A DNA stretch of 64,000 bases from Leeuwenhoekiella parthenopeia (GTDB taxonomy: Bacteria > Bacteroidota > Bacteroidia > Flavobacteriales > Flavobacteriaceae), in assembly GCF_020782115.1 (NCBI RefSeq), contig NZ_JAJGMW010000025.1:1-64000 (forward strand). The letters run 5' to 3'. Within the stretch, counting starts at the first letter, position 1. Each line of letters starts with the position of its first letter. Below, one piece after another: positions 1 to 64,000 of this stretch. The notes under the pieces were generated by a model. The model was not told where the DNA came from. It saw only the letters and a list, made by a program, of their open reading frames with translations, and did no database searches. The position numbers and the translations under genes were made by a program.

Positions 1-33
1 TGGGTAAAATATCACCGGTGCAATACGCAAAGC

Positions 34-67
34 TTCATTCTATTGGGGCTAGCCCCAATAGAATGAA
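34..67. other. Perfect 17-bp palindrome without loop
   Basis: Left arm 34-50 and right arm 51-67 are exact reverse complements, with CTATTGGGG in the left arm. It lies downstream of the receiver-like gene on the minus strand. There is no T-tract on the exit side for that gene, so a classical terminator is not well supported. It could be an RNA-end hairpin, a protein-binding palindrome or a dispersed repeat. Confidence 0.5.
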
Positions 68-122
68 AAACAATAATTTTAAACAAGTTTTGGAAAATTA
101 AGCAGTTCTAATCTAGGGAAGC

Positions 123-464
123 TTACACCTTCACCAAAGTGCTGTATGTAAAATCTGAACTTGGTGATGAAAGGACATCTTCTATCATAAATACCTGTAT
201 CGATTTACCCCATTCCGATTGAAACTTTTCGAGCTCTTCTAAAAATCTTGAAATACAGTAGGCTGAAAGATTCTGAGAAAGCAGAATCGTATCGGGGTAT
301 TCTCTATGAGTAAAACCCTGCTCTTTCAACAGGTACGCATAGCCTACCTCACACGAATCGAAATGTTTTACGATCAAACTTCCAAATTCGTTCTTGATTA
401 AACGTTCAATCAGATCGCGGTTAACACGATCTTCATCAATTAAATACATCACCTTTGCTGACAT
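123..464 (-). CDS. Degenerate response-regulator receiver (pseudo-receiver)
   Basis: A 113-residue single-domain protein with the start of a CheY-like fold. Strand 1 ends in an acidic cluster (LIDED, residues 8-12), as in receivers. Strand 3 reads TILLSQNLS (59-67), so the usual phospho-acceptor aspartate is Ser63 and the following proline is also replaced. The protein is a little shorter than a normal receiver and the last helix/strand is hard to place. It probably acts as a phosphorylation-independent interaction module, if at all; partners are not evident. Neither neighbour is a kinase. The start ATG at 464 gives a good first beta-strand. Receiver ancestry is likely; function is unknown. 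Confidence 0.6.
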   Translation of the reverse strand: MSAKVMYLIDEDRVNRDLIERLIKNEFGSLIVKHFDSCEVGYAYLLKEQGFTHREYPDTILLSQNLSAYCISRFLEELEKFQSEWGKSIQVFMIEDVLSSPSSDFTYSTLVKV

Positions 465-555
465 AGAAAAACCTTAACTGAATTTGATAACTCGTTCAAA
501 ACAAGTTGCAAATAAACGTCTATAAAATATTTATTAAGTTTTTTTTAACTAAAAA

Positions 556-574
556 ACCGACGTAAAACGCCGGT
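556..574 (-). terminator. Rho-independent terminator of glyA
   Basis: Read on the minus strand, the stem ACCGGCG/CGTCGGT with a short loop is followed by TTTTTT, about 33 bases beyond the glyA stop codon. Confidence 0.8.
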
Positions 575-606
575 TTCGATACAATATACAAGTATAACTA
601 AATCGA

Positions 607-1881
607 TTAATGTTTAAACAATGGTCGGTGACCCATCATCGCATTTACCTGACCTGCAATCTCTTCCAGTTTATCATCATCCTGATAGTTCACCAGGGCC
701 GCATCAATAAGCTCAACCACCTGCTTCATATCTTCTTCCACCAATCCACGGGTAGTTACCGCAGCAACCCCAATACGCATACCTGAAGTCACAAAAGGCG
801 AACGGGTATCAAAAGGCACCATATTCTTATTCACCGTGATATCTGCCTTGCCTAATGCTTCTTCGGCATCTTTACCGGAAATGTCCTTATTTCTAAGATC
901 GATAAGCATCATATGATTATCTGTTCCTCCTGAAATAATATCATAACCTTTGGCTACGAAAGCAGCAGCCATCACCGAAGCGTTTTTCTTAACCTGAACC
1001 ATATAGTGCAAAAAGTCGTCGGTAAGGGCTTCGCCGAAAGCAATCGCCTTAGCGGCAATGATATGCTCTAAAGGACCACCCTGATTTCCCGGAAAAATCC
1101 CGCTGTCTAACAATGAAGACATCATACGCAGGCTTCCGTTTTTAAGCTTGATGCCAAATGGATTCTCAAAATCTTTACCCATAAGAATCATACCTCCACG
1201 AGGTCCGCGAAGGGTTTTGTGGGTTGTGGTAGTACAAATATGACAATGAGGTACCGGATCACCAATGATTCCTTTAGCGATAAGACCGGCAGGATGTGCC
1301 ATATCACAAAGCAGGATAGCTCCTACTTTATCTGCGATTTCGCGAAAACGCTTATAGTCAATCTCGCGACTGTAGGCCGAAGCTCCCGCAATAATCATTT
1401 TCGGCTTTTCTTTAACCGCAAGTTCTTCGATCTTATCATAATCCAAAAGACCGGTTTCCTGATCTACTCCGTAAAATACAGGATTGTATAAACGTCCCGA
1501 AAAGTTTACGGGTGACCCGTGCGTTAAGTGCCCGCCGTGAGCCAGGTCAAATCCTAAGAAAGTCTCTCCCGGTTTCATCACTGCATGAAAAACAGCGGTA
1601 TTGGCCTGTGAACCTGAGTGAGGCTGTACGTTTACATATTCAGCACCAAAAAGTTCTTTAGCGCGCTCTATGGCGATATTCTCAACCTCATCTACGACCT
1701 CGCATCCGCCGTAGTAACGCTTACCGGGATACCCCTCGGCATATTTATTAGTAAGTACAGAACCGGCAGCTTCCATGACCTGCTCGCTTACAAAGTTTTC
1801 TGAAGCAATTAACTCTAAACCATTGAGTTGGCGTTGCTTTTCTTCCTGAATAAGATCAAAAATTTCGGTATCCCGTTGCAT
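607..1881 (-). CDS. glyA: Serine hydroxymethyltransferase
   Basis: A PLP enzyme that converts serine and tetrahydrofolate to glycine and 5,10-methylene-tetrahydrofolate in the cytosol; it is the main one-carbon source. The 424 residues match the bacterial family length. The PLP-lysine motif [14 protein letters not shown] is present with Lys222 as the Schiff-base lysine. The N-terminal LIASENF and the glycine-rich SGSQAN segments are also typical. The gene is monocistronic, transcribed away from fahA, and ends at a hairpin terminator. The ATG at 1881 is followed by a normal family N-terminus, so the start is secure. Confidence 0.97.
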
Positions 1882-1926
1882 GCTTTATAAAGTTTGTTAA
1901 ATTAGGTTCAAAAGTAGTGATTACAA

Positions 1927-1956
1927 TTGGTTGGTACTATTTTAATTCTATATTTG
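1927..1956 (+). promoter_or_regulatory. Bacteroidetes-type promoter of fahA
   Basis: TTG at 1927-1929, a 19-base spacer and TATATTTG at 1949-1956 match the TTG / TAnnTTTG consensus used by the flavobacterial primary sigma factor. The fahA ATG follows 35 bases downstream. Confidence 0.6.
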
Positions 1957-1990
1957 AGCAGCCCTTTTACTAACACTTTATTAAAAATTT

Positions 1991-3283
1991 ATGCCTACTA
2001 AAGCTAACGATCCCAAAAGAAAAACCTGGCTAGAGACTGCTGCAGACACAGACTTTCCTATTCAGAATATTCCCTTTGGCGTGTTCTTAACCCGAGATGA
2101 CATCATCACCATAGGAACGCGAATCGGAGATTATGCCATCGACCTGGGAGCGCTGCATCAATTGGGATATTTTAGTGAAATCCCGCTTACTGATGATATC
2201 TTTTTGCAAGACAGCTTAAACGATTTCATTGCCGACGGGCGTAAAACCTGGAGGGCCGTACGCAATCGTATTTCAGAAATTTTTGAAGCAAACAATCCGG
2301 AGTTGCGCGATAACGCAGATCATCGCGATACGGTGATTTTTGCAATGGATGAGATCGAAATGCAACTGCCGGTACAAATAGGTGATTATACTGATTTTTA
2401 CAGCAGTAAAGAGCACGCAACCAATGTGGGCTCTATGTTTCGTGATCCGGATAACGCGTTGCTGCCCAACTGGCTTCATTTACCTGTTGCCTACCATGGG
2501 CGCAGCAGTTCGATTATTCCTTCAGGAATATCGGTGCACCGCCCACAGGGACAAAAGCTGCCTAATGGTGCCGACAAACCCATTTTTGGTCCTTCAAGAC
2601 AATTGGATTTTGAATTGGAAATGGCCTTTATTACCACAGCGGCAAATGAACTTGGCCAGCCCATTCCGGTAGATCAGGCAGAAGAATACATCTTTGGTCT
2701 TGTTTTATTTAACGACTGGACTGCCCGCGACATTCAGCGCTGGGAATATATGCCCTTAGGACCTTTTTTAGGTAAAAACTTCGCCTCTTCGGTCTCCTGC
2801 TGGATTGTAACTCTTGATGCATTAGAACCTTATAGAACCAACAGTCCCAAGCCCGATCAGGAAGTACTGCCCTATTTAAAATACAGTGGTAAGAAAACCT
2901 TCGACATCAATCTTGAAGTGAGCATTCAGCCTGAAGGAAAAGAAGAAACCGTGGTTTGTAAATCAAATTTCAAACATCTGTATTGGAATATGAGCCAGCA
3001 ACTGGCGCATCACACCATTAATGGTTGCCCGGTAAACAGTGGTGATATGATGGGCAGCGGTACCATAAGTGGTCCTACGCCCGACTCTTACGGCTCTATG
3101 CTCGAACTCAGCTGGAAGGGTTCAAAACCCGTTAAACTTAACGACGGCAGCGATCGCAAGTTTATAGAAGACCACGACACCGTTATTATGCGCGGCCATT
3201 GTGAAAAAGCCGGTGCAGTACGTATTGGTTTTGGTGAAATATCTACCAAAATCAAACCCGTATTTAAACCCAAGAAAAAATAA
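1991..3283 (+). CDS. fahA: Fumarylacetoacetase
   Basis: Hydrolyses 4-fumarylacetoacetate to fumarate and acetoacetate, the last step of tyrosine/homogentisate breakdown. The 430 residues fit the family. The N-terminal SH3-like domain carries IPFGVF near residue 27. The catalytic domain has DYTDFYSSKEHATNVG (active-site Asp and His), the metal-binding ELEMAF and the loop FNDWTARDIQRWEY. Near the C-terminus GSGTISGPTPDSYGSM is intact. No other tyrosine-degradation gene is adjacent, so it stands alone, opposite glyA and with its own promoter and terminator. Confidence 0.96.
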   Translation: MPTKANDPKRKTWLETAADTDFPIQNIPFGVFLTRDDIITIGTRIGDYAIDLGALHQLGYFSEIPLTDDIFLQDSLNDFIADGRKTWRAVRNRISEIFEANNPELRDNADHRDTVIFAMDEIEMQLPVQIGDYTDFYSSKEHATNVGSMFRDPDNALLPNWLHLPVAYHGRSSSIIPSGISVHRPQGQKLPNGADKPIFGPSRQLDFELEMAFITTAANELGQPIPVDQAEEYIFGLVLFNDWTARDIQRWEYMPLGPFLGKNFASSVSCWIVTLDALEPYRTNSPKPDQEVLPYLKYSGKKTFDINLEVSIQPEGKEETVVCKSNFKHLYWNMSQQLAHHTINGCPVNSGDMMGSGTISGPTPDSYGSMLELSWKGSKPVKLNDGSDRKFIEDHDTVIMRGHCEKAGAVRIGFGEISTKIKPVFKPKKK

Positions 3284-3303
3284 GCTTTAAAAACCAATTC
3301 CAT

Positions 3304-3338
3304 AAAACGCCTAAAATCTTCCCGATTTTAGGCGTTTT
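3304..3338. terminator. Bidirectional hairpin terminator after fahA
   Basis: A 15-bp stem (AAAACGCCTAAAATC at 3304-3318 and its complement at 3324-3338) with a five-base loop, followed by T-rich sequence. Confidence 0.85.
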
Positions 3339-3364
3339 TAATTTGCAGACGGTTACCTTTGTCC

Positions 3365-3495
3365 TTCAATGGGGTGCTTGCCCGAAAAATGAAATCATTA
3401 AACTTTAATGCTTTCTTGCGGCAGGCTGAGATGATACCCGTGGGCACTTTGCCCAGTACCTGATCCGGATAATGCCGGCGTAGGGATCTTAAGCA
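3365..3495 (+). promoter_or_regulatory. TPP (THI-box) riboswitch
   Basis: The thiamine pyrophosphate aptamer is recognisable from its conserved blocks in order: GGGGTGC at 3371, GGCTGAGA at 3424, ATACCCG, then ACCTGATCCGGATAATGCC and GCGTAGGGA ending near 3486. It lies 90 bases upstream of the PnuT start. The downstream platform has CCTCATT (3534-3540), which can pair with AATGGAGG (3565-3572). That segment holds an unusually good ribosome-binding site, so control is probably at translation initiation. Confidence 0.95.
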
Positions 3496-3580
3496 AACAG
3501 GCAACACCTGTCTGCCGCCCCCTGGGCTCATCTCCTCATTGCATTTGGTAATCTAAAATCCGGTAATGGAGGACTTTTTA

Positions 3581-4168
3581 ATGAATTTTGTGTGGCTGCA
3601 GTGGATAGGCACCGCCTTTGGGATCACACAGGTTTTACTCGCGCGTCAAAACAACGTCAACAACTACATTTTTGGCATCATTGGTATTCTTATCAGTATT
3701 TGGGTACTCTACCATTCAAAGCTGTATGCCGATATTATACTACATCTGTATTATTTTGTGATGAGCGTTTACGGCTGGCTGTACTGGAAATTTGGTAAAA
3801 AACAAGAGGAAGCGCCCATCTCCTATTCAAGCCAAAAGGAGCATTTACAGGCTCTGGGGATTGTGGCTGGTTGTTTTGTGATCATGGTGTTTTGGCTCAC
3901 CCGCTACACCAATTCAGACGTGCCCTATTGGGATTCGGTCGTGAGTGCATTTGCCTGGGCGGGTATGTGGCTGATGGCCCGTCGCAAAATCGAAAACTGG
4001 ATTTACCTCAACATCAGCAACATCGTAGCCATACCCCTGCTCATTTACAAAGAATTATACATCTACGCCGGCCTTACCGGTTTTCTGTTTTGCGTGGCTA
4101 TTTCCGGTTATATAAAGTGGCGAAAACTCATCCAAAAAGAACAACATGAACAACTTGTGCATACCTGA
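3581..4168 (+). CDS. pnuT: PnuC-family transporter, probable thiamine transporter PnuT
   Basis: An inner-membrane protein with about seven hydrophobic helices. It shows the PnuC-family pattern of an early WLQWIGTAFGITQVLLAR, a NNVNNYIFGI helix start and a later WYLW-like WIYLNISNIVAIPLL. PnuC members carry nicotinamide riboside; the ones behind TPP riboswitches carry thiamine (PnuT), and this gene has such a riboswitch directly upstream. An in-frame ATG also exists at 3566, but GGAGG at 3568-3572 lies eight bases before the ATG at 3581, which favours 3581. It overlaps the next gene by 23 bases, so the two are translated from one message. Substrate assignment rests on context. Confidence 0.88.
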   Translation: MNFVWLQWIGTAFGITQVLLARQNNVNNYIFGIIGILISIWVLYHSKLYADIILHLYYFVMSVYGWLYWKFGKKQEEAPISYSSQKEHLQALGIVAGCFVIMVFWLTRYTNSDVPYWDSVVSAFAWAGMWLMARRKIENWIYLNISNIVAIPLLIYKELYIYAGLTGFLFCVAISGYIKWRKLIQKEQHEQLVHT

Positions 4169-5150
4169 TTTTGTAAAAGGTACCGAACGATTTTCTGCGG
4201 AAACCCTAAACTGGATTACAAGTCAGAATCTTTGGAATATTTGGGTGCCGAAACTATACGGTGGCCGCGAATGCTCGTTTACTGAAGGTTTACAACTCCT
4301 GCAGCAACTCGCCAGACACGACGGAAGCCTGGGCTGGACGGTCACGCTGTGCAGCGGCGCTAATTATTTTGTGGGGAATTTACAACCGGAAACAGCTCAG
4401 CGTATTTTTACAGAAGGTGCACACAAACCCATTTTTGGCGGTAGTGGCGGTTTATTTGGCTACGCCGAAAAAACAGGCGATAGCTACAGACTTTCTGGAA
4501 CGTGGAAGTACGCTACCGGTGGACCGTACCTTACCCACGTGACCCTAAACGCCAAAATCACTCAGGGCGGAAAAGAACTGCTTCAGGAGGACGGAAGCCC
4601 GGTTTTTAAATCCTTTGTCATCCCAAAAGATGCGGTTAACCTCATCGACGATTGGAACACCATGGGAATGCAGGCTACCCGTACCTGTTCGTTTAATATT
4701 GACCAGTACATCGCACAGGAAAGCCAAAGCTTTCAATACGATCATTTTTACCTGCCGCAAGCGATTTATAAAATCAATTTCCGGGTATTTGCCGACCTCA
4801 CTTTATGGATTAATTATATTGGGATAGCGCAACATTTTGAAGAAGAATTAAACAGTTTAAAAGCTGAACTTGATTTCAAGGCATTAAGCGCTCAAGTTGC
4901 CAAAGCTGAAAAAGACTGCTTTGCTTTTGCCTTTCAAGTCGAAGAGCGCATCGCTAACGAACAACCACTCGACCCGGAATTTATCGCAGAAATTCACCAA
5001 ACCGCTGCAGCTCCGGTGAGGGCATTGTCAAAATCACTAATTGCGGTATATCCACATCTGGGCATCAACGCCGCACGCGAAAACAATACCCTCAACCACA
5101 TTTTTCGGGATTACTTTACTGCCACCCAGCATCGCAATTTCACCCGCTAA
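4146..5150 (+). CDS. Acyl-CoA-dehydrogenase-like flavoprotein in the thiamine operon
   Basis: A 334-residue protein with the acyl-CoA dehydrogenase / flavin-dependent monooxygenase (DszC, HsaA-like) fold. An N-terminal helical part carries WVPKLYGGRE and HDGSLGW. The middle beta domain has GTWKYATGG and DDWNTMGMQATRT, matching the usual D-T-x-G-M-x-x-T segment. The C-terminal helices end in FRDYFTATQH, matching RDxxTAxQH of the monooxygenase branch. The start codon lies inside pnuT and the TPP riboswitch controls both. A role in salvage or modification of thiamine or its pyrimidine/thiazole parts is therefore plausible, but this is inference. The length is shorter than typical members (about 390). 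Confidence 0.75.
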   Translation: MNNLCIPDFVKGTERFSAETLNWITSQNLWNIWVPKLYGGRECSFTEGLQLLQQLARHDGSLGWTVTLCSGANYFVGNLQPETAQRIFTEGAHKPIFGGSGGLFGYAEKTGDSYRLSGTWKYATGGPYLTHVTLNAKITQGGKELLQEDGSPVFKSFVIPKDAVNLIDDWNTMGMQATRTCSFNIDQYIAQESQSFQYDHFYLPQAIYKINFRVFADLTLWINYIGIAQHFEEELNSLKAELDFKALSAQVAKAEKDCFAFAFQVEERIANEQPLDPEFIAEIHQTAAAPVRALSKSLIAVYPHLGINAARENNTLNHIFRDYFTATQHRNFTR

Positions 5151-5170
5151 AGCCAGATCTAAAAACAAAA

Positions 5171-5200
5171 AACGGAGCAACTGAGTTGCTCCGTTTTTTT
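5171..5200. terminator. Bidirectional terminator between convergent genes
   Basis: AACGGAGCAACT at 5171-5182 pairs with AGTTGCTCCGTT at 5184-5195 and is followed by TTTTTT. A-tracts on the other side make it usable for the FabH-like gene too. Confidence 0.88.
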
Positions 5201-5236
5201 TGATTTATCTAATACCCCTTTGGGGGCAAGGGGGCT

Positions 5237-6244
5237 CTACCACTTAATTATCGCACTCGCCCAGGTAAATCCGCTACCAAAGGCTGCCAGTACCACCGTG
5301 TCGCCTTCCTTAATTTTGCCTTCCTCCCAGGCTTCAGTAAGGGCGATGGGTATAGAGGCTGCTGTGGTGTTTCCGTATTTCTGGATGTTGTTATACACCT
5401 GATCATCATTCAGCCGGAATTGCTTCTGCACAAATTGGGAGATGCGCAAATTGGCCTGATGCGGGATCAGCATATTAATATCTTTTGCGGTAAGTCCGTT
5501 TTGCTCCAAACCCTCGTTGATCACTTCCGCAAAGCGCACCACCGCATTTTTAAATACAAACTGTCCGTTCATATAGGGGTAGTAAGGAGGGTCTTCCTGC
5601 GGATTTTTCTCAATCAGCTCGGGCACCCATTCCATCGTACTGGGACCTTTGAGCGATAGTTCAAGCGCGTGCTTCCCTTCGCTGTGCAAATGGGTTGACA
5701 AAATCCCTTTAGCATTATCTTCTTCCCGGGTTAATACCGCGGCTCCTGCCCCGTCCCCAAAAATCACCGAAACGCTGCGTCCACGGGTGGTCATATCAAG
5801 ACCGCCACTGTGATTTTCAGAACCAATCACCAACACGTTTTGGTACATACCGGTTTTGATAAACTGGTCTGCCACCGAGAGTGCATAGACAAAACCACTA
5901 CACTGGTTGCGTACATCGAGTGCCGGTACGGTACGCATCTCGAGCATTTCCTGCACCTGCACCCCACAACCCGGGAAATAATAGTCCGGACTCAAGGTCG
6001 CAAAAACTATCATATCAATATCCTGAGCGCTCATTTTTGCGCGTTCTAAAGCAATTTTGGCTGCTTTAACTCCCATTACCGCTGTAGAATTACCGTCCCC
6101 ATCTTTAATATGGCGGCGCTCTTTGATACCGGTACGCTCCTGAATCCAGGCGTCATTGGTATCCATGATTTTCGCCAAATCATCGTTGGTTACAATATTT
6201 TCGGGCACGTATGCGCCCATTCCGGCAATTCGAGAATTATACAT
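5237..6244 (-). CDS. 3-oxoacyl-ACP synthase III family (FabH-like) condensing enzyme
   Basis: A 335-residue thiolase-fold enzyme that should condense an acyl-CoA starter with malonyl-ACP in fatty acid or polyketide-like synthesis. The catalytic triad is complete: Cys115 in NQCSGF, His262 in IPHQANLR and Asn292 in YGNTTAAS. Near the N-terminus, WIQERTGIKERR matches the CoA-binding segment of FabH. It is monocistronic, with no fab cluster around it, so it is likely an accessory KAS III rather than the housekeeping FabH. A palindrome about 110 bases upstream is shared with the acyl-ACP desaturase at 11.7 kb, hinting at common lipid regulation. Confidence 0.9.
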   Translation of the reverse strand: MYNSRIAGMGAYVPENIVTNDDLAKIMDTNDAWIQERTGIKERRHIKDGDGNSTAVMGVKAAKIALERAKMSAQDIDMIVFATLSPDYYFPGCGVQVQEMLEMRTVPALDVRNQCSGFVYALSVADQFIKTGMYQNVLVIGSENHSGGLDMTTRGRSVSVIFGDGAGAAVLTREEDNAKGILSTHLHSEGKHALELSLKGPSTMEWVPELIEKNPQEDPPYYPYMNGQFVFKNAVVRFAEVINEGLEQNGLTAKDINMLIPHQANLRISQFVQKQFRLNDDQVYNNIQKYGNTTAASIPIALTEAWEEGKIKEGDTVVLAAFGSGFTWASAIIKW

Positions 6245-6580
6245 AGTCTGTAAAAAATCTAGTTGAAATTACGAACCTGACATAGATCAGGTCTTAAATG
6301 TCCCGAAAGATACTGTTTCTTCAATTTTAAATGTTTTAAAGTATTCCTCTTTAGCTATGCGTGCATAGTTTTTTAAAGTTAAGAGGTTGCAGTTTCAGCT
6401 TACAGTCGCAGTTGACAGTTGCAGGTTAAAAACGATTCCACAGTTCAACGATTCAAATTTTTCAACTAAACAGAAAACGGCAAACGCTAAACTTTACAAA
6501 CATTTTTGATTAAATTACAGGTCATAAGACAAATCGTTTTCCCGATTATCGATTAAATCCAAAAAAAGCACATTAGTACT
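6245..6580. other. Gene-free divergent intergenic region with repeat words
   Basis: 336 bases between the divergent FabH-like and S9 peptidase genes. It holds the palindrome at 6355-6368. From about 6384 to 6480 there is a degenerate run of GCAGTT/GCAGGTT words and ACGATTC/AACGATTCAA words, related to the arrays at 9038-9147 and 56301-56690. No open reading frame of note. Confidence 0.6.
6355..6368. promoter_or_regulatory. Candidate operator CTATGCGTGCATAG
   Basis: Six-base perfect arms CTATGC and GCATAG around GT, 111 bases upstream of the FabH-like start. A near-identical site with longer arms precedes the acyl-ACP desaturase (11646-11667). The size and symmetry resemble MarR/TetR-type operators; the regulator is not in this window. 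Confidence 0.5.
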
Positions 6581-9031
6581 ATGAAAAAACTCCATCTCCT
6601 CGGCGCATTCTTTCTGCTTACCGCCACTCTGGCAGCACAGGTAAATCTCGATTATCAAAAACCACCTGAAGAAATTCTTGAGCTGGTAGATGTACCCCGG
6701 GCACCGTCTGTGGTGATGAATACCGAAGGCGATACCATGCTCCTCCTCTACCGGGACAGTTATAAAACCATCGCCGAACTTTCTGAAGAAGAACTACGCC
6801 TGGGCGGACTGCGTATTAACCCTAAAACAAACATCGGCAGCCGTACCACCTATTACAATGATGTAAAAATCAAAGGCGTTGACGAGATGGATGCGCGCAA
6901 CATCAGCGGACTACCTGAAAATCCAAAGCTGAGTAACTTCAGCTGGTCGCCTGACGAAAGCAAAATGGCTCTGACCAACACCACCGATACCGGGGTTGAA
7001 GTCTGGATTCTGGATCTGGAGAAGGCCTCTGTAAGCAAACTCACCGAGCCAACCTTAAATGCCAATATGGGAAATCCCATCAGCTGGTTTAAAGACGGAA
7101 AAAGTCTGCTGTTGAATATGCTTCCGGCTACCCGAAAAGAATTGATCAATACCGCCGAAGCTGTACCTACCGGTCCTACCATTTCCACAAGCGATGGTTC
7201 TAAAGCGCAAAACCGCACCTATCAGGATTTGCTTCAGAATCCTAATGATGTGGCTAATTTTGAGCAACTGGCTACTTCGGTTTTGGTAAAAAAAGATCTT
7301 GACGGTACCTCGACCATCTGGCATACCGCAGATATGTTTACAAACGTATCTTTTTCGCCCGATGGCGAATATGTAATGGTTACCAGCATTCACAAACCCT
7401 TTTCGTATTTCGTGCCGTATTATCGTTTTCCGGAAACCGTAACGGTTTACAAAAAGGATGGTACCGAAGTAAAAGTGGTTAACGAAGTACCGCTTATTGA
7501 AGAACTACCACAAGGTTTTATGGCGACTCAAACCGGCAAGCGCAGCCTCAACTGGCGCGCTGATGCTCCCGCAACTTTGATATGGGTAGAAGCTTTAGAC
7601 AACGGAGATCCTGAGGTTGATGTTCCGTATCGCGATCAGGTGTTTATGCAGGAGGCACCTTTTACGGGTCCTGTAAAACCGGTGCTTAAAACTATAAATC
7701 GTTTCAGCGGTATCACCTGGGGAAATGACTCAACAGCGGTCGCGTACGATTACTGGTGGAATACCCGAAATACCAAAACCTACACCTTCAATCCTGCTGA
7801 TGCTTCGGCAGAACCGGTGCTGATTTCAGATCGAAACTACCAGGACACCTACAGTGATCCGGGTAATTTTGTAACGCACGAAAACGAGTATGGGCGGAAT
7901 GTTCTAACGCTTATTGATGGAAATGCTTACCTTATGGGAGCTGGTTTCAGCGAACGCGGACAGTTTCCATTCATAGATAAAGTGAATCTGGCAACTCAGG
8001 AAAAAGAGCGTATTTACGAATCGGCTTACACCGATAAGCTTGAAAATCTACAGGAAGCTCTGGATATGGAAGCCGGTAAAATCCTGGTGCGTATCGAAGC
8101 ACCAACTGAATATCCCAATTATTACATCCGCGATTTAAACGACAACAGCCTGAAGCAGATTACGCGATTTGAAAATCCATTTACCAGTCTGCAGGATGTG
8201 CATAAAGAAGTGATCAAATACAAGCGTGATGATGGCCTCGAACTTTCCGGAACCTTGTATCTGCCCGTGGGTTATGATATGGAAAAGAAAGAGAAAAAAC
8301 CGATGCTGCTGTGGGCCTATCCTACCGAATATAAAGACAAAAACAGCGCCGGGCAGACCACTTCAAACCCTAATGAGTTTACCTATCCGTATTACGGGTC
8401 TATGGTGTACTGGGTGACGCGGGGCTATGTGGTGCTTGACGATGCCTCGTTCCCCATTGTAGGTGAGGGTGATACCGAACCTAATGATTCGTTTATCAAG
8501 CAACTGGTTGCTAACGGAAAAGCTGCTATTGACGCAGTTGATGAACTGGGCTATATAGACCGAAATAAAGTCGCCGTTGGCGGTCACTCCTACGGAGCTT
8601 TTATGACGGCAAACCTGTTATCGCATTCCGATCTGTTTGCTGCCGGTATCGCCCGAAGCGGCGCGTATAACCGTACGCTGACGCCTTTTGGTTTTCAGTC
8701 TGAAGAGCGCAATTACTGGGAAGCACCCGAGATTTATTATGAGATGAGTCCGTTTATGCACGCCGATACGATGAAGACACCTTTACTTTTGATTCATGGT
8801 GTGGCCGATAACAACAGCGGAACCTATCCGTTGCAAAGTGAACGCTATTTCAATGCTTTGAAAGGTCTGGGAGCTACCGCGCGTCTGGTGATGCTTCCTA
8901 AAGAAAGTCATGGCTATGCCGCTAAAGAATCTATTTTACATATGCTTTGGGAACAGGACCAGTGGCTGGAGCAGTACGTAAAGAACCGCGAGGTAAATGA
9001 GATTAAACAAACAGAGGAAATTAAGAAGTAA
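6581..9031 (+). CDS. Secreted S9 family peptidase (prolyl oligopeptidase, glutamyl-peptidase-like)
   Basis: 816 residues with a Sec signal peptide (hydrophobic to about residue 19, ending LAAQ). A long beta-propeller-like region follows, then an alpha/beta-hydrolase domain from about residue 540. The nucleophile is the serine of GGHSYGAFM. Downstream IHGVADNN holds the acid and KESHGY the histidine. The sequence around these sites resembles the S9D subgroup, whose plant member cleaves after glutamate. It should act in the periplasm on short peptides. It is single-gene; the 3' side carries a tandem-repeat patch rather than a clear terminator. Confidence 0.9.
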   Translation: MKKLHLLGAFFLLTATLAAQVNLDYQKPPEEILELVDVPRAPSVVMNTEGDTMLLLYRDSYKTIAELSEEELRLGGLRINPKTNIGSRTTYYNDVKIKGVDEMDARNISGLPENPKLSNFSWSPDESKMALTNTTDTGVEVWILDLEKASVSKLTEPTLNANMGNPISWFKDGKSLLLNMLPATRKELINTAEAVPTGPTISTSDGSKAQNRTYQDLLQNPNDVANFEQLATSVLVKKDLDGTSTIWHTADMFTNVSFSPDGEYVMVTSIHKPFSYFVPYYRFPETVTVYKKDGTEVKVVNEVPLIEELPQGFMATQTGKRSLNWRADAPATLIWVEALDNGDPEVDVPYRDQVFMQEAPFTGPVKPVLKTINRFSGITWGNDSTAVAYDYWWNTRNTKTYTFNPADASAEPVLISDRNYQDTYSDPGNFVTHENEYGRNVLTLIDGNAYLMGAGFSERGQFPFIDKVNLATQEKERIYESAYTDKLENLQEALDMEAGKILVRIEAPTEYPNYYIRDLNDNSLKQITRFENPFTSLQDVHKEVIKYKRDDGLELSGTLYLPVGYDMEKKEKKPMLLWAYPTEYKDKNSAGQTTSNPNEFTYPYYGSMVYWVTRGYVVLDDASFPIVGEGDTEPNDSFIKQLVANGKAAIDAVDELGYIDRNKVAVGGHSYGAFMTANLLSHSDLFAAGIARSGAYNRTLTPFGFQSEERNYWEAPEIYYEMSPFMHADTMKTPLLLIHGVADNNSGTYPLQSERYFNALKGLGATARLVMLPKESHGYAAKESILHMLWEQDQWLEQYVKNREVNEIKQTEEIKK

Positions 9032-9037
9032 GCAGTT

Positions 9038-9147
9038 GCAGTCTCAGTTGGCAGTCTCAGTTGGCAGTCTCAGTTGGCAGTTGCAGGTTGCAGGTTGCAG
9101 GTTGCAGGTTAAAAGTAAAAAACGATTGAACGATTGAACGATTGAAC
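9038..9147. repeat. Nested short tandem repeats
   Basis: Three copies of the 13-mer GCAGTCTCAGTTG (9038-9076), then four copies of TTGCAGG (9081-9108), then three copies of AACGATTG (9121-9144). They lie between the S9 peptidase stop and the next gene. Related words occur at 6384-6480 and, on the other strand, in the 89-base repeats at 56.3 kb. Confidence 0.85.
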
Positions 9148-9198
9148 TTTTCCTCAAAAAACAGAAAAACGGAAAACCATAAACAGTAAACTCAAAAA

Positions 9199-9912
9199 AT
9201 GCACTTCAAACTCCACATACCCGAACCCTGCCACGAAGACTGGTCGCAAATGAGTGAGCGCGAGCAGGGTAGATTTTGTGCAAGTTGCGCCAAAGAGGTG
9301 ATTGACTTCACGGCGCTTTCGCGAAAGCAAATCACGGAAAAGGTACAATCCGGAAAATCCATTTGCGGGCGGTATCGCAAAGACCAACTGGAAACCACCT
9401 ATTTTATTCCGGAAAAGAAAGCTTTTAAAAATCTGGGGATTGCTGCTGCGTTTACATCGCTGTTGGCTTTATGCGAACCGGCAATGGGGCAGGAAACCGA
9501 GGTTAAAACTGAGCAAACTCGAAATAGCCAAGAAAATAAAACAGAAGCCATAAAATTGACTCCTAAAAAAGATCTAATTATTGAAGGTACAGTTTTGGAC
9601 CAAAATGATTATCCATTACCAGGTGCTAATATTATGGTCTCCGGAAGTGACCGTGGAACAGTAACAGATTTTGATGGGAATTTTAAAATTGAAATCCCTT
9701 TAAACGAGACAGAAACCCAACATAAGCTTGTTTGTTCATTCATTGGTTTCAAAACTCAGGAAGTTGATCTAAAACGCACTCAGAATACATACAATTTTAT
9801 ATTGGCCGAAGATCCTGAATTGATGAGCTTAGGTATGGTTGTGGTAGGAGGAATTCAGGTTCAAAAGCAACGTACCAATAAGCCACGCTCCCGTTGGTCG
9901 CGCTTTCATTAA
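9199..9912 (+). CDS. Cys-motif plus CarboxypepD_reg-like protein
   Basis: 237 residues. The first about 60 residues carry the pattern IPEPCHEDW, GRFCASCAKEVIDF and KSICGRY: four cysteines that could bind a metal or form a small redox/zinc-ribbon-like unit. A short hydrophobic stretch follows (about 75-95), then a polar linker. A CarboxypepD_reg-like beta-sandwich (about 128-205) includes VLDQNDYPLPGANIMV and GTVTDFDGNFKI, as in SusC N-termini. There is no plug or barrel, so this is not a transporter. This N-terminal motif recurs in Bacteroidetes proteins of unknown role. The last 20 residues are basic. Confidence 0.7.
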   Translation: MHFKLHIPEPCHEDWSQMSEREQGRFCASCAKEVIDFTALSRKQITEKVQSGKSICGRYRKDQLETTYFIPEKKAFKNLGIAAAFTSLLALCEPAMGQETEVKTEQTRNSQENKTEAIKLTPKKDLIIEGTVLDQNDYPLPGANIMVSGSDRGTVTDFDGNFKIEIPLNETETQHKLVCSFIGFKTQEVDLKRTQNTYNFILAEDPELMSLGMVVVGGIQVQKQRTNKPRSRWSRFH

Positions 9913-9932
9913 AAATTTATTTTTTCTGGCTT

Positions 9933-11477
9933 TTAGTTATCAATCACTACAGTCATTACAGACTCCGCAGGTACTGCGATTTGCTGTGACTCAACTGCTT
10001 TAAATTGTAAATCTTCAGTTGCTGAAGTGGTATAACTTTTAGAGCTCTGCTTCTCAAAATTTTCAGGAAGTGAAAGCGAAAGGGATTTTTCTTTAGCCGA
10101 ATCATTTATCAAAACAAGCACGAGTTGGGATTGGTCGGGATTGATATAAGCCGAATACTTTAGTTCTTCCGCCTTGTTGCCCCCTCGCTGTGCAATTGCT
10201 ACCCGTTTAAAACCGGGACGTATAAACCGACTATAATTTCCTAGTACCCAAAGCATTTTGCTTTCGTAGAAATTACCGTCCTGCTCGTTTTTGTCGATGT
10301 AGATCAGTCCGTCTTTGTAATCGTAGGCCGAAATAGCGGTCCACCAATGCCAGGCACTGGCCTGCGCATCTACCAGATCGCTGTGAATCACTTCCGCAAG
10401 ATATAAAGCCGAAGTCATCCCCAGGTCGCGTTTATCACCTTCAATTTCGCCGGCGTTAGCTCCCAAAATGCAGTATTCAGACATCCAATAATCAAGATCG
10501 GGCACTTCATTGAGCTTGTTTCGCAGTTGTTCGCGCTTATTCACCCGTACCGAAGCCGGTGAAGTTGTAAAATAACTATGTCCCGAAATAGCGTGCCCCA
10601 TACTTTTCAGGTTTCCGAGATAGTAAGGAGATTCCTTGCTGAAAAAAGCTTCAATCTGATCGCCTCTGCCCGGCTTCTTTCCGGTTTTGAAGAGGTAGTC
10701 TATTTGCGCAGCTTCGGCGATATCAATTGTGGTCGCGATCTTTCGGTCCTGAAAAACTGAATCAATAGCTTTTGAAATCTCAAAAATATCCTTGTTCCAA
10801 TACGGATTTCCTTCCTGCCCGCCATCGGCCCAGTCCCACTGGGGTTCGTTAAACGGACTCACATAATCTACCTCTACATTTTTCGCCCGCATTCCCTCTA
10901 TAACATCTGCGAGATAGGTTGCAAAAGCCGGATAGTTTTCAGGCGCAATATTGCTTTCTGTTTTATCTGAAGTATAGGCCTTCCCATTACGGGTAAGATG
11001 CACGGGCGGACTGTTTAAAAACATCAATAACTGATCTGCACCCCGCTTTTGAGCGGCCTGAGCAATCCAGACCTGACTATCCAGTTTATCCCAGTCATAA
11101 CCGGAACCATCCCAAAAATTAGGAGCCCGTCGCCAGGGATCGCGAATACCGCTTTTTCTCCCCTGCTCTGTGCTCCCTGTGCCCAAATTAAAGCGCCAGA
11201 GGGACAACCCAATTCCTTTTGGATTTCCTGCTTTATCCAGTACCTGACTAAAAAGCAAATCGGCCATCGCATTGCGTTTTGCATCGGGCCATAAACCCAC
11301 AAACTGGCCGGACCAGGCATCAGAAGCGCCAAAATTAGCAATGCTTTGAAAAACCTGATCTGCGTCTATATGCAGTATCACAGGCTGCTGCGCTGTAGCA
11401 GCATGCTGCTGAGATTGACAGGATAAACTTAGGAGAAGAAAAGCAAAACAGGATATTTTAAAAAAAGATGGCATCAT
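9933..11477 (-). CDS. GH30 family glycoside hydrolase, lipoprotein
   Basis: 514 residues with a lipoprotein signal (LLLSLSC, lipid at Cys20). The (beta/alpha)8 catalytic domain has the acid/base Glu211 in PFNEPQWDW and the nucleophile Glu334 in WMSEYCIL. The motif LSLWRFNLGTGSTEQG resembles the GH30 branch that includes endo-beta-1,6-galactanases, so a galactan or related side-chain substrate is possible, though the subfamily cannot be fixed by eye. A C-terminal beta-sandwich follows. It is monocistronic, with a 31-bp-spaced direct repeat upstream. Being far from the main utilisation locus, it may be regulated separately. Confidence 0.87.
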   Translation of the reverse strand: MMPSFFKISCFAFLLLSLSCQSQQHAATAQQPVILHIDADQVFQSIANFGASDAWSGQFVGLWPDAKRNAMADLLFSQVLDKAGNPKGIGLSLWRFNLGTGSTEQGRKSGIRDPWRRAPNFWDGSGYDWDKLDSQVWIAQAAQKRGADQLLMFLNSPPVHLTRNGKAYTSDKTESNIAPENYPAFATYLADVIEGMRAKNVEVDYVSPFNEPQWDWADGGQEGNPYWNKDIFEISKAIDSVFQDRKIATTIDIAEAAQIDYLFKTGKKPGRGDQIEAFFSKESPYYLGNLKSMGHAISGHSYFTTSPASVRVNKREQLRNKLNEVPDLDYWMSEYCILGANAGEIEGDKRDLGMTSALYLAEVIHSDLVDAQASAWHWWTAISAYDYKDGLIYIDKNEQDGNFYESKMLWVLGNYSRFIRPGFKRVAIAQRGGNKAEELKYSAYINPDQSQLVLVLINDSAKEKSLSLSLPENFEKQSSKSYTTSATEDLQFKAVESQQIAVPAESVMTVVIDN

Positions 11478-11526
11478 AACTGCGGTATCAAATACGAGTA
11501 GGGCAAGTTACTTAATCAATATTAAA

Positions 11527-11569
11527 TGTAATCTGTACAAGTAAAAAAATAATCGGTTGTAATCTGTAC
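11527..11569. promoter_or_regulatory. Direct repeat TGTAATCTGTAC x2, spaced 31 bp
   Basis: Exact 12-base repeats at 11527-11538 and 11558-11569. The spacing of about three helical turns would put two bound proteins on one DNA face. The pair lies 50-92 bases upstream of the GH30 start on the minus strand, and about 170-210 bases upstream of the desaturase on the plus strand, so it more likely serves GH30. Confidence 0.5.
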
Positions 11570-11645
11570 GTTTTACGATACTTCCTGCTCGGTAAAAAGA
11601 GATAAAGCCCTTTTTACCGCATTTTGTAAACCACCTTGCAAACAA

Positions 11646-11667
11646 CTTACTATGCGTGCACAGTAAG
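11646..11667. promoter_or_regulatory. Candidate operator upstream of acyl-ACP desaturase
   Basis: CTTACTATGC-GT-GCACAGTAAG is a 22-base palindrome with one mismatched pair. Its core (11650-11663) differs from the site at 6355-6368 by one base. It lies 70-91 bases before the desaturase ATG. Confidence 0.55.
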
Positions 11668-11736
11668 TCTTTTTAGGAACTCCTGTTTCTATGGCGTAAA
11701 CACGTATTTTTACAACCCCTAATACACAAAAAAGCT

Positions 11737-12714
11737 ATGCAATTATCAAACATACGCCTTGAGGTTATGCAGACTGTGGGTCAGTCTATGGATGAACTTA
11801 TAAAAACCTATCTCAAGTCGGTTGAAGAAAACTGGCAGCCTACCGATATGCTGCCTGATGCTACCAATCCCGAATTTATAGATGAAGTCAAAGAAATTCA
11901 GGAGCTCTGTCGCGAGATGGATTATGATCTTTTTACCGTTTTGGTAGGCGATACCATTACCGAAGAAGCTTTACCTACCTACGAATCATGGTTAATGAGT
12001 GTGCAGGGGGTAGATCAGGTAAACGGAAACGGCTGGTCAAAATGGGTACGCGCCTGGACGGCTGAAGAAAACCGCCACGGCGATTTGCTTAATAAATACC
12101 TCTACCTCTCAGGTCGTGTAAATATGCGCGAGATGGAAGTGAGTACCCAATACCTCATCAGCGATGGTTTTGATATTGGTACCGGAATGGACCCTTATAA
12201 AAACTTTGTGTACACCAGCTTTCAGGAATTGGCGACCAATGTTTCGCACAGACGTGTAGCATCCTTTTCCAGAAAACAGGGCAATAAACAATTGGCTAAA
12301 ATCTGTAATACGATTGCCAAAGACGAGGCGCGTCATGCTTCGGCTTATATGGAATTTGTACGCAGAATATTTGATCTGGATCCCAGCGAAATGATGCTGG
12401 CTTTTGAAGCGATGATGCGTAACAAGATTGTAATGCCGGCTATGTTTTTAAGAGAGTCTGGTCAGCAAATAGGTGAATTGTGGGAACACTTTTCTGATGC
12501 AGCACAACGTTCTATGGTATATACCACCCAGGATTACATCACCATTTTAAAATCATTGATTGCCGACTGGAAGATTGAAAACATCAAAGGGCTTAACGAC
12601 AAAGGTGAACGCGCACGCGATTACGTGCTTAATCTGCCCGATCGTCTGGAACGCATCTCGCAACGTATTGTGGTTCCAAAACTGGATCATAAGTTTAAGT
12701 GGATTGCGACATAG
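11737..12714 (+). CDS. Acyl-ACP desaturase (stearoyl-ACP 9-desaturase family)
   Basis: A soluble di-iron enzyme of 325 residues that puts a double bond into an acyl chain on acyl carrier protein, using O2 and ferredoxin. The ligand motifs are present: EENRH (residues 110-114) and DEARH (196-200), with further glutamates near 76-83 and at Glu164. This class is found in plants, actinobacteria and some Bacteroidetes. It is monocistronic with its own terminator, and its upstream palindrome is shared with the FabH-like gene, consistent with control of membrane fluidity. The start is clear. Confidence 0.93.
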   Translation: MQLSNIRLEVMQTVGQSMDELIKTYLKSVEENWQPTDMLPDATNPEFIDEVKEIQELCREMDYDLFTVLVGDTITEEALPTYESWLMSVQGVDQVNGNGWSKWVRAWTAEENRHGDLLNKYLYLSGRVNMREMEVSTQYLISDGFDIGTGMDPYKNFVYTSFQELATNVSHRRVASFSRKQGNKQLAKICNTIAKDEARHASAYMEFVRRIFDLDPSEMMLAFEAMMRNKIVMPAMFLRESGQQIGELWEHFSDAAQRSMVYTTQDYITILKSLIADWKIENIKGLNDKGERARDYVLNLPDRLERISQRIVVPKLDHKFKWIAT

Positions 12715-12737
12715 AAAGCGATTACCTAAAATTAAAG

Positions 12738-12775
12738 AAACCCTCCCAATTCAGCTGTATTGGGAGGGTTTCTTT
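12738..12775 (+). terminator. Terminator of the desaturase gene
   Basis: A 13-bp perfect stem (AAACCCTCCCAAT and its complement, loop 8) followed by TCTTTATTTT. Confidence 0.88.
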
Positions 12776-12879
12776 ATTTTATAAATAACTACTAAAAAAC
12801 TCTTTACCAATATTAAAATACTGATTAATTCATCAATTAGAATAAATCAGTACATTTCGAAAGGATTTAAAAAATAAAA

Positions 12880-13610
12880 ATGAAAAAGATCGTATCTCTC
12901 CTATTACTGGTATTTATGGGTATATCCTGTTCTCCAAAAATTAAAAGCGCTCTCAGTGACACAAGCTATGCACCGCTCGATTTAAATGAACCTATATATA
13001 TTATAGAGGTCGGTGCGGACTTACCCAAAAATTCTGCTTATGTAGGTGATTTAAAAATTGGTGATTCCGGGTTTACAACCGATTGTGGCTATGAGGTCGT
13101 GATCAACAACGCAAAATCAACAGCACAAAAGGCTGGTGCTAATTTTGTACAATTATTGGAAGTAAAAAACCAAATCTAGGTAGCACTTGTTATCGTATAA
13201 AAGCAAAGCTTTACCGTAATAGGGATGCTCAGGCAATTGCTGACTATGATACTAAGGAAAAAGCTAAAAACAAATCCCGCCTACCCGCTAATGCCGATTA
13301 TGCTTTAATTCATTTTTATCGCCCTAAACAACTTGCCGGAGCGATGATTGGCTATAAGATTCGAATGGATAATGACAGTATCATAGGTCGCGTACGTAAC
13401 GGAGAAAAGTTTGCTTTCAAAACTTCAAATTTTGGGAATCATACTTTTTGGGGAATTACTGAAGCCCGTGATTCCGTAGAAATTAATGTGCAAAAAGGTG
13501 AGGAATATTTTGTACGCTGTGCTATTACCATTGGAATTGCAGTGGGAAGACCTGAGCTAAATCTTACTCCAAATCACATAGGCGCTGAAGAGTTTGAAGC
13601 TATGAAATAA
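12880..13610 (+). CDS. Lipoprotein split by a frame change at a slippery heptamer
   Basis: In frame 1 a lipoprotein starts at 12880 (LLLLVFMGISCS lipobox) and stops at 13179 after 99 residues. The -1 frame continues without interruption from the same point to 13610. Joined at A_AAA_AAC (13164-13170), the product is about 243 residues, reading VQLLEVKN or VKK, then PNLGSTCYRIKAKLYR. The first half has CGYEVVINNAKSTAQKAGAN, a pattern seen in RcsF/DUF4156-like envelope lipoproteins; the second half I do not recognise. Either ribosomes shift here or one A was lost from a seven-A run. The downstream part has no signal peptide of its own and its first ATG is at 13344, so it is not an independent gene. 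Confidence 0.65.
13164..13170 (+). other. Slippery heptamer A_AAA_AAC
   Basis: Codons are GTA AAA AAC CAA ATC TAG in the zero frame. The heptamer is in exact -1 frameshifting register and the stop comes two codons later. No strong downstream pseudoknot is obvious. Confidence 0.5.
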
Positions 13611-13754
13611 TAAACTCAAAGAATGAATTAGCCGACGGAACCCCTCAAACGGAACATTTTACCTTGAAAAGGTATCAGGTTTCAATATCATCTCAATTCT
13701 TTACCACACTGTTGAATTACTAAATAAACCCGCTGATTACTATTCAATCAACCT

Positions 13755-16457
13755 TTACAACTTATACGTCACTTTAAACAAAAGGGTTCTGGGCTGAATA
13801 AAGGTGCGCTGGTCTGTAATTAGAAACTGACTGAATGAATTGCTGGCTTTAAACTGAATGTCAAAAATGTTTTGAGCCTCGAGTTCAAAACCCCAGGCAC
13901 TTCCTTCCTTTTGGTAAAACAAACTGGCACCGGACTCCTGAAAGCGATTGATTTGATTTTGATTGGTATTCTCGTAATAGGTAAACTCGTACTTCGCTTT
14001 AAGAATAAAGTCGGTTAAAAAGTCATAATCCAGATAAGCAAAAGGCGTGATGCGCTGAAAATTACTTTCAAAAGCAGACGAACTGAAATCGCTGAAGCTG
14101 TGACGCAAACCCGTCTCCAGATTGGGCCAGTTGTCAAAAGAAGTTTCAGTCTTAAAATTATAACCGTAGTTGAGCGAGTTATAGTCTAGAAGTTCAGAAT
14201 TTATGATGCGCGAATAGTCTGAAAGATTCAGGTTTCCGCCCAGGGTAAAACGGTAATCTCCCAGCTTCTTGGTAAATGAAGCATTTGCACCGTATGAATT
14301 CTCAGGCAAATCGGTATAAATTAAGGTATTGACCTGATCGATTCCTTCGAGCGTCGTTGTACTGCGAATAGACTGCTCTCTGTGCACATAACTCAAGCCG
14401 GCGTGCATCACAATACCGCGGTAGAGACTGAATTTGGAATAGAAAAGCGAAGCACTGTGCGACAGCTGATTTTCTAGATTTTGATTACCGGCAAACAAGC
14501 TGTTAAAGCTGCTTAATCGGAAACGGTTTGCCAACTGCGAGGCATTGCCAAACTGAGACCTGCGGCTGTAGTTGAGTTTCAGTTTTTCGCCACTGTTTAT
14601 TTCCCATTCTACCAGCAGTTCCGGCAACAAAACCGGCCTGGTTGCGCCTACCTGCCGCTCGTCAAGCTGATCAACCGTCCAGTAATAATAATGGTAGAAC
14701 AATCCCGGTTTAAAGATAAAATCATCGGCTTTTGCTTTATACTGAAATCCGAAGTAACTATCGCTCAGTTTAAAAAGCACCTCATTATTAAAGCCGGCTG
14801 CAGTGAAGTCAGCCTCGCTTTGATCATTGAGCACCTGAGCATCGTTTGAAAAATAGCTTTGATGACTTACCTCAACCCCGGCCTCGGGATAGATATGATG
14901 AAAACGGTGTAAGACCCAGTAATGCTTGGCATTGATATTAAAATCATACTGAGCAGCCCGGGTGTTTTGCAGCAAATTATAGGTATCATCTTCCCTGTTA
15001 AACGGAATAATACCGGAAAATACCGGGCGGTTAAACAACCAGTCGCGGTCGTTTTCGTTTATACTGTATTGAAAAGCCGCTTCAACCGTACTGGTATGCT
15101 TGTAAGAGAACTGGCGGTTATAGCTCACGTCAGTCTTAAAGTCGAGGGATTGAGGTTGCGTACGGGTATCGGCAAAGGTGTTTTGACCCGGCGTTTGCGA
15201 AACTAAACGATTCATCCCATCTCCCTTGCTGGTTTTAAGATAGGTCGCCGCATACAGATCCACATCACTATCAGGTATGTACCGTAGGCGTATTTTATTC
15301 AGCGTAAATAACAGGTTGCTATTTGTGGTTACCGTTCGGTTTTCCTGGCGTTCATCGTCAGTAAGATAGATAAAATCGCTTTCGTTACGCGTTTCCAGCT
15401 TTCCGTTAGAAACAATGGAATAGGCGTCTAAATTAGTAGATTTATTTAACTCCTGTGAAACGCTAAAGGCGCCAAACTCATTTTTATTGTAAACGAAATC
15501 CTCATTGTTTAAAAACTGCACAAAATCATCGTTGCGCAGATTAAAATACGCCGAAGGATCTTTGCTCAATAAACTAAAGCCCCCTTCAAAATTGATGTAA
15601 TCACTTAACGAAAAAGACTTTTCGCCTATATTATTAAAGTCCCCAATCAGGTTTACAGCGGTTTTAGAGCTGTAGTAAAACAAATTGGGATGAATCAAAT
15701 ACCGGTCTTCCACTCCGCCTCCTACTTCAACATCTCCAAAAGCAAATTTTTTTTTGCCTTCTTTGAGTTTAATGTTCAGCACCATCTTATCGCTGTCGCT
15801 CAGGCCTTTCAAAAAAGCAACCTCGTTGTAATTATCAATTGCTTCAACCTCATCAACCGCATCAGCCGGAATATTGTTAACGCCCAGTTTCTCATCGCCG
15901 GTAAAGAAATCTTTGCCTTCCACCATAAGTTTGGTCACTTCTTTCCCGTTTACCGTGGCATTCCCATCGCGGTCTATCTCAACCCCGGGCAGTTTTTTAA
16001 GAATATCGCGTAGTTTGCGCTCTTCGCCGGTCACAAAATTATCGGTGCGATAGGTTATGGTATCTTCACGCACCTTAACCGCCAGGCGTTGTTTGATGAC
16101 GATTTCGCCCAACTGATCGCTAAGGGGTTTCATGATAAAGTCGCGCTCCGTATCCTCAGTCAGACGAAGGGTATCTGTAATTTTAGTATACCCCATATAA
16201 CTCACTTCTACCCGATACGCAATACCACTTTCCAGGCGCAGGCGGTATAGCCCCTCAGCACTTGAAATTGCAAATCGCGTTTGATAACCCGTTTCCTGTG
16301 GAAAGGCCAAAATATTGGCATTGGGTAACGGCCTAGCTACAGTATCTTTTACCGTGCCGGTTAGTTGGGTGTTTTGGGCGTGGCTAAAGAAAAATCCCGC
16401 TAAAAATAATAGTCGAAAAATTGTGAATTTGAGGTTCTTCAACCGGATAAAACTCAA
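13755..16457 (-). CDS. TonB-dependent receptor-like outer-membrane protein of the GLPGLI array
   Basis: 900 residues: signal peptide (to about 27), CarboxypepD_reg-like domain (about 30-110, LTGTVKDTVARPLPNANIL), plug-like domain (about 115-230, with LKKLPGVEIDRDG and LMVEGKDFFTGDEKLG), then a large beta-barrel ending in an aromatic-terminated strand (TLLFKVTYKL). It belongs to the CarboxypepD_reg/OMP barrel group commonly found beside GLPGLI genes. It lies 52 bases downstream of GLPGLI copy A on the same strand. Two truncated copies of its first about 100 codons occur at 17.7 and 19.3 kb. Substrate and direction of transport are unknown. Confidence 0.85.
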   Translation of the reverse strand: MSFIRLKNLKFTIFRLLFLAGFFFSHAQNTQLTGTVKDTVARPLPNANILAFPQETGYQTRFAISSAEGLYRLRLESGIAYRVEVSYMGYTKITDTLRLTEDTERDFIMKPLSDQLGEIVIKQRLAVKVREDTITYRTDNFVTGEERKLRDILKKLPGVEIDRDGNATVNGKEVTKLMVEGKDFFTGDEKLGVNNIPADAVDEVEAIDNYNEVAFLKGLSDSDKMVLNIKLKEGKKKFAFGDVEVGGGVEDRYLIHPNLFYYSSKTAVNLIGDFNNIGEKSFSLSDYINFEGGFSLLSKDPSAYFNLRNDDFVQFLNNEDFVYNKNEFGAFSVSQELNKSTNLDAYSIVSNGKLETRNESDFIYLTDDERQENRTVTTNSNLLFTLNKIRLRYIPDSDVDLYAATYLKTSKGDGMNRLVSQTPGQNTFADTRTQPQSLDFKTDVSYNRQFSYKHTSTVEAAFQYSINENDRDWLFNRPVFSGIIPFNREDDTYNLLQNTRAAQYDFNINAKHYWVLHRFHHIYPEAGVEVSHQSYFSNDAQVLNDQSEADFTAAGFNNEVLFKLSDSYFGFQYKAKADDFIFKPGLFYHYYYWTVDQLDERQVGATRPVLLPELLVEWEINSGEKLKLNYSRRSQFGNASQLANRFRLSSFNSLFAGNQNLENQLSHSASLFYSKFSLYRGIVMHAGLSYVHREQSIRSTTTLEGIDQVNTLIYTDLPENSYGANASFTKKLGDYRFTLGGNLNLSDYSRIINSELLDYNSLNYGYNFKTETSFDNWPNLETGLRHSFSDFSSSAFESNFQRITPFAYLDYDFLTDFILKAKYEFTYYENTNQNQINRFQESGASLFYQKEGSAWGFELEAQNIFDIQFKASNSFSQFLITDQRTFIQPRTLLFKVTYKL

Positions 16458-16509
16458 AAAGTTAATATTAATTACGAATTAAGAATAAATTTTAAAAACA
16501 GAGATCATT

Positions 16510-17238
16510 TCAATTATCAGGAACCAATTTGTTTGCATAAGTATTTAATTCACTAAATTTAATCTTCTTACCTGTTGTTGGCTTTGAAATTGCCGTTAGT
16601 TCTACTGGACTGTATTTAATTTTAGTGGCGAAATAGTGTTCATTCCTCAATTTCAAATCTAAAATTAGACCCGGCAAATTACCATATCCCAATGGCCCAG
16701 AGCTTATCGGTATTTCTGGGGTAAACCAAGCCTCTACAAAAAAATCGTCAAAATCATCTTCTGCTAAATTTGATTGATTGGAATAGGCCCTATAACAAGT
16801 ATAGCCCATGATTTCTTTCTGCTCATCAGTAATAGTCCACTCAATAGCACGTAACGCAATCAAAAACTCTTCATTAAAGGCAGTCATTTGCCATACTCCC
16901 TTTTTTTCTAAAAGCTCCATGTAATACTTACCGCTATATGGCCCTAAAGCGAGTTCCAGATAATTATCACCATCCTTTTTCATTAAATCTTCATTTAAAA
17001 ACAAAGACTTTTCTTTACTAAATCTCAATGTATAACGAAGCTGTTCCATTGATAACTCCTTTTGTTTTTCAATCTTTTCAAATTTAGCATAAGCATCAGG
17101 ATTTTTAGACTTAAGGCTCATACCCTTATTTGTCAAATAAAAAGGTGTATCAATTTCTTTCTGATAAGTTACCGATCCTGACTGAGCTAGTAATTTAGCA
17201 GTTAAGATAAATACTACTATTAAAACAATATTTTTCAT
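16510..17238 (-). CDS. GLPGLI family protein, copy A
   Basis: 242 residues with a signal peptide (ends LLAQSG). The family hallmark is the motif YGNLPGLILDLKL near residue 183, preceded by AWFTPEIPISSGPLGY. The mid-part IMGYTCYRAYS matches the K-x-IG-x-Y-x-C-Y-K-A segment shared with the other three copies. The family is periplasmic or surface-associated in Bacteroidetes and has no established function; genes are often next to TonB-receptor-like proteins, as here. In copy A the first G of GLPGLI is N. The gene follows the small peptide A and an intercistronic hairpin. Confidence 0.9.
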   Translation of the reverse strand: MKNIVLIVVFILTAKLLAQSGSVTYQKEIDTPFYLTNKGMSLKSKNPDAYAKFEKIEKQKELSMEQLRYTLRFSKEKSLFLNEDLMKKDGDNYLELALGPYSGKYYMELLEKKGVWQMTAFNEEFLIALRAIEWTITDEQKEIMGYTCYRAYSNQSNLAEDDFDDFFVEAWFTPEIPISSGPLGYGNLPGLILDLKLRNEHYFATKIKYSPVELTAISKPTTGKKIKFSELNTYANKLVPDN

Positions 17239-17259
17239 TTATCATTGAATTATAAGATA

Positions 17260-17288
17260 AAGCCTAATGAGACATTATCATTAGGCTT
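17260..17288 (-). terminator. Intercistronic hairpin between peptide A and GLPGLI A
   Basis: An 11-bp perfect stem (AAGCCTAATGA and its complement, loop 7), followed on the minus strand by TTTATCTTAT. It sits just after the peptide A stop and before the GLPGLI A start. It probably attenuates transcription or protects the 3' end of a peptide mRNA. Confidence 0.6.
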
Positions 17289-17313
17289 AATTAAATTTTA
17301 AATTAATACAGAC

Positions 17314-17508
17314 TTATTCGCAATTGTTTCTGTAATACCAGTCCATGTAATACCAACGGCCATAATCTGTTGTACCGTGAGTATTACCATACTCCCAAGC
17401 TTCATCAAAGCAACTTCCCTATTCTGCATCTACAAACTCTATTTCTTGTGCACTTGCATTAAAAACAAAAAACATTAGGAGGGCCAGTGTTGAAATAGTT
17501 TTCTTCAT
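17314..17508 (-). pseudogene. Small secreted two-cysteine peptide A, interrupted by TAG
   Basis: A 65-codon frame. The signal peptide MKKTISTLALLMFFVFNASA (residues 1-20) is followed by a mature part with two cysteines, Cys33 and Cys63, separated by 29 residues rich in Tyr, Trp and Asp. Codon 30 is TAG (17419-17421), nine residues after the predicted cleavage site. The frame is otherwise clean and ends in TAA. Peptide B at 18777-19019 has the same layout and position. Either a recent nonsense mutation, read-through, or a sequence error explains the stop. It is too short for normal gene callers. Confidence 0.55.
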
Positions 17509-17659
17509 AATAAATAAAATTTTAAATAATTAAACAATAAATTTTGTTTCGAAACATGGTGAATTTAATTAAGTAAATATTATTAATAGAATTAAAGACC
17601 TTACAATAAGTAGGCGTTTTTCACTTTATTCCAAATTATCTGTCAAAGCTATTTCTTAT

Positions 17660-17930
17660 GATATCATTATAAAATCATGCTCGCCATCCTTTTCAAACAA
17701 AGGGATCTGTATTTTTTTTGTAATTCATATAACCCACCTCAACCCGGTATGCGATACCGGTTTCTAGGCGCAGGCGGTAAAGACCCTCAGCACTGGAAAT
17801 CGCAAAGCGCGTCTGGTGACCGGTTTTCTATGACGGAGCTAAATATTTGCATTTGGAGGTGGTTTAGCTAAATTGCCTCTTGCCGTGTCCGATAGATGAA
17901 GATTTTGGGAATAGGGAAAATATATCCCAA
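17660..17930 (-). pseudogene. N-terminal remnant B of the array receptor
   Basis: Translating the minus strand gives GHQTRFAISSAEGLYRLRL, nearly identical to residues about 57-76 of the full receptor at 13755-16457. Upstream, only degenerate sequence with stop codons matches NANILAFPQETG. Homology stops after the DFI of the CarboxypepD_reg domain (GEHDFIM here, ERDFIMK in the full gene). The 3' flank then resembles that of remnant C, including CCTTACAATA. It lies between GLPGLI B and peptide A. Confidence 0.8.
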
Positions 17931-17993
17931 CACTAAAAAAAAAAGGGAATTAAAATATATTCTTTAAGAAATTGATTCCTAACAAATTCACTT

Positions 17994-18707
17994 TTAGTTT
18001 TTGCGATTTTTATAAACCTCGGCAACAATCTCTTCATACTCATTTTCTGACATCTTTATTCCTTTTGATGGCTTGAGGATATTTATCTCTTTATTGTCTG
18101 AAAATATAATTCTTTTCAAGAAAGTAGTAATACCATTATTTTGCAATTGTAAAATTAGTCCAGGTAATCCGCCATAACCATCAGGCCCAAATGGAACAGG
18201 AATTTCTGGTGAATACCAAGCTATAACTTGTAACTTAAAAGTTCCTTCTGAATTTTTGATTATCCTATTAGAAACCGCTTTATAACAAACAAAATCATCA
18301 ATTTTTTGCGATTCTTTAGTTAATACCCAATCAATATTATTTCTAGTTACCAAATAAGTATCTCCCGCAAATTCTTTTTGATGAATTATACTATTGGACA
18401 ATCGATCATAATATACAATACCTGAGAAATTCGCTACCCCTTCTACAATTGCCTGCGTGACTGGATCTGTATCCTTGTTTAAGGATTTATTTTTAGTATA
18501 TAAAGCTTTATTAGAATTAAACTTAAGCCTATACTCAAGCGAAGTAACATTATTTGAAATATTCTGATTGAAAGCATTATCCTCAATAGTAATATTTTCA
18601 TTTGAGGCTGAAGGTAATTGCTTGCCATAGTACGCGTTACCTGCTTGAGCCAGAAAATCACAAGGAATAAAAAATACAACTAAGATTAAAACAATTTTTT
18701 TAATCAT
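17994..18707 (-). CDS. GLPGLI family protein, copy B
   Basis: 237 residues; signal peptide to about 20 (CDFLAQ). Motifs: AWYSPEIPVPFGPDGYGGLPGLILQ near residue 168-192 and IDDFVCYKAVS, as in the other copies. The remainder diverges strongly from copy A, so the duplication is old or under diversifying change. It is intact, preceded by peptide B plus a hairpin and followed by receptor remnant B instead of a whole receptor. Confidence 0.9.
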   Translation of the reverse strand: MIKKIVLILVVFFIPCDFLAQAGNAYYGKQLPSASNENITIEDNAFNQNISNNVTSLEYRLKFNSNKALYTKNKSLNKDTDPVTQAIVEGVANFSGIVYYDRLSNSIIHQKEFAGDTYLVTRNNIDWVLTKESQKIDDFVCYKAVSNRIIKNSEGTFKLQVIAWYSPEIPVPFGPDGYGGLPGLILQLQNNGITTFLKRIIFSDNKEINILKPSKGIKMSENEYEEIVAEVYKNRKN

Positions 18708-18725
18708 AAAATTTTGTTTAAATAA

Positions 18726-18755
18726 AAAGAGCCAAGGACAAAGTTTGGCTTTTGA
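18726..18755 (-). terminator. Intercistronic hairpin between peptide B and GLPGLI B
   Basis: On the minus strand AGCCAA, a nine-base loop and TTGGCT (18730-18750) are followed by CTTTTTATTT. It has the same position and AGCC/GGCT stem core as the hairpin in unit A. Confidence 0.6.
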
Positions 18756-18776
18756 TAGTCATAATCAAAGTACAAA

Positions 18777-19019
18777 TTAATTCTGTCCTGAAGCTTCCAT
18801 GCAGGAATCATATGCGGCTGAAAACACTTGATAGCCTTGCTCATACGAAGGTATAATACGATGTTGAACCATATAGTCCATGAATGCATCTTCGGCTGCT
18901 TCACCTGCCTCCCAGCAATCTACTCGAACTAACATTTCAAGATTCTCTTTTGCTTCTAAGTTAAAGGAGCTAATCATAATGAAAGCTGTTGCTGTAAATG
19001 AAAATAATTTTTTTCTCAT
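18777..19019 (-). CDS. Small secreted two-cysteine peptide B
   Basis: 80 residues from the ATG at 19019. An earlier in-frame start at 19046 would add nine residues before the MRKK basic end of the signal peptide and is less likely. The signal peptide covers about residues 1-23 (ends NLEA). The mature peptide of about 57 residues is acidic, with Cys34 in VRVDCWEAGEAAEDAF and Cys71 in YDSCMEAS, 36 residues apart. These could form a disulfide. It resembles peptide A only in layout and in a weak match around VD-x-C/E-x-A. No family is recognised. It is the first gene of the unit peptide B - hairpin - GLPGLI B. Confidence 0.7.
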   Translation of the reverse strand: MRKKLFSFTATAFIMISSFNLEAKENLEMLVRVDCWEAGEAAEDAFMDYMVQHRIIPSYEQGYQVFSAAYDSCMEASGQN

Positions 19020-19134
19020 TACTAAAAATAATTTTGAATTAAACATATTGTAATATCACAAAGTCTTATTATACTTCCGAAGAAAAAGCCTTACAATAAA
19101 TAAGCGTTTTAAAAATTCTAATTAGGTTATTTTT

Positions 19135-19465
19135 TTATATCTCATAGCACTTTCTCGTGATTACCTTTATAAAATCATGCTGGCCATCCTTTGTCAGACG
19201 AAGGGTATCTGTAATTTTAGTATACCCCATATAACTCACTTCTACCCGGTATGCGATACCACTTTCCAGGCGCAGGCGGTAAAGCCCCTCTGCACTGGAA
19301 ATTGCAAATCTCGTTTGCTGACCCGTTTCTTGAGGAAAGGCCAAAATATTGGCATTGGGTAAAGGCCTCGCTACAGTATCTTTTACCGTGCCGGTTAGTT
19401 GAGTGTTTTGGGCGTGGCAAAGTAAAGAGCAAAAAAAAAAGTATGTTTAGTAGAAATAATTTCAA
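19135..19465 (-). pseudogene. N-terminal remnant C of the array receptor, with a T10 tract
   Basis: About 100 codons almost identical to the start of the full receptor: AQNTQLTGTVKDTVARPLP, then QTRFAISSAEGLYRLRL and YMGYTKITDTLRLTKDG. It ends at DFIKVITRKCYEI and a stop right after the CarboxypepD_reg domain. A TTG start at 19465 gives a good signal peptide (MKLFLLNILFF), but a run of ten T (10 A on the plus strand, 19431-19440) shifts the frame. Nine T would restore it. It is either a slowly decaying fragment or a short slippage-switchable protein. It lies right after GLPGLI C. Confidence 0.75.
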
Positions 19466-19471
19466 AAAGTT

Positions 19472-20196
19472 TTAATTGTAAGCTCCTAAATTTCTCAGCA
19501 TTTTTTTTAGGGTACTGGCTAAATCTTTCTCCTCAATAGCTATACCTTTTTTAGGTTTTTCTATATCTATATTGATTTCTGTGCTAAGGTTCAACTCGGT
19601 AGCTGTATAAGTGATTTTTCCCAACTCAACCTGTAAAATCAGACCCGGTAACCCGGAAAAATACAAAGGACCTATCGACACCGGTATTGCCGGGGTAAAC
19701 CACACAACAGTTGTAAATTTCATATCCTCGGTATCTTTATTTGGTGCTTTTCTAATGGTGGTAAAAAATGCCTTTCTACATTGATAATACCGATCATTTT
19801 TGTTTCATTGGTAATCTCAAAATTGGGATGATTCTGTTTAACCAAAAACAATTCGCCGACATATTCAACCTGATGTAATGAATAATTTTGATCTAATGGG
19901 GTATAATACCTGCCTTTACCCCCGCCAGATCGAATGGCATAACTACTAGCTCTGGTATCATCTCGCCCCATCATATCTATACTTTCAAAAAGAGCCGCCT
20001 TTGAATTAAATGAGAGCTCATAGCGCAAATCATCAAAAGCCTTACTGATATCCTTATTGCTAATAAAAACCAAGTTTCCCTGATTTTTGGGTGGAGCAAT
20101 TTCTTTTTTATAAATAATGCTTCCACTCCACCCTTGAGCTGAACAGATACAGCTAGTAAGTATAAAAAGAATTAAAAAGTGAAACCTATAGGACAT
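19472..20196 (-). pseudogene. GLPGLI family protein, copy C, one-base frameshift
   Basis: The first part runs from 20196 with a signal peptide (SCICSAQ) to KMIG, then continues in a wrong frame and stops near 19720. The second part, in another frame, supplies FTTVVWFTPAIPVSIGP and SGLPGLILQVE to the end at 19472. All copies have IG-x-Y-x-C-x-K-A here. The DNA reads ATCGGTATTATCAATGT where one more A (GGTAATTATCAA) would give IGNYQCRKA, so a single A is missing near 19791. The remainder is intact, so the loss is recent or a sequence error. Confidence 0.8.
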
Positions 20197-20346
20197 GAGA
20201 TTGAACTAAATATTTAGTTAAATTTAGCTAAAAAAAAGTATTTGATCCTTCTTTCAACCAATAAAATTTTGATGAATTTGCACAGCCGACTCAACTAAGC
20301 TCCGTACAGATTGAAGAACTATCAGCAATTAGAGAAGGCTCCTGTT

Positions 20347-21057
20347 TCAATCCCGTAAATAACCCTTGAGTTTTTGATTGGCTTCTGTTCTGGAAATGAC
20401 TTTAAGATTTGGCAATTGAATTTCTTTAAAATCAGGAAGATTCAATGATATCTCGGTAGCTTCAAACCTTAAATCATCATCAAAATTCACCTGTAAAACC
20501 AGACCCGGAAGTCCGCTGTATAAATAAGGCCCATATTGCACAGGAATCTCTGGGGTATACCAGGCTTCAAATTCTTTTTTGACCGGGCCGCTATTGCCTT
20601 CCCCTAAAATATAACCTCTCGCTTTATAACATTTATAATCACCAATTTTTTTAGTCTCATCTACCAACGCCCATACCGGCAGATTCTCTTCTATTAAAAC
20701 ACCTCCCATCAAACCTCCGGTCGTAAGAATTCTTTGTGGATTTTGGGTGGTGTACGTCTGCTTCTTTGCACCTGATTGAACAAGCATAGTGTTACTGGTC
20801 TTCAAATTGTTTAAGTCAATCTCTCCTTCATTAAAAGCTATATCTGTTTGAAATTTAAGAATAAGCTGAACAGGTTTTGCGTTACTGTATGAATCGAGCA
20901 ACCTTGCTTTAACCCCCGGACTAATTGACATGGCCTCTATCTCTTTGATATTTTTTTCCACATCAATTGAAACTCGATAATGAATCTCTCCATTATTTAT
21001 TTGGGAATAGCCCAATTGAAAAAACAGGATCATAAATAGCATTAGTAAATTCTTCAT
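20347..21057 (-). CDS. GLPGLI family protein, copy D
   Basis: 236 residues with a signal peptide (LMLFMILFFQLGYSQ). The hallmark reads YSGLPGLVLQVNFDD, preceded by EAWYTPEIPVQYGPYL, and IGDYKCYKARG matches the other copies. It is intact and first in the array on the minus strand, with no peptide gene or receptor fragment attached. It lies 223 bases after the response regulator gene on the same strand, so co-regulation by that two-component system is possible but unproven. Confidence 0.9.
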   Translation of the reverse strand: MKNLLMLFMILFFQLGYSQINNGEIHYRVSIDVEKNIKEIEAMSISPGVKARLLDSYSNAKPVQLILKFQTDIAFNEGEIDLNNLKTSNTMLVQSGAKKQTYTTQNPQRILTTGGLMGGVLIEENLPVWALVDETKKIGDYKCYKARGYILGEGNSGPVKKEFEAWYTPEIPVQYGPYLYSGLPGLVLQVNFDDDLRFEATEISLNLPDFKEIQLPNLKVISRTEANQKLKGYLRD

Positions 21058-21280
21058 TCTGTTGCTTTTTTCAAGGTTAAAAATTACAGGCTAAAAATCA
21101 GCCTCTATTTTCTGTTTAAATCAGCTTTTAAAGGTTGCTCTGGCAGGGGAATCTATAAATTTACTAAAGGATTCCTTAGACTTAATAATCAAATCCTATT
21201 ACCCTCGAAACACTATTAATTCTAAAATCAAAATTCGACATTCTGATCTCCTTTCTAAGAAACCTGAATAAGTCCTGTTC

Positions 21281-21952
21281 TCAAATAAACCCCCTGTTCC
21301 GTGCCTCCAGAATAAGTTCGCGGTCAGACTCGCCTTCTACTTCAAAGAGAATTTTTAGATTACGCTTACGCTTCTCAACTCCTGCTTTAGACAGATTTAA
21401 AATGTCGCAGAGTTCGGTATTTTTTGTGCTAAGCGAGAGTTCATATAACAACTTGCGATCTGTGCTGTCAATATCAATCTCTGCAACCAGATTCTTGCGC
21501 AGATGCTCGAGAACGGTTACGGTATAGTACGGAGGTTTTGAAATAAGACTTTGTATACCTCTGATGAGTTCGCCGGGGGTCAGATCGCCTTTTAGCAAAA
21601 GTGCATCCGGGTCAATACCTTTTAAAATACTACGCAAACGGTAATGATCACTCAGGGAGGTAAGAATAGCTACTTTGGTTTCCGGGTACTTTTCGCGGAT
21701 TTTCAATCCCAGATCTTCACCCGACAACAGGTTTTTATCACTCCCCACCGGCAATTGCACATCCAGAAAGACCAAATCGCATTTGCTCATATAACTCTGA
21801 TTGTTGTAAAAAGCACCCGCCTCATCCAGATTCAATGCAACCTCAATATTGAAAAGAACCGTTTTATCCTGAGCGATTTGCTCAAAAGCCTGTTTATAGG
21901 CATTTACAATTAATGGATGATCTTCTACGATTAAAACGTGAATGAGTTTCAT
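21281..21952 (-). CDS. NarL/LuxR-type response regulator
   Basis: 223 residues: receiver domain (about 1-135) with the acidic pocket EDH at 10-12, phospho-acceptor Asp64 in VFLDVQLP and the lysine in LLLKGDLTP. A C-terminal helix-turn-helix (about 160-215) contains LSLSTKNTELCDILNLSK, in which the usual LT-x-RE is altered. The ATG overlaps the kinase stop by four bases (21949-21952), so the pair is translationally coupled. It is presumably phosphorylated by the adjacent TPR kinase; target genes are unknown. Confidence 0.9.
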   Translation of the reverse strand: MKLIHVLIVEDHPLIVNAYKQAFEQIAQDKTVLFNIEVALNLDEAGAFYNNQSYMSKCDLVFLDVQLPVGSDKNLLSGEDLGLKIREKYPETKVAILTSLSDHYRLRSILKGIDPDALLLKGDLTPGELIRGIQSLISKPPYYTVTVLEHLRKNLVAEIDIDSTDRKLLYELSLSTKNTELCDILNLSKAGVEKRKRNLKILFEVEGESDRELILEARNRGFI

Positions 21953-23907
21953 AAGGGTATATTGAATGCTATTTGAGTTCCTGAAGAGTCTGAATGTATG
22001 TTAAGAGTTCCGCCTAGATCGGTAATGCGATACCTCAGATTTGTTAATCCGATCCCATCTTTTGCGGTTTTGGCTTCAAATCCCGCGCCATTATCTGCTA
22101 TAGTTCCACTTAAAGTTTTCTCTTTCTGACGCAGTGCAACCTTACAAACCGTCGCATTGGCGTGCTTCATCACATTTTGCAGGCATTCCTGTATGATGTA
22201 GTAAATCGAAATTTTAACCGAATCCTCAAGCTTGCTAAAATCAATAGACTCTGAGATAGTCAGCTCAAAAGAAGTGGCCGTATGTTCATTGAATGTATCG
22301 ATCAGTTTCTTGATCAGTTTTTCAACGCCGTCTTCTGAGGTCAGACTGTTTGAAACCAAATTATGGCTTACGTTTCGTATTTCGGCTTCAATATTTTGAA
22401 GTTCTTTAAGATGTGTTTCTGTAGACGGATTGTCAGATTCTATAAAACCCAGGGCCATTCGGGTACCAAACAACCTGCTGATTACCCCGTCATGGAGGTC
22501 TCTGGCTATACGCTCGCGTTCTTTAACCGCTGCGATTTCCACTTTTTTCTGTTGGTCAAGCAGCAGTTTAAACACCTCGGCATTTGATTCCTTAAGACTG
22601 TTTTGCATTCGGGCTTCAATAAGATTGGCCTTTTGCCTTTGCAAAAACAGAAATACGCCCAGTAAGGTTAGAAGCACAACAGCTGTAAAGCTGATCCAGA
22701 TAATACGCTCGGTTAAGCTTTTATTCTTGTTTATGTATTGATCGGTTTCATAACGTATACGCGCAAATTTGCTGCGTATCCCGCGCTCATCGTTTAAAAG
22801 CTGTTCGTTAAGTACCAGATACCGGTCCAGATAGTCCTGATTTCCGGTAATATTATGAAGTTTTAATAAAGCCTCCAGCTCGTATTTTGCATTTTTTTCA
22901 TCCTGAGCTAAAGCAAGCGCTGTTTGAAGATTAGATAGCGCACGGGCAGTATCTTCGGTGTCTAAATAATATTCCCCAAGTCTGATCCTACTCACCATGA
23001 TCCCGGCTTTATGATCTACACTATCGCGTATATACAAAGCCTCCCGGGACGCTTTTAAAAAATCTTCAGATTCCCCTGCTTTTAATTGAATGTACGCATA
23101 GTTATCTAAAGTCATGGCGTAAAGTTCTGTATCCATCTGCTTAAGGTCATTTACGAGCAAGGCCTGCTTAACATAACTTAAAGCATCCTTGTAAAAACCA
23201 TTTTCCAAAAACACCACCGCTATATTATTAAAACTGTTGGCTAAAAGCTCTTGATCATTAATTTCCAACGCTGTTTTAATGGCTAGCTTATGATGCTCTA
23301 TCGCTTTTTTAAAATCCCCCAGACCATTGTAGATTATGGCAAGATTGTTATGTACGGCATGTATGTCTTTTTTCTTTTTTTCGGGCAAAAGTTCTAATGC
23401 TTTAAAAGAAGAATTTTCACTGCCAATATAATCCCGGGCCTTTTCCTGAGAAATTGCCATCATTAACATCATTTTGCCTGCTTTTGCCTCATGATTTAAT
23501 TCGCTAAACTTCTGATAAGCTTTGTAATATGAAGCATAAGAACTATCCAGACTAGAATTTTTACCATAAAAATAGGCCAAATCCCAGTAGGCGTTGGCTT
23601 CAACATCTTTATCAGATAATTTATGGGCAAGATTTAAAGCTTTAGCATTGATTTTTCTAAATAGCGTGGAGTCTTTATTTAGGTATTCAAGCGATAGTTT
23701 TGAAAGAATAGAAAGCCTAACACTGTCATTTGGAATGATCTGATCTAGGTTTTCTATTTTCTGCAGCGAAACGTCAAAATCTATAAGATTACTATTCTGC
23801 TCATCTGATTTATTTTCCGAGGGCGATGAACAGCTCAGCAAGCCCAGGAGGATTCCTAAGAAGAATAGTAAACTCTTAATGTAACGAAATGAAAAAAATT
23901 CCCTCAT
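21949..23907 (-). CDS. TPR-containing sensor histidine kinase (HisKA_3 type)
   Basis: 652 residues. A lipobox-like LLGLLSCSS near residue 26 suggests the N-terminus is exported. About eight TPR-like helical pairs follow (about 80-380). A transmembrane helix spans about 402-424 and a short coiled coil leads to the dimerisation/phosphotransfer segment ERIARDLHDG with His472. The HATPase domain has NVMKHA, DNGAGF and GIGLTNLRYR. The periplasmic TPR region is the likely sensor. It is first gene of a two-gene operon with the response regulator at 21281. Confidence 0.92.
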   Translation of the reverse strand: MREFFSFRYIKSLLFFLGILLGLLSCSSPSENKSDEQNSNLIDFDVSLQKIENLDQIIPNDSVRLSILSKLSLEYLNKDSTLFRKINAKALNLAHKLSDKDVEANAYWDLAYFYGKNSSLDSSYASYYKAYQKFSELNHEAKAGKMMLMMAISQEKARDYIGSENSSFKALELLPEKKKKDIHAVHNNLAIIYNGLGDFKKAIEHHKLAIKTALEINDQELLANSFNNIAVVFLENGFYKDALSYVKQALLVNDLKQMDTELYAMTLDNYAYIQLKAGESEDFLKASREALYIRDSVDHKAGIMVSRIRLGEYYLDTEDTARALSNLQTALALAQDEKNAKYELEALLKLHNITGNQDYLDRYLVLNEQLLNDERGIRSKFARIRYETDQYINKNKSLTERIIWISFTAVVLLTLLGVFLFLQRQKANLIEARMQNSLKESNAEVFKLLLDQQKKVEIAAVKERERIARDLHDGVISRLFGTRMALGFIESDNPSTETHLKELQNIEAEIRNVSHNLVSNSLTSEDGVEKLIKKLIDTFNEHTATSFELTISESIDFSKLEDSVKISIYYIIQECLQNVMKHANATVCKVALRQKEKTLSGTIADNGAGFEAKTAKDGIGLTNLRYRITDLGGTLNIHSDSSGTQIAFNIPL

Positions 23908-23985
23908 AAAACGTATTCAATTGATTTTGGGTATTCGGGAATGCATAGTATCAGCAGGTATAATTAAAAGAAATATAAACTAAAA

Positions 23986-24010
23986 AACCCCAAGATGTTC
24001 TCTTGAGGTT
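23986..24010 (-). terminator. Terminator of the tiny lipoprotein gene
   Basis: On the minus strand AACCTCAAG and CTTGGGGTT form a nine-pair stem (one G-T pair) followed by TTTTTAG, 22 bases after the stop. Confidence 0.75.
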
Positions 24011-24032
24011 AAATTTATAAAGCAGTAAAGTC

Positions 24033-24191
24033 TTAATCCTCATCCGGATCTCTTGGCCGCTCCTTATTATTCTCTGAACCGGAGTCACTTACTACAGTGG
24101 TTTCCTCTAAAAAGCGATCGGGTTCACAACTTGTATTTGCAAATGCAACAACAGCAAACAGTACTAACAGGGCGTAATTCTTTAATTTCAT
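24033..24191 (-). CDS. Tiny acidic lipoprotein
   Basis: 52 residues. The N-terminus MKLKNYALLVLFAVVAF is a signal peptide, followed by the lipobox region ANTSCEPD with Cys at residue 22. The mature part of about 30 residues is acidic and ends RPRDPDED. It has a clean ATG and its own terminator. No family recognised. It lies between the two-component system and the LytTR regulator genes, all on the minus strand, and may be a small envelope component of that signalling group. Confidence 0.65.
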   Translation of the reverse strand: MKLKNYALLVLFAVVAFANTSCEPDRFLEETTVVSDSGSENNKERPRDPDED

Positions 24192-24367
24192 AATTGAAGT
24201 TTTTAATGAGTTAGGGAAACTTCAATTGGATCCAATCTCCCGATTATCGGGGTTTCTTTTTGTTAACAGTACAATTTTAAGGGAATCCTCGCAATCCCCG
24301 AAATTTTAAAGAACTTATATTGCAGATAACCCTGGACTAGTGGTAACTGCAACGTTTTGAAGGGTAA

Positions 24368-25114
24368 CTAACCAAAAAGCACCTGCTCATCAGTTAAAAG
24401 TGTTTTCTTTAAGCCATCAACCTGGTCTCGGAATTTTCGGGAGAAAGGCACGGAGTGACCATTTAAATCAGCATCAAAGAAAATAAGGGACTTACTGTAG
24501 TTTATGCGCTTAACCGCACGCTTGTTTATGATGTAACTGTTATGTATACGCAGAAAATCATCTGAAAGTGTATCTTCAAAATATTTTAAGGACTTAAATG
24601 CAGTAACCTGCTTCTGACCATTTAGAAACAAATCGGTCGTATTATTATCTGCCTTCAAATATAAAATCTCCTCCACATTTAAGAAACGATAATCAGAATA
24701 CGACTTAAGACAAATCACATTATCCCGTTCTCTCGAGGTGCGCATTTGCAAACATTTTTTGCTCTTCACTAAACTTTTTCGAACATCGAGTTCGTACAGC
24801 GGATTCAATAAATAATCCTGAAATCCTGTTTTTAGTGCCTGATACGCGAAAGATTTGGTTGAAGAAATAGCTACCAAAACCGGTTGGCACTCCAGATAGT
24901 TTAGCACTTCTACAAGGGAATTCCAGTCTGATTGGCGGTAATCAGGATGATCTAAATCTACAAAGAGAATGGAGGGGGGCGTCTTTAATAAAGCATTATA
25001 AGCTGATTCTAAGCGAAACGAATAAAAGTCAAACTTATAATCACAAATATCAAATGACTGAAAAAACTTGATTACTTCTAAGTTTCTGGTTATAACGGAA
25101 CATCTATAGTGCAT
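24368..25114 (-). CDS. LytTR-family transcriptional regulator
   Basis: 248 residues. The N-terminal 120 residues form a receiver-like domain in which strand 3 reads ILFVDLDHP (Asp present) but the acidic pocket at strand 1 is missing (RCSVITRN), so phosphorylation is doubtful. The C-terminal LytTR DNA-binding domain (about 140-240) has EEILYLKADNNTTDLFL, FLRIHNSYIINKRAV and VPFSRKFRDQV. No kinase gene is directly coupled. Its targets are unknown. Confidence 0.88.
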   Translation of the reverse strand: MHYRCSVITRNLEVIKFFQSFDICDYKFDFYSFRLESAYNALLKTPPSILFVDLDHPDYRQSDWNSLVEVLNYLECQPVLVAISSTKSFAYQALKTGFQDYLLNPLYELDVRKSLVKSKKCLQMRTSRERDNVICLKSYSDYRFLNVEEILYLKADNNTTDLFLNGQKQVTAFKSLKYFEDTLSDDFLRIHNSYIINKRAVKRINYSKSLIFFDADLNGHSVPFSRKFRDQVDGLKKTLLTDEQVLFG

Positions 25115-25362
25115 GGGGCGTCAGTTTCCTGGTTCGTATTTACCAACTTATAAAATCTAAAACGCATTCGTGAAGAATAATGCTTACTCTTAGTAAGCTA
25201 AATGCCTGACCGAGCAACGCAAGTGCCATTTCAATGATTAAACAACGTAGCTCTGACAGAATGTTATAAGTAAAGGGCAACTACCGCCAGGACATAAAGA
25301 CCTTGCTAGTTATACTAATAAGATTTTATGAGCAGAAATAAGCTTTGTGTACCCAAAACCCG

Positions 25363-25390
25363 AATAATAATAATAATAATAATAATAATA
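25363..25390. repeat. AAT trinucleotide microsatellite
   Basis: Just over nine uninterrupted AAT units, followed by AGTAATAGTAAC as decayed copies. It ends 50 bases before the -33 element of the helicase promoter, so copy-number changes could alter upstream spacing. Confidence 0.85.
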
Positions 25391-25440
25391 GTAATAGTAA
25401 CAACCCCACAAACTCCTAAAAACCAACCTTTTCAGTCGCT

Positions 25441-25474
25441 TTTGCAAATACCAGCTTAATTAAGCTTATCTTTG
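25441..25474 (+). promoter_or_regulatory. Promoter of the DEAD-box helicase gene
   Basis: TTTG at 25441-25444 and TATCTTTG at 25467-25474 (spacer 22) match the Bacteroidetes consensus. The ATG follows 16 bases after the -7 element, giving a short leader. Confidence 0.6.
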
Positions 25475-25490
25475 TCGCTTATTAGAATTT

Positions 25491-26801
25491 ATGACATTTA
25501 AAGATTTAGGTCTAATCGACCCGATCCTGAAGGCGCTCGCCGATAAAGGATACACCCACCCTACTCCCATTCAACAACAAGCCATCCCGGTACTTTTAAA
25601 AGGAAAAGATTTATTAGGTTCGGCACAAACCGGTACCGGTAAGACCGCTGCCTTTACGATTCCCATATTGCAACAAATCTACAACAAGGTAGGTTCGGGC
25701 AAGGGTGGCCGTAAGCTCAAAGCACTAATCATTACCCCAACCCGCGAACTCGCCATACAAATAGACGATAACATAACTGAATACGGCAAATACACCGGTA
25801 TAAAAAATACCGTGATTTTTGGAGGCGTTAAACAGGCCTCACAGGTTACTGAAATGCGTAAAGGCATTGATATCCTTACTGCAACCCCCGGGCGACTGCT
25901 CGATTTGGTTAAGCAGGGTTTCATCAGCCTTAAAGACATTGAATATCTGGTGCTCGATGAGGCAGACCAGATGCTCGACATGGGCTTTATTCACGATATT
26001 AAAAAAGTGCTTAAACTGGTTCCGCATGACCGGCAGTCCCTGTTCTTTTCTGCCACGATGCCAAAAGCCATTGTTGACCTGTCTAAACTCATTCTGGGAG
26101 ACTTTGAAAAAGTAAGCATCGCCCCGGAAAAGCCTACTGCCGAGCGCGTAGACCAAACGGTTTATTTTGTAAGCAAAAAAAGCAAGCCCAAATTACTCAA
26201 GCACCTTATTGAGACCGAAAAGCCCGAAACCGCTTTGGTGTTTTCGCGCACCAAACACGGTGCCAATAAGATTGTAAAAATCCTGGACAAAGCCGGAATC
26301 AACTCCGCTGCCATTCACGGAAATAAATCACAGGCTGCACGCCAGAAGGCTTTAGGTGCTTTTAAAGATGGTAAAACTCAGGTTTTGGTAGCTACCGATA
26401 TCGCAGCACGCGGTATTGACGTTTCAGAACTCGAGATGGTGATTCAATATGACCTGCCTAATGTCCCGGAAACTTACGTACACCGCATCGGTCGTACCGG
26501 TAGAGCAAAAGCCAGTGGTGTCGCTCTTGGTTTTTGTGCCGAAGATGAACGCCCTTATCTTAAGGATATTGAGAAGTTAATCAAGCAGAAAATACATGTG
26601 GTGACCGAGCATCCTTTCTTAATTGACGGTCCCGACGATCCTTCAGAACAACAGGACGAGCGGCCCGAACGCAGCGCAAACAACCGCAATACCAATAACC
26701 GCGCACGGGGTAATACCAATCGTAACCGCAACAACGGACCCAAAAAACGTACTGCCGGTAATCCTAAAAAACGCTTCGACAGCAAACCCAAGTCTGAATA
26801 A
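25491..26801 (+). CDS. DEAD-box RNA helicase, RhlE-like
   Basis: 436 residues. The Q-motif region TPIQQQAIP leads into motif I (AQTGTGKT), Ia (PTRELAIQ), II (DEAD), III (SAT), IV-VI (including ATDIAARGIDV and HRIGRTGRA). The last about 50 residues are rich in Asn, Arg and Gly/Lys, a low-complexity tail common in RhlE proteins that should bind RNA. It unwinds RNA duplexes with ATP in ribosome assembly or RNA decay, often in the cold. It is a single gene with its own promoter and terminator. Confidence 0.94.
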   Translation: MTFKDLGLIDPILKALADKGYTHPTPIQQQAIPVLLKGKDLLGSAQTGTGKTAAFTIPILQQIYNKVGSGKGGRKLKALIITPTRELAIQIDDNITEYGKYTGIKNTVIFGGVKQASQVTEMRKGIDILTATPGRLLDLVKQGFISLKDIEYLVLDEADQMLDMGFIHDIKKVLKLVPHDRQSLFFSATMPKAIVDLSKLILGDFEKVSIAPEKPTAERVDQTVYFVSKKSKPKLLKHLIETEKPETALVFSRTKHGANKIVKILDKAGINSAAIHGNKSQAARQKALGAFKDGKTQVLVATDIAARGIDVSELEMVIQYDLPNVPETYVHRIGRTGRAKASGVALGFCAEDERPYLKDIEKLIKQKIHVVTEHPFLIDGPDDPSEQQDERPERSANNRNTNNRARGNTNRNRNNGPKKRTAGNPKKRFDSKPKSE

Positions 26802-26821
26802 ACTTTCGGCTTAAAATAATC

Positions 26822-26857
26822 AAATCCGCTGCAGAACTTCTGTAGCGGATTTTTAAT
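26822..26857 (+). terminator. Terminator of the helicase gene
   Basis: AAATCCGCTGCAGA pairs with TCTGTAGCGGATTT (one G-T pair) and is followed by TTTAATTT. Confidence 0.85.
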
Positions 26858-26990
26858 TTAATTCGGTCTCTAAAGCCTTAAATATTCCCTTTCAAAAGCT
26901 CTTTATTTTTAACAGCATTTAAACGTACAAAGCTGTGTGCGCATGAGATTCTTTTCTATATTTATTCTGTTAAAACAACACGTAACTAAG

Positions 26991-27473
26991 ATGAAAAAAC
27001 TACTCATTCTCACCGCCCTTTCTGCAATCCTATTTGTGGGCTGTGATGATACCCGCAAAACCCTGCACGAAAAATACCTGGAGTTTGTAATGCACACAGA
27101 CAGCCTGGAGCTTGTACACGATGCGATGACCGTTCACAACGAGGCATTAAAATCAGACACCCGCACGTTAAAACAACGTTTGCAGGATCTAGAAGACACA
27201 GATTCTTTGGCTTTACTGGATCTGGCAAAACACCAGGCCTTGCTAAAAGAGCAAAATCAGATGCTTGCTAAACTGAAAGAAATCATCAACAGCCACGGCG
27301 AGATGAAAGCTTATTTTATGTCAGACAGCATCAGCATTGAGGCTATGGAGGCCCGCTTGCAGGAGATGGAAGCCAATAATGAAGACATCGCTTCACGGCT
27401 TTCGGAGATTAAAGCCGAACTGGTAAAAATTGAAGATCAGCAGGATTCCATGAATCCGCTAAAGTCTGAATAG
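26991..27473 (+). CDS. Coiled-coil lipoprotein
   Basis: 160 residues from the ATG at 26991; the longer frame from 26937 would put 18 unrelated residues before an ideal lipoprotein signal. Lipobox LFVGC (lipid at Cys18). The mature protein is almost entirely helical with heptad spacing and many Glu/Lys/Leu, for example LKQRLQDLEDTDSLALL and ARLQEMEANNEDIASRL, so a long coiled coil anchored in a membrane. No family recognised. It has its own terminator. Confidence 0.75.
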   Translation: MKKLLILTALSAILFVGCDDTRKTLHEKYLEFVMHTDSLELVHDAMTVHNEALKSDTRTLKQRLQDLEDTDSLALLDLAKHQALLKEQNQMLAKLKEIINSHGEMKAYFMSDSISIEAMEARLQEMEANNEDIASRLSEIKAELVKIEDQQDSMNPLKSE

Positions 27474-27500
27474 GACTATCTCATTGATAATTAAACACAT

Positions 27501-27538
27501 AAATCCCTGCCGGATACTTCGGCAGGGATTTTTTTTGA
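27501..27538 (+). terminator. Terminator of the coiled-coil lipoprotein gene
   Basis: AAATCCCTGCCG and its exact complement with a seven-base loop, then eight T. Confidence 0.88.
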
Positions 27539-27619
27539 TTTATATACCCCTGGCTAAAGTGATTATACGCCGCATTTTTGGTAACTTCATTGGCTTCAAA
27601 CAAGCACATTTTAGCCATT

Positions 27620-30322
27620 ATGTTCAAGAATTTATCTTCCCTACTGATAATCAGTCTGCTTTATACCGGCAGCTTTTTCGCCCAAACCGAAACACCTAAA
27701 GATCCCAAACTCTGGACACCCGAAGACATCATCAATACCGAATACCTTTCCAACCCGGTCTTTTCGCCCGATGGGACAATGGTAATCTGGTCTAAGCGCG
27801 TACCGGTCAAGAAAAAAGACAGGTTTATTGCAAACCTCTACCTAACGCGTCTTAACGTAAAAGAAAACGGCAGGTACCTCACTACCCAACTTACTCAGGG
27901 TGAAGAAAATGATTACAATCCCGTTTTTTCAGAAGATGGAAAAGCCATCTACTTTTTAAGTTCGCGAGACAAAGGCAAAAAACTTTGGAAACTCAGTCTT
28001 TACGGTGGAGAAGCCGAAGAAATCGAGGAGTTTGAAAACGGTATTTCAGACCTGCAGCTCAAAGACAAAACCACGCTGCTTTTTACTTCAAAAGACGGTA
28101 AAACCCTTTACGAGCAGCAAGCCGAAGAACGCAAGGATGATGTGGAAGTTATTGAGGATTCCCTGCACTGGCAACCCAGCCATATTTACGCTTTTGATCT
28201 GGATAAAAAACAAACTAGCCGTATCACAAGCAATGAAAAACCCATTGGTTCTTTTGAAGTTTCGCATAATGGCGATTGGCTGTATTTCACGATGACCCGA
28301 AGCCTGAGTTATGGTATCGATGCCCAGAAAGATCCCTACAGTTATCTGGTAAACCTTAAAACCAACACCAAAAAACAGATTTTGCAGGATTTTGAGTTTC
28401 CTGTAAACCGGGTGCAATTTACGGCAGACAACAGCGGCTTTTATTTCACCAGCGATTATGCTTCAGACCCCAAATGGAATGGCGCCGGTATCACCGAACT
28501 TTATTTTTATGATATCGCTTCCGCGAAAGCGACAAAGGTAAACCTCGACTGGGAGCTTGGACTGGGTGGTGGCTACACCGTAAGCGGCAATGATGTCATT
28601 GCGTCTTTGGCCAATAAAGCGACTATGAAACTCGCCTATTATACTAAAAAAGGAACAAGTTGGTCTAAAAGCGATTTCGATCTGGGCGAAAAGAACGATC
28701 ACGTGAGTGTCAATGCTGTTTCAGACGAAGGAACTAAAATACTGTATACCTGGTCTACCGCTTCAAACCTGCCTGAATATTTTATCGCCGATCTTAAAAA
28801 GAATAAAGTTTCTGACGAGACCGTTTTCATCAGCCTTAACAAAAAACTGAAGGATAAATACCTGCCTAAAAGTGAAGTCATCACCTGGAAAGGTTACAAC
28901 GACGACGAAGTGACCGGTATTCTCTATTACCCCAAAGATTACGAGCCGGGCAAGAAATACCCGTTTATGCTTAACATACACGGCGGTCCAATGAGTCAGG
29001 ACATCGATGAATGGATGGACAGCTGGGCCTATTATCCTTCGATTTTGACCCAAAAAAATATGTTTGTCCTGATGCCCAACTACCACGGTTCTACCAATCA
29101 CGGTCTGGAATATGCCGAGGCCATTAAAGGCAATTACTACGAACCCGAACTGGAGGACATCACCAAAGCTATTGATAAACTGGCCGCTGAAGGTAAAATA
29201 GACCGCGATCAGATGGGTACGATGGGCTGGTCTAATGGAGCTATCATCAGCACAATGCTCACCGTAAAATATCCCGATATGTTTAAGGTAGCGGCTCCCG
29301 GTGCCGGCGATGTCAACTGGACTTCAGATTACGGCACCTGTCAGTTTGGGGTGAGTTTTGACCAGAGTTATTTTGGGGGCGCACCCTGGGACGACACTGA
29401 TAGTTTGCCCTACAATCAAAATTACCTCTTTAAATCTCCGCTTTTTGAGATCGAAAAAATAAAAACACCTACCATTATCTTCCACGGAAGTGAGGACCGC
29501 GCAGTGCCCCGCGATCAGGGCTGGGAATATTACCGCGGCCTGCAGCAGGTAGGTAAAACACCGGTGAAGTTTTTATGGTTTCCGGGTCAGCCGCATGGGT
29601 TGGGTAAAATCACGCATCAAATGCGCAAAATGAAGGAAGAGATCGCCTGGATTGACACCTATTTATTCAACAAAAAACCGGAAGACAATGAAGCTTTAAA
29701 AGAGGATAGTCCGCTTGCAACCTTGCTCAAGCTCGATGAAGCGTCTATGCACAAGGGTCTCTTTGGTGATTTTACAAACGGCAAACTGCTTCCGGAAGTG
29801 GTGCTGCTGAAAAAAGATTCCATCAGCCTGGGGCGTTTTGAGGTGACCAATGCCCAGTTTAAAGCTTTTAAACCGGATTTCAGTTTTGAAGCCGGGAAAG
29901 AAAATTATCCGGTTGTGACAGATAAAGCTTCGGCAGAAGCCTATGTAAAATGGCTTTCCGAACAAACCGGAGATACCTATCGCTTACCCAATGCTAAAGA
30001 AGCCGAAAACCTTCAGCAAAAAGCAGCTAAGGCTGCCAAAGATCAAAACAATCTCAACCACTGGGCGGGCTACGAACTCACCCCCGAAGATGCTGCCCTA
30101 CTTGAAGAAAAAGTGAATACCTTGACCCATTCCCTGCTTCGGCCTGTAGGCTCCGGTAAAGCAGTAGAACTGGAGACCGCTACGGTTTATGATTTGGGCG
30201 GAAACGTTGCCGAATACAGTCAAAACGCTAACTATGATTACAGCGCTTACGATTATGCAGATCCTTTCAATCAGGAACCGGTAAAAAGTAAACACATTGG
30301 AATACGGGTCGTAAAAGAGTAA
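27620..30322 (+). CDS. S9 prolyl oligopeptidase fused to an FGE-sulfatase-like domain
   Basis: 900 residues from the ATG at 27620, which begins a normal signal peptide (MFKNLSSLLIISLLYTGSFF); the frame is open from 27578. WD40-like propeller repeats (NPVFSEDGKAIYFLSS and similar) fill the first half. The alpha/beta hydrolase carries Ser in GTMGWSNGAI (about 537), then FHGSEDRAVP (Asp) and GQPHGLG (His). After about residue 725 comes a separate domain with GRFEVTNAQFKAF, TYRLPNAKEAENL and VYDLGGNVAEY, the signature of the formylglycine-generating-enzyme / C-type-lectin-like fold. The fusion suggests substrate or surface binding by the extra domain. Confidence 0.88.
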   Translation: MFKNLSSLLIISLLYTGSFFAQTETPKDPKLWTPEDIINTEYLSNPVFSPDGTMVIWSKRVPVKKKDRFIANLYLTRLNVKENGRYLTTQLTQGEENDYNPVFSEDGKAIYFLSSRDKGKKLWKLSLYGGEAEEIEEFENGISDLQLKDKTTLLFTSKDGKTLYEQQAEERKDDVEVIEDSLHWQPSHIYAFDLDKKQTSRITSNEKPIGSFEVSHNGDWLYFTMTRSLSYGIDAQKDPYSYLVNLKTNTKKQILQDFEFPVNRVQFTADNSGFYFTSDYASDPKWNGAGITELYFYDIASAKATKVNLDWELGLGGGYTVSGNDVIASLANKATMKLAYYTKKGTSWSKSDFDLGEKNDHVSVNAVSDEGTKILYTWSTASNLPEYFIADLKKNKVSDETVFISLNKKLKDKYLPKSEVITWKGYNDDEVTGILYYPKDYEPGKKYPFMLNIHGGPMSQDIDEWMDSWAYYPSILTQKNMFVLMPNYHGSTNHGLEYAEAIKGNYYEPELEDITKAIDKLAAEGKIDRDQMGTMGWSNGAIISTMLTVKYPDMFKVAAPGAGDVNWTSDYGTCQFGVSFDQSYFGGAPWDDTDSLPYNQNYLFKSPLFEIEKIKTPTIIFHGSEDRAVPRDQGWEYYRGLQQVGKTPVKFLWFPGQPHGLGKITHQMRKMKEEIAWIDTYLFNKKPEDNEALKEDSPLATLLKLDEASMHKGLFGDFTNGKLLPEVVLLKKDSISLGRFEVTNAQFKAFKPDFSFEAGKENYPVVTDKASAEAYVKWLSEQTGDTYRLPNAKEAENLQQKAAKAAKDQNNLNHWAGYELTPEDAALLEEKVNTLTHSLLRPVGSGKAVELETATVYDLGGNVAEYSQNANYDYSAYDYADPFNQEPVKSKHIGIRVVKE

Positions 30323-30355
30323 ATTACCTCACAGCAAGCCCACGAGGTAATTTTG
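30321..30355 (+). terminator. Weak hairpin terminator of the S9-FGE gene
   Basis: AAATTACCTC (30321-30330) and GAGGTAATTT (30344-30353) form a ten-pair stem directly at the stop codon; the T-run is short. Confidence 0.5.
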
Positions 30356-30373
30356 AAAATGAATTTTTCGTTT

Positions 30374-30403
30374 CGAGGCAGGCCTCGACCTAGTATACCT
30401 TTG
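30374..30403 (+). promoter_or_regulatory. Promoter and overlapping palindrome of the tricorn-like gene
   Basis: The -7 element TACCTTTG is at 30396-30403. CGAGGC-AG-GCCTCG (30374-30387), a perfect six-base-arm palindrome, occupies the -33/spacer region, where a bound repressor would block polymerase. No good TTTG is present at -33 (TTTCG at 30371). Confidence 0.5.
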
Positions 30404-30449
30404 GCGTTGCCAATAAAATCAATGCCTTTAAGCATTTAAAAGTCAAATT

Positions 30450-33400
30450 ATGAAAATCATCAATCAATTATTCTCAATCGGGTTATGTGCCTTAAGCTTT
30501 TCGGCCTTAGCCCAATCAATCAACACAAGAGACACACGCCTGCTCCGTGAGCCGGCTTTAAGTACCAATCACATCGCTTTTATATATGCCGATGACCTTT
30601 GGGTGGCAGACCGGGACGGTAAGAATCCACGGCGTCTTACTATAGACGAGGGCATCGAGCAAAACCCCGTCTTTTCGCCTGATGGCCAGACCATTGCTTT
30701 TAGCGCAGAGTACGATGGCAATACCGATGTATTTACCATTCCGGTTAGCGGCGGTATTCCTACACGATTAACCTATCATCCCTATACCGACTGGGTGCAG
30801 GGCTTTACGCCAGACGGTAAAAATGTGCTTTTTACCTCCCAGCGCGCGATGTTTACCAATCGCTATGCGCAGTTGTTTACCATCCCGTTGAGTGGTGGTA
30901 ACGTTACCCAACTCAAGATTCCCAATGCCTTTTGGGCGAGTTATTCGGCAGATGGTAAGCACATCGCTTACACGCCTATCCCCGATCGTTTTAACCAGTG
31001 GAAACACTACCGTGGCGGTACCCAATCGCGTATTTTCATATTTGATACCCATACCTACGAAACCGTCGAAATCCCAAAACCGGCAGCCGGAAGCAACGAT
31101 TCGCGCCCCGTTTTTGACGGAAACACAGTCTATTTCAAAAGCGATCGCGATGGCGAATTCAATCTGTACAGCTACGATCTGGCCTCAAAACAAGTCACAA
31201 AACACACCGATTTTAAAGATTTTGGCCTCATCAATCTGGCGGTAAATAACGAAGGAAAACTCATTTTAGAGCAAGCCGGCTATCTGCACAGTTTCGATCC
31301 TGCAACTAACAGCCTTAACAAACTTAAAATAGGCATCGCTACCGACCTTTTGGAGCTGCGTCCCCGCTTCGTTAGCGGAAAAGAACACATCCGCAGTGGC
31401 GGAATCTCTCCTTCCGGGGCGCGTTTGGTTTCCGATTTTAGAGGAGATATTGTGACCATTCCGTCAGAAAAAGGCGACATCACCTACCTCACGCAGACGC
31501 CCGGAGTTCACGAGACCTATCCCGAGTGGTCTCCTGACGGCAAAAGCATCGCTTATTTTTCGGATGCCGGCGGTGAGTATGCGTTGCACATCAAAGACCA
31601 AAACAGTACTGACCCCGCAAAAGCGATCAAACTCAACGGGACCGGCTTTTACGCCTACATCCACTGGTCGCCAGACAGTAAGAAAATCGCCTTTGTAGAT
31701 AACGGGCGCAATCTGTATATCGCGACGCTTGCTTCGGGCAAGGTTGAAAAAGTAGCTCAGGATGTCTTGTATCAGCCCGGAGTTTACAGGGATTTATTCG
31801 GCAGCTGGTCGGCAGATTCCAATTGGCTGGCGTATACCCTGATTACCAACACCAACTTTCAACAGGCTTATGTCTTTTCGCTTGGCGAAAGTAAATCCTA
31901 TCCCATTTCAGACGGACTCGCAAATGTGACCAGCCCCACTTTTGATCCCAGCGGTAAGTATCTGTACTTAACAGCTTCGACTGATGCCGGGCCGGTGGTA
32001 AACTGGTTTGACCAGTCTAATCAGGATATGGAGTCTACCAATGCGCTTTACCTGATTACGCTGCAAAAAGACGTAAAATCTCCGTTTGCTAAAGAAAATG
32101 ATGTCGAAGTTTTGGCAAAAGCCGAAGCTGAAAAAGAGGAGCAAAAAGACGAGAAAAAGGAGGAAACACCGGCTCTCAAAATTGACTGGGACGGCATTAT
32201 GAACCGAATGGTTTCGATACCTGTGGGCACTGGCAATTACGGTACCCTTTCCGCACCTGAAGAAGGTGTACTCTATTACCTGTCGTATCCTGCACATAGC
32301 GGTGCGGTGAGCCTTCACAAATACGATCTGGCCGAGCAGAAAGACGAGGAGCTTATGGATGTCAATCACTACGAAATAAGCGCTAATGGTAAGAAAATGT
32401 ACTACTACACCGGCGGCAACTGGTTTGTATCAGACACCGGCAAAAAGTCGGATAACGGCCCTGTAAATATGGATGCCATTCAGGTGAAAATAGATCCACC
32501 GAAGGAATGGGTTAATATCTTTAATGAAGCCTGGCGCGTAAACCGCGATTATTTCTACGATCCGGGAATGCACGGCGTTGACTGGGATGCGATGAAGAAA
32601 AAATACGAAGTCTTCCTCCCAGATGTTCCTACCAAAGCAGACCTGTATCGCGTGATGAGTTGGATGTTTGCCGAACTGTCGGTAGGCCATCATCGTTTTG
32701 ACTATCGCGGCGATAACCGTGTGGAAAAAGAAACGATCAACGGCGGGCTGCTGGGTGCTGATTATACCACCAATAATGGGCGCTATCAAATCACCAAAAT
32801 CTACGGTGGCTTAAATTGGAATCCCGATATGAAGTCTCCGCTAACCGAACCCGGAGTACAGGCCAAAGTGGGTGAATACCTCATCAAAGTAGATGGAAAA
32901 GAAGTAACCGCTTCAGACAATTTGTATTCCTTTTTTGAAAACAAAGCCGGGCAAATCATAAACCTTACACTTTCTGCAAACGCAAACGGAAGCAACGCGC
33001 ACGAAGAGCAGGTCACTGCGATCGAGTCGGAATGGGCTTTACGCAACCGCGACTGGGTTGAGGGTAACATTAAAAAGGTGGATGAGGCCACAAACGGGCA
33101 GGTCGCTTATGTATATGTACCCAACACCGCTACGGGTGGTCACGAGTATTTTAAGCGCTATTTCTATCCGCAGGCAGACAAAAAAGCGATCATTGTTGAC
33201 GAACGTTTTAACGGTGGAGGTCAGTTGGCCGACTACGTTATAGACCTCCTTAACAAGCCAATGCAGAGTTATTGGAATTTCCGTTATGGTAAAGATATGA
33301 AAGCGCCCAGCGCATCTATACAAGGTCCGAAAGTGATGCTTATTGACGAGACTGCAGGTTCGGGGGGGGATTATTTGCCTTATTTATTCCGAAGAAATAA

Positions 33401-33704
33401 TCTGGGAACGCTCGTGGGTAAACGCACCTGGGGTGGACTCGTTGGCGTTTTGGGTTATCCTGAATTTATTGATGGTGGAATTGTCACCGCTCCCAATGTG
33501 GCCTTTTATAACGAGGAAGGTTTTGGGATTGAAAACGTAGGAACTCCGCCGGATGTGGAAGTTGAGCAAACACCTAAAGATGTGATTGCCGGAAAAGACC
33601 CGCAGCTTGAAAAAGCCATTCAGATCATTATGCAGGAGCTGAAGCAAAATCCGCCAAAAACCCTGACCACGCCGGAATATCCGGATAAGACCAGAAATGA
33701 ATAA
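30450..33704 (+). CDS. Tricorn-like S41 protease
   Basis: 1084 residues with a signal peptide (LCALSFSALAQ). Two beta-propeller sections made of PDG-type repeats (FSPDGQTIAFSAEYDG, WSPDGKSIAYFSDAGG) are followed by an acidic Glu/Lys linker (about 550-570), a PDZ-like part and the S41 catalytic domain. The nucleophile serine is in DETAGSGGDY near residue 970. VDERFNGGGQLADY is the oxyanion region. Archaeal tricorn degrades proteasome products; this exported version should act on peptides in the periplasm. It follows another S9 peptidase, so the two may form a peptide-scavenging group. Confidence 0.92.
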   Translation: MKIINQLFSIGLCALSFSALAQSINTRDTRLLREPALSTNHIAFIYADDLWVADRDGKNPRRLTIDEGIEQNPVFSPDGQTIAFSAEYDGNTDVFTIPVSGGIPTRLTYHPYTDWVQGFTPDGKNVLFTSQRAMFTNRYAQLFTIPLSGGNVTQLKIPNAFWASYSADGKHIAYTPIPDRFNQWKHYRGGTQSRIFIFDTHTYETVEIPKPAAGSNDSRPVFDGNTVYFKSDRDGEFNLYSYDLASKQVTKHTDFKDFGLINLAVNNEGKLILEQAGYLHSFDPATNSLNKLKIGIATDLLELRPRFVSGKEHIRSGGISPSGARLVSDFRGDIVTIPSEKGDITYLTQTPGVHETYPEWSPDGKSIAYFSDAGGEYALHIKDQNSTDPAKAIKLNGTGFYAYIHWSPDSKKIAFVDNGRNLYIATLASGKVEKVAQDVLYQPGVYRDLFGSWSADSNWLAYTLITNTNFQQAYVFSLGESKSYPISDGLANVTSPTFDPSGKYLYLTASTDAGPVVNWFDQSNQDMESTNALYLITLQKDVKSPFAKENDVEVLAKAEAEKEEQKDEKKEETPALKIDWDGIMNRMVSIPVGTGNYGTLSAPEEGVLYYLSYPAHSGAVSLHKYDLAEQKDEELMDVNHYEISANGKKMYYYTGGNWFVSDTGKKSDNGPVNMDAIQVKIDPPKEWVNIFNEAWRVNRDYFYDPGMHGVDWDAMKKKYEVFLPDVPTKADLYRVMSWMFAELSVGHHRFDYRGDNRVEKETINGGLLGADYTTNNGRYQITKIYGGLNWNPDMKSPLTEPGVQAKVGEYLIKVDGKEVTASDNLYSFFENKAGQIINLTLSANANGSNAHEEQVTAIESEWALRNRDWVEGNIKKVDEATNGQVAYVYVPNTATGGHEYFKRYFYPQADKKAIIVDERFNGGGQLADYVIDLLNKPMQSYWNFRYGKDMKAPSASIQGPKVMLIDETAGSGGDYLPYLFRRNNLGTLVGKRTWGGLVGVLGYPEFIDGGIVTAPNVAFYNEEGFGIENVGTPPDVEVEQTPKDVIAGKDPQLEKAIQIIMQELKQNPPKTLTTPEYPDKTRNE

Positions 33705-33731
33705 TTCGTATCTTTAATCAAAATAGAAATT

Positions 33732-33968
33732 ATGAGTCTTGAAAATAGAAAAATAAAGTTCGTTCAGGATTTTTTAGATATCGAAAGTGAAGCGGTGATC
33801 TCCAGGTTTGAATCCCTTTTAGAAGCGGAGAAGGAAGGTAGATTTGACCAGATTGCATCTATGACCATCGAAAGACAACATGAACGTATTGACAGATCAG
33901 AATCGGACTTTGCGAATAATCGATTTAAGACCAGTTCAGAATTAATTTCCAAATACGATTCTCTTTGA
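33732..33968 (+). CDS. Antitoxin of a ParE/RelE-type module
   Basis: 78 residues, charged and mostly helical, with an N-terminal VQDFLDIESEAVISRFESLL segment typical of short Bacteroidetes antitoxins next to ParE. Its stop overlaps the toxin start by four bases. TATCTTTA at 33709-33716 is a near-consensus -7 element. The first half probably binds DNA or dimerises and the second half wraps the toxin. The classification rests mainly on position and size. Confidence 0.75.
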   Translation: MSLENRKIKFVQDFLDIESEAVISRFESLLEAEKEGRFDQIASMTIERQHERIDRSESDFANNRFKTSSELISKYDSL

Positions 33969-34276
33969 AAATCATATGGTCTGAATTTGCAGAGATGCAG
34001 CTCGATGATATTTTTCAGTATTACGTAAAAAAAGCGAACATTACAGTAGCTAAAAAGCTTTTAAGAGAGCTTATTTTGGAACCAAACAAGCTCATCGATG
34101 CTCCATTCATAGGTCAGGAGGAAGCAATACTCAAAGATCGAAAAATCAATTATCGTTATCTCATTTTTAAAAATTACAAAATCATTTACAGTGTTGATCT
34201 GGAAAACAACTATATAAAAATTGCAGACGTTTTCGACACCAGACAGAATCCCCCTAAGTTAGGTCGAAATAAATAA
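33965..34276 (+). CDS. ParE/RelE-family toxin
   Basis: 103 residues from a TTG start inside the antitoxin stop (TTGA overlap); no ATG fits as well. Family features are IIWSEFAEMQLDDIFQYY at the N-terminus, an arginine/tyrosine core NYRYLIFKNYKIIYSV and the late VFDTRQNP. ParE members poison gyrase; RelE members cut mRNA on ribosomes. The C-terminal DTRQ form fits ParE better. The pair is complete and probably active in stabilisation or stress response. Confidence 0.85.
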   Translation: MKIIWSEFAEMQLDDIFQYYVKKANITVAKKLLRELILEPNKLIDAPFIGQEEAILKDRKINYRYLIFKNYKIIYSVDLENNYIKIADVFDTRQNPPKLGRNK

Positions 34277-34282
34277 TAGCCT

Positions 34283-34888
34283 ATGAACTCACATTTCCTT
34301 AAACTCCTTTTTCTTCTTTTTAGTCTTCAGTTAGTTGCCCAAACCAATTACGAACAAGAAATTTTACAATTTCAGGAAGACCTGAATGCGGAATATAAAA
34401 ATCCGGAGGAATCACCGCTTACCCGAGAAGAGCAGGCTGCTTTTGAAGGGCATCAGTTTTATCCTATTGATTCGACGTATCGGGTGGTGGCTGATTTTAA
34501 GCGCTTCAAAAAACCGAAAACCATAAAATTCGCAACTTCTTCGGGTCGTATTAAACTCGAAGAAACCTATGCCGTTGCTAGCTTTCAGCTCAATGGTAAA
34601 ACACATGAACTTACCATTTATCAAAGTCCGGAATTAAGAAAAACCGAAGAGTACAGGGATTACTTATTCCTTCCGTTTACTGATTATACCAGTGGTGTGG
34701 AAACTTATGGCGCGGGGCGCTATATCGATTTGAGCATTCCGGAAGGTGATACTATTGTAATAGACTTCAATAAAGCCTACAATCCGTTTTGCGCGTATAG
34801 TCCCAACTACTCCTGCCCCATTCCGCCGGAAGCCAATGACTTAAAAACAGAAATTAAGGCAGGAATCAGAGGTCCTCAGGATCATTAA
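34283..34888 (+). CDS. DUF1684 domain lipid/periplasmic protein
   Basis: 201 residues with a signal peptide (LLFLLFSLQLVAQ). The mature part matches DUF1684, with LTREEQAAFEGHQFYPID, FLPFTDYTSGVETYGAGRY and the cysteine-containing end NPFCAYSPNYSCPIPPEAN. The function is unknown; the NPFCAYS...C-x-PP ending is the most conserved part of the family. It starts six bases after the toxin stop but is probably unrelated to it. Confidence 0.85.
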   Translation: MNSHFLKLLFLLFSLQLVAQTNYEQEILQFQEDLNAEYKNPEESPLTREEQAAFEGHQFYPIDSTYRVVADFKRFKKPKTIKFATSSGRIKLEETYAVASFQLNGKTHELTIYQSPELRKTEEYRDYLFLPFTDYTSGVETYGAGRYIDLSIPEGDTIVIDFNKAYNPFCAYSPNYSCPIPPEANDLKTEIKAGIRGPQDH

Positions 34889-34914
34889 AATGGAGTCCTA
34901 AACACATTCAAACG

Positions 34915-34946
34915 AAAACGCCCGGAGAAAAATCCGGGCGTTTTTG
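34915..34946. terminator. Bidirectional terminator
   Basis: AAAACGCCCGGA and TCCGGGCGTTTT (34915-34926 / 34933-34944), six-base loop, T-run on the plus side and A-run on the other. It serves the DUF1684 gene and possibly the convergent DUF5695 gene. Confidence 0.88.
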
Positions 34947-34989
34947 TTATTTTAAAGTGAGCAATAAAATCTTATACCACCTGTAAATT

Positions 34990-37689
34990 TTATGGCTCTT
35001 TGGTAATTGTTACTTCAACAGGTTCGCCCCCTAGCGGAACTTTATACATCCCGCGCTCAACCGGGTAATCCATTTTGAAACCTTCGGTAAGACTGATGTA
35101 GGCAAAGGGAGTAAACGCATCTTTAGGCATCAGGGTTAAGGAGACTTCCCCATTCTTTTTATTGTAAGAAGCTTCCGCTACTTTACCCGCTTCCAGAGTA
35201 ATCCACAGTTCTTCCGGCTGAATAAAGATTCGATTTTTAGCAGCGGTAGTAACTTCTACTGAAATTTCCTTCTTTGTTTCGTTTAAATTTCCGCCGAAGG
35301 CTAACCAACCCAAATCTGCATCTTCAGTAAGGTAGGTCGCGGTGTTGATCGCATAACCGTAAAAATTAGGCCCGTAATCGCCGGAATGATAGTCTATTCG
35401 CAGCGTTGAAGGATAGGAATGAAAAGCAGACGGCCCAAAACCATCCTGAGTAATGTTAGAAATTGCACCCAGCGTACCACCGTATCCTACGCGCAACAAA
35501 TACAAATCAGGATTTTCGCGGTAAGCGGTTAAGACCGGAATCGCATTTAAGCCCGAGCCATAATGATGAATCTGGCGCTCTACGCGGGATAACTTGCCTC
35601 CATACAGGAAATCCCAATATCGACGGGCATTCCCATTATATCCCCAATGCGGAATCGTAGGCATATAAGCCAATATCGCATCAAGTGTTATTTGGGCTTT
35701 CGCATCATATCCAAAATAATCAGACCACATAAACACTTCTTCCTGCCCGGTTGAATCCCAGGGCATCTCACTACCAAAAGGATAATTAAGCGATTTCCAA
35801 TGATCTGCACGGGCTTTCATTCGGGTTTCGAGATCCTGAGCCATTTCGGCATAGCCTTCTTTCTGTAAATCTTTCAAAATAAACAGAAACACACTTCCCT
35901 CCATCTGGCCAAACTGGGCGTAATAGGGAGCATCTTCAATCATAGCCACCGCAGTACCATAGGCGTTTTTCAGGCACCAGTCCCAACTGTGATTGGTAAC
36001 CAAACCTTTATGATACCTACCCAGCCTGTACATAACCCAGTGCGTGGCCGCCACGTGCGGATAGTTATAAGAACGACCGCGATCATCTGCGTGCTCCTTG
36101 TTCCACGCGGCCCAGGTTTTCCAGTTTATGGTATCGCTGTAGGTACCTTCAGGCATGGTATTGGGTTCGTAGTAAAAGATACTTTTCTTGACTGCATATT
36201 TACGGTCGCCCTCTGCATCCTGAATCACCCCCCAAAGCGTTCCGTCTATAAAAGCTTCCATTTTTTGTAGTTCTTCAGCGTCGGGAAGAATAAACTGCTT
36301 CATCATCGCTCCCAGATAACTCCCGGCTCCTCCCTCATCACTCAAACCTGCAACCCAGGCACGACTGTCCTGAGTAATTTGCCTTTTGGTCTCATAATCA
36401 TACGAGATTACCGAAGGATTACGTTTAAAAAGATCTCCCTCTTCGTCAAACCACTGTTCGGTAGTCAAAAATTGCCCAAAGTCTTTTACCACTTCCGTTT
36501 CGGGCTTGATAACTTTATAGTTAACCGTTTGCTTCAGCCCATCTGCGTACACGATAGTCAGGCGTGCGCGACCCCAGGTTTTACCCTGAACATTGTATTT
36601 AACATAGTCATTTTTAGCAGGTTCTTCTTCTGTAATTAAAAGTGAACCCTCCGGCTCTACACGCATAGAAGCCACCTTTTTAGAATATTTCAAGAATAAC
36701 TGGGCCTTAACATCCTGAGGTAAAACATAGCCCGGAATACCGATGGCTACCGGACGCTTTTCTTCGCTTAACTTTTGCTGTGTTCCCCTGACCCCTGTTG
36801 TTGGTACGATTTTCAAAGCAAAATTCTTGCTCTCTCCCGGTTTTAGAGTGGTCGAAGTGGGTTCATTCCACTGCTCAATTCCTTTCCACTCCTGTTCGGC
36901 ATAAGCCTCACTATGAGCCATCCACTCATGGAAGCCCTCAAAAACCACGCTTCGCGGTGAAGGATCGTCAATCAAGGGTCTGTAGGCTTCAAACGGCATG
37001 TTTTCGGCAGGAAGCACAAGCAAACCGCTGCCCACACCGCTAAGTCTTTTAACCTCAAGGTAACCGGCATCTTCTCCTATATACGGATCAAAAAATACAT
37101 TTTGAGCGTGAGTTTCATCAAGTGACTTTCCTTCTAAGATATTGTTGAATGCCATCGGGATTCCCAAAGCTCCCAGCTCAACGCTAGTCTCTGAAGTATT
37201 TTTAAGACGAAAGCGTAAAACCAGATCGCCCTCTACATCTTCGTAATAACGGGTTATGTGCACAGGCAAATCGTCTGGCAAAGTTGCACTGAGGTCTGCC
37301 GCAGCAAGTACGGGTGCGGAAGCTTCAAGCGGAGTCACCGGTTTACGCGCTGATGCCGTGCTGTACGACACCCACTCGCCCGAAGTATTTTTCATTCTGA
37401 AATTAAGGTCGCCCAGCCAGTAGAGACCATCTTTTCCCCGTATTTCGAGGCGGTCACCCGGTGTAAAGTCAAAGCCCGGTTCGGCTGCCGGAGACAGGCC
37501 CGCCACGGTTTGGGAAGCTTTGACCAGTTTAAGGATAAAGTTTTTGGTTTTATAGGTGTCAATTCCCTCTTCGAGACCCAAAGTGGACGGTTTTGATGCC
37601 AGGTTTTCCCAGTAGCCCTGTGCTTTTGTAAATTGAGAAAATCCTAAAAGCAGAAATATCAGAAGAAGTTGTCTGTTATACTTATTCAT
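34990..37689 (-). CDS. DUF5695 family protein of the polysaccharide utilisation locus
   Basis: 899 residues with a signal peptide (LLLGFSQFTKAQ). A beta-rich first half (about 25-390) is followed by an alpha-helical region (about 450-720) with NYPHVAATHWVMYRLGRYHKGL and WSDYFGYDAKAQITLDAILAYMP, suggestive of an (alpha/alpha) toroid as in many glycan-active enzymes. The C-terminus is beta-sandwich. DUF5695 proteins occur in Bacteroidetes glycan loci without proven activity. It is the last gene of the locus and transcribed toward the terminator at 34.9 kb. Confidence 0.8.
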   Translation of the reverse strand: MNKYNRQLLLIFLLLGFSQFTKAQGYWENLASKPSTLGLEEGIDTYKTKNFILKLVKASQTVAGLSPAAEPGFDFTPGDRLEIRGKDGLYWLGDLNFRMKNTSGEWVSYSTASARKPVTPLEASAPVLAAADLSATLPDDLPVHITRYYEDVEGDLVLRFRLKNTSETSVELGALGIPMAFNNILEGKSLDETHAQNVFFDPYIGEDAGYLEVKRLSGVGSGLLVLPAENMPFEAYRPLIDDPSPRSVVFEGFHEWMAHSEAYAEQEWKGIEQWNEPTSTTLKPGESKNFALKIVPTTGVRGTQQKLSEEKRPVAIGIPGYVLPQDVKAQLFLKYSKKVASMRVEPEGSLLITEEEPAKNDYVKYNVQGKTWGRARLTIVYADGLKQTVNYKVIKPETEVVKDFGQFLTTEQWFDEEGDLFKRNPSVISYDYETKRQITQDSRAWVAGLSDEGGAGSYLGAMMKQFILPDAEELQKMEAFIDGTLWGVIQDAEGDRKYAVKKSIFYYEPNTMPEGTYSDTINWKTWAAWNKEHADDRGRSYNYPHVAATHWVMYRLGRYHKGLVTNHSWDWCLKNAYGTAVAMIEDAPYYAQFGQMEGSVFLFILKDLQKEGYAEMAQDLETRMKARADHWKSLNYPFGSEMPWDSTGQEEVFMWSDYFGYDAKAQITLDAILAYMPTIPHWGYNGNARRYWDFLYGGKLSRVERQIHHYGSGLNAIPVLTAYRENPDLYLLRVGYGGTLGAISNITQDGFGPSAFHSYPSTLRIDYHSGDYGPNFYGYAINTATYLTEDADLGWLAFGGNLNETKKEISVEVTTAAKNRIFIQPEELWITLEAGKVAEASYNKKNGEVSLTLMPKDAFTPFAYISLTEGFKMDYPVERGMYKVPLGGEPVEVTITKEP

Positions 37690-37859
37690 TTTCGAAGATT
37701 ATTGTGTTTACGGTGTCTAAATAAAAAAGGAATTTAGAACTAATCCTGATTCTGAGATTTGGAGAAATTAGCGATTAATGATACAATCTTAACTCTCGAG
37801 GAGACTTTTTAGCTAAACACCCGTTTTTATTAGCATAGGATTATACGGATTCTCACATA

Positions 37860-40049
37860 TTAACGAAATGGAGATGATTCTCTATGCAAGGTTTGTATTT
37901 CCTCACGTTCCATTCCGCGGTCATAAAATTTCAGCGAAGCTAAATATCCACTATAGCCTTCACCTGCATCTGAAGATCCTACGATTAATTTGGCATTTTC
38001 AATTTGACTGGCCAGGGTCATAATCTGAGCATTATCAAGCTTTCCATCAACATACACACGCTCGGTCACCCCATCAAAGGTTAATACCAAATGATGCCAT
38101 TTATCCGCTTCAGGAAGCTGCTTGTACGGCATATCAAAATGACTATCTAAATGCCCTGCAGCCCCATAATGAGCTGAATTGTAAAAAAAGGCATTATACG
38201 AATTGGCCAAACCAAATTTATACCGGTCGCACCAGGATGCTAAACATTCACCATCCTGAGCAACTTCCGGATTTTTAACCCAGGCAGACACCGTAAAGGC
38301 GCCATTCCACGCCAGGCTTTCAGGTACCGGTTTGTTTAAAATTAAAGCTCCATTGGTAAACTGAAACACCTTAGCACCATCCTCTTCTGTAATGGACACC
38401 TGCCCCTCCTTGTTAAACTTACCTCCATAAGTTCCTTTGTTTTCTACCGAAGCGAAGGTGTCTCCAGCATTTAATCCTTCAGCATCCAAATCGATGAGCT
38501 GCTCTCGCAAGGCTTGAGAAGCAGGCGGGTTAACCGAAGCTTTATTCATCAATTGGGGTAAGGGGATTTCAAAAAGCGCGCTGTAGACCTTAAAATTCCA
38601 AACAGCCGCAAAAAGGCCGGTTTTTTCGGTTGCCAAAATAGTTAACTTTAAATAGCGTGCTTCCACGTCGCCATCATCGAGCATGGGGCTTCCGGGAGTA
38701 CGATTATCAGATCGGTCGGCAAAAAGGTTCCAGTTTTCACCATCTACAGAGTATTCAATTTGATACTGATAGTAGTAACTGGCAAATTCAAAACTGGTTG
38801 CTATGCGCTTTACGGGGTAAACCGCTCCCAAATCAAAATTTAAAGATTGCGGAAGAACATTAGAAGCCGCTTTCCACATTGTAGCATTATTATGATCAAC
38901 GGCTTTATCTGGACTATAGGTATAATTTAAATCCGGAATATCCAGATGATAACTCGAGGTAGCCTTTGCGAGAGCATTATAGGCCACATCTTCAGGAAGC
39001 GAAGAGGTATTGAGTTTAGATAACGAAGTGCTTCCGGGTTTTACTGCCAGCAAGGTGGAGTCATTCTTAAAATTAAGTTCATCAACACATATCTGGCGAG
39101 CCAAACCTCCACGCGTCATCGGGTAATCGTGCTTGTGATATACAATGTAGTAATCATTGCCTTCCTGCAAAACCGAGTGATGCCCGGGGCCGTGAACGCG
39201 TTCATCTTCGGTAGTACTCAAAACCGGATTATTAGCTCCGGGAGTAAATGGCCCCCAGGGGCTGTTCGCATAAGAATAGCGCACATTATAAGTCTCATCG
39301 TGGCAGGAGCCGCCGCTATACATCAGCACGTATTTTTCCCCTTTCTTCAACATATAGGGAGCTTCAAAAGGCTGCGGGGTTTGTGCCGGCGGAATATTTT
39401 CAGCTTTTGTAATGCTATTCATTGTTTTATTATTGAGCTCACCTACCGCATAACCGCCATTGTAATGCACCCATGTTCCCCAATAGGCAAAAATCTTACC
39501 ATCGTCATCTTTAAAGAACTGAGCGTCCAATGATGGGAAACCTTCACGAGGAAAGCCATGAGATATGACCGGTGTATCGTCTTTCTGTAATTTTTTCCAG
39601 GGGCCTACCGGTGTGTCAGATACATAACCGTAGATATTGCAACCCATCTGGCAGTTTCCAAAATACAGGTAATACTTACCGTCATCGCCTTTTAAGATAT
39701 CGGGAGCCCAGTAATTACGCAAATTAACCGCATCAAGGGAAGGAATTTCCATCGTATAATTATACCAGTTCTCAAAGTCGGTACTATACCAGACTGTAGG
39801 AGCTCCTGATGCCAGCATCTCGTTATCTGTTGTGGCGTATATGTAATAAATGCCATCAAACTTCTTGATTGTAGGATCTGCAAACCATCCCGGGATAATG
39901 GTATTAAGGTTTTTTGCCTGTTCGCTTAATTCAGAAGTTTGAATATTCAAAATAGCCTGATTTCCGTTTGAATTCTCTCTGCCTTTATCGCAGGCCGAAA
40001 AAAGTATTAAACAAATTAATGCGGTAAAATAACTCTTCAATTGAAACAT
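37860..40049 (-). CDS. GH43 glycoside hydrolase with F5/8-C and LamG modules, lipoprotein
   Basis: 729 residues from the ATG at 40049, which starts a lipoprotein signal (LICLILFSAC, Cys20); the frame is open further upstream but that extension has no signal features. The five-bladed GH43 domain (about 45-350) contains GWFADPTIKKFDGIYYIY (catalytic base Asp), YWAPDILKG and PSLDAQFFKDDDG, and FEAPYMLK with the acid Glu. A discoidin-like F5/8-C domain (about 365-500) and a LamG/concanavalin-like domain (about 545-725) follow as carbohydrate-binding parts. GH43 enzymes mostly remove arabinose or xylose, which fits the nearby GH127. Confidence 0.9.
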   Translation of the reverse strand: MFQLKSYFTALICLILFSACDKGRENSNGNQAILNIQTSELSEQAKNLNTIIPGWFADPTIKKFDGIYYIYATTDNEMLASGAPTVWYSTDFENWYNYTMEIPSLDAVNLRNYWAPDILKGDDGKYYLYFGNCQMGCNIYGYVSDTPVGPWKKLQKDDTPVISHGFPREGFPSLDAQFFKDDDGKIFAYWGTWVHYNGGYAVGELNNKTMNSITKAENIPPAQTPQPFEAPYMLKKGEKYVLMYSGGSCHDETYNVRYSYANSPWGPFTPGANNPVLSTTEDERVHGPGHHSVLQEGNDYYIVYHKHDYPMTRGGLARQICVDELNFKNDSTLLAVKPGSTSLSKLNTSSLPEDVAYNALAKATSSYHLDIPDLNYTYSPDKAVDHNNATMWKAASNVLPQSLNFDLGAVYPVKRIATSFEFASYYYQYQIEYSVDGENWNLFADRSDNRTPGSPMLDDGDVEARYLKLTILATEKTGLFAAVWNFKVYSALFEIPLPQLMNKASVNPPASQALREQLIDLDAEGLNAGDTFASVENKGTYGGKFNKEGQVSITEEDGAKVFQFTNGALILNKPVPESLAWNGAFTVSAWVKNPEVAQDGECLASWCDRYKFGLANSYNAFFYNSAHYGAAGHLDSHFDMPYKQLPEADKWHHLVLTFDGVTERVYVDGKLDNAQIMTLASQIENAKLIVGSSDAGEGYSGYLASLKFYDRGMEREEIQTLHRESSPFR

Positions 40050-40190
40050 ATTTTTTAGTACTAAAAGCCTTAACCTCTTCACATACCGAAACGCACCCTG
40101 AGTCTTAAAAGGCAGTTGTTGCCAAAGAATCAAAGGTGCGCTTTTACAGAATAACAAGGCTAATTCCCCGACAATTTTACAAACCAGTTG

Positions 40191-42020
40191 CTATTCAATT
40201 TTAATTTTAAAAGTGAACGTTGCCTGAGCAGATTTTCCACTTTCATATTCATAAACCAAAGCCTGCCTTACGGTATAGGCGTCTCCGGTTTTAAGACGAC
40301 CGGGATACTGTCCAGTTTTGAATTTCAGCCCGACTTCATCAAATTCTGAAAACACATAAGCATTATCACCCCAGCCAATCACATCACCGGCAGCATTAAA
40401 CCAGTGTCCGTAACCAGATGCCGTTGTTTCTGAGATTAAATCTCCATTACTGTTTATAGCATAAAACTTAATGGCATCTCCCATTTTAGCTTTAATATCA
40501 TTAGTCGAAAGTTGAAAGGCATTGGTCAATTTTTCAATATCAATATTGATGATTTTGCCCGAATATGCTTCTGCATCTGCAGCAAAAGAGACATCATATT
40601 CAAAATCTATAGATTCTGGCGTTTCTTTTCCAGAAGAATCAAAGTATCCCAAGATATTAGTGTTAGTAAATTTAACAGCATAAGGCCACTCAGCATCATT
40701 GCTGTTATCATCATCCCAGGCATGCGGGCTATACTGCGTGGGGGCGCCGGTAACCACAAGCCAGAGTTTGGAGCAATTTTCCGGTACTGTAAAACTATGC
40801 TCCCCTTCAGCCGAACTTTGCATAGTACCATAAACCCTTGCCCCGTTGTTTTTAAGCGCAACAAAACCATAGCGCCATCCTGCGATAGATGCATCAACCG
40901 CATTGAAGCCAGTCTCATTAGGAAGACCTTTGAAATTAACACTTACCTGAGTATCTGCCTCAGGTATTTTAAGCGGGATCACATTATACCCAGTTCCCTG
41001 CGGAGCAAAGTCTTTAGCAACCACGTGCGTGCCATCACTGCGCGTTGTGTAATCATATTTCTGAGCCCCAATGTATTCTTCACCCAGATCACGCAACTCG
41101 TCAAGGTCCCAGGTCACCATTTTAGATGCTGCTTCATAAATCTCATCATTAAAAGCTTTGGCATCGATACCCGTTATTCGCATATAAGCCTGCACGGGAT
41201 CTTCAGGTTGCTGTGCTTCCCGCCAAAGCTTACCTATAAAATCCTGCCCGTGCAACTGCGTCCAATAATAATGGATGAAATAACTGGCGTAGCGGTAATT
41301 TTCGTGATGGATGTGCTTATTATAATTGTCGATATAAACAGCAAAATCAAAAGCCGTAAAAATCTGAGAAGGAAAAGCTTTAAATGCCTGCCACTGGGCA
41401 GTTTGTTCCCAGAACGCATTGCCCCCATTTCCACCAAAGCCATATCTAAAACCGTGACCGTTGCCTAGATCAGCATTAACCTGGTATTGAAAACTATGCC
41501 CTATTTCGTGCGCCAAAGTATGACCTGCGGGCTGTGTAGTCCCGGGACTAATCCATAACGCGCCTATTGTATCATCATAGCCGGCACCGGTCGCCAGCCA
41601 CTCGTCTTGATAATACAAGAAAATCATCATCTTATAGGTATTGAGCTTCGTGTTTTCTACATTCAAATCGGCAAATTTGAGCTGTTGTACATTTAAAGTA
41701 TAAAACTCCTCTGCCTTATTCATAAGCTCCTCAATGTCAACGCGATATTTTTCAGGTACAGCTGCAGATCCGGGATCATTGTTTTGATACTTGGCATCCC
41801 AGAATAGGATAAAATGCTCAGACTGGCGGCTGCGTTCAAAACTCCATTTACTCGAGTTATCTTCATAATCCATATTCCCAAACTCTATAGGCTTATATAT
41901 CTCGAGACCTAATTCTTCAGGATTTTCTTCTTCCGCTATAGTTTCTACATTATCAGAAGTGCAACTTATAAGTGTAAAAGCTAATAATAGAATCGTGATA
42001 ATTCTTTCAATATTAAGCAT
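40191..42020 (-). CDS. DUF6055/DUF4859 lipoprotein with HExxH motif
   Basis: 609 residues with a lipobox (LAFTLISC, Cys20). The first domain (about 60-330) resembles DUF6055 and contains TLAHEIGHSFQYQ near residue 168, a zinc-metalloprotease-type HExxH, with ENYRYASYFIHYYW further on. The C-terminal about 150 residues match the DUF4859 beta-sandwich. Such proteins are found in glycan utilisation loci. A protease acting on glycoproteins such as arabinogalactan proteins is possible; the third zinc ligand cannot be fixed by eye. Confidence 0.75.
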   Translation of the reverse strand: MLNIERIITILLLAFTLISCTSDNVETIAEEENPEELGLEIYKPIEFGNMDYEDNSSKWSFERSRQSEHFILFWDAKYQNNDPGSAAVPEKYRVDIEELMNKAEEFYTLNVQQLKFADLNVENTKLNTYKMMIFLYYQDEWLATGAGYDDTIGALWISPGTTQPAGHTLAHEIGHSFQYQVNADLGNGHGFRYGFGGNGGNAFWEQTAQWQAFKAFPSQIFTAFDFAVYIDNYNKHIHHENYRYASYFIHYYWTQLHGQDFIGKLWREAQQPEDPVQAYMRITGIDAKAFNDEIYEAASKMVTWDLDELRDLGEEYIGAQKYDYTTRSDGTHVVAKDFAPQGTGYNVIPLKIPEADTQVSVNFKGLPNETGFNAVDASIAGWRYGFVALKNNGARVYGTMQSSAEGEHSFTVPENCSKLWLVVTGAPTQYSPHAWDDDNSNDAEWPYAVKFTNTNILGYFDSSGKETPESIDFEYDVSFAADAEAYSGKIINIDIEKLTNAFQLSTNDIKAKMGDAIKFYAINSNGDLISETTASGYGHWFNAAGDVIGWGDNAYVFSEFDEVGLKFKTGQYPGRLKTGDAYTVRQALVYEYESGKSAQATFTFKIKIE

Positions 42021-42283
42021 ATTCTTTAGTTTTTAATTAAATACCTTCAAAACTAACCAGCATTAATGCTTAAAAATTATAAAATGTAAACCAGTCTTAA
42101 ACTTATGTTAACCTTCCTGATATGAGACTTAAATGATTAAATGCAGTCTTGGCCAGAAACAGGGCTAGTATTGTTAAATAGTGTAAGCACATATATTACA
42201 TTAGCCAGTTTTAATACTATATTACCCCTAATACCTCGATTAATGGTAAATAATAGTAATTTTCTACCAACAAATCTTGACTG

Positions 42284-43126
42284 ATGAAAATTTTACCCTT
42301 CAAAGTCCCTAAACCCGGTAAGGAATCGTTGGTTTATCAGGAAGATCGCGAGATGCGATTTTACGACAAATTACATGAGCACGAAGAAATTCAGATAAGC
42401 TACATTTTAAAAGGTCGCGGATCACTCATTCTGGGAGATACGGTTAATGAATATAAACCCGGTGACATTTTGATCATCGGTGAAAAAATTCCCCATGTTT
42501 TCAGATCTGACTCAGATTTACAGGAAGAATCGGTGATGTATAGTCTGTTCTTCACTAAAAGCTCATTCGGAAAAGATTTTTTTAACCTGAGCGATCTCAC
42601 CGGTGTTGAAAATTTCTTCAAAAAGTCTGATCATGGAATGAAAATCGCATCGCAACAGGATTTGCTCTATAAGAAGTTTGAAATGCTTAAGGGACAAAAC
42701 CGTATGCAGCGCCTGGCTACCTTTCTACAGATTTTAGATATACTTATTCACGCAGAGTCAACCCCCTTATCTTCATTTATCTACCAAAAGCCTTATTCAG
42801 ATGATGAGGGTAAGCGTATGAATGATGTATTGCAGTTTACCTTAGACAATTTTCAGGAAAACATCGCACTTGAAGAAGTTGCCGAAAAAGCCAATATGAG
42901 TAAAAATGCATTTTGTCGATACTTTAAAAAAAGAACCAACAAAACCTATTTTCAGTTTTTGATCGACCTTCGAATCGAACAGGCGTGTAAATTACTTTAT
43001 AATAAAAAAGATCTCTCAATCGGTGCTATTTCTGAGTTATCAGGTTTTCCAAATGTGGCCAATTTTAACCGGAAATTTAAAGAATTGAAGCATATGACCC
43101 CTTCCGAGTATCGCGCGAATATTTGA
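42284..43126 (+). CDS. AraC-family transcriptional regulator
   Basis: 280 residues: an N-terminal cupin sensor (about 10-110, with HEHEEIQISYILKGRGSL and YKPGDILIIGEKIPH) and a C-terminal double helix-turn-helix (about 185-280) with NMSKNAFCRYFKKR and SGFPNVANFNRKFK. The cupin probably binds a mono- or disaccharide from the locus. It is divergent from the DUF6055 gene and just upstream of the GH127 gene, so it is the natural regulator of this locus, which has no hybrid two-component or anti-sigma gene. Confidence 0.92.
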   Translation: MKILPFKVPKPGKESLVYQEDREMRFYDKLHEHEEIQISYILKGRGSLILGDTVNEYKPGDILIIGEKIPHVFRSDSDLQEESVMYSLFFTKSSFGKDFFNLSDLTGVENFFKKSDHGMKIASQQDLLYKKFEMLKGQNRMQRLATFLQILDILIHAESTPLSSFIYQKPYSDDEGKRMNDVLQFTLDNFQENIALEEVAEKANMSKNAFCRYFKKRTNKTYFQFLIDLRIEQACKLLYNKKDLSIGAISELSGFPNVANFNRKFKELKHMTPSEYRANI

Positions 43127-43278
43127 TGTGTATGGGCTTTCAATCAACATAGTATTAATGATCGCTAACATTAAATAAGACTGGCAGCTGTTAAATTGTA
43201 ATTTTAATATTCTTACAAGTTTCCCTTTACTTTTTAAAAAGTCAAATAAAAACGACACGAATCATTTTTCTTTAAATC

Positions 43279-46200
43279 ATGAGTTTATCTACATTAAAAA
43301 TCCCACATTATTTCATTCTGGTAGTTGTCCTATTATTTAATGCATTCTCAAACGCCCAGGAAGGCGACCAAATTCTTGATGGTATAGGAGAGACCGATCT
43401 AATAGCCCGTTATACCTTAGAAGAGGATCTAAAAGACTGGTCCAGAAATAATTTACACGCCACGATAACGGAAGAACCTCAGTTTGTTGAAGATTTGCAA
43501 TTTGAAAAAACGCTTTCTTTATCTGGAAAAACAAATGAATACATTTACCTTCCAAATCAGATTCTAAATGGGGTTGAATCGCTTAGCGTAAGTAGCTGGC
43601 TTTATTTGAAAGGAGAAAATCAGGAGGCTTTCCTTTTTGATTTTGGCAAAAAAGAAGGAAATCATTTTTTTGCCGTTCCTGATAATTTTAAAAACATTGC
43701 CGGCTTTGTTGCAGGGCTTGAAACCGATTCAAATCTGCAACCTGCCAGCGGAGCTCAGACTATCGAAAAAGGAAAATGGGTGCATCTCGTAGTAGTACTC
43801 GACTTCCCCGCTCAGGCCTTACGCACCTATATTAATGGTGAAGAAGCTGCCGAAAAAATGATACGTTTTGATCTTTCAGAGGCATTTACGGGCACAGGAA
43901 ATCAATTGGTTATTGGTCAATCTCTTGATGCAAAAGCTCCGGCTTTTACAGGTAAACTCCACGACTTCAGAATTTACAGAACGCCCTTAACTGAAAATCA
44001 AATCAAACGTATTTACAATGGTGCACTGCATGCCACGCACGTGGTTAACGAGCGTGATGAAGAAAATGTAGGTTTACCCCAATTTGACAAAGATGTACCT
44101 CAGCTTTACAACAGCTTTCTTACCGATGTTGCAGATATCACCGTAAACACTGCGGTGGGTGAATTACCCAGACTACCCCGATATTTAAAAGGAAATTACC
44201 GAAACGGGATAGAAAACGGCCCTCAGGTACGCGTCATCTGGCCCGCACCAACAGACAATGCTGCTGTGGCCCGCGCAGGCTCTTACAACATTACCGGGAC
44301 TGTGCCCGGCACTGATTTTAAACCCAAAGCAACCGTAGTTGTTTCGGAAAACAGTGTGCAGCCAGCACCCCTACAAAAGCTGGAAGGCTTTCAACTGAAT
44401 CAGGTTTTTTTAAATCCTGATTCTTCCGGTGAAGCTACTAAGTTTATGGAAAACCGGGATAAATTCCTATCCACGCTAGCCGGCACAAATCCAGATTCTT
44501 TCCTGTATATGTTTAGGGATGCTTTTGGACAACCTCAACCCGAAGGAGCTTTTGCTTTAGGTGTATGGGATTCGAGAGAAACCAAGTTAAGAGGGCATGC
44601 CACAGGTCACTATTTAAGCGCGCTTGCACAGGCATATGCCAGTACAGCCTATGACAAATCACTACAGCAAACCTTTGACCAAAAGATAAACTATATGGTA
44701 GATGTGCTGTATAACTTATCTCAGCTTTCAGGTAATCCACAAACTACAGGAGGTCCTGCTGAATCTGACCCTACGGCTGTTCCCGTGGGTCTAAACAAAA
44801 GCAGTTACAACTCAGATTTAAGCGAAGAAGGCATACGTACTGACTACTGGAACTGGGGCAAGGGCTTTATAAGTGCATACCCTCCAGATCAATTTATTAT
44901 GCTTGAAAAGGGAGCTAAATACGGAGGACAGGTAGATCAGATTTGGGGTCCTTATTACACTCTTCATAAAATTCTGGCGGGTCTGATGGATATTTATGAA
45001 GTAAGCGGAAACAAAAAAGCGCTGCAAATTGCTACAGGTATGGGTGACTGGGTACACGCACGATTAAGCAAACTACCTACAGATACATTAATAAGTATGT
45101 GGAATACCTATATCGCAGGTGAATTTGGAGGTATGAATGAGTCTATGGCGCATTTGTACAGTTTAACCGGTGAGGAGCGGTATCTTGAAACCGCAAAACT
45201 CTTTGACAATATCAAAGTATTTTATGGGGACGCACAGCACAGTCACGGTCTGGCTAAAAATGTGGATACTTTTAGAGGCCTTCATGCCAACCAACACATT
45301 CCCCAAATAGTGGGTGCGCTTGAGATTTACCGCGACAGCCAGTCTCCCCAGTATCTTAAAGTAGCAGACAACTTCTGGTATAAGGTCAAAAACGATTATA
45401 TGTACAGCATAGGTGGTGTTGCAGGGGCCCGTAACCCTGCCAACGCCGAATGCTTTATAAGTCAGCCGGCTACTATATATGAAAATGGTCTTTCTGCCGG
45501 TGGGCAAAATGAAACCTGTGGGACTTATAATATGCTTAAACTCTCCCGCGGACTCTTTATGATAGATCCCCGTACCGAGTTTATGGACTATTATGAACAA
45601 GGACTATACAATCAAATTCTGGCTTCAGTTGCCGAAGATAGCCCTGCAAACACCTATCATATTTCGTTAAGACCGGGATCTTCAAAACAATTTTCAAATG
45701 CTGATATGACCGGCTTCACATGTTGCAACGGTACTGCGTTAGAAAGCAGTACCAAGCTGCAAAATTCAATCTATTTTAAAACTAAAGATGACCAGGCACT
45801 TTATGTAAACCTCTATGTTCCTTCTACCCTGAATTGGGAATCAAAAGGTATAAGCATAGAGCAGGAAACCAGTTTTCCTCGCGAAGATGAGACTACTTTA
45901 ATTGTAAAGGGCAAAGCCAAATTTGACCTTAGGTTGAGGGTTCCCGAATGGGCAACTCAGGGATTTTCAGTAACAATTAACGGAAAGGCTGAAAAATTAC
46001 AGGCAACTCCCGGAAGCTATTTGAACATTTCGCGCAACTGGAAAAATGGCGATCGCATCACGGTAAAAATGCCGTTTGGTTTTCACCTGAAGCCTATTAT
46101 GGACCAACCCAATATCGCCAGTCTATTTTACGGTCCGGTACTTTTAGCAGCCCAGGAAACAGAACCTTTAACCGAGTTCCGAAAAATTAAGCTGGATGCC

Positions 46201-46329
46201 CGTGATTTGGGGAAAACCATTACCGGTAACCCTAAAGCCCTCGAGTTTGAAATTGACGGAACTCTATTTAGACCTTTTTACGACACGTATGGGCGGCACT
46301 CCGTTTACCTGGATGTTTCGTTAAATTAA
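43279..46329 (+). CDS. GH127-type beta-L-arabinofuranosidase with LamG domain
   Basis: 1016 residues. Signal peptide to about 27 (LFNAFSNAQ), LamG-like domain (about 45-245), short Ig-like linker, then the GH127/DUF1680 catalytic (alpha/alpha)6 barrel (about 370-840) and C-terminal beta-sandwiches. The zinc-thiolate site of GH127 is conserved: Glu745 and Cys747 in NETCGTYNM, Cys815-Cys816 in FTCCNGT, with one cysteine acting as nucleophile. Predicted to release beta-L-arabinofuranose from plant or algal glycans in the periplasm. It ends at an excellent terminator. Confidence 0.9.
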   Translation: MSLSTLKIPHYFILVVVLLFNAFSNAQEGDQILDGIGETDLIARYTLEEDLKDWSRNNLHATITEEPQFVEDLQFEKTLSLSGKTNEYIYLPNQILNGVESLSVSSWLYLKGENQEAFLFDFGKKEGNHFFAVPDNFKNIAGFVAGLETDSNLQPASGAQTIEKGKWVHLVVVLDFPAQALRTYINGEEAAEKMIRFDLSEAFTGTGNQLVIGQSLDAKAPAFTGKLHDFRIYRTPLTENQIKRIYNGALHATHVVNERDEENVGLPQFDKDVPQLYNSFLTDVADITVNTAVGELPRLPRYLKGNYRNGIENGPQVRVIWPAPTDNAAVARAGSYNITGTVPGTDFKPKATVVVSENSVQPAPLQKLEGFQLNQVFLNPDSSGEATKFMENRDKFLSTLAGTNPDSFLYMFRDAFGQPQPEGAFALGVWDSRETKLRGHATGHYLSALAQAYASTAYDKSLQQTFDQKINYMVDVLYNLSQLSGNPQTTGGPAESDPTAVPVGLNKSSYNSDLSEEGIRTDYWNWGKGFISAYPPDQFIMLEKGAKYGGQVDQIWGPYYTLHKILAGLMDIYEVSGNKKALQIATGMGDWVHARLSKLPTDTLISMWNTYIAGEFGGMNESMAHLYSLTGEERYLETAKLFDNIKVFYGDAQHSHGLAKNVDTFRGLHANQHIPQIVGALEIYRDSQSPQYLKVADNFWYKVKNDYMYSIGGVAGARNPANAECFISQPATIYENGLSAGGQNETCGTYNMLKLSRGLFMIDPRTEFMDYYEQGLYNQILASVAEDSPANTYHISLRPGSSKQFSNADMTGFTCCNGTALESSTKLQNSIYFKTKDDQALYVNLYVPSTLNWESKGISIEQETSFPREDETTLIVKGKAKFDLRLRVPEWATQGFSVTINGKAEKLQATPGSYLNISRNWKNGDRITVKMPFGFHLKPIMDQPNIASLFYGPVLLAAQETEPLTEFRKIKLDARDLGKTITGNPKALEFEIDGTLFRPFYDTYGRHSVYLDVSLN

Positions 46330-46360
46330 TATATTGCAAGGCTCTCGGATCATTAATACC

Positions 46361-46398
46361 AAAAGAAAACCCGGAAAAGTTTTTCCGGGTTTTCTTTT
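46361..46398. terminator. Terminator of the GH127 gene
   Basis: An 18-bp perfect stem (46361-46378 / 46381-46398) with GT as the only loop bases, flanked by A- and T-rich arms. Confidence 0.85.
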
Positions 46399-46830
46399 GG
46401 TTATTTTTAAGCATTAGAATGTCTATAAAGTGAAACGTAATTGCATTTCGCTACAGTCAATAGACAAGGGTATTTTCTTCCTAATGCATTCTTCCTGTTT
46501 TGAATTTTAAAGTAAAAGACTTTGCTTAAACTTTTTGGGCAAATAAGTTTTTCAAGGTGAACATAAAACCTCAAACCGGATCGGATTGCAATTAACTTAT
46601 TCAAACAACAACAGTAATTAGTTTGATTTGTAGTATTCTCAGTGTAAGTGATTTCAAAAGCTCTCCTAAAAAACATAAACTTCGATTTTATTAAATGTTT
46701 ACCTAAGAACAACATTTGGCACAACTTAGCATTGCTTTCGTTGCTTTAAATCACAACGTATACTTTGTACACCTTAGATTATATGCCAAGAGCAATCTAA
46801 AATAAATGCTATTTCTTAAACAAATTAAAA
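46399..46830. other. Gene-free stretch between GH127 and SusD genes
   Basis: About 430 AT-rich bases between convergent genes. A 105-codon minus-strand frame here (46407-46724) has no family features, no signal and a composition unlike the neighbours. I see no RNA gene. Confidence 0.55.
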
Positions 46831-46838
46831 CAAAAAAA

Positions 46839-46866
46839 GCCACTTTAGTTTTACGTCTAAAGTGGC
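46839..46866 (-). terminator. Terminator of the susCD operon
   Basis: On the minus strand GCCACTTTA and TAAAGTGGC pair (loop 10) and are followed by seven T, about 24 bases after the susD stop. Confidence 0.85.
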
Positions 46867-46889
46867 CATTTAAAAAAAATCTAAACTAA

Positions 46890-48488
46890 TTAATAACCCG
46901 GATTCTGAGTTAAATTAGGGTTGGTATTTAGCTCTTCCAAGCCTATTGGGAAAAGCGTTGTATAATCTCCCTGTGGTGTGTGATTATACCAACTCTTAGT
47001 CTGGTAAACTCCAAATCTTATCAGATCTGTACGTCTTCTAGCTTCAGCAGCAAACTCCCAGGCTAATTCATCTAAAAATCTGCCATAAGGGACTGTAGCG
47101 GTATTACCTGCATCAGCAATTTCGCCATCCTCTCCCAAAACGCCGTATTCAACAGTTGTGTCGGCCATGAGCTCCGCCCCTGTGATTATAGCATCAGCTG
47201 CATTATCAAAAGCCCTGTTTCTAACATCACTAACTATAACAGCTGCTTCATCAGCTTTGTTTGTACGAAGTAGTACTTCAGCTTTCATCATAAGAACATC
47301 AGTATAACGTAACATGGGAAAGTCGTTACTCAGGCTTCCATTTGATCCCGGAGCTATGTCGTATTTATGACATCTTAGACCTTCTTCAAATTCACAGAAA
47401 TAAATGCTAGGCATAAAGTTAACCAAAGTAAAAAGAACTTCACCGGTATCTGCATTTCGCTGTTCTCCTTCAAACCAGGTTTCTTCTAAACGTTTATCCC
47501 CGGGTTCGTAACTATCAATAATTTGAGGGTTTGCGCTGCTTCCTCCCCACGGCTGTGCTTCCATATTTAAAACATCCCGATGACTGGGAAGCAACATTTT
47601 CATATGCTGATTCCAACCTGCGGCATAAATACGATCATAAGGAACGGAAAATACAATTTCAGGAGATGATTGGTTTTCTGTAGTAAATATGGCTCCATAG
47701 TCACTATCTAAAGAATACTTACCAGATTGAATTATTTCGTTGCAAAGTTTAAGACATTCCTGCCATTGTGCAGTTCCTGTATAAACTTCTGCATTTAAAT
47801 ATACTCTGGCAAGAACTTGCATAGCCCCATATTTAGTTAATCTACCATATGTACTTACATCTACAGTTTCTGAAAGGTTAGGAATCACCTCTGTAAGTTC
47901 TGAAACAACAAAATCATAAACTTGCTGACGCGAACTTTGCTGAGGAACTTCATCACTAAAATCCTTAAGTATTGGAACATTGCCATGAGTATCCAGAAGG
48001 ATCGAATAATATAAACCTCTTAAGGCTCTAAGTTCGGCCGTCACAGCCATGGCCTGATCTTCGGTAATTGGGAGAGAACCTGACTCTATTTGTGAAATTA
48101 CACGGTTGATGTTGTTGACTCCTCTAAAACAGGATAACCAGGTATTTCTGGGCTGATATTGTGTTTCATCCCAGGTATGAAAATGCATTCGCTTATAAGT
48201 TCCTCCATCATCCCATCCGTTAGGTCTTGTAGGAGTTACAAAGGTATCTGCAGATTCTTCCTGTAAATCAAATAAGCCCTGCCAGCTCATGATATATCTA
48301 AGAGGCGTGTAAGCCGATGCTGTCAATGCAACAATATCCTCATCTGCAGGTATAAAGCTATCTTCTGTTATTTCAGAAAAAACTTCCTCATCAAGATTTG
48401 TGCACGAAGTTCCCAGAAAGGTGAGAAGTATTGCCATTGGTGCCAATTTTCTTAGGGCACTTGAAGTATTTATATTTCTTAATTTCAT
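46890..48488 (-). CDS. SusD/RagB-family glycan-binding lipoprotein
   Basis: 532 residues with a lipobox (LLTFLGTSC, Cys29). TPR-rich SusD fold: LRYIMSWQGLFDLQEESAD near the start, AVTAELRALRGLYYSILLD mid, and the C-terminal EFAAEARRRTDLIRFGVY typical for the family. It sits on the cell surface as the lid of the SusC transporter and captures the oligosaccharide. It is ten bases downstream of the SusC gene in one operon. Confidence 0.95.
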   Translation of the reverse strand: MKLRNINTSSALRKLAPMAILLTFLGTSCTNLDEEVFSEITEDSFIPADEDIVALTASAYTPLRYIMSWQGLFDLQEESADTFVTPTRPNGWDDGGTYKRMHFHTWDETQYQPRNTWLSCFRGVNNINRVISQIESGSLPITEDQAMAVTAELRALRGLYYSILLDTHGNVPILKDFSDEVPQQSSRQQVYDFVVSELTEVIPNLSETVDVSTYGRLTKYGAMQVLARVYLNAEVYTGTAQWQECLKLCNEIIQSGKYSLDSDYGAIFTTENQSSPEIVFSVPYDRIYAAGWNQHMKMLLPSHRDVLNMEAQPWGGSSANPQIIDSYEPGDKRLEETWFEGEQRNADTGEVLFTLVNFMPSIYFCEFEEGLRCHKYDIAPGSNGSLSNDFPMLRYTDVLMMKAEVLLRTNKADEAAVIVSDVRNRAFDNAADAIITGAELMADTTVEYGVLGEDGEIADAGNTATVPYGRFLDELAWEFAAEARRRTDLIRFGVYQTKSWYNHTPQGDYTTLFPIGLEELNTNPNLTQNPGY

Positions 48489-48498
48489 AATGATTTTT

Positions 48499-51495
48499 TT
48501 AAAAAGTTAAATTAACACCAAGGCTTAATGTTCGCGTTGTAGGGTATTTATCCCGATCATCATTACCAGGTGCCAAACCATCTCTGTTTACTTCAGGATC
48601 TACACCTTTATAACCGGTTATTGTGAGCAAATTAAGTCCTGATGCAAACACTCTTAAGCGATTAATAACATCACTTTTTTCGGTATTAAAAGTATAACCA
48701 AGGGTTACGTTATCAATTTTCCAATAGTCACCATTTTCGATGTAGTAGCTCACAAATCGCTGTACATCAGATAGGACTGCCTTTCCATAAACCTCATCAA
48801 AAGCAGAGTCAAGTACGTTATAGCCAATAGTTGGATTCTCATAAAACATTCTTGAAAAGTTTAAGATCTGGAAACCGAAAGCGCCTCGCATGTTGATGTT
48901 TAAATCCCAATTCTTATAATTAAAAGTATTATTCCAGCTCAGGTAATGCTTTGGTAAACCATTACCCAGTATTTGTCTGTCTGCTGTTGAAGACTCTGTT
49001 GCCGGAATTATTTCTCCATCTGCGTTCTCAACTAACCAAATTCCATCATCGGTTATGTCAACACTCTTTAAACCGTAGAAATTTCCAATAGTATCCCCTA
49101 CTTCCACGATATGCGTAGCAATTTGAATAGGCTCGCCGGTATAACCTGCATAGAAGAAGTCATTAGTGGTTTGAAATTGGTCATTAGAAAGAGAAACTAA
49201 TTTGTTGGTATTTGTTGAATAGGTAAAGACACTATTCCAGTTAAAATCTCCCTTTTGAAATGGATTTATTGTAAGTAATGCTTCAAAACCACTGTTACTC
49301 ACCTCAGCGACATTAGCAGTTATACTACCATACAGATATGGCGGTGTGGGCACATCGTAGTTATATAAGGCATCTTTTGTATGACGATCGTAATAATCTA
49401 AAGCTCCGCTAAGTATACCACCGAAAAGATCAAAATCAAGACCTATATTAAATTCTTCCTTTTTTTCCCATCTTAAATCCGGGTTGGCATTTCTAGCCGG
49501 TATTAACTCACGAATCCATCTACCATTATAGAAGAAATAATTGCTGTAATTTAAACTACTTAAAGATTGGTAAGAGCTACCTGCGTTTATACCGGTTACA
49601 CCAAATCCGCCTCGCAGTTTTAAATTATTAACCCAATCAACATTTTCCATGAAGCTTTCCTCATTAATACGCCATCCGGCAGATATCCCCGGAAAATTCC
49701 CCCATTTGTTGTCTGCTCCAAATCGTGAAGATCCTTCATGTCTTAAACTTGCCATAAGCAAATACTTATCATCATAATTGTAGGTTACCCTACCAAAGAA
49801 AGCTATGAGCTTATCAGAGCTTTTAGAACTTCCCATACCTGCCTGACCAAGAGGTAAGCCCTGACCTATGCCAATGTTATTATAGGTATAGGCATCAGAA
49901 GGAAAGTTTCGATTAGTAGCATAAAAGCCTTCGTAGACATTATCTTCGTAGTTATAACCTGCAAGAGCAGTAATTTTATGAAGGTCAAAGTTTTTCTTAT
50001 AATCCAAAGTAATTTGGCCATAATTTCCTACATAGTCATCTGTACCTCTTGAAGCATAACCTTCCACTCCATTTTTTGTAGTAGAAACGTGATTCTTGGT
50101 CTCGTAATAACCGCGTATGTTAGAATTCCCTTTTCGGGTATACAATCCTTGAAGCGTAAGATCATCAGTAAATGAATAAGCGAGGCTTCCGGTAAAACGC
50201 ATATTGCGATAACGGTTTTGACCGTCTGCTTCTTTAAGATAAGCTACAGGATTATCATAAAAATATACATCTCTTTCAAACCAGCTCCCATCTTCATTCT
50301 TTACAGGCTCTGTTGGGTTACGGATTAGGGCCTGTCTAAAAACATAAGGATTAAAACTATATCCATCGCCACCGGTATAAAATTCCTGCTCACTTACTAT
50401 AACATTAAAATTACTTTTAAGCTTACCATCAAACATGGCGTGATTCACGTCAATTCTACCGGTATATCTTTTATTGTTTGTATTTATAAAGATACCTTCC
50501 AGATTACGGTAGTTAATAGAAGCACTTAGATTAGAATTTTTATTACCTCCCCTGAATAAAACGTTATGTATAGTACTTACTGAATTTTGAGTTATCTCAT
50601 CGAGCCAGTCTGTGTCTGAACCATAATCCTGAAGATTGGCACCAGTAAACGTGTAGCCCTCATCATATTTATCCCTCAATTCTGAAGCATTTAGAAAATC
50701 AAGTTTGTTGCTTATGGATTGAAAGGATACGTTACCGGTATATTCAATTGTAGGCTGCATATTGTTACCGGCACTCTTAGTGGTAATGATAATTACACCA
50801 TTTGTACCTCTTGTACCATAAATAGCCGTCGCCGAACCATCTTTTAATACATCAATAGATGCAATGTCTTCTGGAGCAACAGTTTGCAAACTTCCCGGAA
50901 CACCATCAACTAAAATCAAAGGGGCAGAACTACCATTTAAAGTGGCAATACCTCTTAATCTAATCTGTGTGCCAACAGTAGGATCTCCTGAAGGTGCAGA
51001 AATGGAGAGACCTGCAACCTTACCCTGCACCAATTGAGCTGCGTCGCGCACATTACCTTCAATAAATTCATCAGATTTAACACTTGCAACAGCACTTGTA
51101 ACATCCGCACGTTTCTGGGTTCCATACCCTATAACCACTACTTCAGATAGTGCTTCTAAATTTTCCTTTAAAGAAACTGTAATGTTGGTTTGATTACCTA
51201 CAGATACCTCCTGGGTTTCAAATCCCACAAAAGAAAAAATTAATACCGCATCGGTCTGGGTGATAGTTAAATCAAAATTACCGTCAAAGTCAGTAACTGC
51301 GCCATTAGAAGTGTTTTGCTCCTTAACTGTAACTCCTGGTAGAGGCATCCCTTTATCATCTGTTACAGTCCCCTTTATATTCTTCTGTGAAAAAGAACAT
51401 AGTGTGGCCATCAAAAAAAAGCTTAATAAAACCAGCTTGTGCTTCTCAAAGCGCAAATAGTTAGTTGGAAATAGATAAAATAGCATTTTACTCAT
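48499..51495 (-). CDS. SusC/RagA-family TonB-linked outer-membrane transporter
   Basis: 998 residues. After an extended signal (hydrophobic LVLLSFFLMATLCSFSQ) comes a CarboxypepD_reg-like domain (IKGTVTDDKGMPLPGVTV, TDFDGNFDL), then the plug with VVVIGYGTQKRADVTSAV and the family hallmark DVLKDGSATAIYGTRGTNGV, and a 22-strand barrel ending LSLGVNLTF. It imports oligosaccharides with its SusD partner using TonB energy. It is first gene of the operon. Confidence 0.96.
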   Translation of the reverse strand: MSKMLFYLFPTNYLRFEKHKLVLLSFFLMATLCSFSQKNIKGTVTDDKGMPLPGVTVKEQNTSNGAVTDFDGNFDLTITQTDAVLIFSFVGFETQEVSVGNQTNITVSLKENLEALSEVVVIGYGTQKRADVTSAVASVKSDEFIEGNVRDAAQLVQGKVAGLSISAPSGDPTVGTQIRLRGIATLNGSSAPLILVDGVPGSLQTVAPEDIASIDVLKDGSATAIYGTRGTNGVIIITTKSAGNNMQPTIEYTGNVSFQSISNKLDFLNASELRDKYDEGYTFTGANLQDYGSDTDWLDEITQNSVSTIHNVLFRGGNKNSNLSASINYRNLEGIFINTNNKRYTGRIDVNHAMFDGKLKSNFNVIVSEQEFYTGGDGYSFNPYVFRQALIRNPTEPVKNEDGSWFERDVYFYDNPVAYLKEADGQNRYRNMRFTGSLAYSFTDDLTLQGLYTRKGNSNIRGYYETKNHVSTTKNGVEGYASRGTDDYVGNYGQITLDYKKNFDLHKITALAGYNYEDNVYEGFYATNRNFPSDAYTYNNIGIGQGLPLGQAGMGSSKSSDKLIAFFGRVTYNYDDKYLLMASLRHEGSSRFGADNKWGNFPGISAGWRINEESFMENVDWVNNLKLRGGFGVTGINAGSSYQSLSSLNYSNYFFYNGRWIRELIPARNANPDLRWEKKEEFNIGLDFDLFGGILSGALDYYDRHTKDALYNYDVPTPPYLYGSITANVAEVSNSGFEALLTINPFQKGDFNWNSVFTYSTNTNKLVSLSNDQFQTTNDFFYAGYTGEPIQIATHIVEVGDTIGNFYGLKSVDITDDGIWLVENADGEIIPATESSTADRQILGNGLPKHYLSWNNTFNYKNWDLNINMRGAFGFQILNFSRMFYENPTIGYNVLDSAFDEVYGKAVLSDVQRFVSYYIENGDYWKIDNVTLGYTFNTEKSDVINRLRVFASGLNLLTITGYKGVDPEVNRDGLAPGNDDRDKYPTTRTLSLGVNLTF

Positions 51496-51663
51496 GTGTT
51501 GGACATTTTTAGAATTACTGAATTGTTTAACAGCTTATCGCTTGTAAACACTGAGTAAAATTATAGAGATAGGAAGGAGAGACTTAACTAAATCTTAACA
51601 CAACTTCATACTATGTTAACAATAAAATTCAAAAAACAGACAGGAAACGTGAATTTGAGTTCA

Positions 51664-51701
51664 TTATATTCAACACAAAGAGCAAAGTGTTGAATATAAT
51701 T
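51664..51701. promoter_or_regulatory. 14-bp inverted repeat upstream of susC
   Basis: ATTATATTCAACAC (51664-51677) and its exact complement (51688-51701), ten-base gap, about 170-205 bases before the susC start and after the M23 stop. No T-tract follows on the minus strand, so a regulator site is at least as likely as a terminator. Confidence 0.45.
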
Positions 51702-51775
51702 CAGTGCTTGGGAATGTCGTCCCGAAAGTAGATATTATTAAAGTTATTTTGGATAGCCCCTAAAGACCATCAAAA

Positions 51776-52465
51776 CTAAATTTTCAACAACAACTCCGGA
51801 TCGGGACAGTTTTCCAAATAAAACGGAAGATTATTTTGAGTGGAAACTCCCGGATAATCGCCCACGTTTTGCTGCATATCTTTTACGATTTGGAAATGCA
51901 AATGCGGGGCGTAATCTCCGTTTTCGTGTGTTTCGCCTAAAAAGGCAATGCGCTCACCGGCTTCAAAAAACTGACCGGTTTTGAGATTTGCTAAAGATTC
52001 GAGGGACAAATGCCCGTAAAGCGTGTAGAACTGTAAATCTTCAAACTGGTGCTCCAGTATGATGCAGGGCCCATAGTCTCCGTAATTTTTGTTGTTTTTA
52101 AAACTGTGTACCTTTCCGGCCACCGGAGCCAGAATAGCCGTACCTGCAGGACACCAGATATCCAGGCCCAGATGAATGTTGCGGCGCAATTGCGGGTCTT
52201 CATTGTTGAAGTAAATGCTTCGGTCGTAGATGCTGCGCTTCTCCAGATACCCACCGTAAGCCACGCGACCATTCGTTTTAGACAGGAAAGCATCTATATA
52301 GAGCTGTATCGCTTCCGCGGAAGCGGTATCTACCTCTTTTAAAATGCTATTGTCAACCGAAAGATCCAGAAACCGATAATCTTCTGCCTTATAGGCTGCA
52401 TCAATCACGGGCGTAAACCCTGTGGTGAGTGCGCTTAGTTTCCTGTTAAAATCAAGGTTTGTCAT
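51776..52465 (-). CDS. M23-family peptidase
   Basis: 229 residues from the ATG at 52465; the frame extends to 52504 but the added 13 residues look non-native. A LytM/M23 zinc peptidase domain (about 90-225) shows HLGLDIW, YGHLS and PHLHFQIV, the usual His/Asp ligands. No signal peptide is seen, which is odd for a cell-wall endopeptidase, so it may be cytosolic or exported otherwise. It is monocistronic. Confidence 0.88.
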   Translation of the reverse strand: MTNLDFNRKLSALTTGFTPVIDAAYKAEDYRFLDLSVDNSILKEVDTASAEAIQLYIDAFLSKTNGRVAYGGYLEKRSIYDRSIYFNNEDPQLRRNIHLGLDIWCPAGTAILAPVAGKVHSFKNNKNYGDYGPCIILEHQFEDLQFYTLYGHLSLESLANLKTGQFFEAGERIAFLGETHENGDYAPHLHFQIVKDMQQNVGDYPGVSTQNNLPFYLENCPDPELLLKI

Positions 52466-52501
52466 CAGCGCAAAAATACAATTCTCGTCCTGTTCTGCGC
52501 A

Positions 52502-52531
52502 CAAAAAAACCCGTTCTGGCAGGAACGGGTT
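52502..52531 (-). terminator. Terminator of the sigma-factor operon
   Basis: On the minus strand AACCCGTTCC and its near-complement pair and are followed by TTTTTTT, about 52 bases after the adhesin-head gene. Confidence 0.82.
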
Positions 52532-52582
52532 AATTCGATTAAAACCAACTAATCTATTAAAAACTAAACTTCAAACTTTCTT

Positions 52583-54307
52583 TTATTTAAGTACGATATC
52601 GCTAAACTTAGAGGATATCGCGATCATACTATCGGTATTGCGTGACTTGTAAAAACCGTTTACCATATTGCTGTTGTAGCCTTCCATCACTTTAGCATCG
52701 ATGCGGGTAGGATAATTAAGCCTGCTACGCACCCCGTTAAAGTTGAAATGAAACGGCGAATCGGGCAGGTTGAGCACCACATCGCTGTTTTCTACATTGA
52801 TGTTTAAGGTCTTGAAATTCTTACCCAGTTTAGGTATTGAAAGCTCACTAAAACTGCCTGAAATCACTGCGGTATCTTCCAGTTCGTTGATTACAATACT
52901 GCTGGCACGTGAGTTTACCGTAATATTCCTGGCCTTATCTATCACACAATTTTTAATGTATGTCGCCTGCAAGGTTCCATAATCCCAACTAGCCACATCC
53001 ACCGGACTGTAAGCCACATTGATCAAGGTTTTATCTCCCGAAATGGTCTCAGCCATAAAATCACCGTGCGACAGATTTACCTTCGCATTTGTGGCTTCGG
53101 CGATCTTGATATTACCATGACGCACATTAAGGTCTAGCTTGGCATCTTTGGGCATATATATCACAATTTTACGCTTATAGGTGCCGCGTGGTTTTGTGTT
53201 AGCGGCAACAGGCCCTGCATTACTGCTGAAGCTGTAGGTCATTTGGGTACTTATATTACCGTTAGCATCGCGGGTTACGGTTTTTTGAAGGTTACCCCCT
53301 TGCTGCTCGGCCATTTGCTCAAGCTTTTTAGCAAAATCGTCGCTCCAACCCTGCATGGCTTTATCGATATTTCCACCCAGCGCCATCACATCGCTCTCTA
53401 AAGCTTTACCAAAACGGGCGCCCAAACTTTCTACCGAGCCGCCAAACTGCTTCCCGTAACGTTCACCCCAGGCCTGCATATCTCTGCTAAAGTCTGCTCC
53501 CCATGAATCTATATCTTTACGCCATTTGTCAACATCAGTCACACTTACAGTGGTACCGAATTTTTTATTCATCGCATCCACATAAGCCTTTTTATCTTTG
53601 GCATAGGCGCTTCCGTCAAAACTCATGTTCTTACCGAAAGGAGATTTTGGCATATCAAGCAAACTGCTTCCTGCTAGTCCCTGCCCGGCTTCCATTTTCT
53701 TTTTGTTGTCGCGCTCCCATTTTTTCATCACCGCATCAAAATCGTCTCCCAGATTTTGCTCGATTTTCTTTTTATACTGCTCCAGGTATTTAGCTCCATC
53801 GCGCTTGTATGCCTCGTAGTCAAAAGAAATGTTTTTCATCGCCTTATACTGGTCTGCCGGCAATTGTACTGCTGCAAACTGCTCCAGCATGGGGCTAAAT
53901 ACGTTTTGCATAACCGGCTGCATCATTTGCATGGAAGACGAAATAAGATCGTTAATCCCGCGTACCTGCATATCTCCCATTGCCACATTAACTGCTGCCG
54001 GAGCACCGCTGCTTAGTATACGTATCACCTTGCTGTTGCCCTGCACACTTACCTGCCAGTTTTTAAGCAATTGGTTTATTTCCTGTTCCGAAAGGTTTTC
54101 AGACTCTACAAAGGCTTCAACAGCCACTTCATTTTTATTCCAGTCTTCAAAAACCACATCGGCATACTGCGTGTCTGCGAGTATGGTGACATTGGCGTCT
54201 GTTGTAAAGCGCTCATCAAGCTTAAGGTCTTTAGTCTGTGCCAAAAGCTTGGGCAAACCGGCTAAAACCGCAAAAGCAAGCGCAAAACCATTTAAATAAA
54301 GCTTCAT
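52583..54307 (-). CDS. Adhesin-head-like protein with helical insert
   Basis: 574 residues from the ATG at 54307, two bases after the stop of the anti-sigma-like gene; the upstream in-frame ATG at 54358 lies inside that gene and is unlikely. Signal peptide (FALAFAVLAGLPKLLAQ). N-terminal and C-terminal beta parts (RHGNIKIAEATNAKVNLSHG) resemble DUF4097/adhesin-head beta-helices. Between them lies a charged helical stretch of about 220 residues with recurring WGxxF/ARFGK-like units. It is third gene of a sigma - anti-sigma - adhesin operon, and so a likely envelope stress effector. Confidence 0.75.
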   Translation of the reverse strand: MKLYLNGFALAFAVLAGLPKLLAQTKDLKLDERFTTDANVTILADTQYADVVFEDWNKNEVAVEAFVESENLSEQEINQLLKNWQVSVQGNSKVIRILSSGAPAAVNVAMGDMQVRGINDLISSSMQMMQPVMQNVFSPMLEQFAAVQLPADQYKAMKNISFDYEAYKRDGAKYLEQYKKKIEQNLGDDFDAVMKKWERDNKKKMEAGQGLAGSSLLDMPKSPFGKNMSFDGSAYAKDKKAYVDAMNKKFGTTVSVTDVDKWRKDIDSWGADFSRDMQAWGERYGKQFGGSVESLGARFGKALESDVMALGGNIDKAMQGWSDDFAKKLEQMAEQQGGNLQKTVTRDANGNISTQMTYSFSSNAGPVAANTKPRGTYKRKIVIYMPKDAKLDLNVRHGNIKIAEATNAKVNLSHGDFMAETISGDKTLINVAYSPVDVASWDYGTLQATYIKNCVIDKARNITVNSRASSIVINELEDTAVISGSFSELSIPKLGKNFKTLNINVENSDVVLNLPDSPFHFNFNGVRSRLNYPTRIDAKVMEGYNSNMVNGFYKSRNTDSMIAISSKFSDIVLK

Positions 54308-54308
54308 G

Positions 54309-54908
54309 TTATAGGGTATTAATTTGAATCTCATTGTTTTGAGATTGCTGTAATTCATTCAATTTTTCTTTTAGTTTAAACAGTAAATCAAGACGCAGTT
54401 GCAGGTTGTTAATCAATGACTGAATATTTTGATCGTTAACTCCGGTTTCTATCAAATCGGCATTAAGGCGATCATACTCTTTATTGAGCTCCTCAAGCTG
54501 CCCCATAAAGGCGTCAACTACGGCTTTGTTATCTTCGGTAACATTAAGCTGCGCAAGTTCTATATGAATACTTGCCAGATAGCGGTCTTCTATTTCCTTG
54601 TATTCGGGCGAAAAGTCGCTAAACTGAACTTTCTGTGCGTCAACTGCTGCTACCTGATTGGCTTCGGTAGTTTGTTGTACCTCTGCACCACTGCTCAGCG
54701 GATTATTGAGCAACAGACCCGCGACGGCGATAAGCACCACCAGCACCGCTGCAATTTTCATCCAGAGGTAACCTTCTGCCTTAGCTTTATTTTGCGCGCC
54801 AAAATGAGCATCAAGCCGCGCATTGAAGCGGGCTTCGTGACCTTTTTTAAGCCCTTCGGCCGGAATGCTCATGTCGTTTTTGAGCAATTCTCTAATATCC
54901 TGTGCCAT
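54309..54908 (-). CDS. Anti-sigma-factor-like membrane protein
   Basis: 199 residues from the ATG at 54908 (MAQDIRELLKND); an upstream in-frame start lies deep in the sigma gene. A cytosolic about 45 residues, one membrane helix (IAAVLVVLIAVAGLLL, about 50-66), then a helical periplasmic part with a late coiled coil (LQLRLDLLFKLKEKLNELQQ). It overlaps the sigma gene by 17 bases. It should hold the sigma factor at the membrane, although no ZAS Zn-finger motif is present. Confidence 0.75.
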   Translation of the reverse strand: MAQDIRELLKNDMSIPAEGLKKGHEARFNARLDAHFGAQNKAKAEGYLWMKIAAVLVVLIAVAGLLLNNPLSSGAEVQQTTEANQVAAVDAQKVQFSDFSPEYKEIEDRYLASIHIELAQLNVTEDNKAVVDAFMGQLEELNKEYDRLNADLIETGVNDQNIQSLINNLQLRLDLLFKLKEKLNELQQSQNNEIQINTL

Positions 54909-55437
54909 TGTACTGTGTTTTAAGTTTTTCCTGCAATTTTTTCTTTCCGCGGTGTACCAGCGTACGCGAGGCAACCTCGGTGATTTCTAAAATTTCTGAT
55001 ATTTCCTGATGGTCGTAGCCTTCTATTAAAAAGAGCATCACGGCATAGCGGTACCGTTCGGGCAACTCTTCAATAGCCTGTTTGATTTGATCTATCGTGA
55101 TCCCATCATCTACAGACCAGTCATTTTGCTCATCTACCGTGCCCAGCACGTGCTCGTTCATAGCGACCAGTTCCAGCTTTTTAGCCTTCAGCATATCGAT
55201 GCTTTTATTGATCACAATACGTTTGAGCCAGGCACCAAAAGTGACTTCTCCATTATACTGGTGCATTTTGGTAAACGCCTTTACAAAACCCTCCTGCATG
55301 GCTTCTTCAGCTTCAAATGAGTTTTTTAAAAACCGAAACGCCACATAGTACATACCTTCGCTATATTTTTTATATAACTGCATCTGTGCGCGCCGGTCGT
55401 TTTGCTTACATCGCTCAAGTATTTCGGTAATTTGCAA
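54892..55437 (-). CDS. ECF RNA polymerase sigma factor
   Basis: 181 residues of the RpoE/SigW group. Region 2 has FRFLKNSFEAEEAMQEGFVKAF; region 4 has LPERYRYAVMLFLIEGYDHQEISEIL and the recognition helix ASRTLVHRGKKKLQEKL. It is first gene of a three-gene operon with an anti-sigma-like membrane protein and an envelope protein. It probably autoregulates the operon. Confidence 0.93.
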   Translation of the reverse strand: MQITEILERCKQNDRRAQMQLYKKYSEGMYYVAFRFLKNSFEAEEAMQEGFVKAFTKMHQYNGEVTFGAWLKRIVINKSIDMLKAKKLELVAMNEHVLGTVDEQNDWSVDDGITIDQIKQAIEELPERYRYAVMLFLIEGYDHQEISEILEITEVASRTLVHRGKKKLQEKLKTQYNGTGY

Positions 55438-55633
55438 AATGGTAAATGGTTAGTTGCTAATTCCTTTTTTAAAGACGAAATGATTTCGTCTGCGTTGCAA
55501 AGTGCAACATTTTTTTTCGAATAACCTCGATAGAATTTAAAAAGCTTTTTGGCATTCCTACTTTAAACACTAACCAACATCAGATTATCAAATAGTTAAA
55601 GCATAATTCCCTGGTTTTCAAATCGCTTTTGAC

Positions 55634-55666
55634 ATAAAAAAAACCGCCTGAATTTTCAGGCGGTTT
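55634..55666 (-). terminator. Terminator of ohr
   Basis: AAACCGCCTGAA / TTCAGGCGGTTT stem with a two-base loop (55641-55666), followed on the minus strand by a T-run. Confidence 0.88.
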
Positions 55667-55688
55667 TGGAGATCTGTTATACTTAAAA

Positions 55689-56117
55689 CTAGTCTTCGTC
55701 GATGAGCAGGTTTAAAGTAACATCAATATTATCTTTGGTAGCTCGGGAGTACGGGCATACCTCGTGAGCCTCATTTACGAGTTTTTCACCCTGCTTGATA
55801 TCTACAGTCGGTAAATAACAGTCCAGTACTACAGCAAGCTGAAACAAATCTTCTTTGTTTTTACCAATTTTTACGGTCGCGGTTACGGTGTAATCGCCTA
55901 AATCTACCTTTTTACTACGGGCTACGTGTGCCAAAGCACTGCCAAAACAGGCCGAATATCCTGCTGCAAAAAACTGCTCGGGGTTAGCCCCGTCACCACC
56001 AGAACCTCCCAGTTCTTTAGGGATGCTCAGATCAAAATCGAGTGTACCATCTTCTGTTGAAACGCTACCATTACGACCTCCGGTCGCGGTTGCCTTGGCT
56101 TTATATAAAGCTTTCAT
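55689..56117 (-). CDS. ohr: Organic hydroperoxide resistance protein (Ohr/OsmC)
   Basis: 142 residues, the family's standard length. The reactive Cys57 in GYSACFGSAL and resolving Cys121 in EVCPYSRATK are present, with the Arg/Glu pair in the N-terminal half. It reduces organic hydroperoxides in the cytosol with a dithiol donor. It is monocistronic with terminator; no OhrR gene is adjacent. Confidence 0.93.
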   Translation of the reverse strand: MKALYKAKATATGGRNGSVSTEDGTLDFDLSIPKELGGSGGDGANPEQFFAAGYSACFGSALAHVARSKKVDLGDYTVTATVKIGKNKEDLFQLAVVLDCYLPTVDIKQGEKLVNEAHEVCPYSRATKDNIDVTLNLLIDED

Positions 56118-56300
56118 ATTCCTAATTTTTTGTATGATTAGATAGTCAAGATACCAATACTGCCGCGAGCAATCAATCTTAGATTCTTAAAGATTTCACA
56201 AAAGTAGAAGGCTATTTTTATTGTTATGATTAGTTCAATTCAGGTATTGTTTCGGGTTTTTTGGGTTTCTAAAGCTGCTAAAAAGTTTAATCGTGGAAGC

Positions 56301-56690
56301 GTGGAAACGTTGAATCGTTTTCTACTTTTCACCTCTCACCAAATAAGAATCAAAACCGGAGATTTCATATTTTGTTTAAGCGTTAAACCGTGAAAACGTT
56401 GAATCGTTATTTGCTTTTCACCTCTTACCAACTAAAAATCAAAACCGGAGATTTCATATTTTGCGGAAGCATTAAACCGTGGAAGCGTTGAATCGTTTTC
56501 TACTTTTCTACTCTTACCAACTAAGAATCAAAACCGAAGATTGCATATTTTGTGGAAGCATTAAAACGTGGAAACGTTGAATTGTTTTCTACTTTTCTCC
56601 TCTTACCAACTAAGAATCAAAACCGGAGATTTCATGTTTTGTGGAAGCATTAAAACGTGGAAACGTTGAATCGTTTTCTACTTTTCACCT
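56301..56690. repeat. 89-bp tandem repeat, 4.4 copies
   Basis: Copies begin at 56301, 56390, 56479, 56568 and 56657 with GTGGAAACGTTGAATCG (slightly variable). Each contains TCTACTTTTC, an AAGAATCAAAACCGG core (56351, 56440, 56529, 56618) and GATTTCATATTTT. Copies differ by point changes but the period is exact. There are no spacers, so it is not a CRISPR. Confidence 0.9.
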
Positions 56691-56727
56691 CTCACCTCTC
56701 ACCTCTCACCTCTTGCTTCTCACCTCT
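56686..56727. repeat. CACCTCT heptamer array
   Basis: Six heptamers, five exact (one TGCTTCT variant at 56714-56720), continuing directly from the 89-bp repeats. Confidence 0.85.
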
Positions 56728-56756
56728 CACTTTCTAATCTCGGTACTTTAATTATT

Positions 56757-56798
56757 GTATTTCGTATTTCGTATTTCGTATTTCGTATTTCGTATTTC
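56757..56798. repeat. GTATTTC heptamer array
   Basis: Six exact contiguous copies, ending 53 bases before the meaB start. Polymorphic length is likely; the array is pyrimidine-rich and could affect promoter geometry. Confidence 0.9.
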
Positions 56799-56851
56799 TA
56801 AATTGTATTTTTCATTTCACGTAACTTTAGACACCAATTAATACAAACACC

Positions 56852-57901
56852 TTGAAGTCAGGAAAGCCCAATCATATTGACAGCACCGCAGCCGATAAAC
56901 TCATCGCCCGGCGAAAAAAACAGCTGGATGCAGACGAACTGATTTCAAAAATTTGTAATGGAAACACCACAGCCCTCAGCCGCGCCATTACACTGGTCGA
57001 AAGCACAGCCTCTGCACATCAGCAACTGGCGCAGCAAATTTTGGAAGGCTGCCTTCCGCACGCTGACAAGTCGGTACGCATCGGGATCACCGGAGTGCCC
57101 GGCGTAGGCAAAAGCACCTTTATTGAAGCTTTGGGCAATCACGTCATAAAAGCCGGAAAAAAACTCGCCGTACTTGCAATAGATCCCAGCAGCTCGGTCT
57201 CTCACGGCAGTATTCTGGGCGACAAAACCCGAATGGAGCAACTCTCCGTAAACCCAATGGCTTTTATAAGACCTTCGGCGGCCGGCGACTCTCTGGGTGG
57301 TGTTGCCCGAAAAACCCGCGAAGCCATTATGCTCTGCGAAGCGGCCGGCTATGACGTTATTTTTATTGAAACGGTAGGTGTGGGTCAGAGCGAAACTGCC
57401 GTGCACGCGATGACCGATTTCTTTTTATTGCTAAAACTGGCCGGTGCCGGTGACGAACTACAGGGCATAAAGCGCGGTATTATGGAAATGGCCGACTGTA
57501 TTGTAATCAATAAGGCCGATGGCGAAAACATCAATGCCGCCAAACACGCGAAAAACGCTTTTGCCAAAGCCCTGCACCTCTACCCTCCCAAAGTGAGCGG
57601 CTGGCAACCTAAAACCAAACTCTGCAGCGCGCTTAACCGGGAAGGTATTGAAGAAATCTGGAAACTCATAGAAAGCTATTTTGAACAGGTAAAAACTTCC
57701 GGATATTTTGAAGAAAACCGAAAAAACCAAAACGCCTACTGGCTAAAAAGCAGTATTGAAAACGCACTGAAAGATCGGTTTTACAACAACCCAAAGATTC
57801 AGGAAGCCTTACAAAAAAAACTTGTTGCTATTAACACAGGGCAAACCACGCCATTTCTGGCAGCACAGTTTTTACTCGAACTGAATTTTGCTAAAGATTA
57901 A
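56852..57901 (+). CDS. meaB: Methylmalonyl-CoA mutase-associated GTPase MeaB
   Basis: 349 residues of the G3E/ArgK-MeaB family. Walker A GVPGVGKST (81-89), LAIDPSSSVSHGSILGDKTRM, the switch FIETVGVGQSE and base-specificity NKAD. It loads and protects B12-dependent methylmalonyl-CoA mutase. The start is TTG at 56852; there is no better ATG near it. The mutase genes are not in this window. Confidence 0.92.
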   Translation: MKSGKPNHIDSTAADKLIARRKKQLDADELISKICNGNTTALSRAITLVESTASAHQQLAQQILEGCLPHADKSVRIGITGVPGVGKSTFIEALGNHVIKAGKKLAVLAIDPSSSVSHGSILGDKTRMEQLSVNPMAFIRPSAAGDSLGGVARKTREAIMLCEAAGYDVIFIETVGVGQSETAVHAMTDFFLLLKLAGAGDELQGIKRGIMEMADCIVINKADGENINAAKHAKNAFAKALHLYPPKVSGWQPKTKLCSALNREGIEEIWKLIESYFEQVKTSGYFEENRKNQNAYWLKSSIENALKDRFYNNPKIQEALQKKLVAINTGQTTPFLAAQFLLELNFAKD

Positions 57902-57905
57902 GGTT

Positions 57906-58916
57906 CTACTTATCAAAAGCTGCAATCCCCGAAGGTTTTACTGCCTTAATCAAACCATCAGGGGTAAAGTTTAAACTGTCTACGCACAACTCACGCAATA
58001 AATTCTCAGAATTGGGTGAATCTGGAGAATGCCTGTGGTATAAAATATAATCCTGTCCGTTTTTATTGAACACCGTATGATGCCCGGGACTGTAGGTGAT
58101 TGAGTCGGTTTCGGTAGAAAGGATAGGACTGTTTGAAGCTTCGGTAAATGGCCCGTATGGATTATCACCGGTAGCGTAACGCACTTTATAAGTATCTTCA
58201 ATCACCTTTCCGTCTGAATACATCAGGTAATAGGTACCATCGCGTTTAATCATAATAGGTCCTTCAAAATAATTAGCCGGAGTCACATCTTTGATTTCGC
58301 CATCAAAAGTGATCATATCCTCTTTGAGTTTCACGACAAAACAATGCCCGTTTACCCAATTGAGACCAGAACCCCAGTACAGATAAGCCTGCCCGTCATC
58401 ATCTATAAAAGCCTCGCCGTCTATCATATGATATTCGGGAAACAAATCCCCTTTGATTAAGGGCGAATTGTCTTCTTTAGCATTTTTCCAGGGACCCAGC
58501 GGACTGTCGGCCACACCGGCCCAGACTTCGCTACCCACCGAAACATACATATAATATTTTCCATTTTTAGCCTGAATCACCGAAGGTGCCCAAACCATTG
58601 AGCCGCCGGAAGTAGGACTGGTACAGGCTTCTTTAGTAGGCCAGTTGATGCTTTTCAATTCCCAGTTTTTAAAATCGGATGACTCTAAAACCGCTAGATC
58701 TTCCTTTCCCCAGGGATCTTTGGTGGCGTAAATATAGAATTTACCATCTGCCTGTACGATTGAAGGATCGGCGTAGTACCCGTCAGTGATTGGGTTTGTA
58801 ATGAATTGTGTTTCGGTAGAATCTGCAACTGCAGTTGTTTCGTCAGCAGAATTTTTAGTGTTTTTACAACTAAATGCGGTCACAGCTAAAACAACCCCCA
58901 GGCTTGAAAATCTCAT
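57906..58916 (-). CDS. GH43-family glycoside hydrolase, lipoprotein
   Basis: 336 residues from the ATG at 58916, which begins a lipoprotein signal (VLAVTAFSC, Cys18); the frame is open to 58946. Single five-bladed propeller with GYYADPSIVQADGKFYIY (catalytic Asp), MVWAPSVIQAKNGKYYMY, HMIDGEAFIDDDG and FEGPIMIKRDGTYYL (acid Glu). No binding modules. It is convergent with meaB (four-base gap). It is probably an arabinosidase or xylosidase and may work with the GH43/GH127 set at 38-46 kb. Confidence 0.9.
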   Translation of the reverse strand: MRFSSLGVVLAVTAFSCKNTKNSADETTAVADSTETQFITNPITDGYYADPSIVQADGKFYIYATKDPWGKEDLAVLESSDFKNWELKSINWPTKEACTSPTSGGSMVWAPSVIQAKNGKYYMYVSVGSEVWAGVADSPLGPWKNAKEDNSPLIKGDLFPEYHMIDGEAFIDDDGQAYLYWGSGLNWVNGHCFVVKLKEDMITFDGEIKDVTPANYFEGPIMIKRDGTYYLMYSDGKVIEDTYKVRYATGDNPYGPFTEASNSPILSTETDSITYSPGHHTVFNKNGQDYILYHRHSPDSPNSENLLRELCVDSLNFTPDGLIKAVKPSGIAAFDK

Positions 58917-58989
58917 CGAAATTAATTTTAAGCGTCTAAAATACATTTTAAAACTAAAATGAGAAAAACAATACCAAAAAAAGTAGTTT

Positions 58990-59934
58990 TTACATTACAA
59001 ACTCCTTACGATACCATTCTATTTGTTGCTTAAGCCCTTCCTCAAGCGTGGTTGAAGGATTGTAATTGAGTAGTCGGCGTGCCTTGTCAATATTCGCTTT
59101 GGTAAACATCTGGTCGCCCCCGCGTTTGGGTACGCTGGTCTTACGGATTTTGGTATCCAGCAACTTTTCGACAATCGCGATACCTTCTCCGGTGGTGTGC
59201 TCCTGCTCCGTCCCCAGATTGACCACTTCGCCGTTTATAGTCTCTTCCTTTCCAATCACGCTTACCACCCCGTCAATAATATCCTCTACAAAAGTAAAAC
59301 TGCGCACATGGTCTTCACTGCCTTCAAATAAGGGGAATTCCTGATGAAAAAAACCGCAGCCTATCAACTTGGTGTACAACTTTTCCGGGCGCTCCCTTGG
59401 CCCATAAACCGAAAACAGACGTAACGAACAGGTTTTCATCTTTTTCTCCCGGGTTTTTGAAAGCACCAACTGCTCTGCAGCAAGTTTGGTAACCCCGTAA
59501 AACGAAGCCGGCTCAGGAGCCTCATCCTCCGTAAGGGTGGCGTGAAGACCGTAAATAGACGAAGTCGAAATATTGGTAAATAGTTTCAGGTTTTTGCAGG
59601 TTAGCGCAAAATCGATCAGGTTTTTAGTCGCGACCAGGTTGTTGAGTAAATAATCTTCAAAGCTCGACGAGGATGCGATACCCGGCTGCGCCGCAAAGTG
59701 AAAAATATAATCAAAGTCGGTATCCAGAATTCTAAAATCCTTCGGTTCACGGAGATCAACTATCTTAACCGGAATACCGGCTTCTTCGAGATATTTGGCG
59801 TTTCGGTCTTTGAGATCAGGACTGTAATAGGGCGAAAAATTATCAATCCCTACGACATCAAAATCCATTTCCCTGAGACGTTCGGCACAATGCGAACCTA
59901 TAAAACCGGCAGCTCCGGTAACTAATGCTTTCAT
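58990..59934 (-). CDS. NAD-dependent sugar-nucleotide epimerase/dehydratase
   Basis: 314 residues of the extended short-chain dehydrogenase family. Rossmann motif GAAGFIGSH (7-15), catalytic Tyr-x-x-x-Lys in FYGVTKLAAEQL, Ser/Thr triad member in STSSIYG, and a C-terminal WYRKEF typical of UDP-glucuronate 4-epimerase-like enzymes. The substrate cannot be fixed without comparison. A polysaccharide or glycoconjugate role is likely. Confidence 0.87.
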   Translation of the reverse strand: MKALVTGAAGFIGSHCAERLREMDFDVVGIDNFSPYYSPDLKDRNAKYLEEAGIPVKIVDLREPKDFRILDTDFDYIFHFAAQPGIASSSSFEDYLLNNLVATKNLIDFALTCKNLKLFTNISTSSIYGLHATLTEDEAPEPASFYGVTKLAAEQLVLSKTREKKMKTCSLRLFSVYGPRERPEKLYTKLIGCGFFHQEFPLFEGSEDHVRSFTFVEDIIDGVVSVIGKEETINGEVVNLGTEQEHTTGEGIAIVEKLLDTKIRKTSVPKRGGDQMFTKANIDKARRLLNYNPSTTLEEGLKQQIEWYRKEFVM

Positions 59935-60011
59935 CTAATCAATCTATTTCGGTAGAAGTACACCGTTTACATGTCATTTTAGACATCGAGTCGTATTGTT
60001 TACTCCTAAAA

Positions 60012-60584
60012 CTACTCTTCGTTTTTAAAAAATTTGGCATAACCCAAACGATGCAGCGTAAATACCACTACAGCGATCAGTGCCCCGATCACAAAACCGG
60101 TAAGTACATCACCGGGATAGTGCACCCCTACATAAATGCGGCTGTAGCCTACTAAAACGGCCCAGACCAACAACAGCGGAAATACCCATTTGAAACGGGA
60201 TTTCAGCAACAAACCTACAAAAACAGCCAGCGCCATCGAACTAGCAGCGTGAGCCGAAAAATACCCGTAACTCCCGCAGCGTACCGCAATAAATCGGGCC
60301 TGCTCCATAATACCTTCCTGCCTGCAGGGGCGTAAACGCTCAAAACCGTGTTTAAACACGTTGGCCAACTGATCTGTAGCCGTAATGAGCAGGGCTACAA
60401 AAACCAGCGTATATAAAGTGCCTTTCAGCCCAAAACGCTTAAAAATCAAAAACAGCAAAACCGCATAAAGCGGGATGCTGCTCCATTTATCGGTGAGTAT
60501 AAGCCAAAAAGGATCCCAGGTCTCCGAGCCCAAATTATTGAGCCAGAGATACAGGTCATAATCCAGTTGCTTAAGCTCGTTCAT
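60012..60584 (-). CDS. PAP2-family phosphatase, membrane
   Basis: 190 residues with about five to six membrane helices. The three catalytic motifs are present: KHGFERLRP, SAHAASS (PSGH equivalent) and SRIYVGVHYPGD. Such enzymes dephosphorylate undecaprenyl-pyrophosphate or phosphatidate at the membrane. It starts right after the stop of the small gene upstream (60585), so they form an operon. Confidence 0.9.
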   Translation of the reverse strand: MNELKQLDYDLYLWLNNLGSETWDPFWLILTDKWSSIPLYAVLLFLIFKRFGLKGTLYTLVFVALLITATDQLANVFKHGFERLRPCRQEGIMEQARFIAVRCGSYGYFSAHAASSMALAVFVGLLLKSRFKWVFPLLLVWAVLVGYSRIYVGVHYPGDVLTGFVIGALIAVVVFTLHRLGYAKFFKNEE

Positions 60585-60815
60585 CTATTCTTCTTCGTAT
60601 CGGGCTACTTCCCGGTCGTAAAAATCAGTTGCCGCCTGAATGAGATTTTCAGCTTCAGAGGCTAACTCGTCTTCGTCATTTTTGTCAAAATCCTCCAGCC
60701 ATTCTACCTCATCGTTTTTTAAATCGATGATAAAACGGGGGAAATCGGTATGAATTACAAAAATAGATTCGGGATAATCGGTGTTATCGCCCAGTATAAA
60801 TTTAGGAAGTTCCAT
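60585..60815 (-). CDS. Small acidic protein of unknown function
   Basis: 76 residues from the ATG at 60815. Compact, strongly acidic (EWLEDFDKNDEDELASEAENL) with an N-terminal beta pattern (FPRFIIDLKNDEVEWL). Likely cytosolic. It is immediately followed by the PAP2 gene. Family not recognised; it looks like a conserved short Bacteroidetes protein. Confidence 0.7.
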   Translation of the reverse strand: MELPKFILGDNTDYPESIFVIHTDFPRFIIDLKNDEVEWLEDFDKNDEDELASEAENLIQAATDFYDREVARYEEE

Positions 60816-60969
60816 AAGTTTCAATTAAACATCCGGCAGTTTGCCTGTTTCGAAAACCTTCCGGATCAAAAAGTGCCACAAAGGTAAGTTTACTTTACAG
60901 ATTATGCGACTTCGGCAGATTGAAGTTTTATACCTTATCTTCGTTGCCCAGAGAAAACGCAGGAAAATT

Positions 60970-62415
60970 ATGCAGCCCACAACCATACTTTTACTCATTG
61001 CAGGTTATTTTATCACCCTCGTACTGGTTTCGTATTTTACCGGAAAGGGTGGCTCTAACGAAGACTTTTTTAAGGCCAGTAAACAATCGCCCTGGTATCT
61101 GGTGGCCTTTGGGATGATAGGTGCTTCCCTTTCGGGGGTGACCTTTATATCGGTTCCGGGATGGGTTGAAGCCTCGCAGTTTAGCTATTTTCAGGTGGTT
61201 TTGGGTTATACGGTGGGTTACGCGGTGATCGGGCTGGTTCTGCTTCCGCTGTATTACCGCCTCAATCTGACTTCTATTTACTCCTATCTCGAGGGGCGTT
61301 TTGGCCCTGCCTCCTACAAAACTGGAGCTTCCTTTTTTATACTTAGCCGGGTGGTAGGCGCCAGTTTCCGCCTGTATCTGGTGGCCAATGTGCTGCAGTT
61401 ACTCGTGTTTGACAGTATGAATATCCCGTTTTGGGTTACCGTCACCATTACTATTTTACTCATCTGGCTCTACACCTTTAAAAGCGGAATTAAAACAATC
61501 GTATGGACAGACACCCTGCAAACCCTTTTTATGCTGGTTTCGCTGGGCGTGGCCATCTATTTTGTCTCTTCCGATTTAGGTCTGGATGCCGGCTCTATAT
61601 TCAACTTTATAGCAGACAGCAAGCTGTCGCAAATGTTCTTTTTTGACGACTGGAGGAGTGCCGATTTCTTCTTCAAACAATTTATAAGCGGTGCGTTTAT
61701 CGCTATTGTAATGACGGGGCTTGATCAGGATATGATGCAGAAAAACCTTACCTGCCGCAGCCTTGAAGATGCCCAGAAGAATATGTTTTGGTTTACCATA
61801 GTGCTAACCATCGTGAATTTCATCTTCCTGGCGCTGGGGGTTTTGCTTACCATCTACGCACGCAACAACGGGATTGAAGCTTCAAAAGATGATCTGTTTC
61901 CGTTTATTGCCACCAAAGCAGGAATGGGCTTCGGGATTGCAATTTGTTTTATTTTGGGACTTATCGCTGCCGCCTATTCCAGTGCAGACAGCGCCCTGAC
62001 CGCATTAACAACTTCATTCAGTATCGATATTCTGGAGATTGAAAAGAAATACGAAAAAGCCAAACAAATCACGATGCGTAAAAAGATACACATCCTCTTT
62101 TCGGTAGTGATGATTCTGGTAATTATTGGCTTTAAATACCTTATTGCCGATGAAAGCGTGATCGCCAAACTCTTTGTTTTTGCGGGTTACACCTATGGGC
62201 CTTTACTGGGACTTTATGCATTTGGATTGTTTACCAAATGGCAGGTGCGGGACTATTTGGTACCCGTAATCGCAATACTCACGCCCATAACGGGCTATGT
62301 TTTGAGCCTGCTCTCGCTGAAGTATCTCAATTTTGAATTCGGCTTTTTTATCCTGATCCTGAATGGGTTGCTTACCTTTTTAGGTTTAGTAGCTATTCGT
62401 ACCCAAAAGAACTAA
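60970..62415 (+). CDS. Sodium:solute symporter family transporter
   Basis: 481 residues from the ATG at 60970; the frame is open from 60841 but those 43 residues are not membrane-like. About 13 hydrophobic helices of the SSS/LeuT fold. The early YFTGKGGSNEDFFKASKQSPW and GASLSGVTFISVPGW, and the later AAAYSSADSALTALTTSFSID, are family hallmarks, the last being the Na+-site helix 8. The substrate could be a sugar, acid or proline; no neighbour decides it. It overlaps the convergent CoA-binding gene by 30 bases. Confidence 0.92.
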   Translation: MQPTTILLLIAGYFITLVLVSYFTGKGGSNEDFFKASKQSPWYLVAFGMIGASLSGVTFISVPGWVEASQFSYFQVVLGYTVGYAVIGLVLLPLYYRLNLTSIYSYLEGRFGPASYKTGASFFILSRVVGASFRLYLVANVLQLLVFDSMNIPFWVTVTITILLIWLYTFKSGIKTIVWTDTLQTLFMLVSLGVAIYFVSSDLGLDAGSIFNFIADSKLSQMFFFDDWRSADFFFKQFISGAFIAIVMTGLDQDMMQKNLTCRSLEDAQKNMFWFTIVLTIVNFIFLALGVLLTIYARNNGIEASKDDLFPFIATKAGMGFGIAICFILGLIAAAYSSADSALTALTTSFSIDILEIEKKYEKAKQITMRKKIHILFSVVMILVIIGFKYLIADESVIAKLFVFAGYTYGPLLGLYAFGLFTKWQVRDYLVPVIAILTPITGYVLSLLSLKYLNFEFGFFILILNGLLTFLGLVAIRTQKN

Positions 62416-62748
62416 AGTACAGGCATAATCGGGTTCAATACCCGCAGCCTTAAGTTTTTTGGCGAAAAAAGGATTCTCAGTGCCCGGATTGAAAATAACC
62501 CGTTCCGGCTTTAAGCCTAAAATATACTCGTAGTATTCTTCCTGTCGCGTAGCATTGAGGTAGAGCGTCACCGTATGCACATCTTCATAGGCGGGCTTTC
62601 CGGTATCGATAGCTACTCCGGCTACACTACCCTCTCGTAAACCCACGGCCACCACAGGCTGCTCCTTTTGCACAAGCCGGTTAATTGCCATATTTGAATA
62701 GCGGGAAGGATTTTCTGAGGCACCTAAAACAAGGGTTTTCTTTTTCAT
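62386..62748 (-). CDS. CoA-binding domain protein
   Basis: 120 residues, a single Rossmann-type CoA-binding domain (TLVLGASENPSRYSNMAINRL, GKPAYEDV, VIFNPGTENPFF). The last residues are read from DNA that codes for the symporter C-terminus on the other strand. Small stand-alone members of this family have no established role. Confidence 0.88.
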   Translation of the reverse strand: MKKKTLVLGASENPSRYSNMAINRLVQKEQPVVAVGLREGSVAGVAIDTGKPAYEDVHTVTLYLNATRQEEYYEYILGLKPERVIFNPGTENPFFAKKLKAAGIEPDYACTLVLLGTNSY

Positions 62749-62893
62749 AAAGGCTATGCATTTGCGATTTCGGATGTCAAGTTAGGCGTAAAAATGCGCC
62801 TGAAACCCGTCTAGCATCATAAAAACACGTTAAATGATTCCGGCAGCTGTAACAATGCCAAAGTTGGTCAGTCTATGAAATAGGAGTCGACTT

Positions 62894-62990
62894 CCAAGTT
62901 TGAATTGTTTATAAATTAGTTTTGATGGTTAGTGTTAATTTCTAGCGTTCAAACTTGAAAACCCGGGATTTAGCGGTCCCGGGTTTTTTA
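62894..62990 (+). ncRNA. Possible structured RNA ending in a strong terminator
   Basis: CAAGTTTGAA (62894-62903) pairs with TTCAAACTTG (62948-62957), and a nine-pair terminator AACCCGGGA/TCCCGGGTT (62960-62985) with TTTTTT follows directly. No plus-strand gene ends nearby: the last one stops at 62415 and is separated by an opposite-strand gene. TAGTTTTG at 62916-62923 could be a -7 element, but it lies inside the pairing loop, so promoter and boundaries are uncertain. No known RNA family recognised. Confidence 0.4.
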
Positions 62991-63225
62991 TTTTGAAACA
63001 AAAGTTTCCTGATTTTTTTTGTTCATCTAAGTAATCACCTGAAAATCATAATACTGAAAAATTAATTTGAATGATGGAATTTGTTTCTTCCTTAGCCTTC
63101 TTTTTCTTCAGCATAGCAAGAAGTCCTCGTTAAAAATTTTCGAAGTCTTGGAGAAAATTTAGGGGAGTTTTTGCGGTTTTGCCTGATAAGGCAAAAATGC
63201 CTTAGAAAAAGTGTCCTTTCTTTTG

Positions 63226-63257
63226 TTACTTTTCTTTGGACAATCAAAGAAAAGTAA
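63226..63257. repeat. Hairpin repeat of the CTTTCTTTTGTTAC type
   Basis: TTACTTTTCTTTG (63226-63238) and its exact complement (63245-63257), six-base loop. The surrounding CTTTCTTTTGTTAC text is a common dispersed palindromic word in Bacteroidetes intergenic DNA, from general knowledge rather than a search. Confidence 0.6.
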
Positions 63258-63529
63258 AGAACGTGATTTAGAAACTAGATGTTCACTAATTCGAATGTTT
63301 TCGTATTGACCCTTCACTACAAAATTGCAGAGGAAGTAAAAAGAAAAATACTTTTGATGGTTGGCTTCCTGCTTAAGACAGGATTGATTTTAAAATAAAT
63401 TTAGTTTTTACTGTAACAGAAATCCAACACGAACGTCTTTTAATAAACCGCTAATCACGGGATACTTTGGTTTAGCTATTATGCAATACAAAGTATTATG
63501 TTTTAACATCAATCAAAAATCAAACAGTT

Positions 63530-64000
63530 ATGAAATCTAACCACAGGCTGCTTAGCCTACTTTTTGTATTATTTAGTTTTGCTGCATTTGCCCAACCCAA
63601 AGCCGCAGAAGTTATCACCGGCTCCGTTTCAGGAGTCGTGATTGATACCCAGCTTAATCAACCCATCCCCTACGCTACCGTAGTCATTATGACCGGCACC
63701 GGCGAAACCCTTACAGGCGGTATCACCAACGATGATGGTGTTTTTGAAATCACCAAAATTCCCGAAGGTTCCTATACCGTAAAGGTTCAGTTTATAGGTT
63801 ATGAGCCCGTAACCCGCGAACTTCTGGTAGACCGCGATCACCGCGAGACTAATTTCGGAAACATCAATATGGACGCTGTGCCTGCCGAACTGGATGCGGT
63901 TAATGTGGTTGCAGAGCGCACCACGATTGAGCAGAAGATAGACCGAAAGGTCATCAATATTGGTAAAGACCTGACCACCGCGGGCGCGACTGCCGCAGAT
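63530..64000 (+). CDS. TonB-dependent receptor-like outer-membrane protein, 5' part
   Basis: 157 residues before the window ends; the frame is open. Signal peptide (LFVLFSFAAFAQ), then a CarboxypepD_reg-like domain with GVVIDTQLNQPIPYATVV and GGITNDDGVFEITKIPEGSY, then the start of a plug (AVNVVAERTTIEQKIDRKV). This matches the outer-membrane beta-barrel group with long plug regions. It is preceded by 780 bases of non-coding DNA. The substrate is unknown. Confidence 0.85.
   Translation, partial: MKSNHRLLSLLFVLFSFAAFAQPKAAEVITGSVSGVVIDTQLNQPIPYATVVIMTGTGETLTGGITNDDGVFEITKIPEGSYTVKVQFIGYEPVTRELLVDRDHRETNFGNINMDAVPAELDAVNVVAERTTIEQKIDRKVINIGKDLTTAGATAAD

What the first reader, a model, noticed from the sequence alone, without database searches (positions are those of the whole stretch)
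13755..20196. Tandem array: secreted two-Cys peptide - GLPGLI - receptor, with receptor N-termini re-used as repeat units
Seen: on the minus strand the order is GLPGLI C, receptor N-terminus C, peptide B, GLPGLI B, receptor N-terminus B, peptide A, GLPGLI A, full receptor. Both partial receptors end at the same domain boundary (DFI after the CarboxypepD_reg domain) and share a 3' flank (CCTTACAATA). This looks like repeated recombination between receptor 5' ends, which adds or removes peptide-GLPGLI cassettes. Known: GLPGLI proteins commonly neighbour TonB-receptor-like proteins and have no established function. Inference: the peptide may be the cargo or signal, the GLPGLI protein its periplasmic or surface partner, and the receptor the gate (import or export).
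Basis: partly seen in the sequence, partly recalled or inferred. Interest (0 to 1): 0.78.

Follow-up and report, generated by a model that had tools for sequence, protein, structure and literature searches.

The report
Swappable secreted-peptide cassettes beside outer-membrane receptor
Marine flavobacteria carry a chromosomal locus where tiny secreted two-cysteine peptides, each paired with its own GLPGLI partner protein, appear to be swapped in and out beside one fixed outer-membrane receptor, much like weapon-and-antidote gene arrays; this gives the unexplained GLPGLI family a testable role.

Summary
The array is real and recurs in relatives. The window (genus Leeuwenhoekiella, inferred) holds, on the minus strand, GLPGLI D, GLPGLI C (frameshifted), a receptor-5' remnant, peptide B, GLPGLI B, a second remnant, peptide A (in-frame stop), GLPGLI A and the full receptor. 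In 80 related loci, 105 of 188 GLPGLI genes have a small signal-peptide ORF with at least two cysteines just upstream. Among genes with 200 bp free upstream the count is 107 of 138 for GLPGLI and 14 of 355 for others. Peptide cores are under purifying selection; alike cores in different loci come with alike GLPGLIs. Within an array signal peptides are alike but cores and GLPGLIs are mostly unrelated. Two sister-species comparisons show a cassette swap and a cassette insertion, with breakpoints near the signal peptide and receptor 5' end. Receptor-5' remnants occur in 15 of 79 other loci. AlphaFold gives a helical hairpin (peptide) and a LolA-like half-barrel (GLPGLI). Best reading: polymorphic peptide plus cognate GLPGLI modules shuffled beside a fixed receptor, GLPGLI most likely acting as immunity/capture protein. 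The genomics is firm; the function is inferred.

The parts
13755..16457 (-). Full receptor: outer-membrane protein with N-terminal CarboxypepD_reg domain
   Evidence: orthologs 94% (G002), 84% (G005), 83% (G003)
16510..17238 (-). GLPGLI A, intact, receptor-proximal
   Evidence: TIGR01200 127 bits, cut-off 50
17314..17508 (-). Peptide A: signal peptide + two-Cys core, in-frame stop at codon 30 (intact copy exists in L. aestuarii, L089:7962-8156)
   Evidence: 22 nt differences fall 2/2/18 on codon positions 1/2/3
17545..17556 (.). Palindrome TGTTTCGAAACA, operator-like, 36 bp upstream of peptide A; only copy in the 4.4-Mb genome
   Evidence: role inferred
17589..17620 (-). Shared flank of unit A (region that follows the response regulator in G002)
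17702..17986 (-). Receptor 5' remnant B', decayed (3 stops)
   Evidence: 48% identity
17994..18707 (-). GLPGLI B, intact; LolA-like half-barrel model, pLDDT 92.5
   Evidence: 143 bits
18777..19019 (-). Peptide B, 80 aa, signal peptide + C-x37-C helical hairpin
19079..19110 (-). Shared flank of unit B
19159..19446 (-). Receptor 5' remnant C' (start-like frame and domain frame differ)
19472..20196 (-). GLPGLI C, frameshifted (two ORFs); intact relative in G002
20347..21057 (-). GLPGLI D, intact orphan (no peptide found)
21281..21952 (-). Response regulator gene, left neighbour of the array
21949..23907 (-). TPR-HisKA_3 sensor kinase gene, left neighbour

Best explanation
A polymorphic cassette locus. 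Each cassette is a constant promoter region and signal peptide (left end), a variable mature peptide (C-x~31-C, hairpin in the one modelled), its own GLPGLI gene (signal-peptide-bearing, LolA-like half-barrel, expected in the periplasm), and the constant 5' end of one outer-membrane receptor (right end). Recombination in the constant ends swaps or inserts foreign peptide-GLPGLI pairs; one-sided events leave receptor-5' or left-flank remnants, beheaded peptides and orphan GLPGLI genes. SHOWN by sequence: pairing, co-inheritance, one swap, one insertion, orphans, selection on both genes. INFERRED: the peptide is Sec-exported, forms a disulfide, crosses the outer membrane through the co-encoded receptor and antagonises relatives that carry a like receptor; each GLPGLI binds its cognate peptide in the periplasm and acts as immunity, so orphan GLPGLIs give immunity to neighbours' peptides.
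For: Peptide upstream of 105 of 188 GLPGLI genes; control 107/138 against 14/355, two of the 14 being family-like peptides. Cores under purifying selection, pooled pN 0.161, pS 0.554, 13 pairs (first part; the script failed later). Same-locus signal peptides 64% alike, cores 26%, GLPGLIs 28%; between loci 39, 24, 28%. Where cores of different loci are >=50% alike (32 pairs) GLPGLI identity averages 52%; in 31 with a control, 51.7% v 27.5% for non-cognate GLPGLIs of the same two loci, higher in 29. Swap between Psychroflexus salis and P. planctonicus: homology stops about 75 bp into the peptide gene and resumes about 56 bp into the receptor ORF. Insertion in L. aestuarii beheading an older peptide while its GLPGLI stays 99.6% identical to that of L. 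marinoflava. Receptor-5' remnants in 15 of 79 loci, the three other receptor segments tested in 1; 16 of 18 remnants start within 118 bp of a GLPGLI stop. In arrays of >=3, the nearest GLPGLI relative lies in the same array for 10 of 124. Asymmetry: 2 of 107 peptides lack a following GLPGLI, 70 of 190 GLPGLIs lack a peptide by both tests; orphans are as constrained (pN/pS 0.30, 8 pairs) as paired ones (0.36, 16 pairs). Hairpin and LolA-like models.
Against: No toxicity, binding or export has been measured. The peptides are acidic (mean net charge -7.4), unlike typical cationic membrane-active bacteriocins (recalled). GLPGLI-receptor operons without any peptide are common, so orphan GLPGLIs may keep an older, peptide-free role and their constraint is not specific to immunity; among the 38 of 70 orphans with a >=45% relative elsewhere, the best one is another orphan in 19 and a paired GLPGLI in 11. 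A LolA-like carrier fits escort as well as immunity. Over all pairs of loci the rank correlation of core and GLPGLI identity is only 0.09 (0 of 500 permutations reach it), because most pairs are unrelated. One receptor serves many different peptides and is not shown to touch them. Two peptides lack a GLPGLI (L122, L132). The charge relation of peptide and GLPGLI is weak (rho -0.21; N half -0.26; C half -0.06) and not corrected for kinship. In L078 two cassettes are a recent tandem duplicate (97.9% over 1635 nt).
Confidence: 0.48

Rival explanations
1. Export escort: GLPGLI is a dedicated LolA-like periplasmic carrier that hands its cognate peptide to the receptor, which works as an exporter; the peptide is a secreted product of unknown use (signal, adhesin or antimicrobial).
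Against: Orphan GLPGLIs without any peptide are kept under purifying selection, and the insertion seen in L. aestuarii spared the GLPGLI but not the peptide.
Confidence: 0.2
2. Private ligand uptake: the peptide is a secreted scavenger (metal or nutrient binder) or pheromone taken back through the receptor; GLPGLI is the specificity-giving binding protein. Orphan GLPGLIs exploit peptides made by others.
For: Outer-membrane receptor next to the peptide gene; acidic hairpin; receptor clade goes with peptide type; orphans.
Against: One receptor stays fixed while peptides are unrelated; arrays of up to 8 GLPGLIs are hard to explain by uptake alone; no metal-binding signature was looked for.
Confidence: 0.17
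3. Receptor guarding: the peptide plugs or masks the receptor (or the GLPGLI does) to block phages or foreign bacteriocins that use it, and the pairs diversify in that arms race.
For: Fixed receptor with variable small partners.
Against: PADLOC models: no hit for the 5 proteins given; in the two sister pairs compared the DNA alignment runs unbroken through the receptor.
Confidence: 0.08
4. Plain decaying gene family: tandem duplication of GLPGLI and receptor pieces, small ORFs without function.
For: In the window GLPGLI C, peptide A and both remnants are broken; two cassettes of L078 are a recent duplicate.
Against: Constraint on peptides, enrichment, mostly unrelated members, receptors of this clade in 33 of 236 genera sampled.
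Confidence: 0.04

Closest known systems
Vibrio cholerae T6SS effector-immunity modules and orphan immunity arrays (PMC5361080, passages read)
   Same: Foreign effector-immunity pairs inserted at a fixed locus displace the old effector and keep its immunity gene, giving arrays of different immunity genes; homology-facilitated illegitimate recombination proposed. The L. aestuarii event has the same form.
   Different: No T6SS found as part of the cassettes; the 'effector' is a small secreted peptide (median mature length 58), the 'immunity' a LolA-like GLPGLI protein, the fixed partner an outer-membrane receptor, and scars are receptor 5' ends on the right side.
SitA modular lipoprotein toxins of myxobacteria (PMC8546572, abstract and outline read)
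   Same: Polymorphic toxin families with cognate immunity, conserved N-terminal escort part and variable payload.
   Different: SitA are lipoproteins with nuclease domains moved by outer-membrane exchange; here the peptides match no known domain and sit beside a receptor gene.
rAID orphan immunity arrays of gut Bacteroidales (PMC12247911, abstract and outline read)
   Different: T6SS-directed and recombinase-associated; no GLPGLI, peptide or receptor named in the abstract.
Oar/PopC of Myxococcus (PMC6434023, search listing and start of abstract)
   Different: Cargo is a protease; no peptide-GLPGLI array is mentioned in what I saw.
PNGF-II N-terminal domain and LolA-like proteins
   Different: GLPGLI lacks the glycanase part; no ligand shown.

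Membership tests
GLPGLI family (TIGR01200 / PF09697) | Profile score above curated cut-off | tested here: met
   A 127, B 143, D 117 bits against 50; the larger fragment of broken C reaches 37
TonB-dependent outer-membrane receptor | N-terminal CarboxypepD_reg domain as in many Bacteroidota receptors | tested here: met
   PF13620 41.6 bits, cut-off 32.3; weak match to an 85-residue SusC-homolog chain, E 0.0022
TonB-dependent outer-membrane receptor | Plug domain, barrel and TonB box | tested here: inconclusive
   No Pfam plug or barrel match at E 0.1; receptor not modelled; plug-like and TonB-box-like stretches recognised by eye only
Polymorphic effector-immunity module | Linked variable pair next to a constant component, exchanged by recombination | tested here: met
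Polymorphic effector-immunity module | Orphan immunity genes retained without effector | tested here: inconclusive
   70 of 190 GLPGLIs lack a peptide by both tests and 8 orphan pairs show purifying selection; that they act as immunity is not shown and peptide-free GLPGLIs are common elsewhere
Polymorphic effector-immunity module | Effector is toxic and its partner protects | not testable with these tools
   needs experiment
Class II microcins / double-glycine bacteriocins | Double-glycine leader exported by a peptidase ABC transporter (recalled) | not tested
   the peptides carry Sec-type signal peptides by a home-made rule; double-glycine leaders and neighbouring transporters were not searched for
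Known small-protein families (Pfam, NCBIfam) | Profile match of the peptide | tested here: not met
   101 of the 106 peptides scanned: 0 Pfam families at E 0.001; NCBIfam: 3 members hit IseA (best 1.6e-5), 1 hits PG1828 (5.2e-4)

The most novel reading that the evidence does not exclude
A new class of interbacterial competition or kin-discrimination system in Flavobacteriaceae: Sec-secreted acidic disulfide-hairpin peptides, each neutralised or captured by a cognate LolA-like GLPGLI protein in the periplasm, moved through a dedicated outer-membrane receptor whose clade sets the peptide fold (alpha-type or beta-type), with the peptide-GLPGLI pairs exchanged as cassettes using the signal peptide and the receptor 5' end as homology arms.
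Probability: 0.4. Interest if true: 0.9.

Novelty: new variant of a known kind. Interest (0 to 1): 0.8.

Why it matters
GLPGLI is a family of Bacteroidota without an established role: the held library has 3 papers that name it, passages seen in 2 of them list it without a function (the third not opened), and none for Porph_ging/PF09697/TIGR01200. Cognate pairing with an unannotated, variable secreted peptide makes its role directly testable: mix a peptide with its own and with a foreign GLPGLI and measure binding, killing or secretion. If true, it extends effector-immunity array logic to a receptor-linked peptide system in marine flavobacteria and offers about a hundred peptides without a Pfam match (101 scanned) to assay.

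Tried and rejected
Rejected: (1) 'small ORFs are noise': the control and the selection test speak against it. (2) 'Arrays arose by duplicating GLPGLI': nearest relative in the same array for only 10 of 124, though L078 does hold one recent duplicate. (3) 'Peptides go with all GLPGLIs': in a phylum-wide draw, 5 of 30 GLPGLI genes in 20 fetched loci scored positive; four are in the window's own family (L187, L206) and the fifth (L198, outside the family) is an unlike ORF 514 bp away that I take for chance. GLPGLI loci L073, L077 and L080-L085 had no two-Cys signal-peptide ORF; L086 had only a 31-aa ORF that I do not count. (4) 'The two-component system is part of the system': relatives of the window kinase and regulator lie upstream on the same strand in 3 of 79 loci, all Leeuwenhoekiella; L106 has a 34% kinase match on the other strand. 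(5) A Bacteroidota promoter consensus (recalled) upstream of peptides: 0 of 105, shuffles 0.85.

Led nowhere: fold search of the peptide model (no match under E 0.001); PADLOC; Rfam and tRNA scans of the window; peptide-profile search of PDB sequences; paper searches for the PNGF-II structure. The random-window control for peptide remnants was uninformative because windows often landed on array peptides (30 of 415).

Rows dropped: one search dropped one ORF (L124:4886) as unlike the family and added window peptide B, 106 pairs in all; alignment A4 left out L100:6021, L114:13842, L137:12091 and two peptides of L105 identical in the core to those of L104; one search dropped the first three; one search dropped all five; one search excluded the L104/L105 comparison; one search reports 16 loci with an N-terminal remnant, of which I discount L109 (24% identity, likely a paralog), L103's hits come from a failed mask, and L110 had no receptor ORF, 4 of 20 positives rest on the chimeric query L100:6021 and are not counted. 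One search stopped with an error after its selection table; its last part was redone.

Full report
WHAT IS THERE. The window most likely belongs to the genus Leeuwenhoekiella: the same-genus handles G002, G003 and G005 have contigs of the same lengths as records of a Leeuwenhoekiella MAG (SP167), L. aestuarii and L. marinoflava. On the minus strand after a sensor kinase and response regulator lie GLPGLI D (20347-21057), GLPGLI C (19472-20196, frameshifted), a receptor 5' remnant, peptide B (19019-18777), GLPGLI B, a second remnant, peptide A (17508-17314, in-frame stop), GLPGLI A and the full receptor.

PEPTIDES ARE REAL GENES. With the receptor alignment I fetched 80 named loci, mostly Flavobacteriaceae (the tool kept the best 80 of 146). 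Using a home-made signal-peptide rule (no SignalP here), 105 of 188 GLPGLI ORFs have an upstream ORF with a signal peptide and at least two cysteines within 700 bp; some true peptides are missed by the rule (L097, L128). In a control on the same loci, restricted to genes with at least 200 bp free upstream, the count was 107 of 138 for GLPGLI and 14 of 355 for other genes, two of the 14 being family-like peptides (L122, L132). Among 106 pairs, 80 peptides have exactly two cysteines in the mature part, median spacing 31 (all but one 25-40), and mean net charge is -7.4. Between homologous cores pN is 0.161 and pS 0.554 (13 pairs). Window peptide A and its L. aestuarii ortholog differ at 2, 2 and 18 first, second and third codon positions. 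Profile searches of 349 whole genomes each with two peptide families gave 3 and 4 genomes with a hit. One is the window itself; four (G202, G084, G176, G278) lie just upstream of GLPGLI genes with a receptor of this clade close by; one sits near a contig end with no GLPGLI on the fetched piece; one matched only the first 30 positions.

CASSETTES. Within a locus (66 comparisons) signal peptides are 64% alike while cores (26%) and GLPGLIs (28%) are about as unlike as between loci (24%, 28%). Cores at least 50% alike in different loci (32 pairs) come with GLPGLIs 52% alike on average; in the 31 with a control the non-cognate GLPGLIs of the same two loci average 27.5%, lower in 29. Over all pairs the rank correlation is only 0.09, as most cores are unrelated. 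Window GLPGLI B is 43-51% identical to GLPGLIs of Winogradskyella, Flaviramulus and a Flavobacteriaceae MAG whose peptides resemble peptide B, and at most 37% to the other members of A2; a single-sequence search found peptide B in none of 59 other relatives. Between Psychroflexus salis and P. planctonicus identity is 97.8% up to about 75 bp into the peptide gene, lost over core and GLPGLI, and 90% again from about 56 bp into the receptor ORF. In L. aestuarii a 1.2-kb cassette sits where L. marinoflava has the signal peptide of another peptide; the beheaded peptide and its GLPGLI remain at 98% DNA identity. Remnants of the receptor 5' end lie upstream in 15 of 79 loci (18 remnants) and the other three receptor segments tested in 1 (L153); 16 of 18 start between -1 and 118 bp from a GLPGLI stop. 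Left-flank scars (3' ends of the response-regulator gene) occur in L. marinoflava and L. aestuarii. In part of the loci the array sits at one site: a penicillin-binding-protein-like gene upstream in 13 loci and CoA-transferase-like genes downstream in 12 (names by eye), so it is chromosomal rather than on an obvious mobile element.

DISTRIBUTION. Close receptors (E <= 1e-170) are in 33 of 299 genomes drawn from the family, the window's own included, and second-clade receptors (E <= 1e-60) in 32 of 299. In 21 second-clade loci 15 of 32 GLPGLIs have such a peptide. By a simple propensity score their cores lean to beta-type (2 of 16 alpha) and first-clade cores to alpha-type (76 of 103), P 7e-7 without correction for kinship; 27 first-clade cores do not score as alpha. 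In 20 loci from a phylum-wide draw 5 of 30 GLPGLIs scored positive, four of them in the window's family and one (L198) an unlike ORF outside it.

HOW IT WORKS. Asymmetry is the main clue: 2 of 107 peptides lack a following GLPGLI (the search ran from 900 bp before the first GLPGLI to the receptor, which favours this), while 70 of 190 GLPGLIs lack a peptide by both strict and relaxed tests and are as constrained as paired ones (pN/pS 0.30 in 8 pairs v 0.36 in 16). Of the 70 orphans, 16 are at least 45% identical to a paired GLPGLI elsewhere, but where an orphan has a relative at that level (38) the best one is more often another orphan (19) than a paired one (11). Of 83 GLPGLIs without a strict peptide (these orphans without the window's, plus those with only a relaxed match), 16 show a peptide-like piece upstream. 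This resembles orphan immunity genes in Vibrio T6SS arrays (PMC5361080, passages). I therefore favour a secreted antagonistic peptide with GLPGLI as periplasmic immunity/capture protein and the receptor as gate. The escort and uptake rivals remain open, above all because GLPGLI-receptor pairs without peptides are common elsewhere, so orphan constraint may reflect an older role.

NOVELTY. No function for GLPGLI and no such peptide system turned up in the searches I made of the held library; subscription papers are mostly not held. The parts are new in combination as far as these searches show; the array logic is of a known kind.

Noticed in passing
window 24033-24191: A 52-aa lipoprotein-like ORF (lipobox then an acidic Ser/Asp tail) beside a LytTR gene is conserved in the Leeuwenhoekiella loci; could be a signal for the neighbouring regulators.
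   Followed up: partly
window 17545-17556: The palindrome TGTTTCGAAACA occurs once in the 4.4-Mb genome; all or part of it lies at or just upstream of peptide starts in G002, G003 and G005: candidate operator.
   Followed up: partly
window 56300-56798: 89-bp unit repeated 4.5 times followed by two heptamer arrays (TCACCTC, GTATTTC).
   Followed up: no
window 9033-9147: Cluster of short tandem arrays with periods 13, 7 and 8 bp.
   Followed up: no
window 25363-25400: AAT trinucleotide run, about 12.7 copies.
   Followed up: no
L071 (G008:C3): Relic of the locus in another Leeuwenhoekiella: truncated kinase next to the receptor 3' part, array not found there.
   Followed up: partly
L116:7360-8067: 178-aa ORF with a Gly-rich tail plus a 56-aa membrane-protein-like ORF upstream of a GLPGLI gene in Psychroflexus salarius; looks bacteriocin-like by eye.
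   Followed up: no
L100:6021-6356: ORF that looks like a GLPGLI N-terminus fused to a beheaded peptide core, another possible recombination scar.
   Followed up: no
L107, L110, L155, L187: Two peptides in front of one GLPGLI gene.
   Followed up: no
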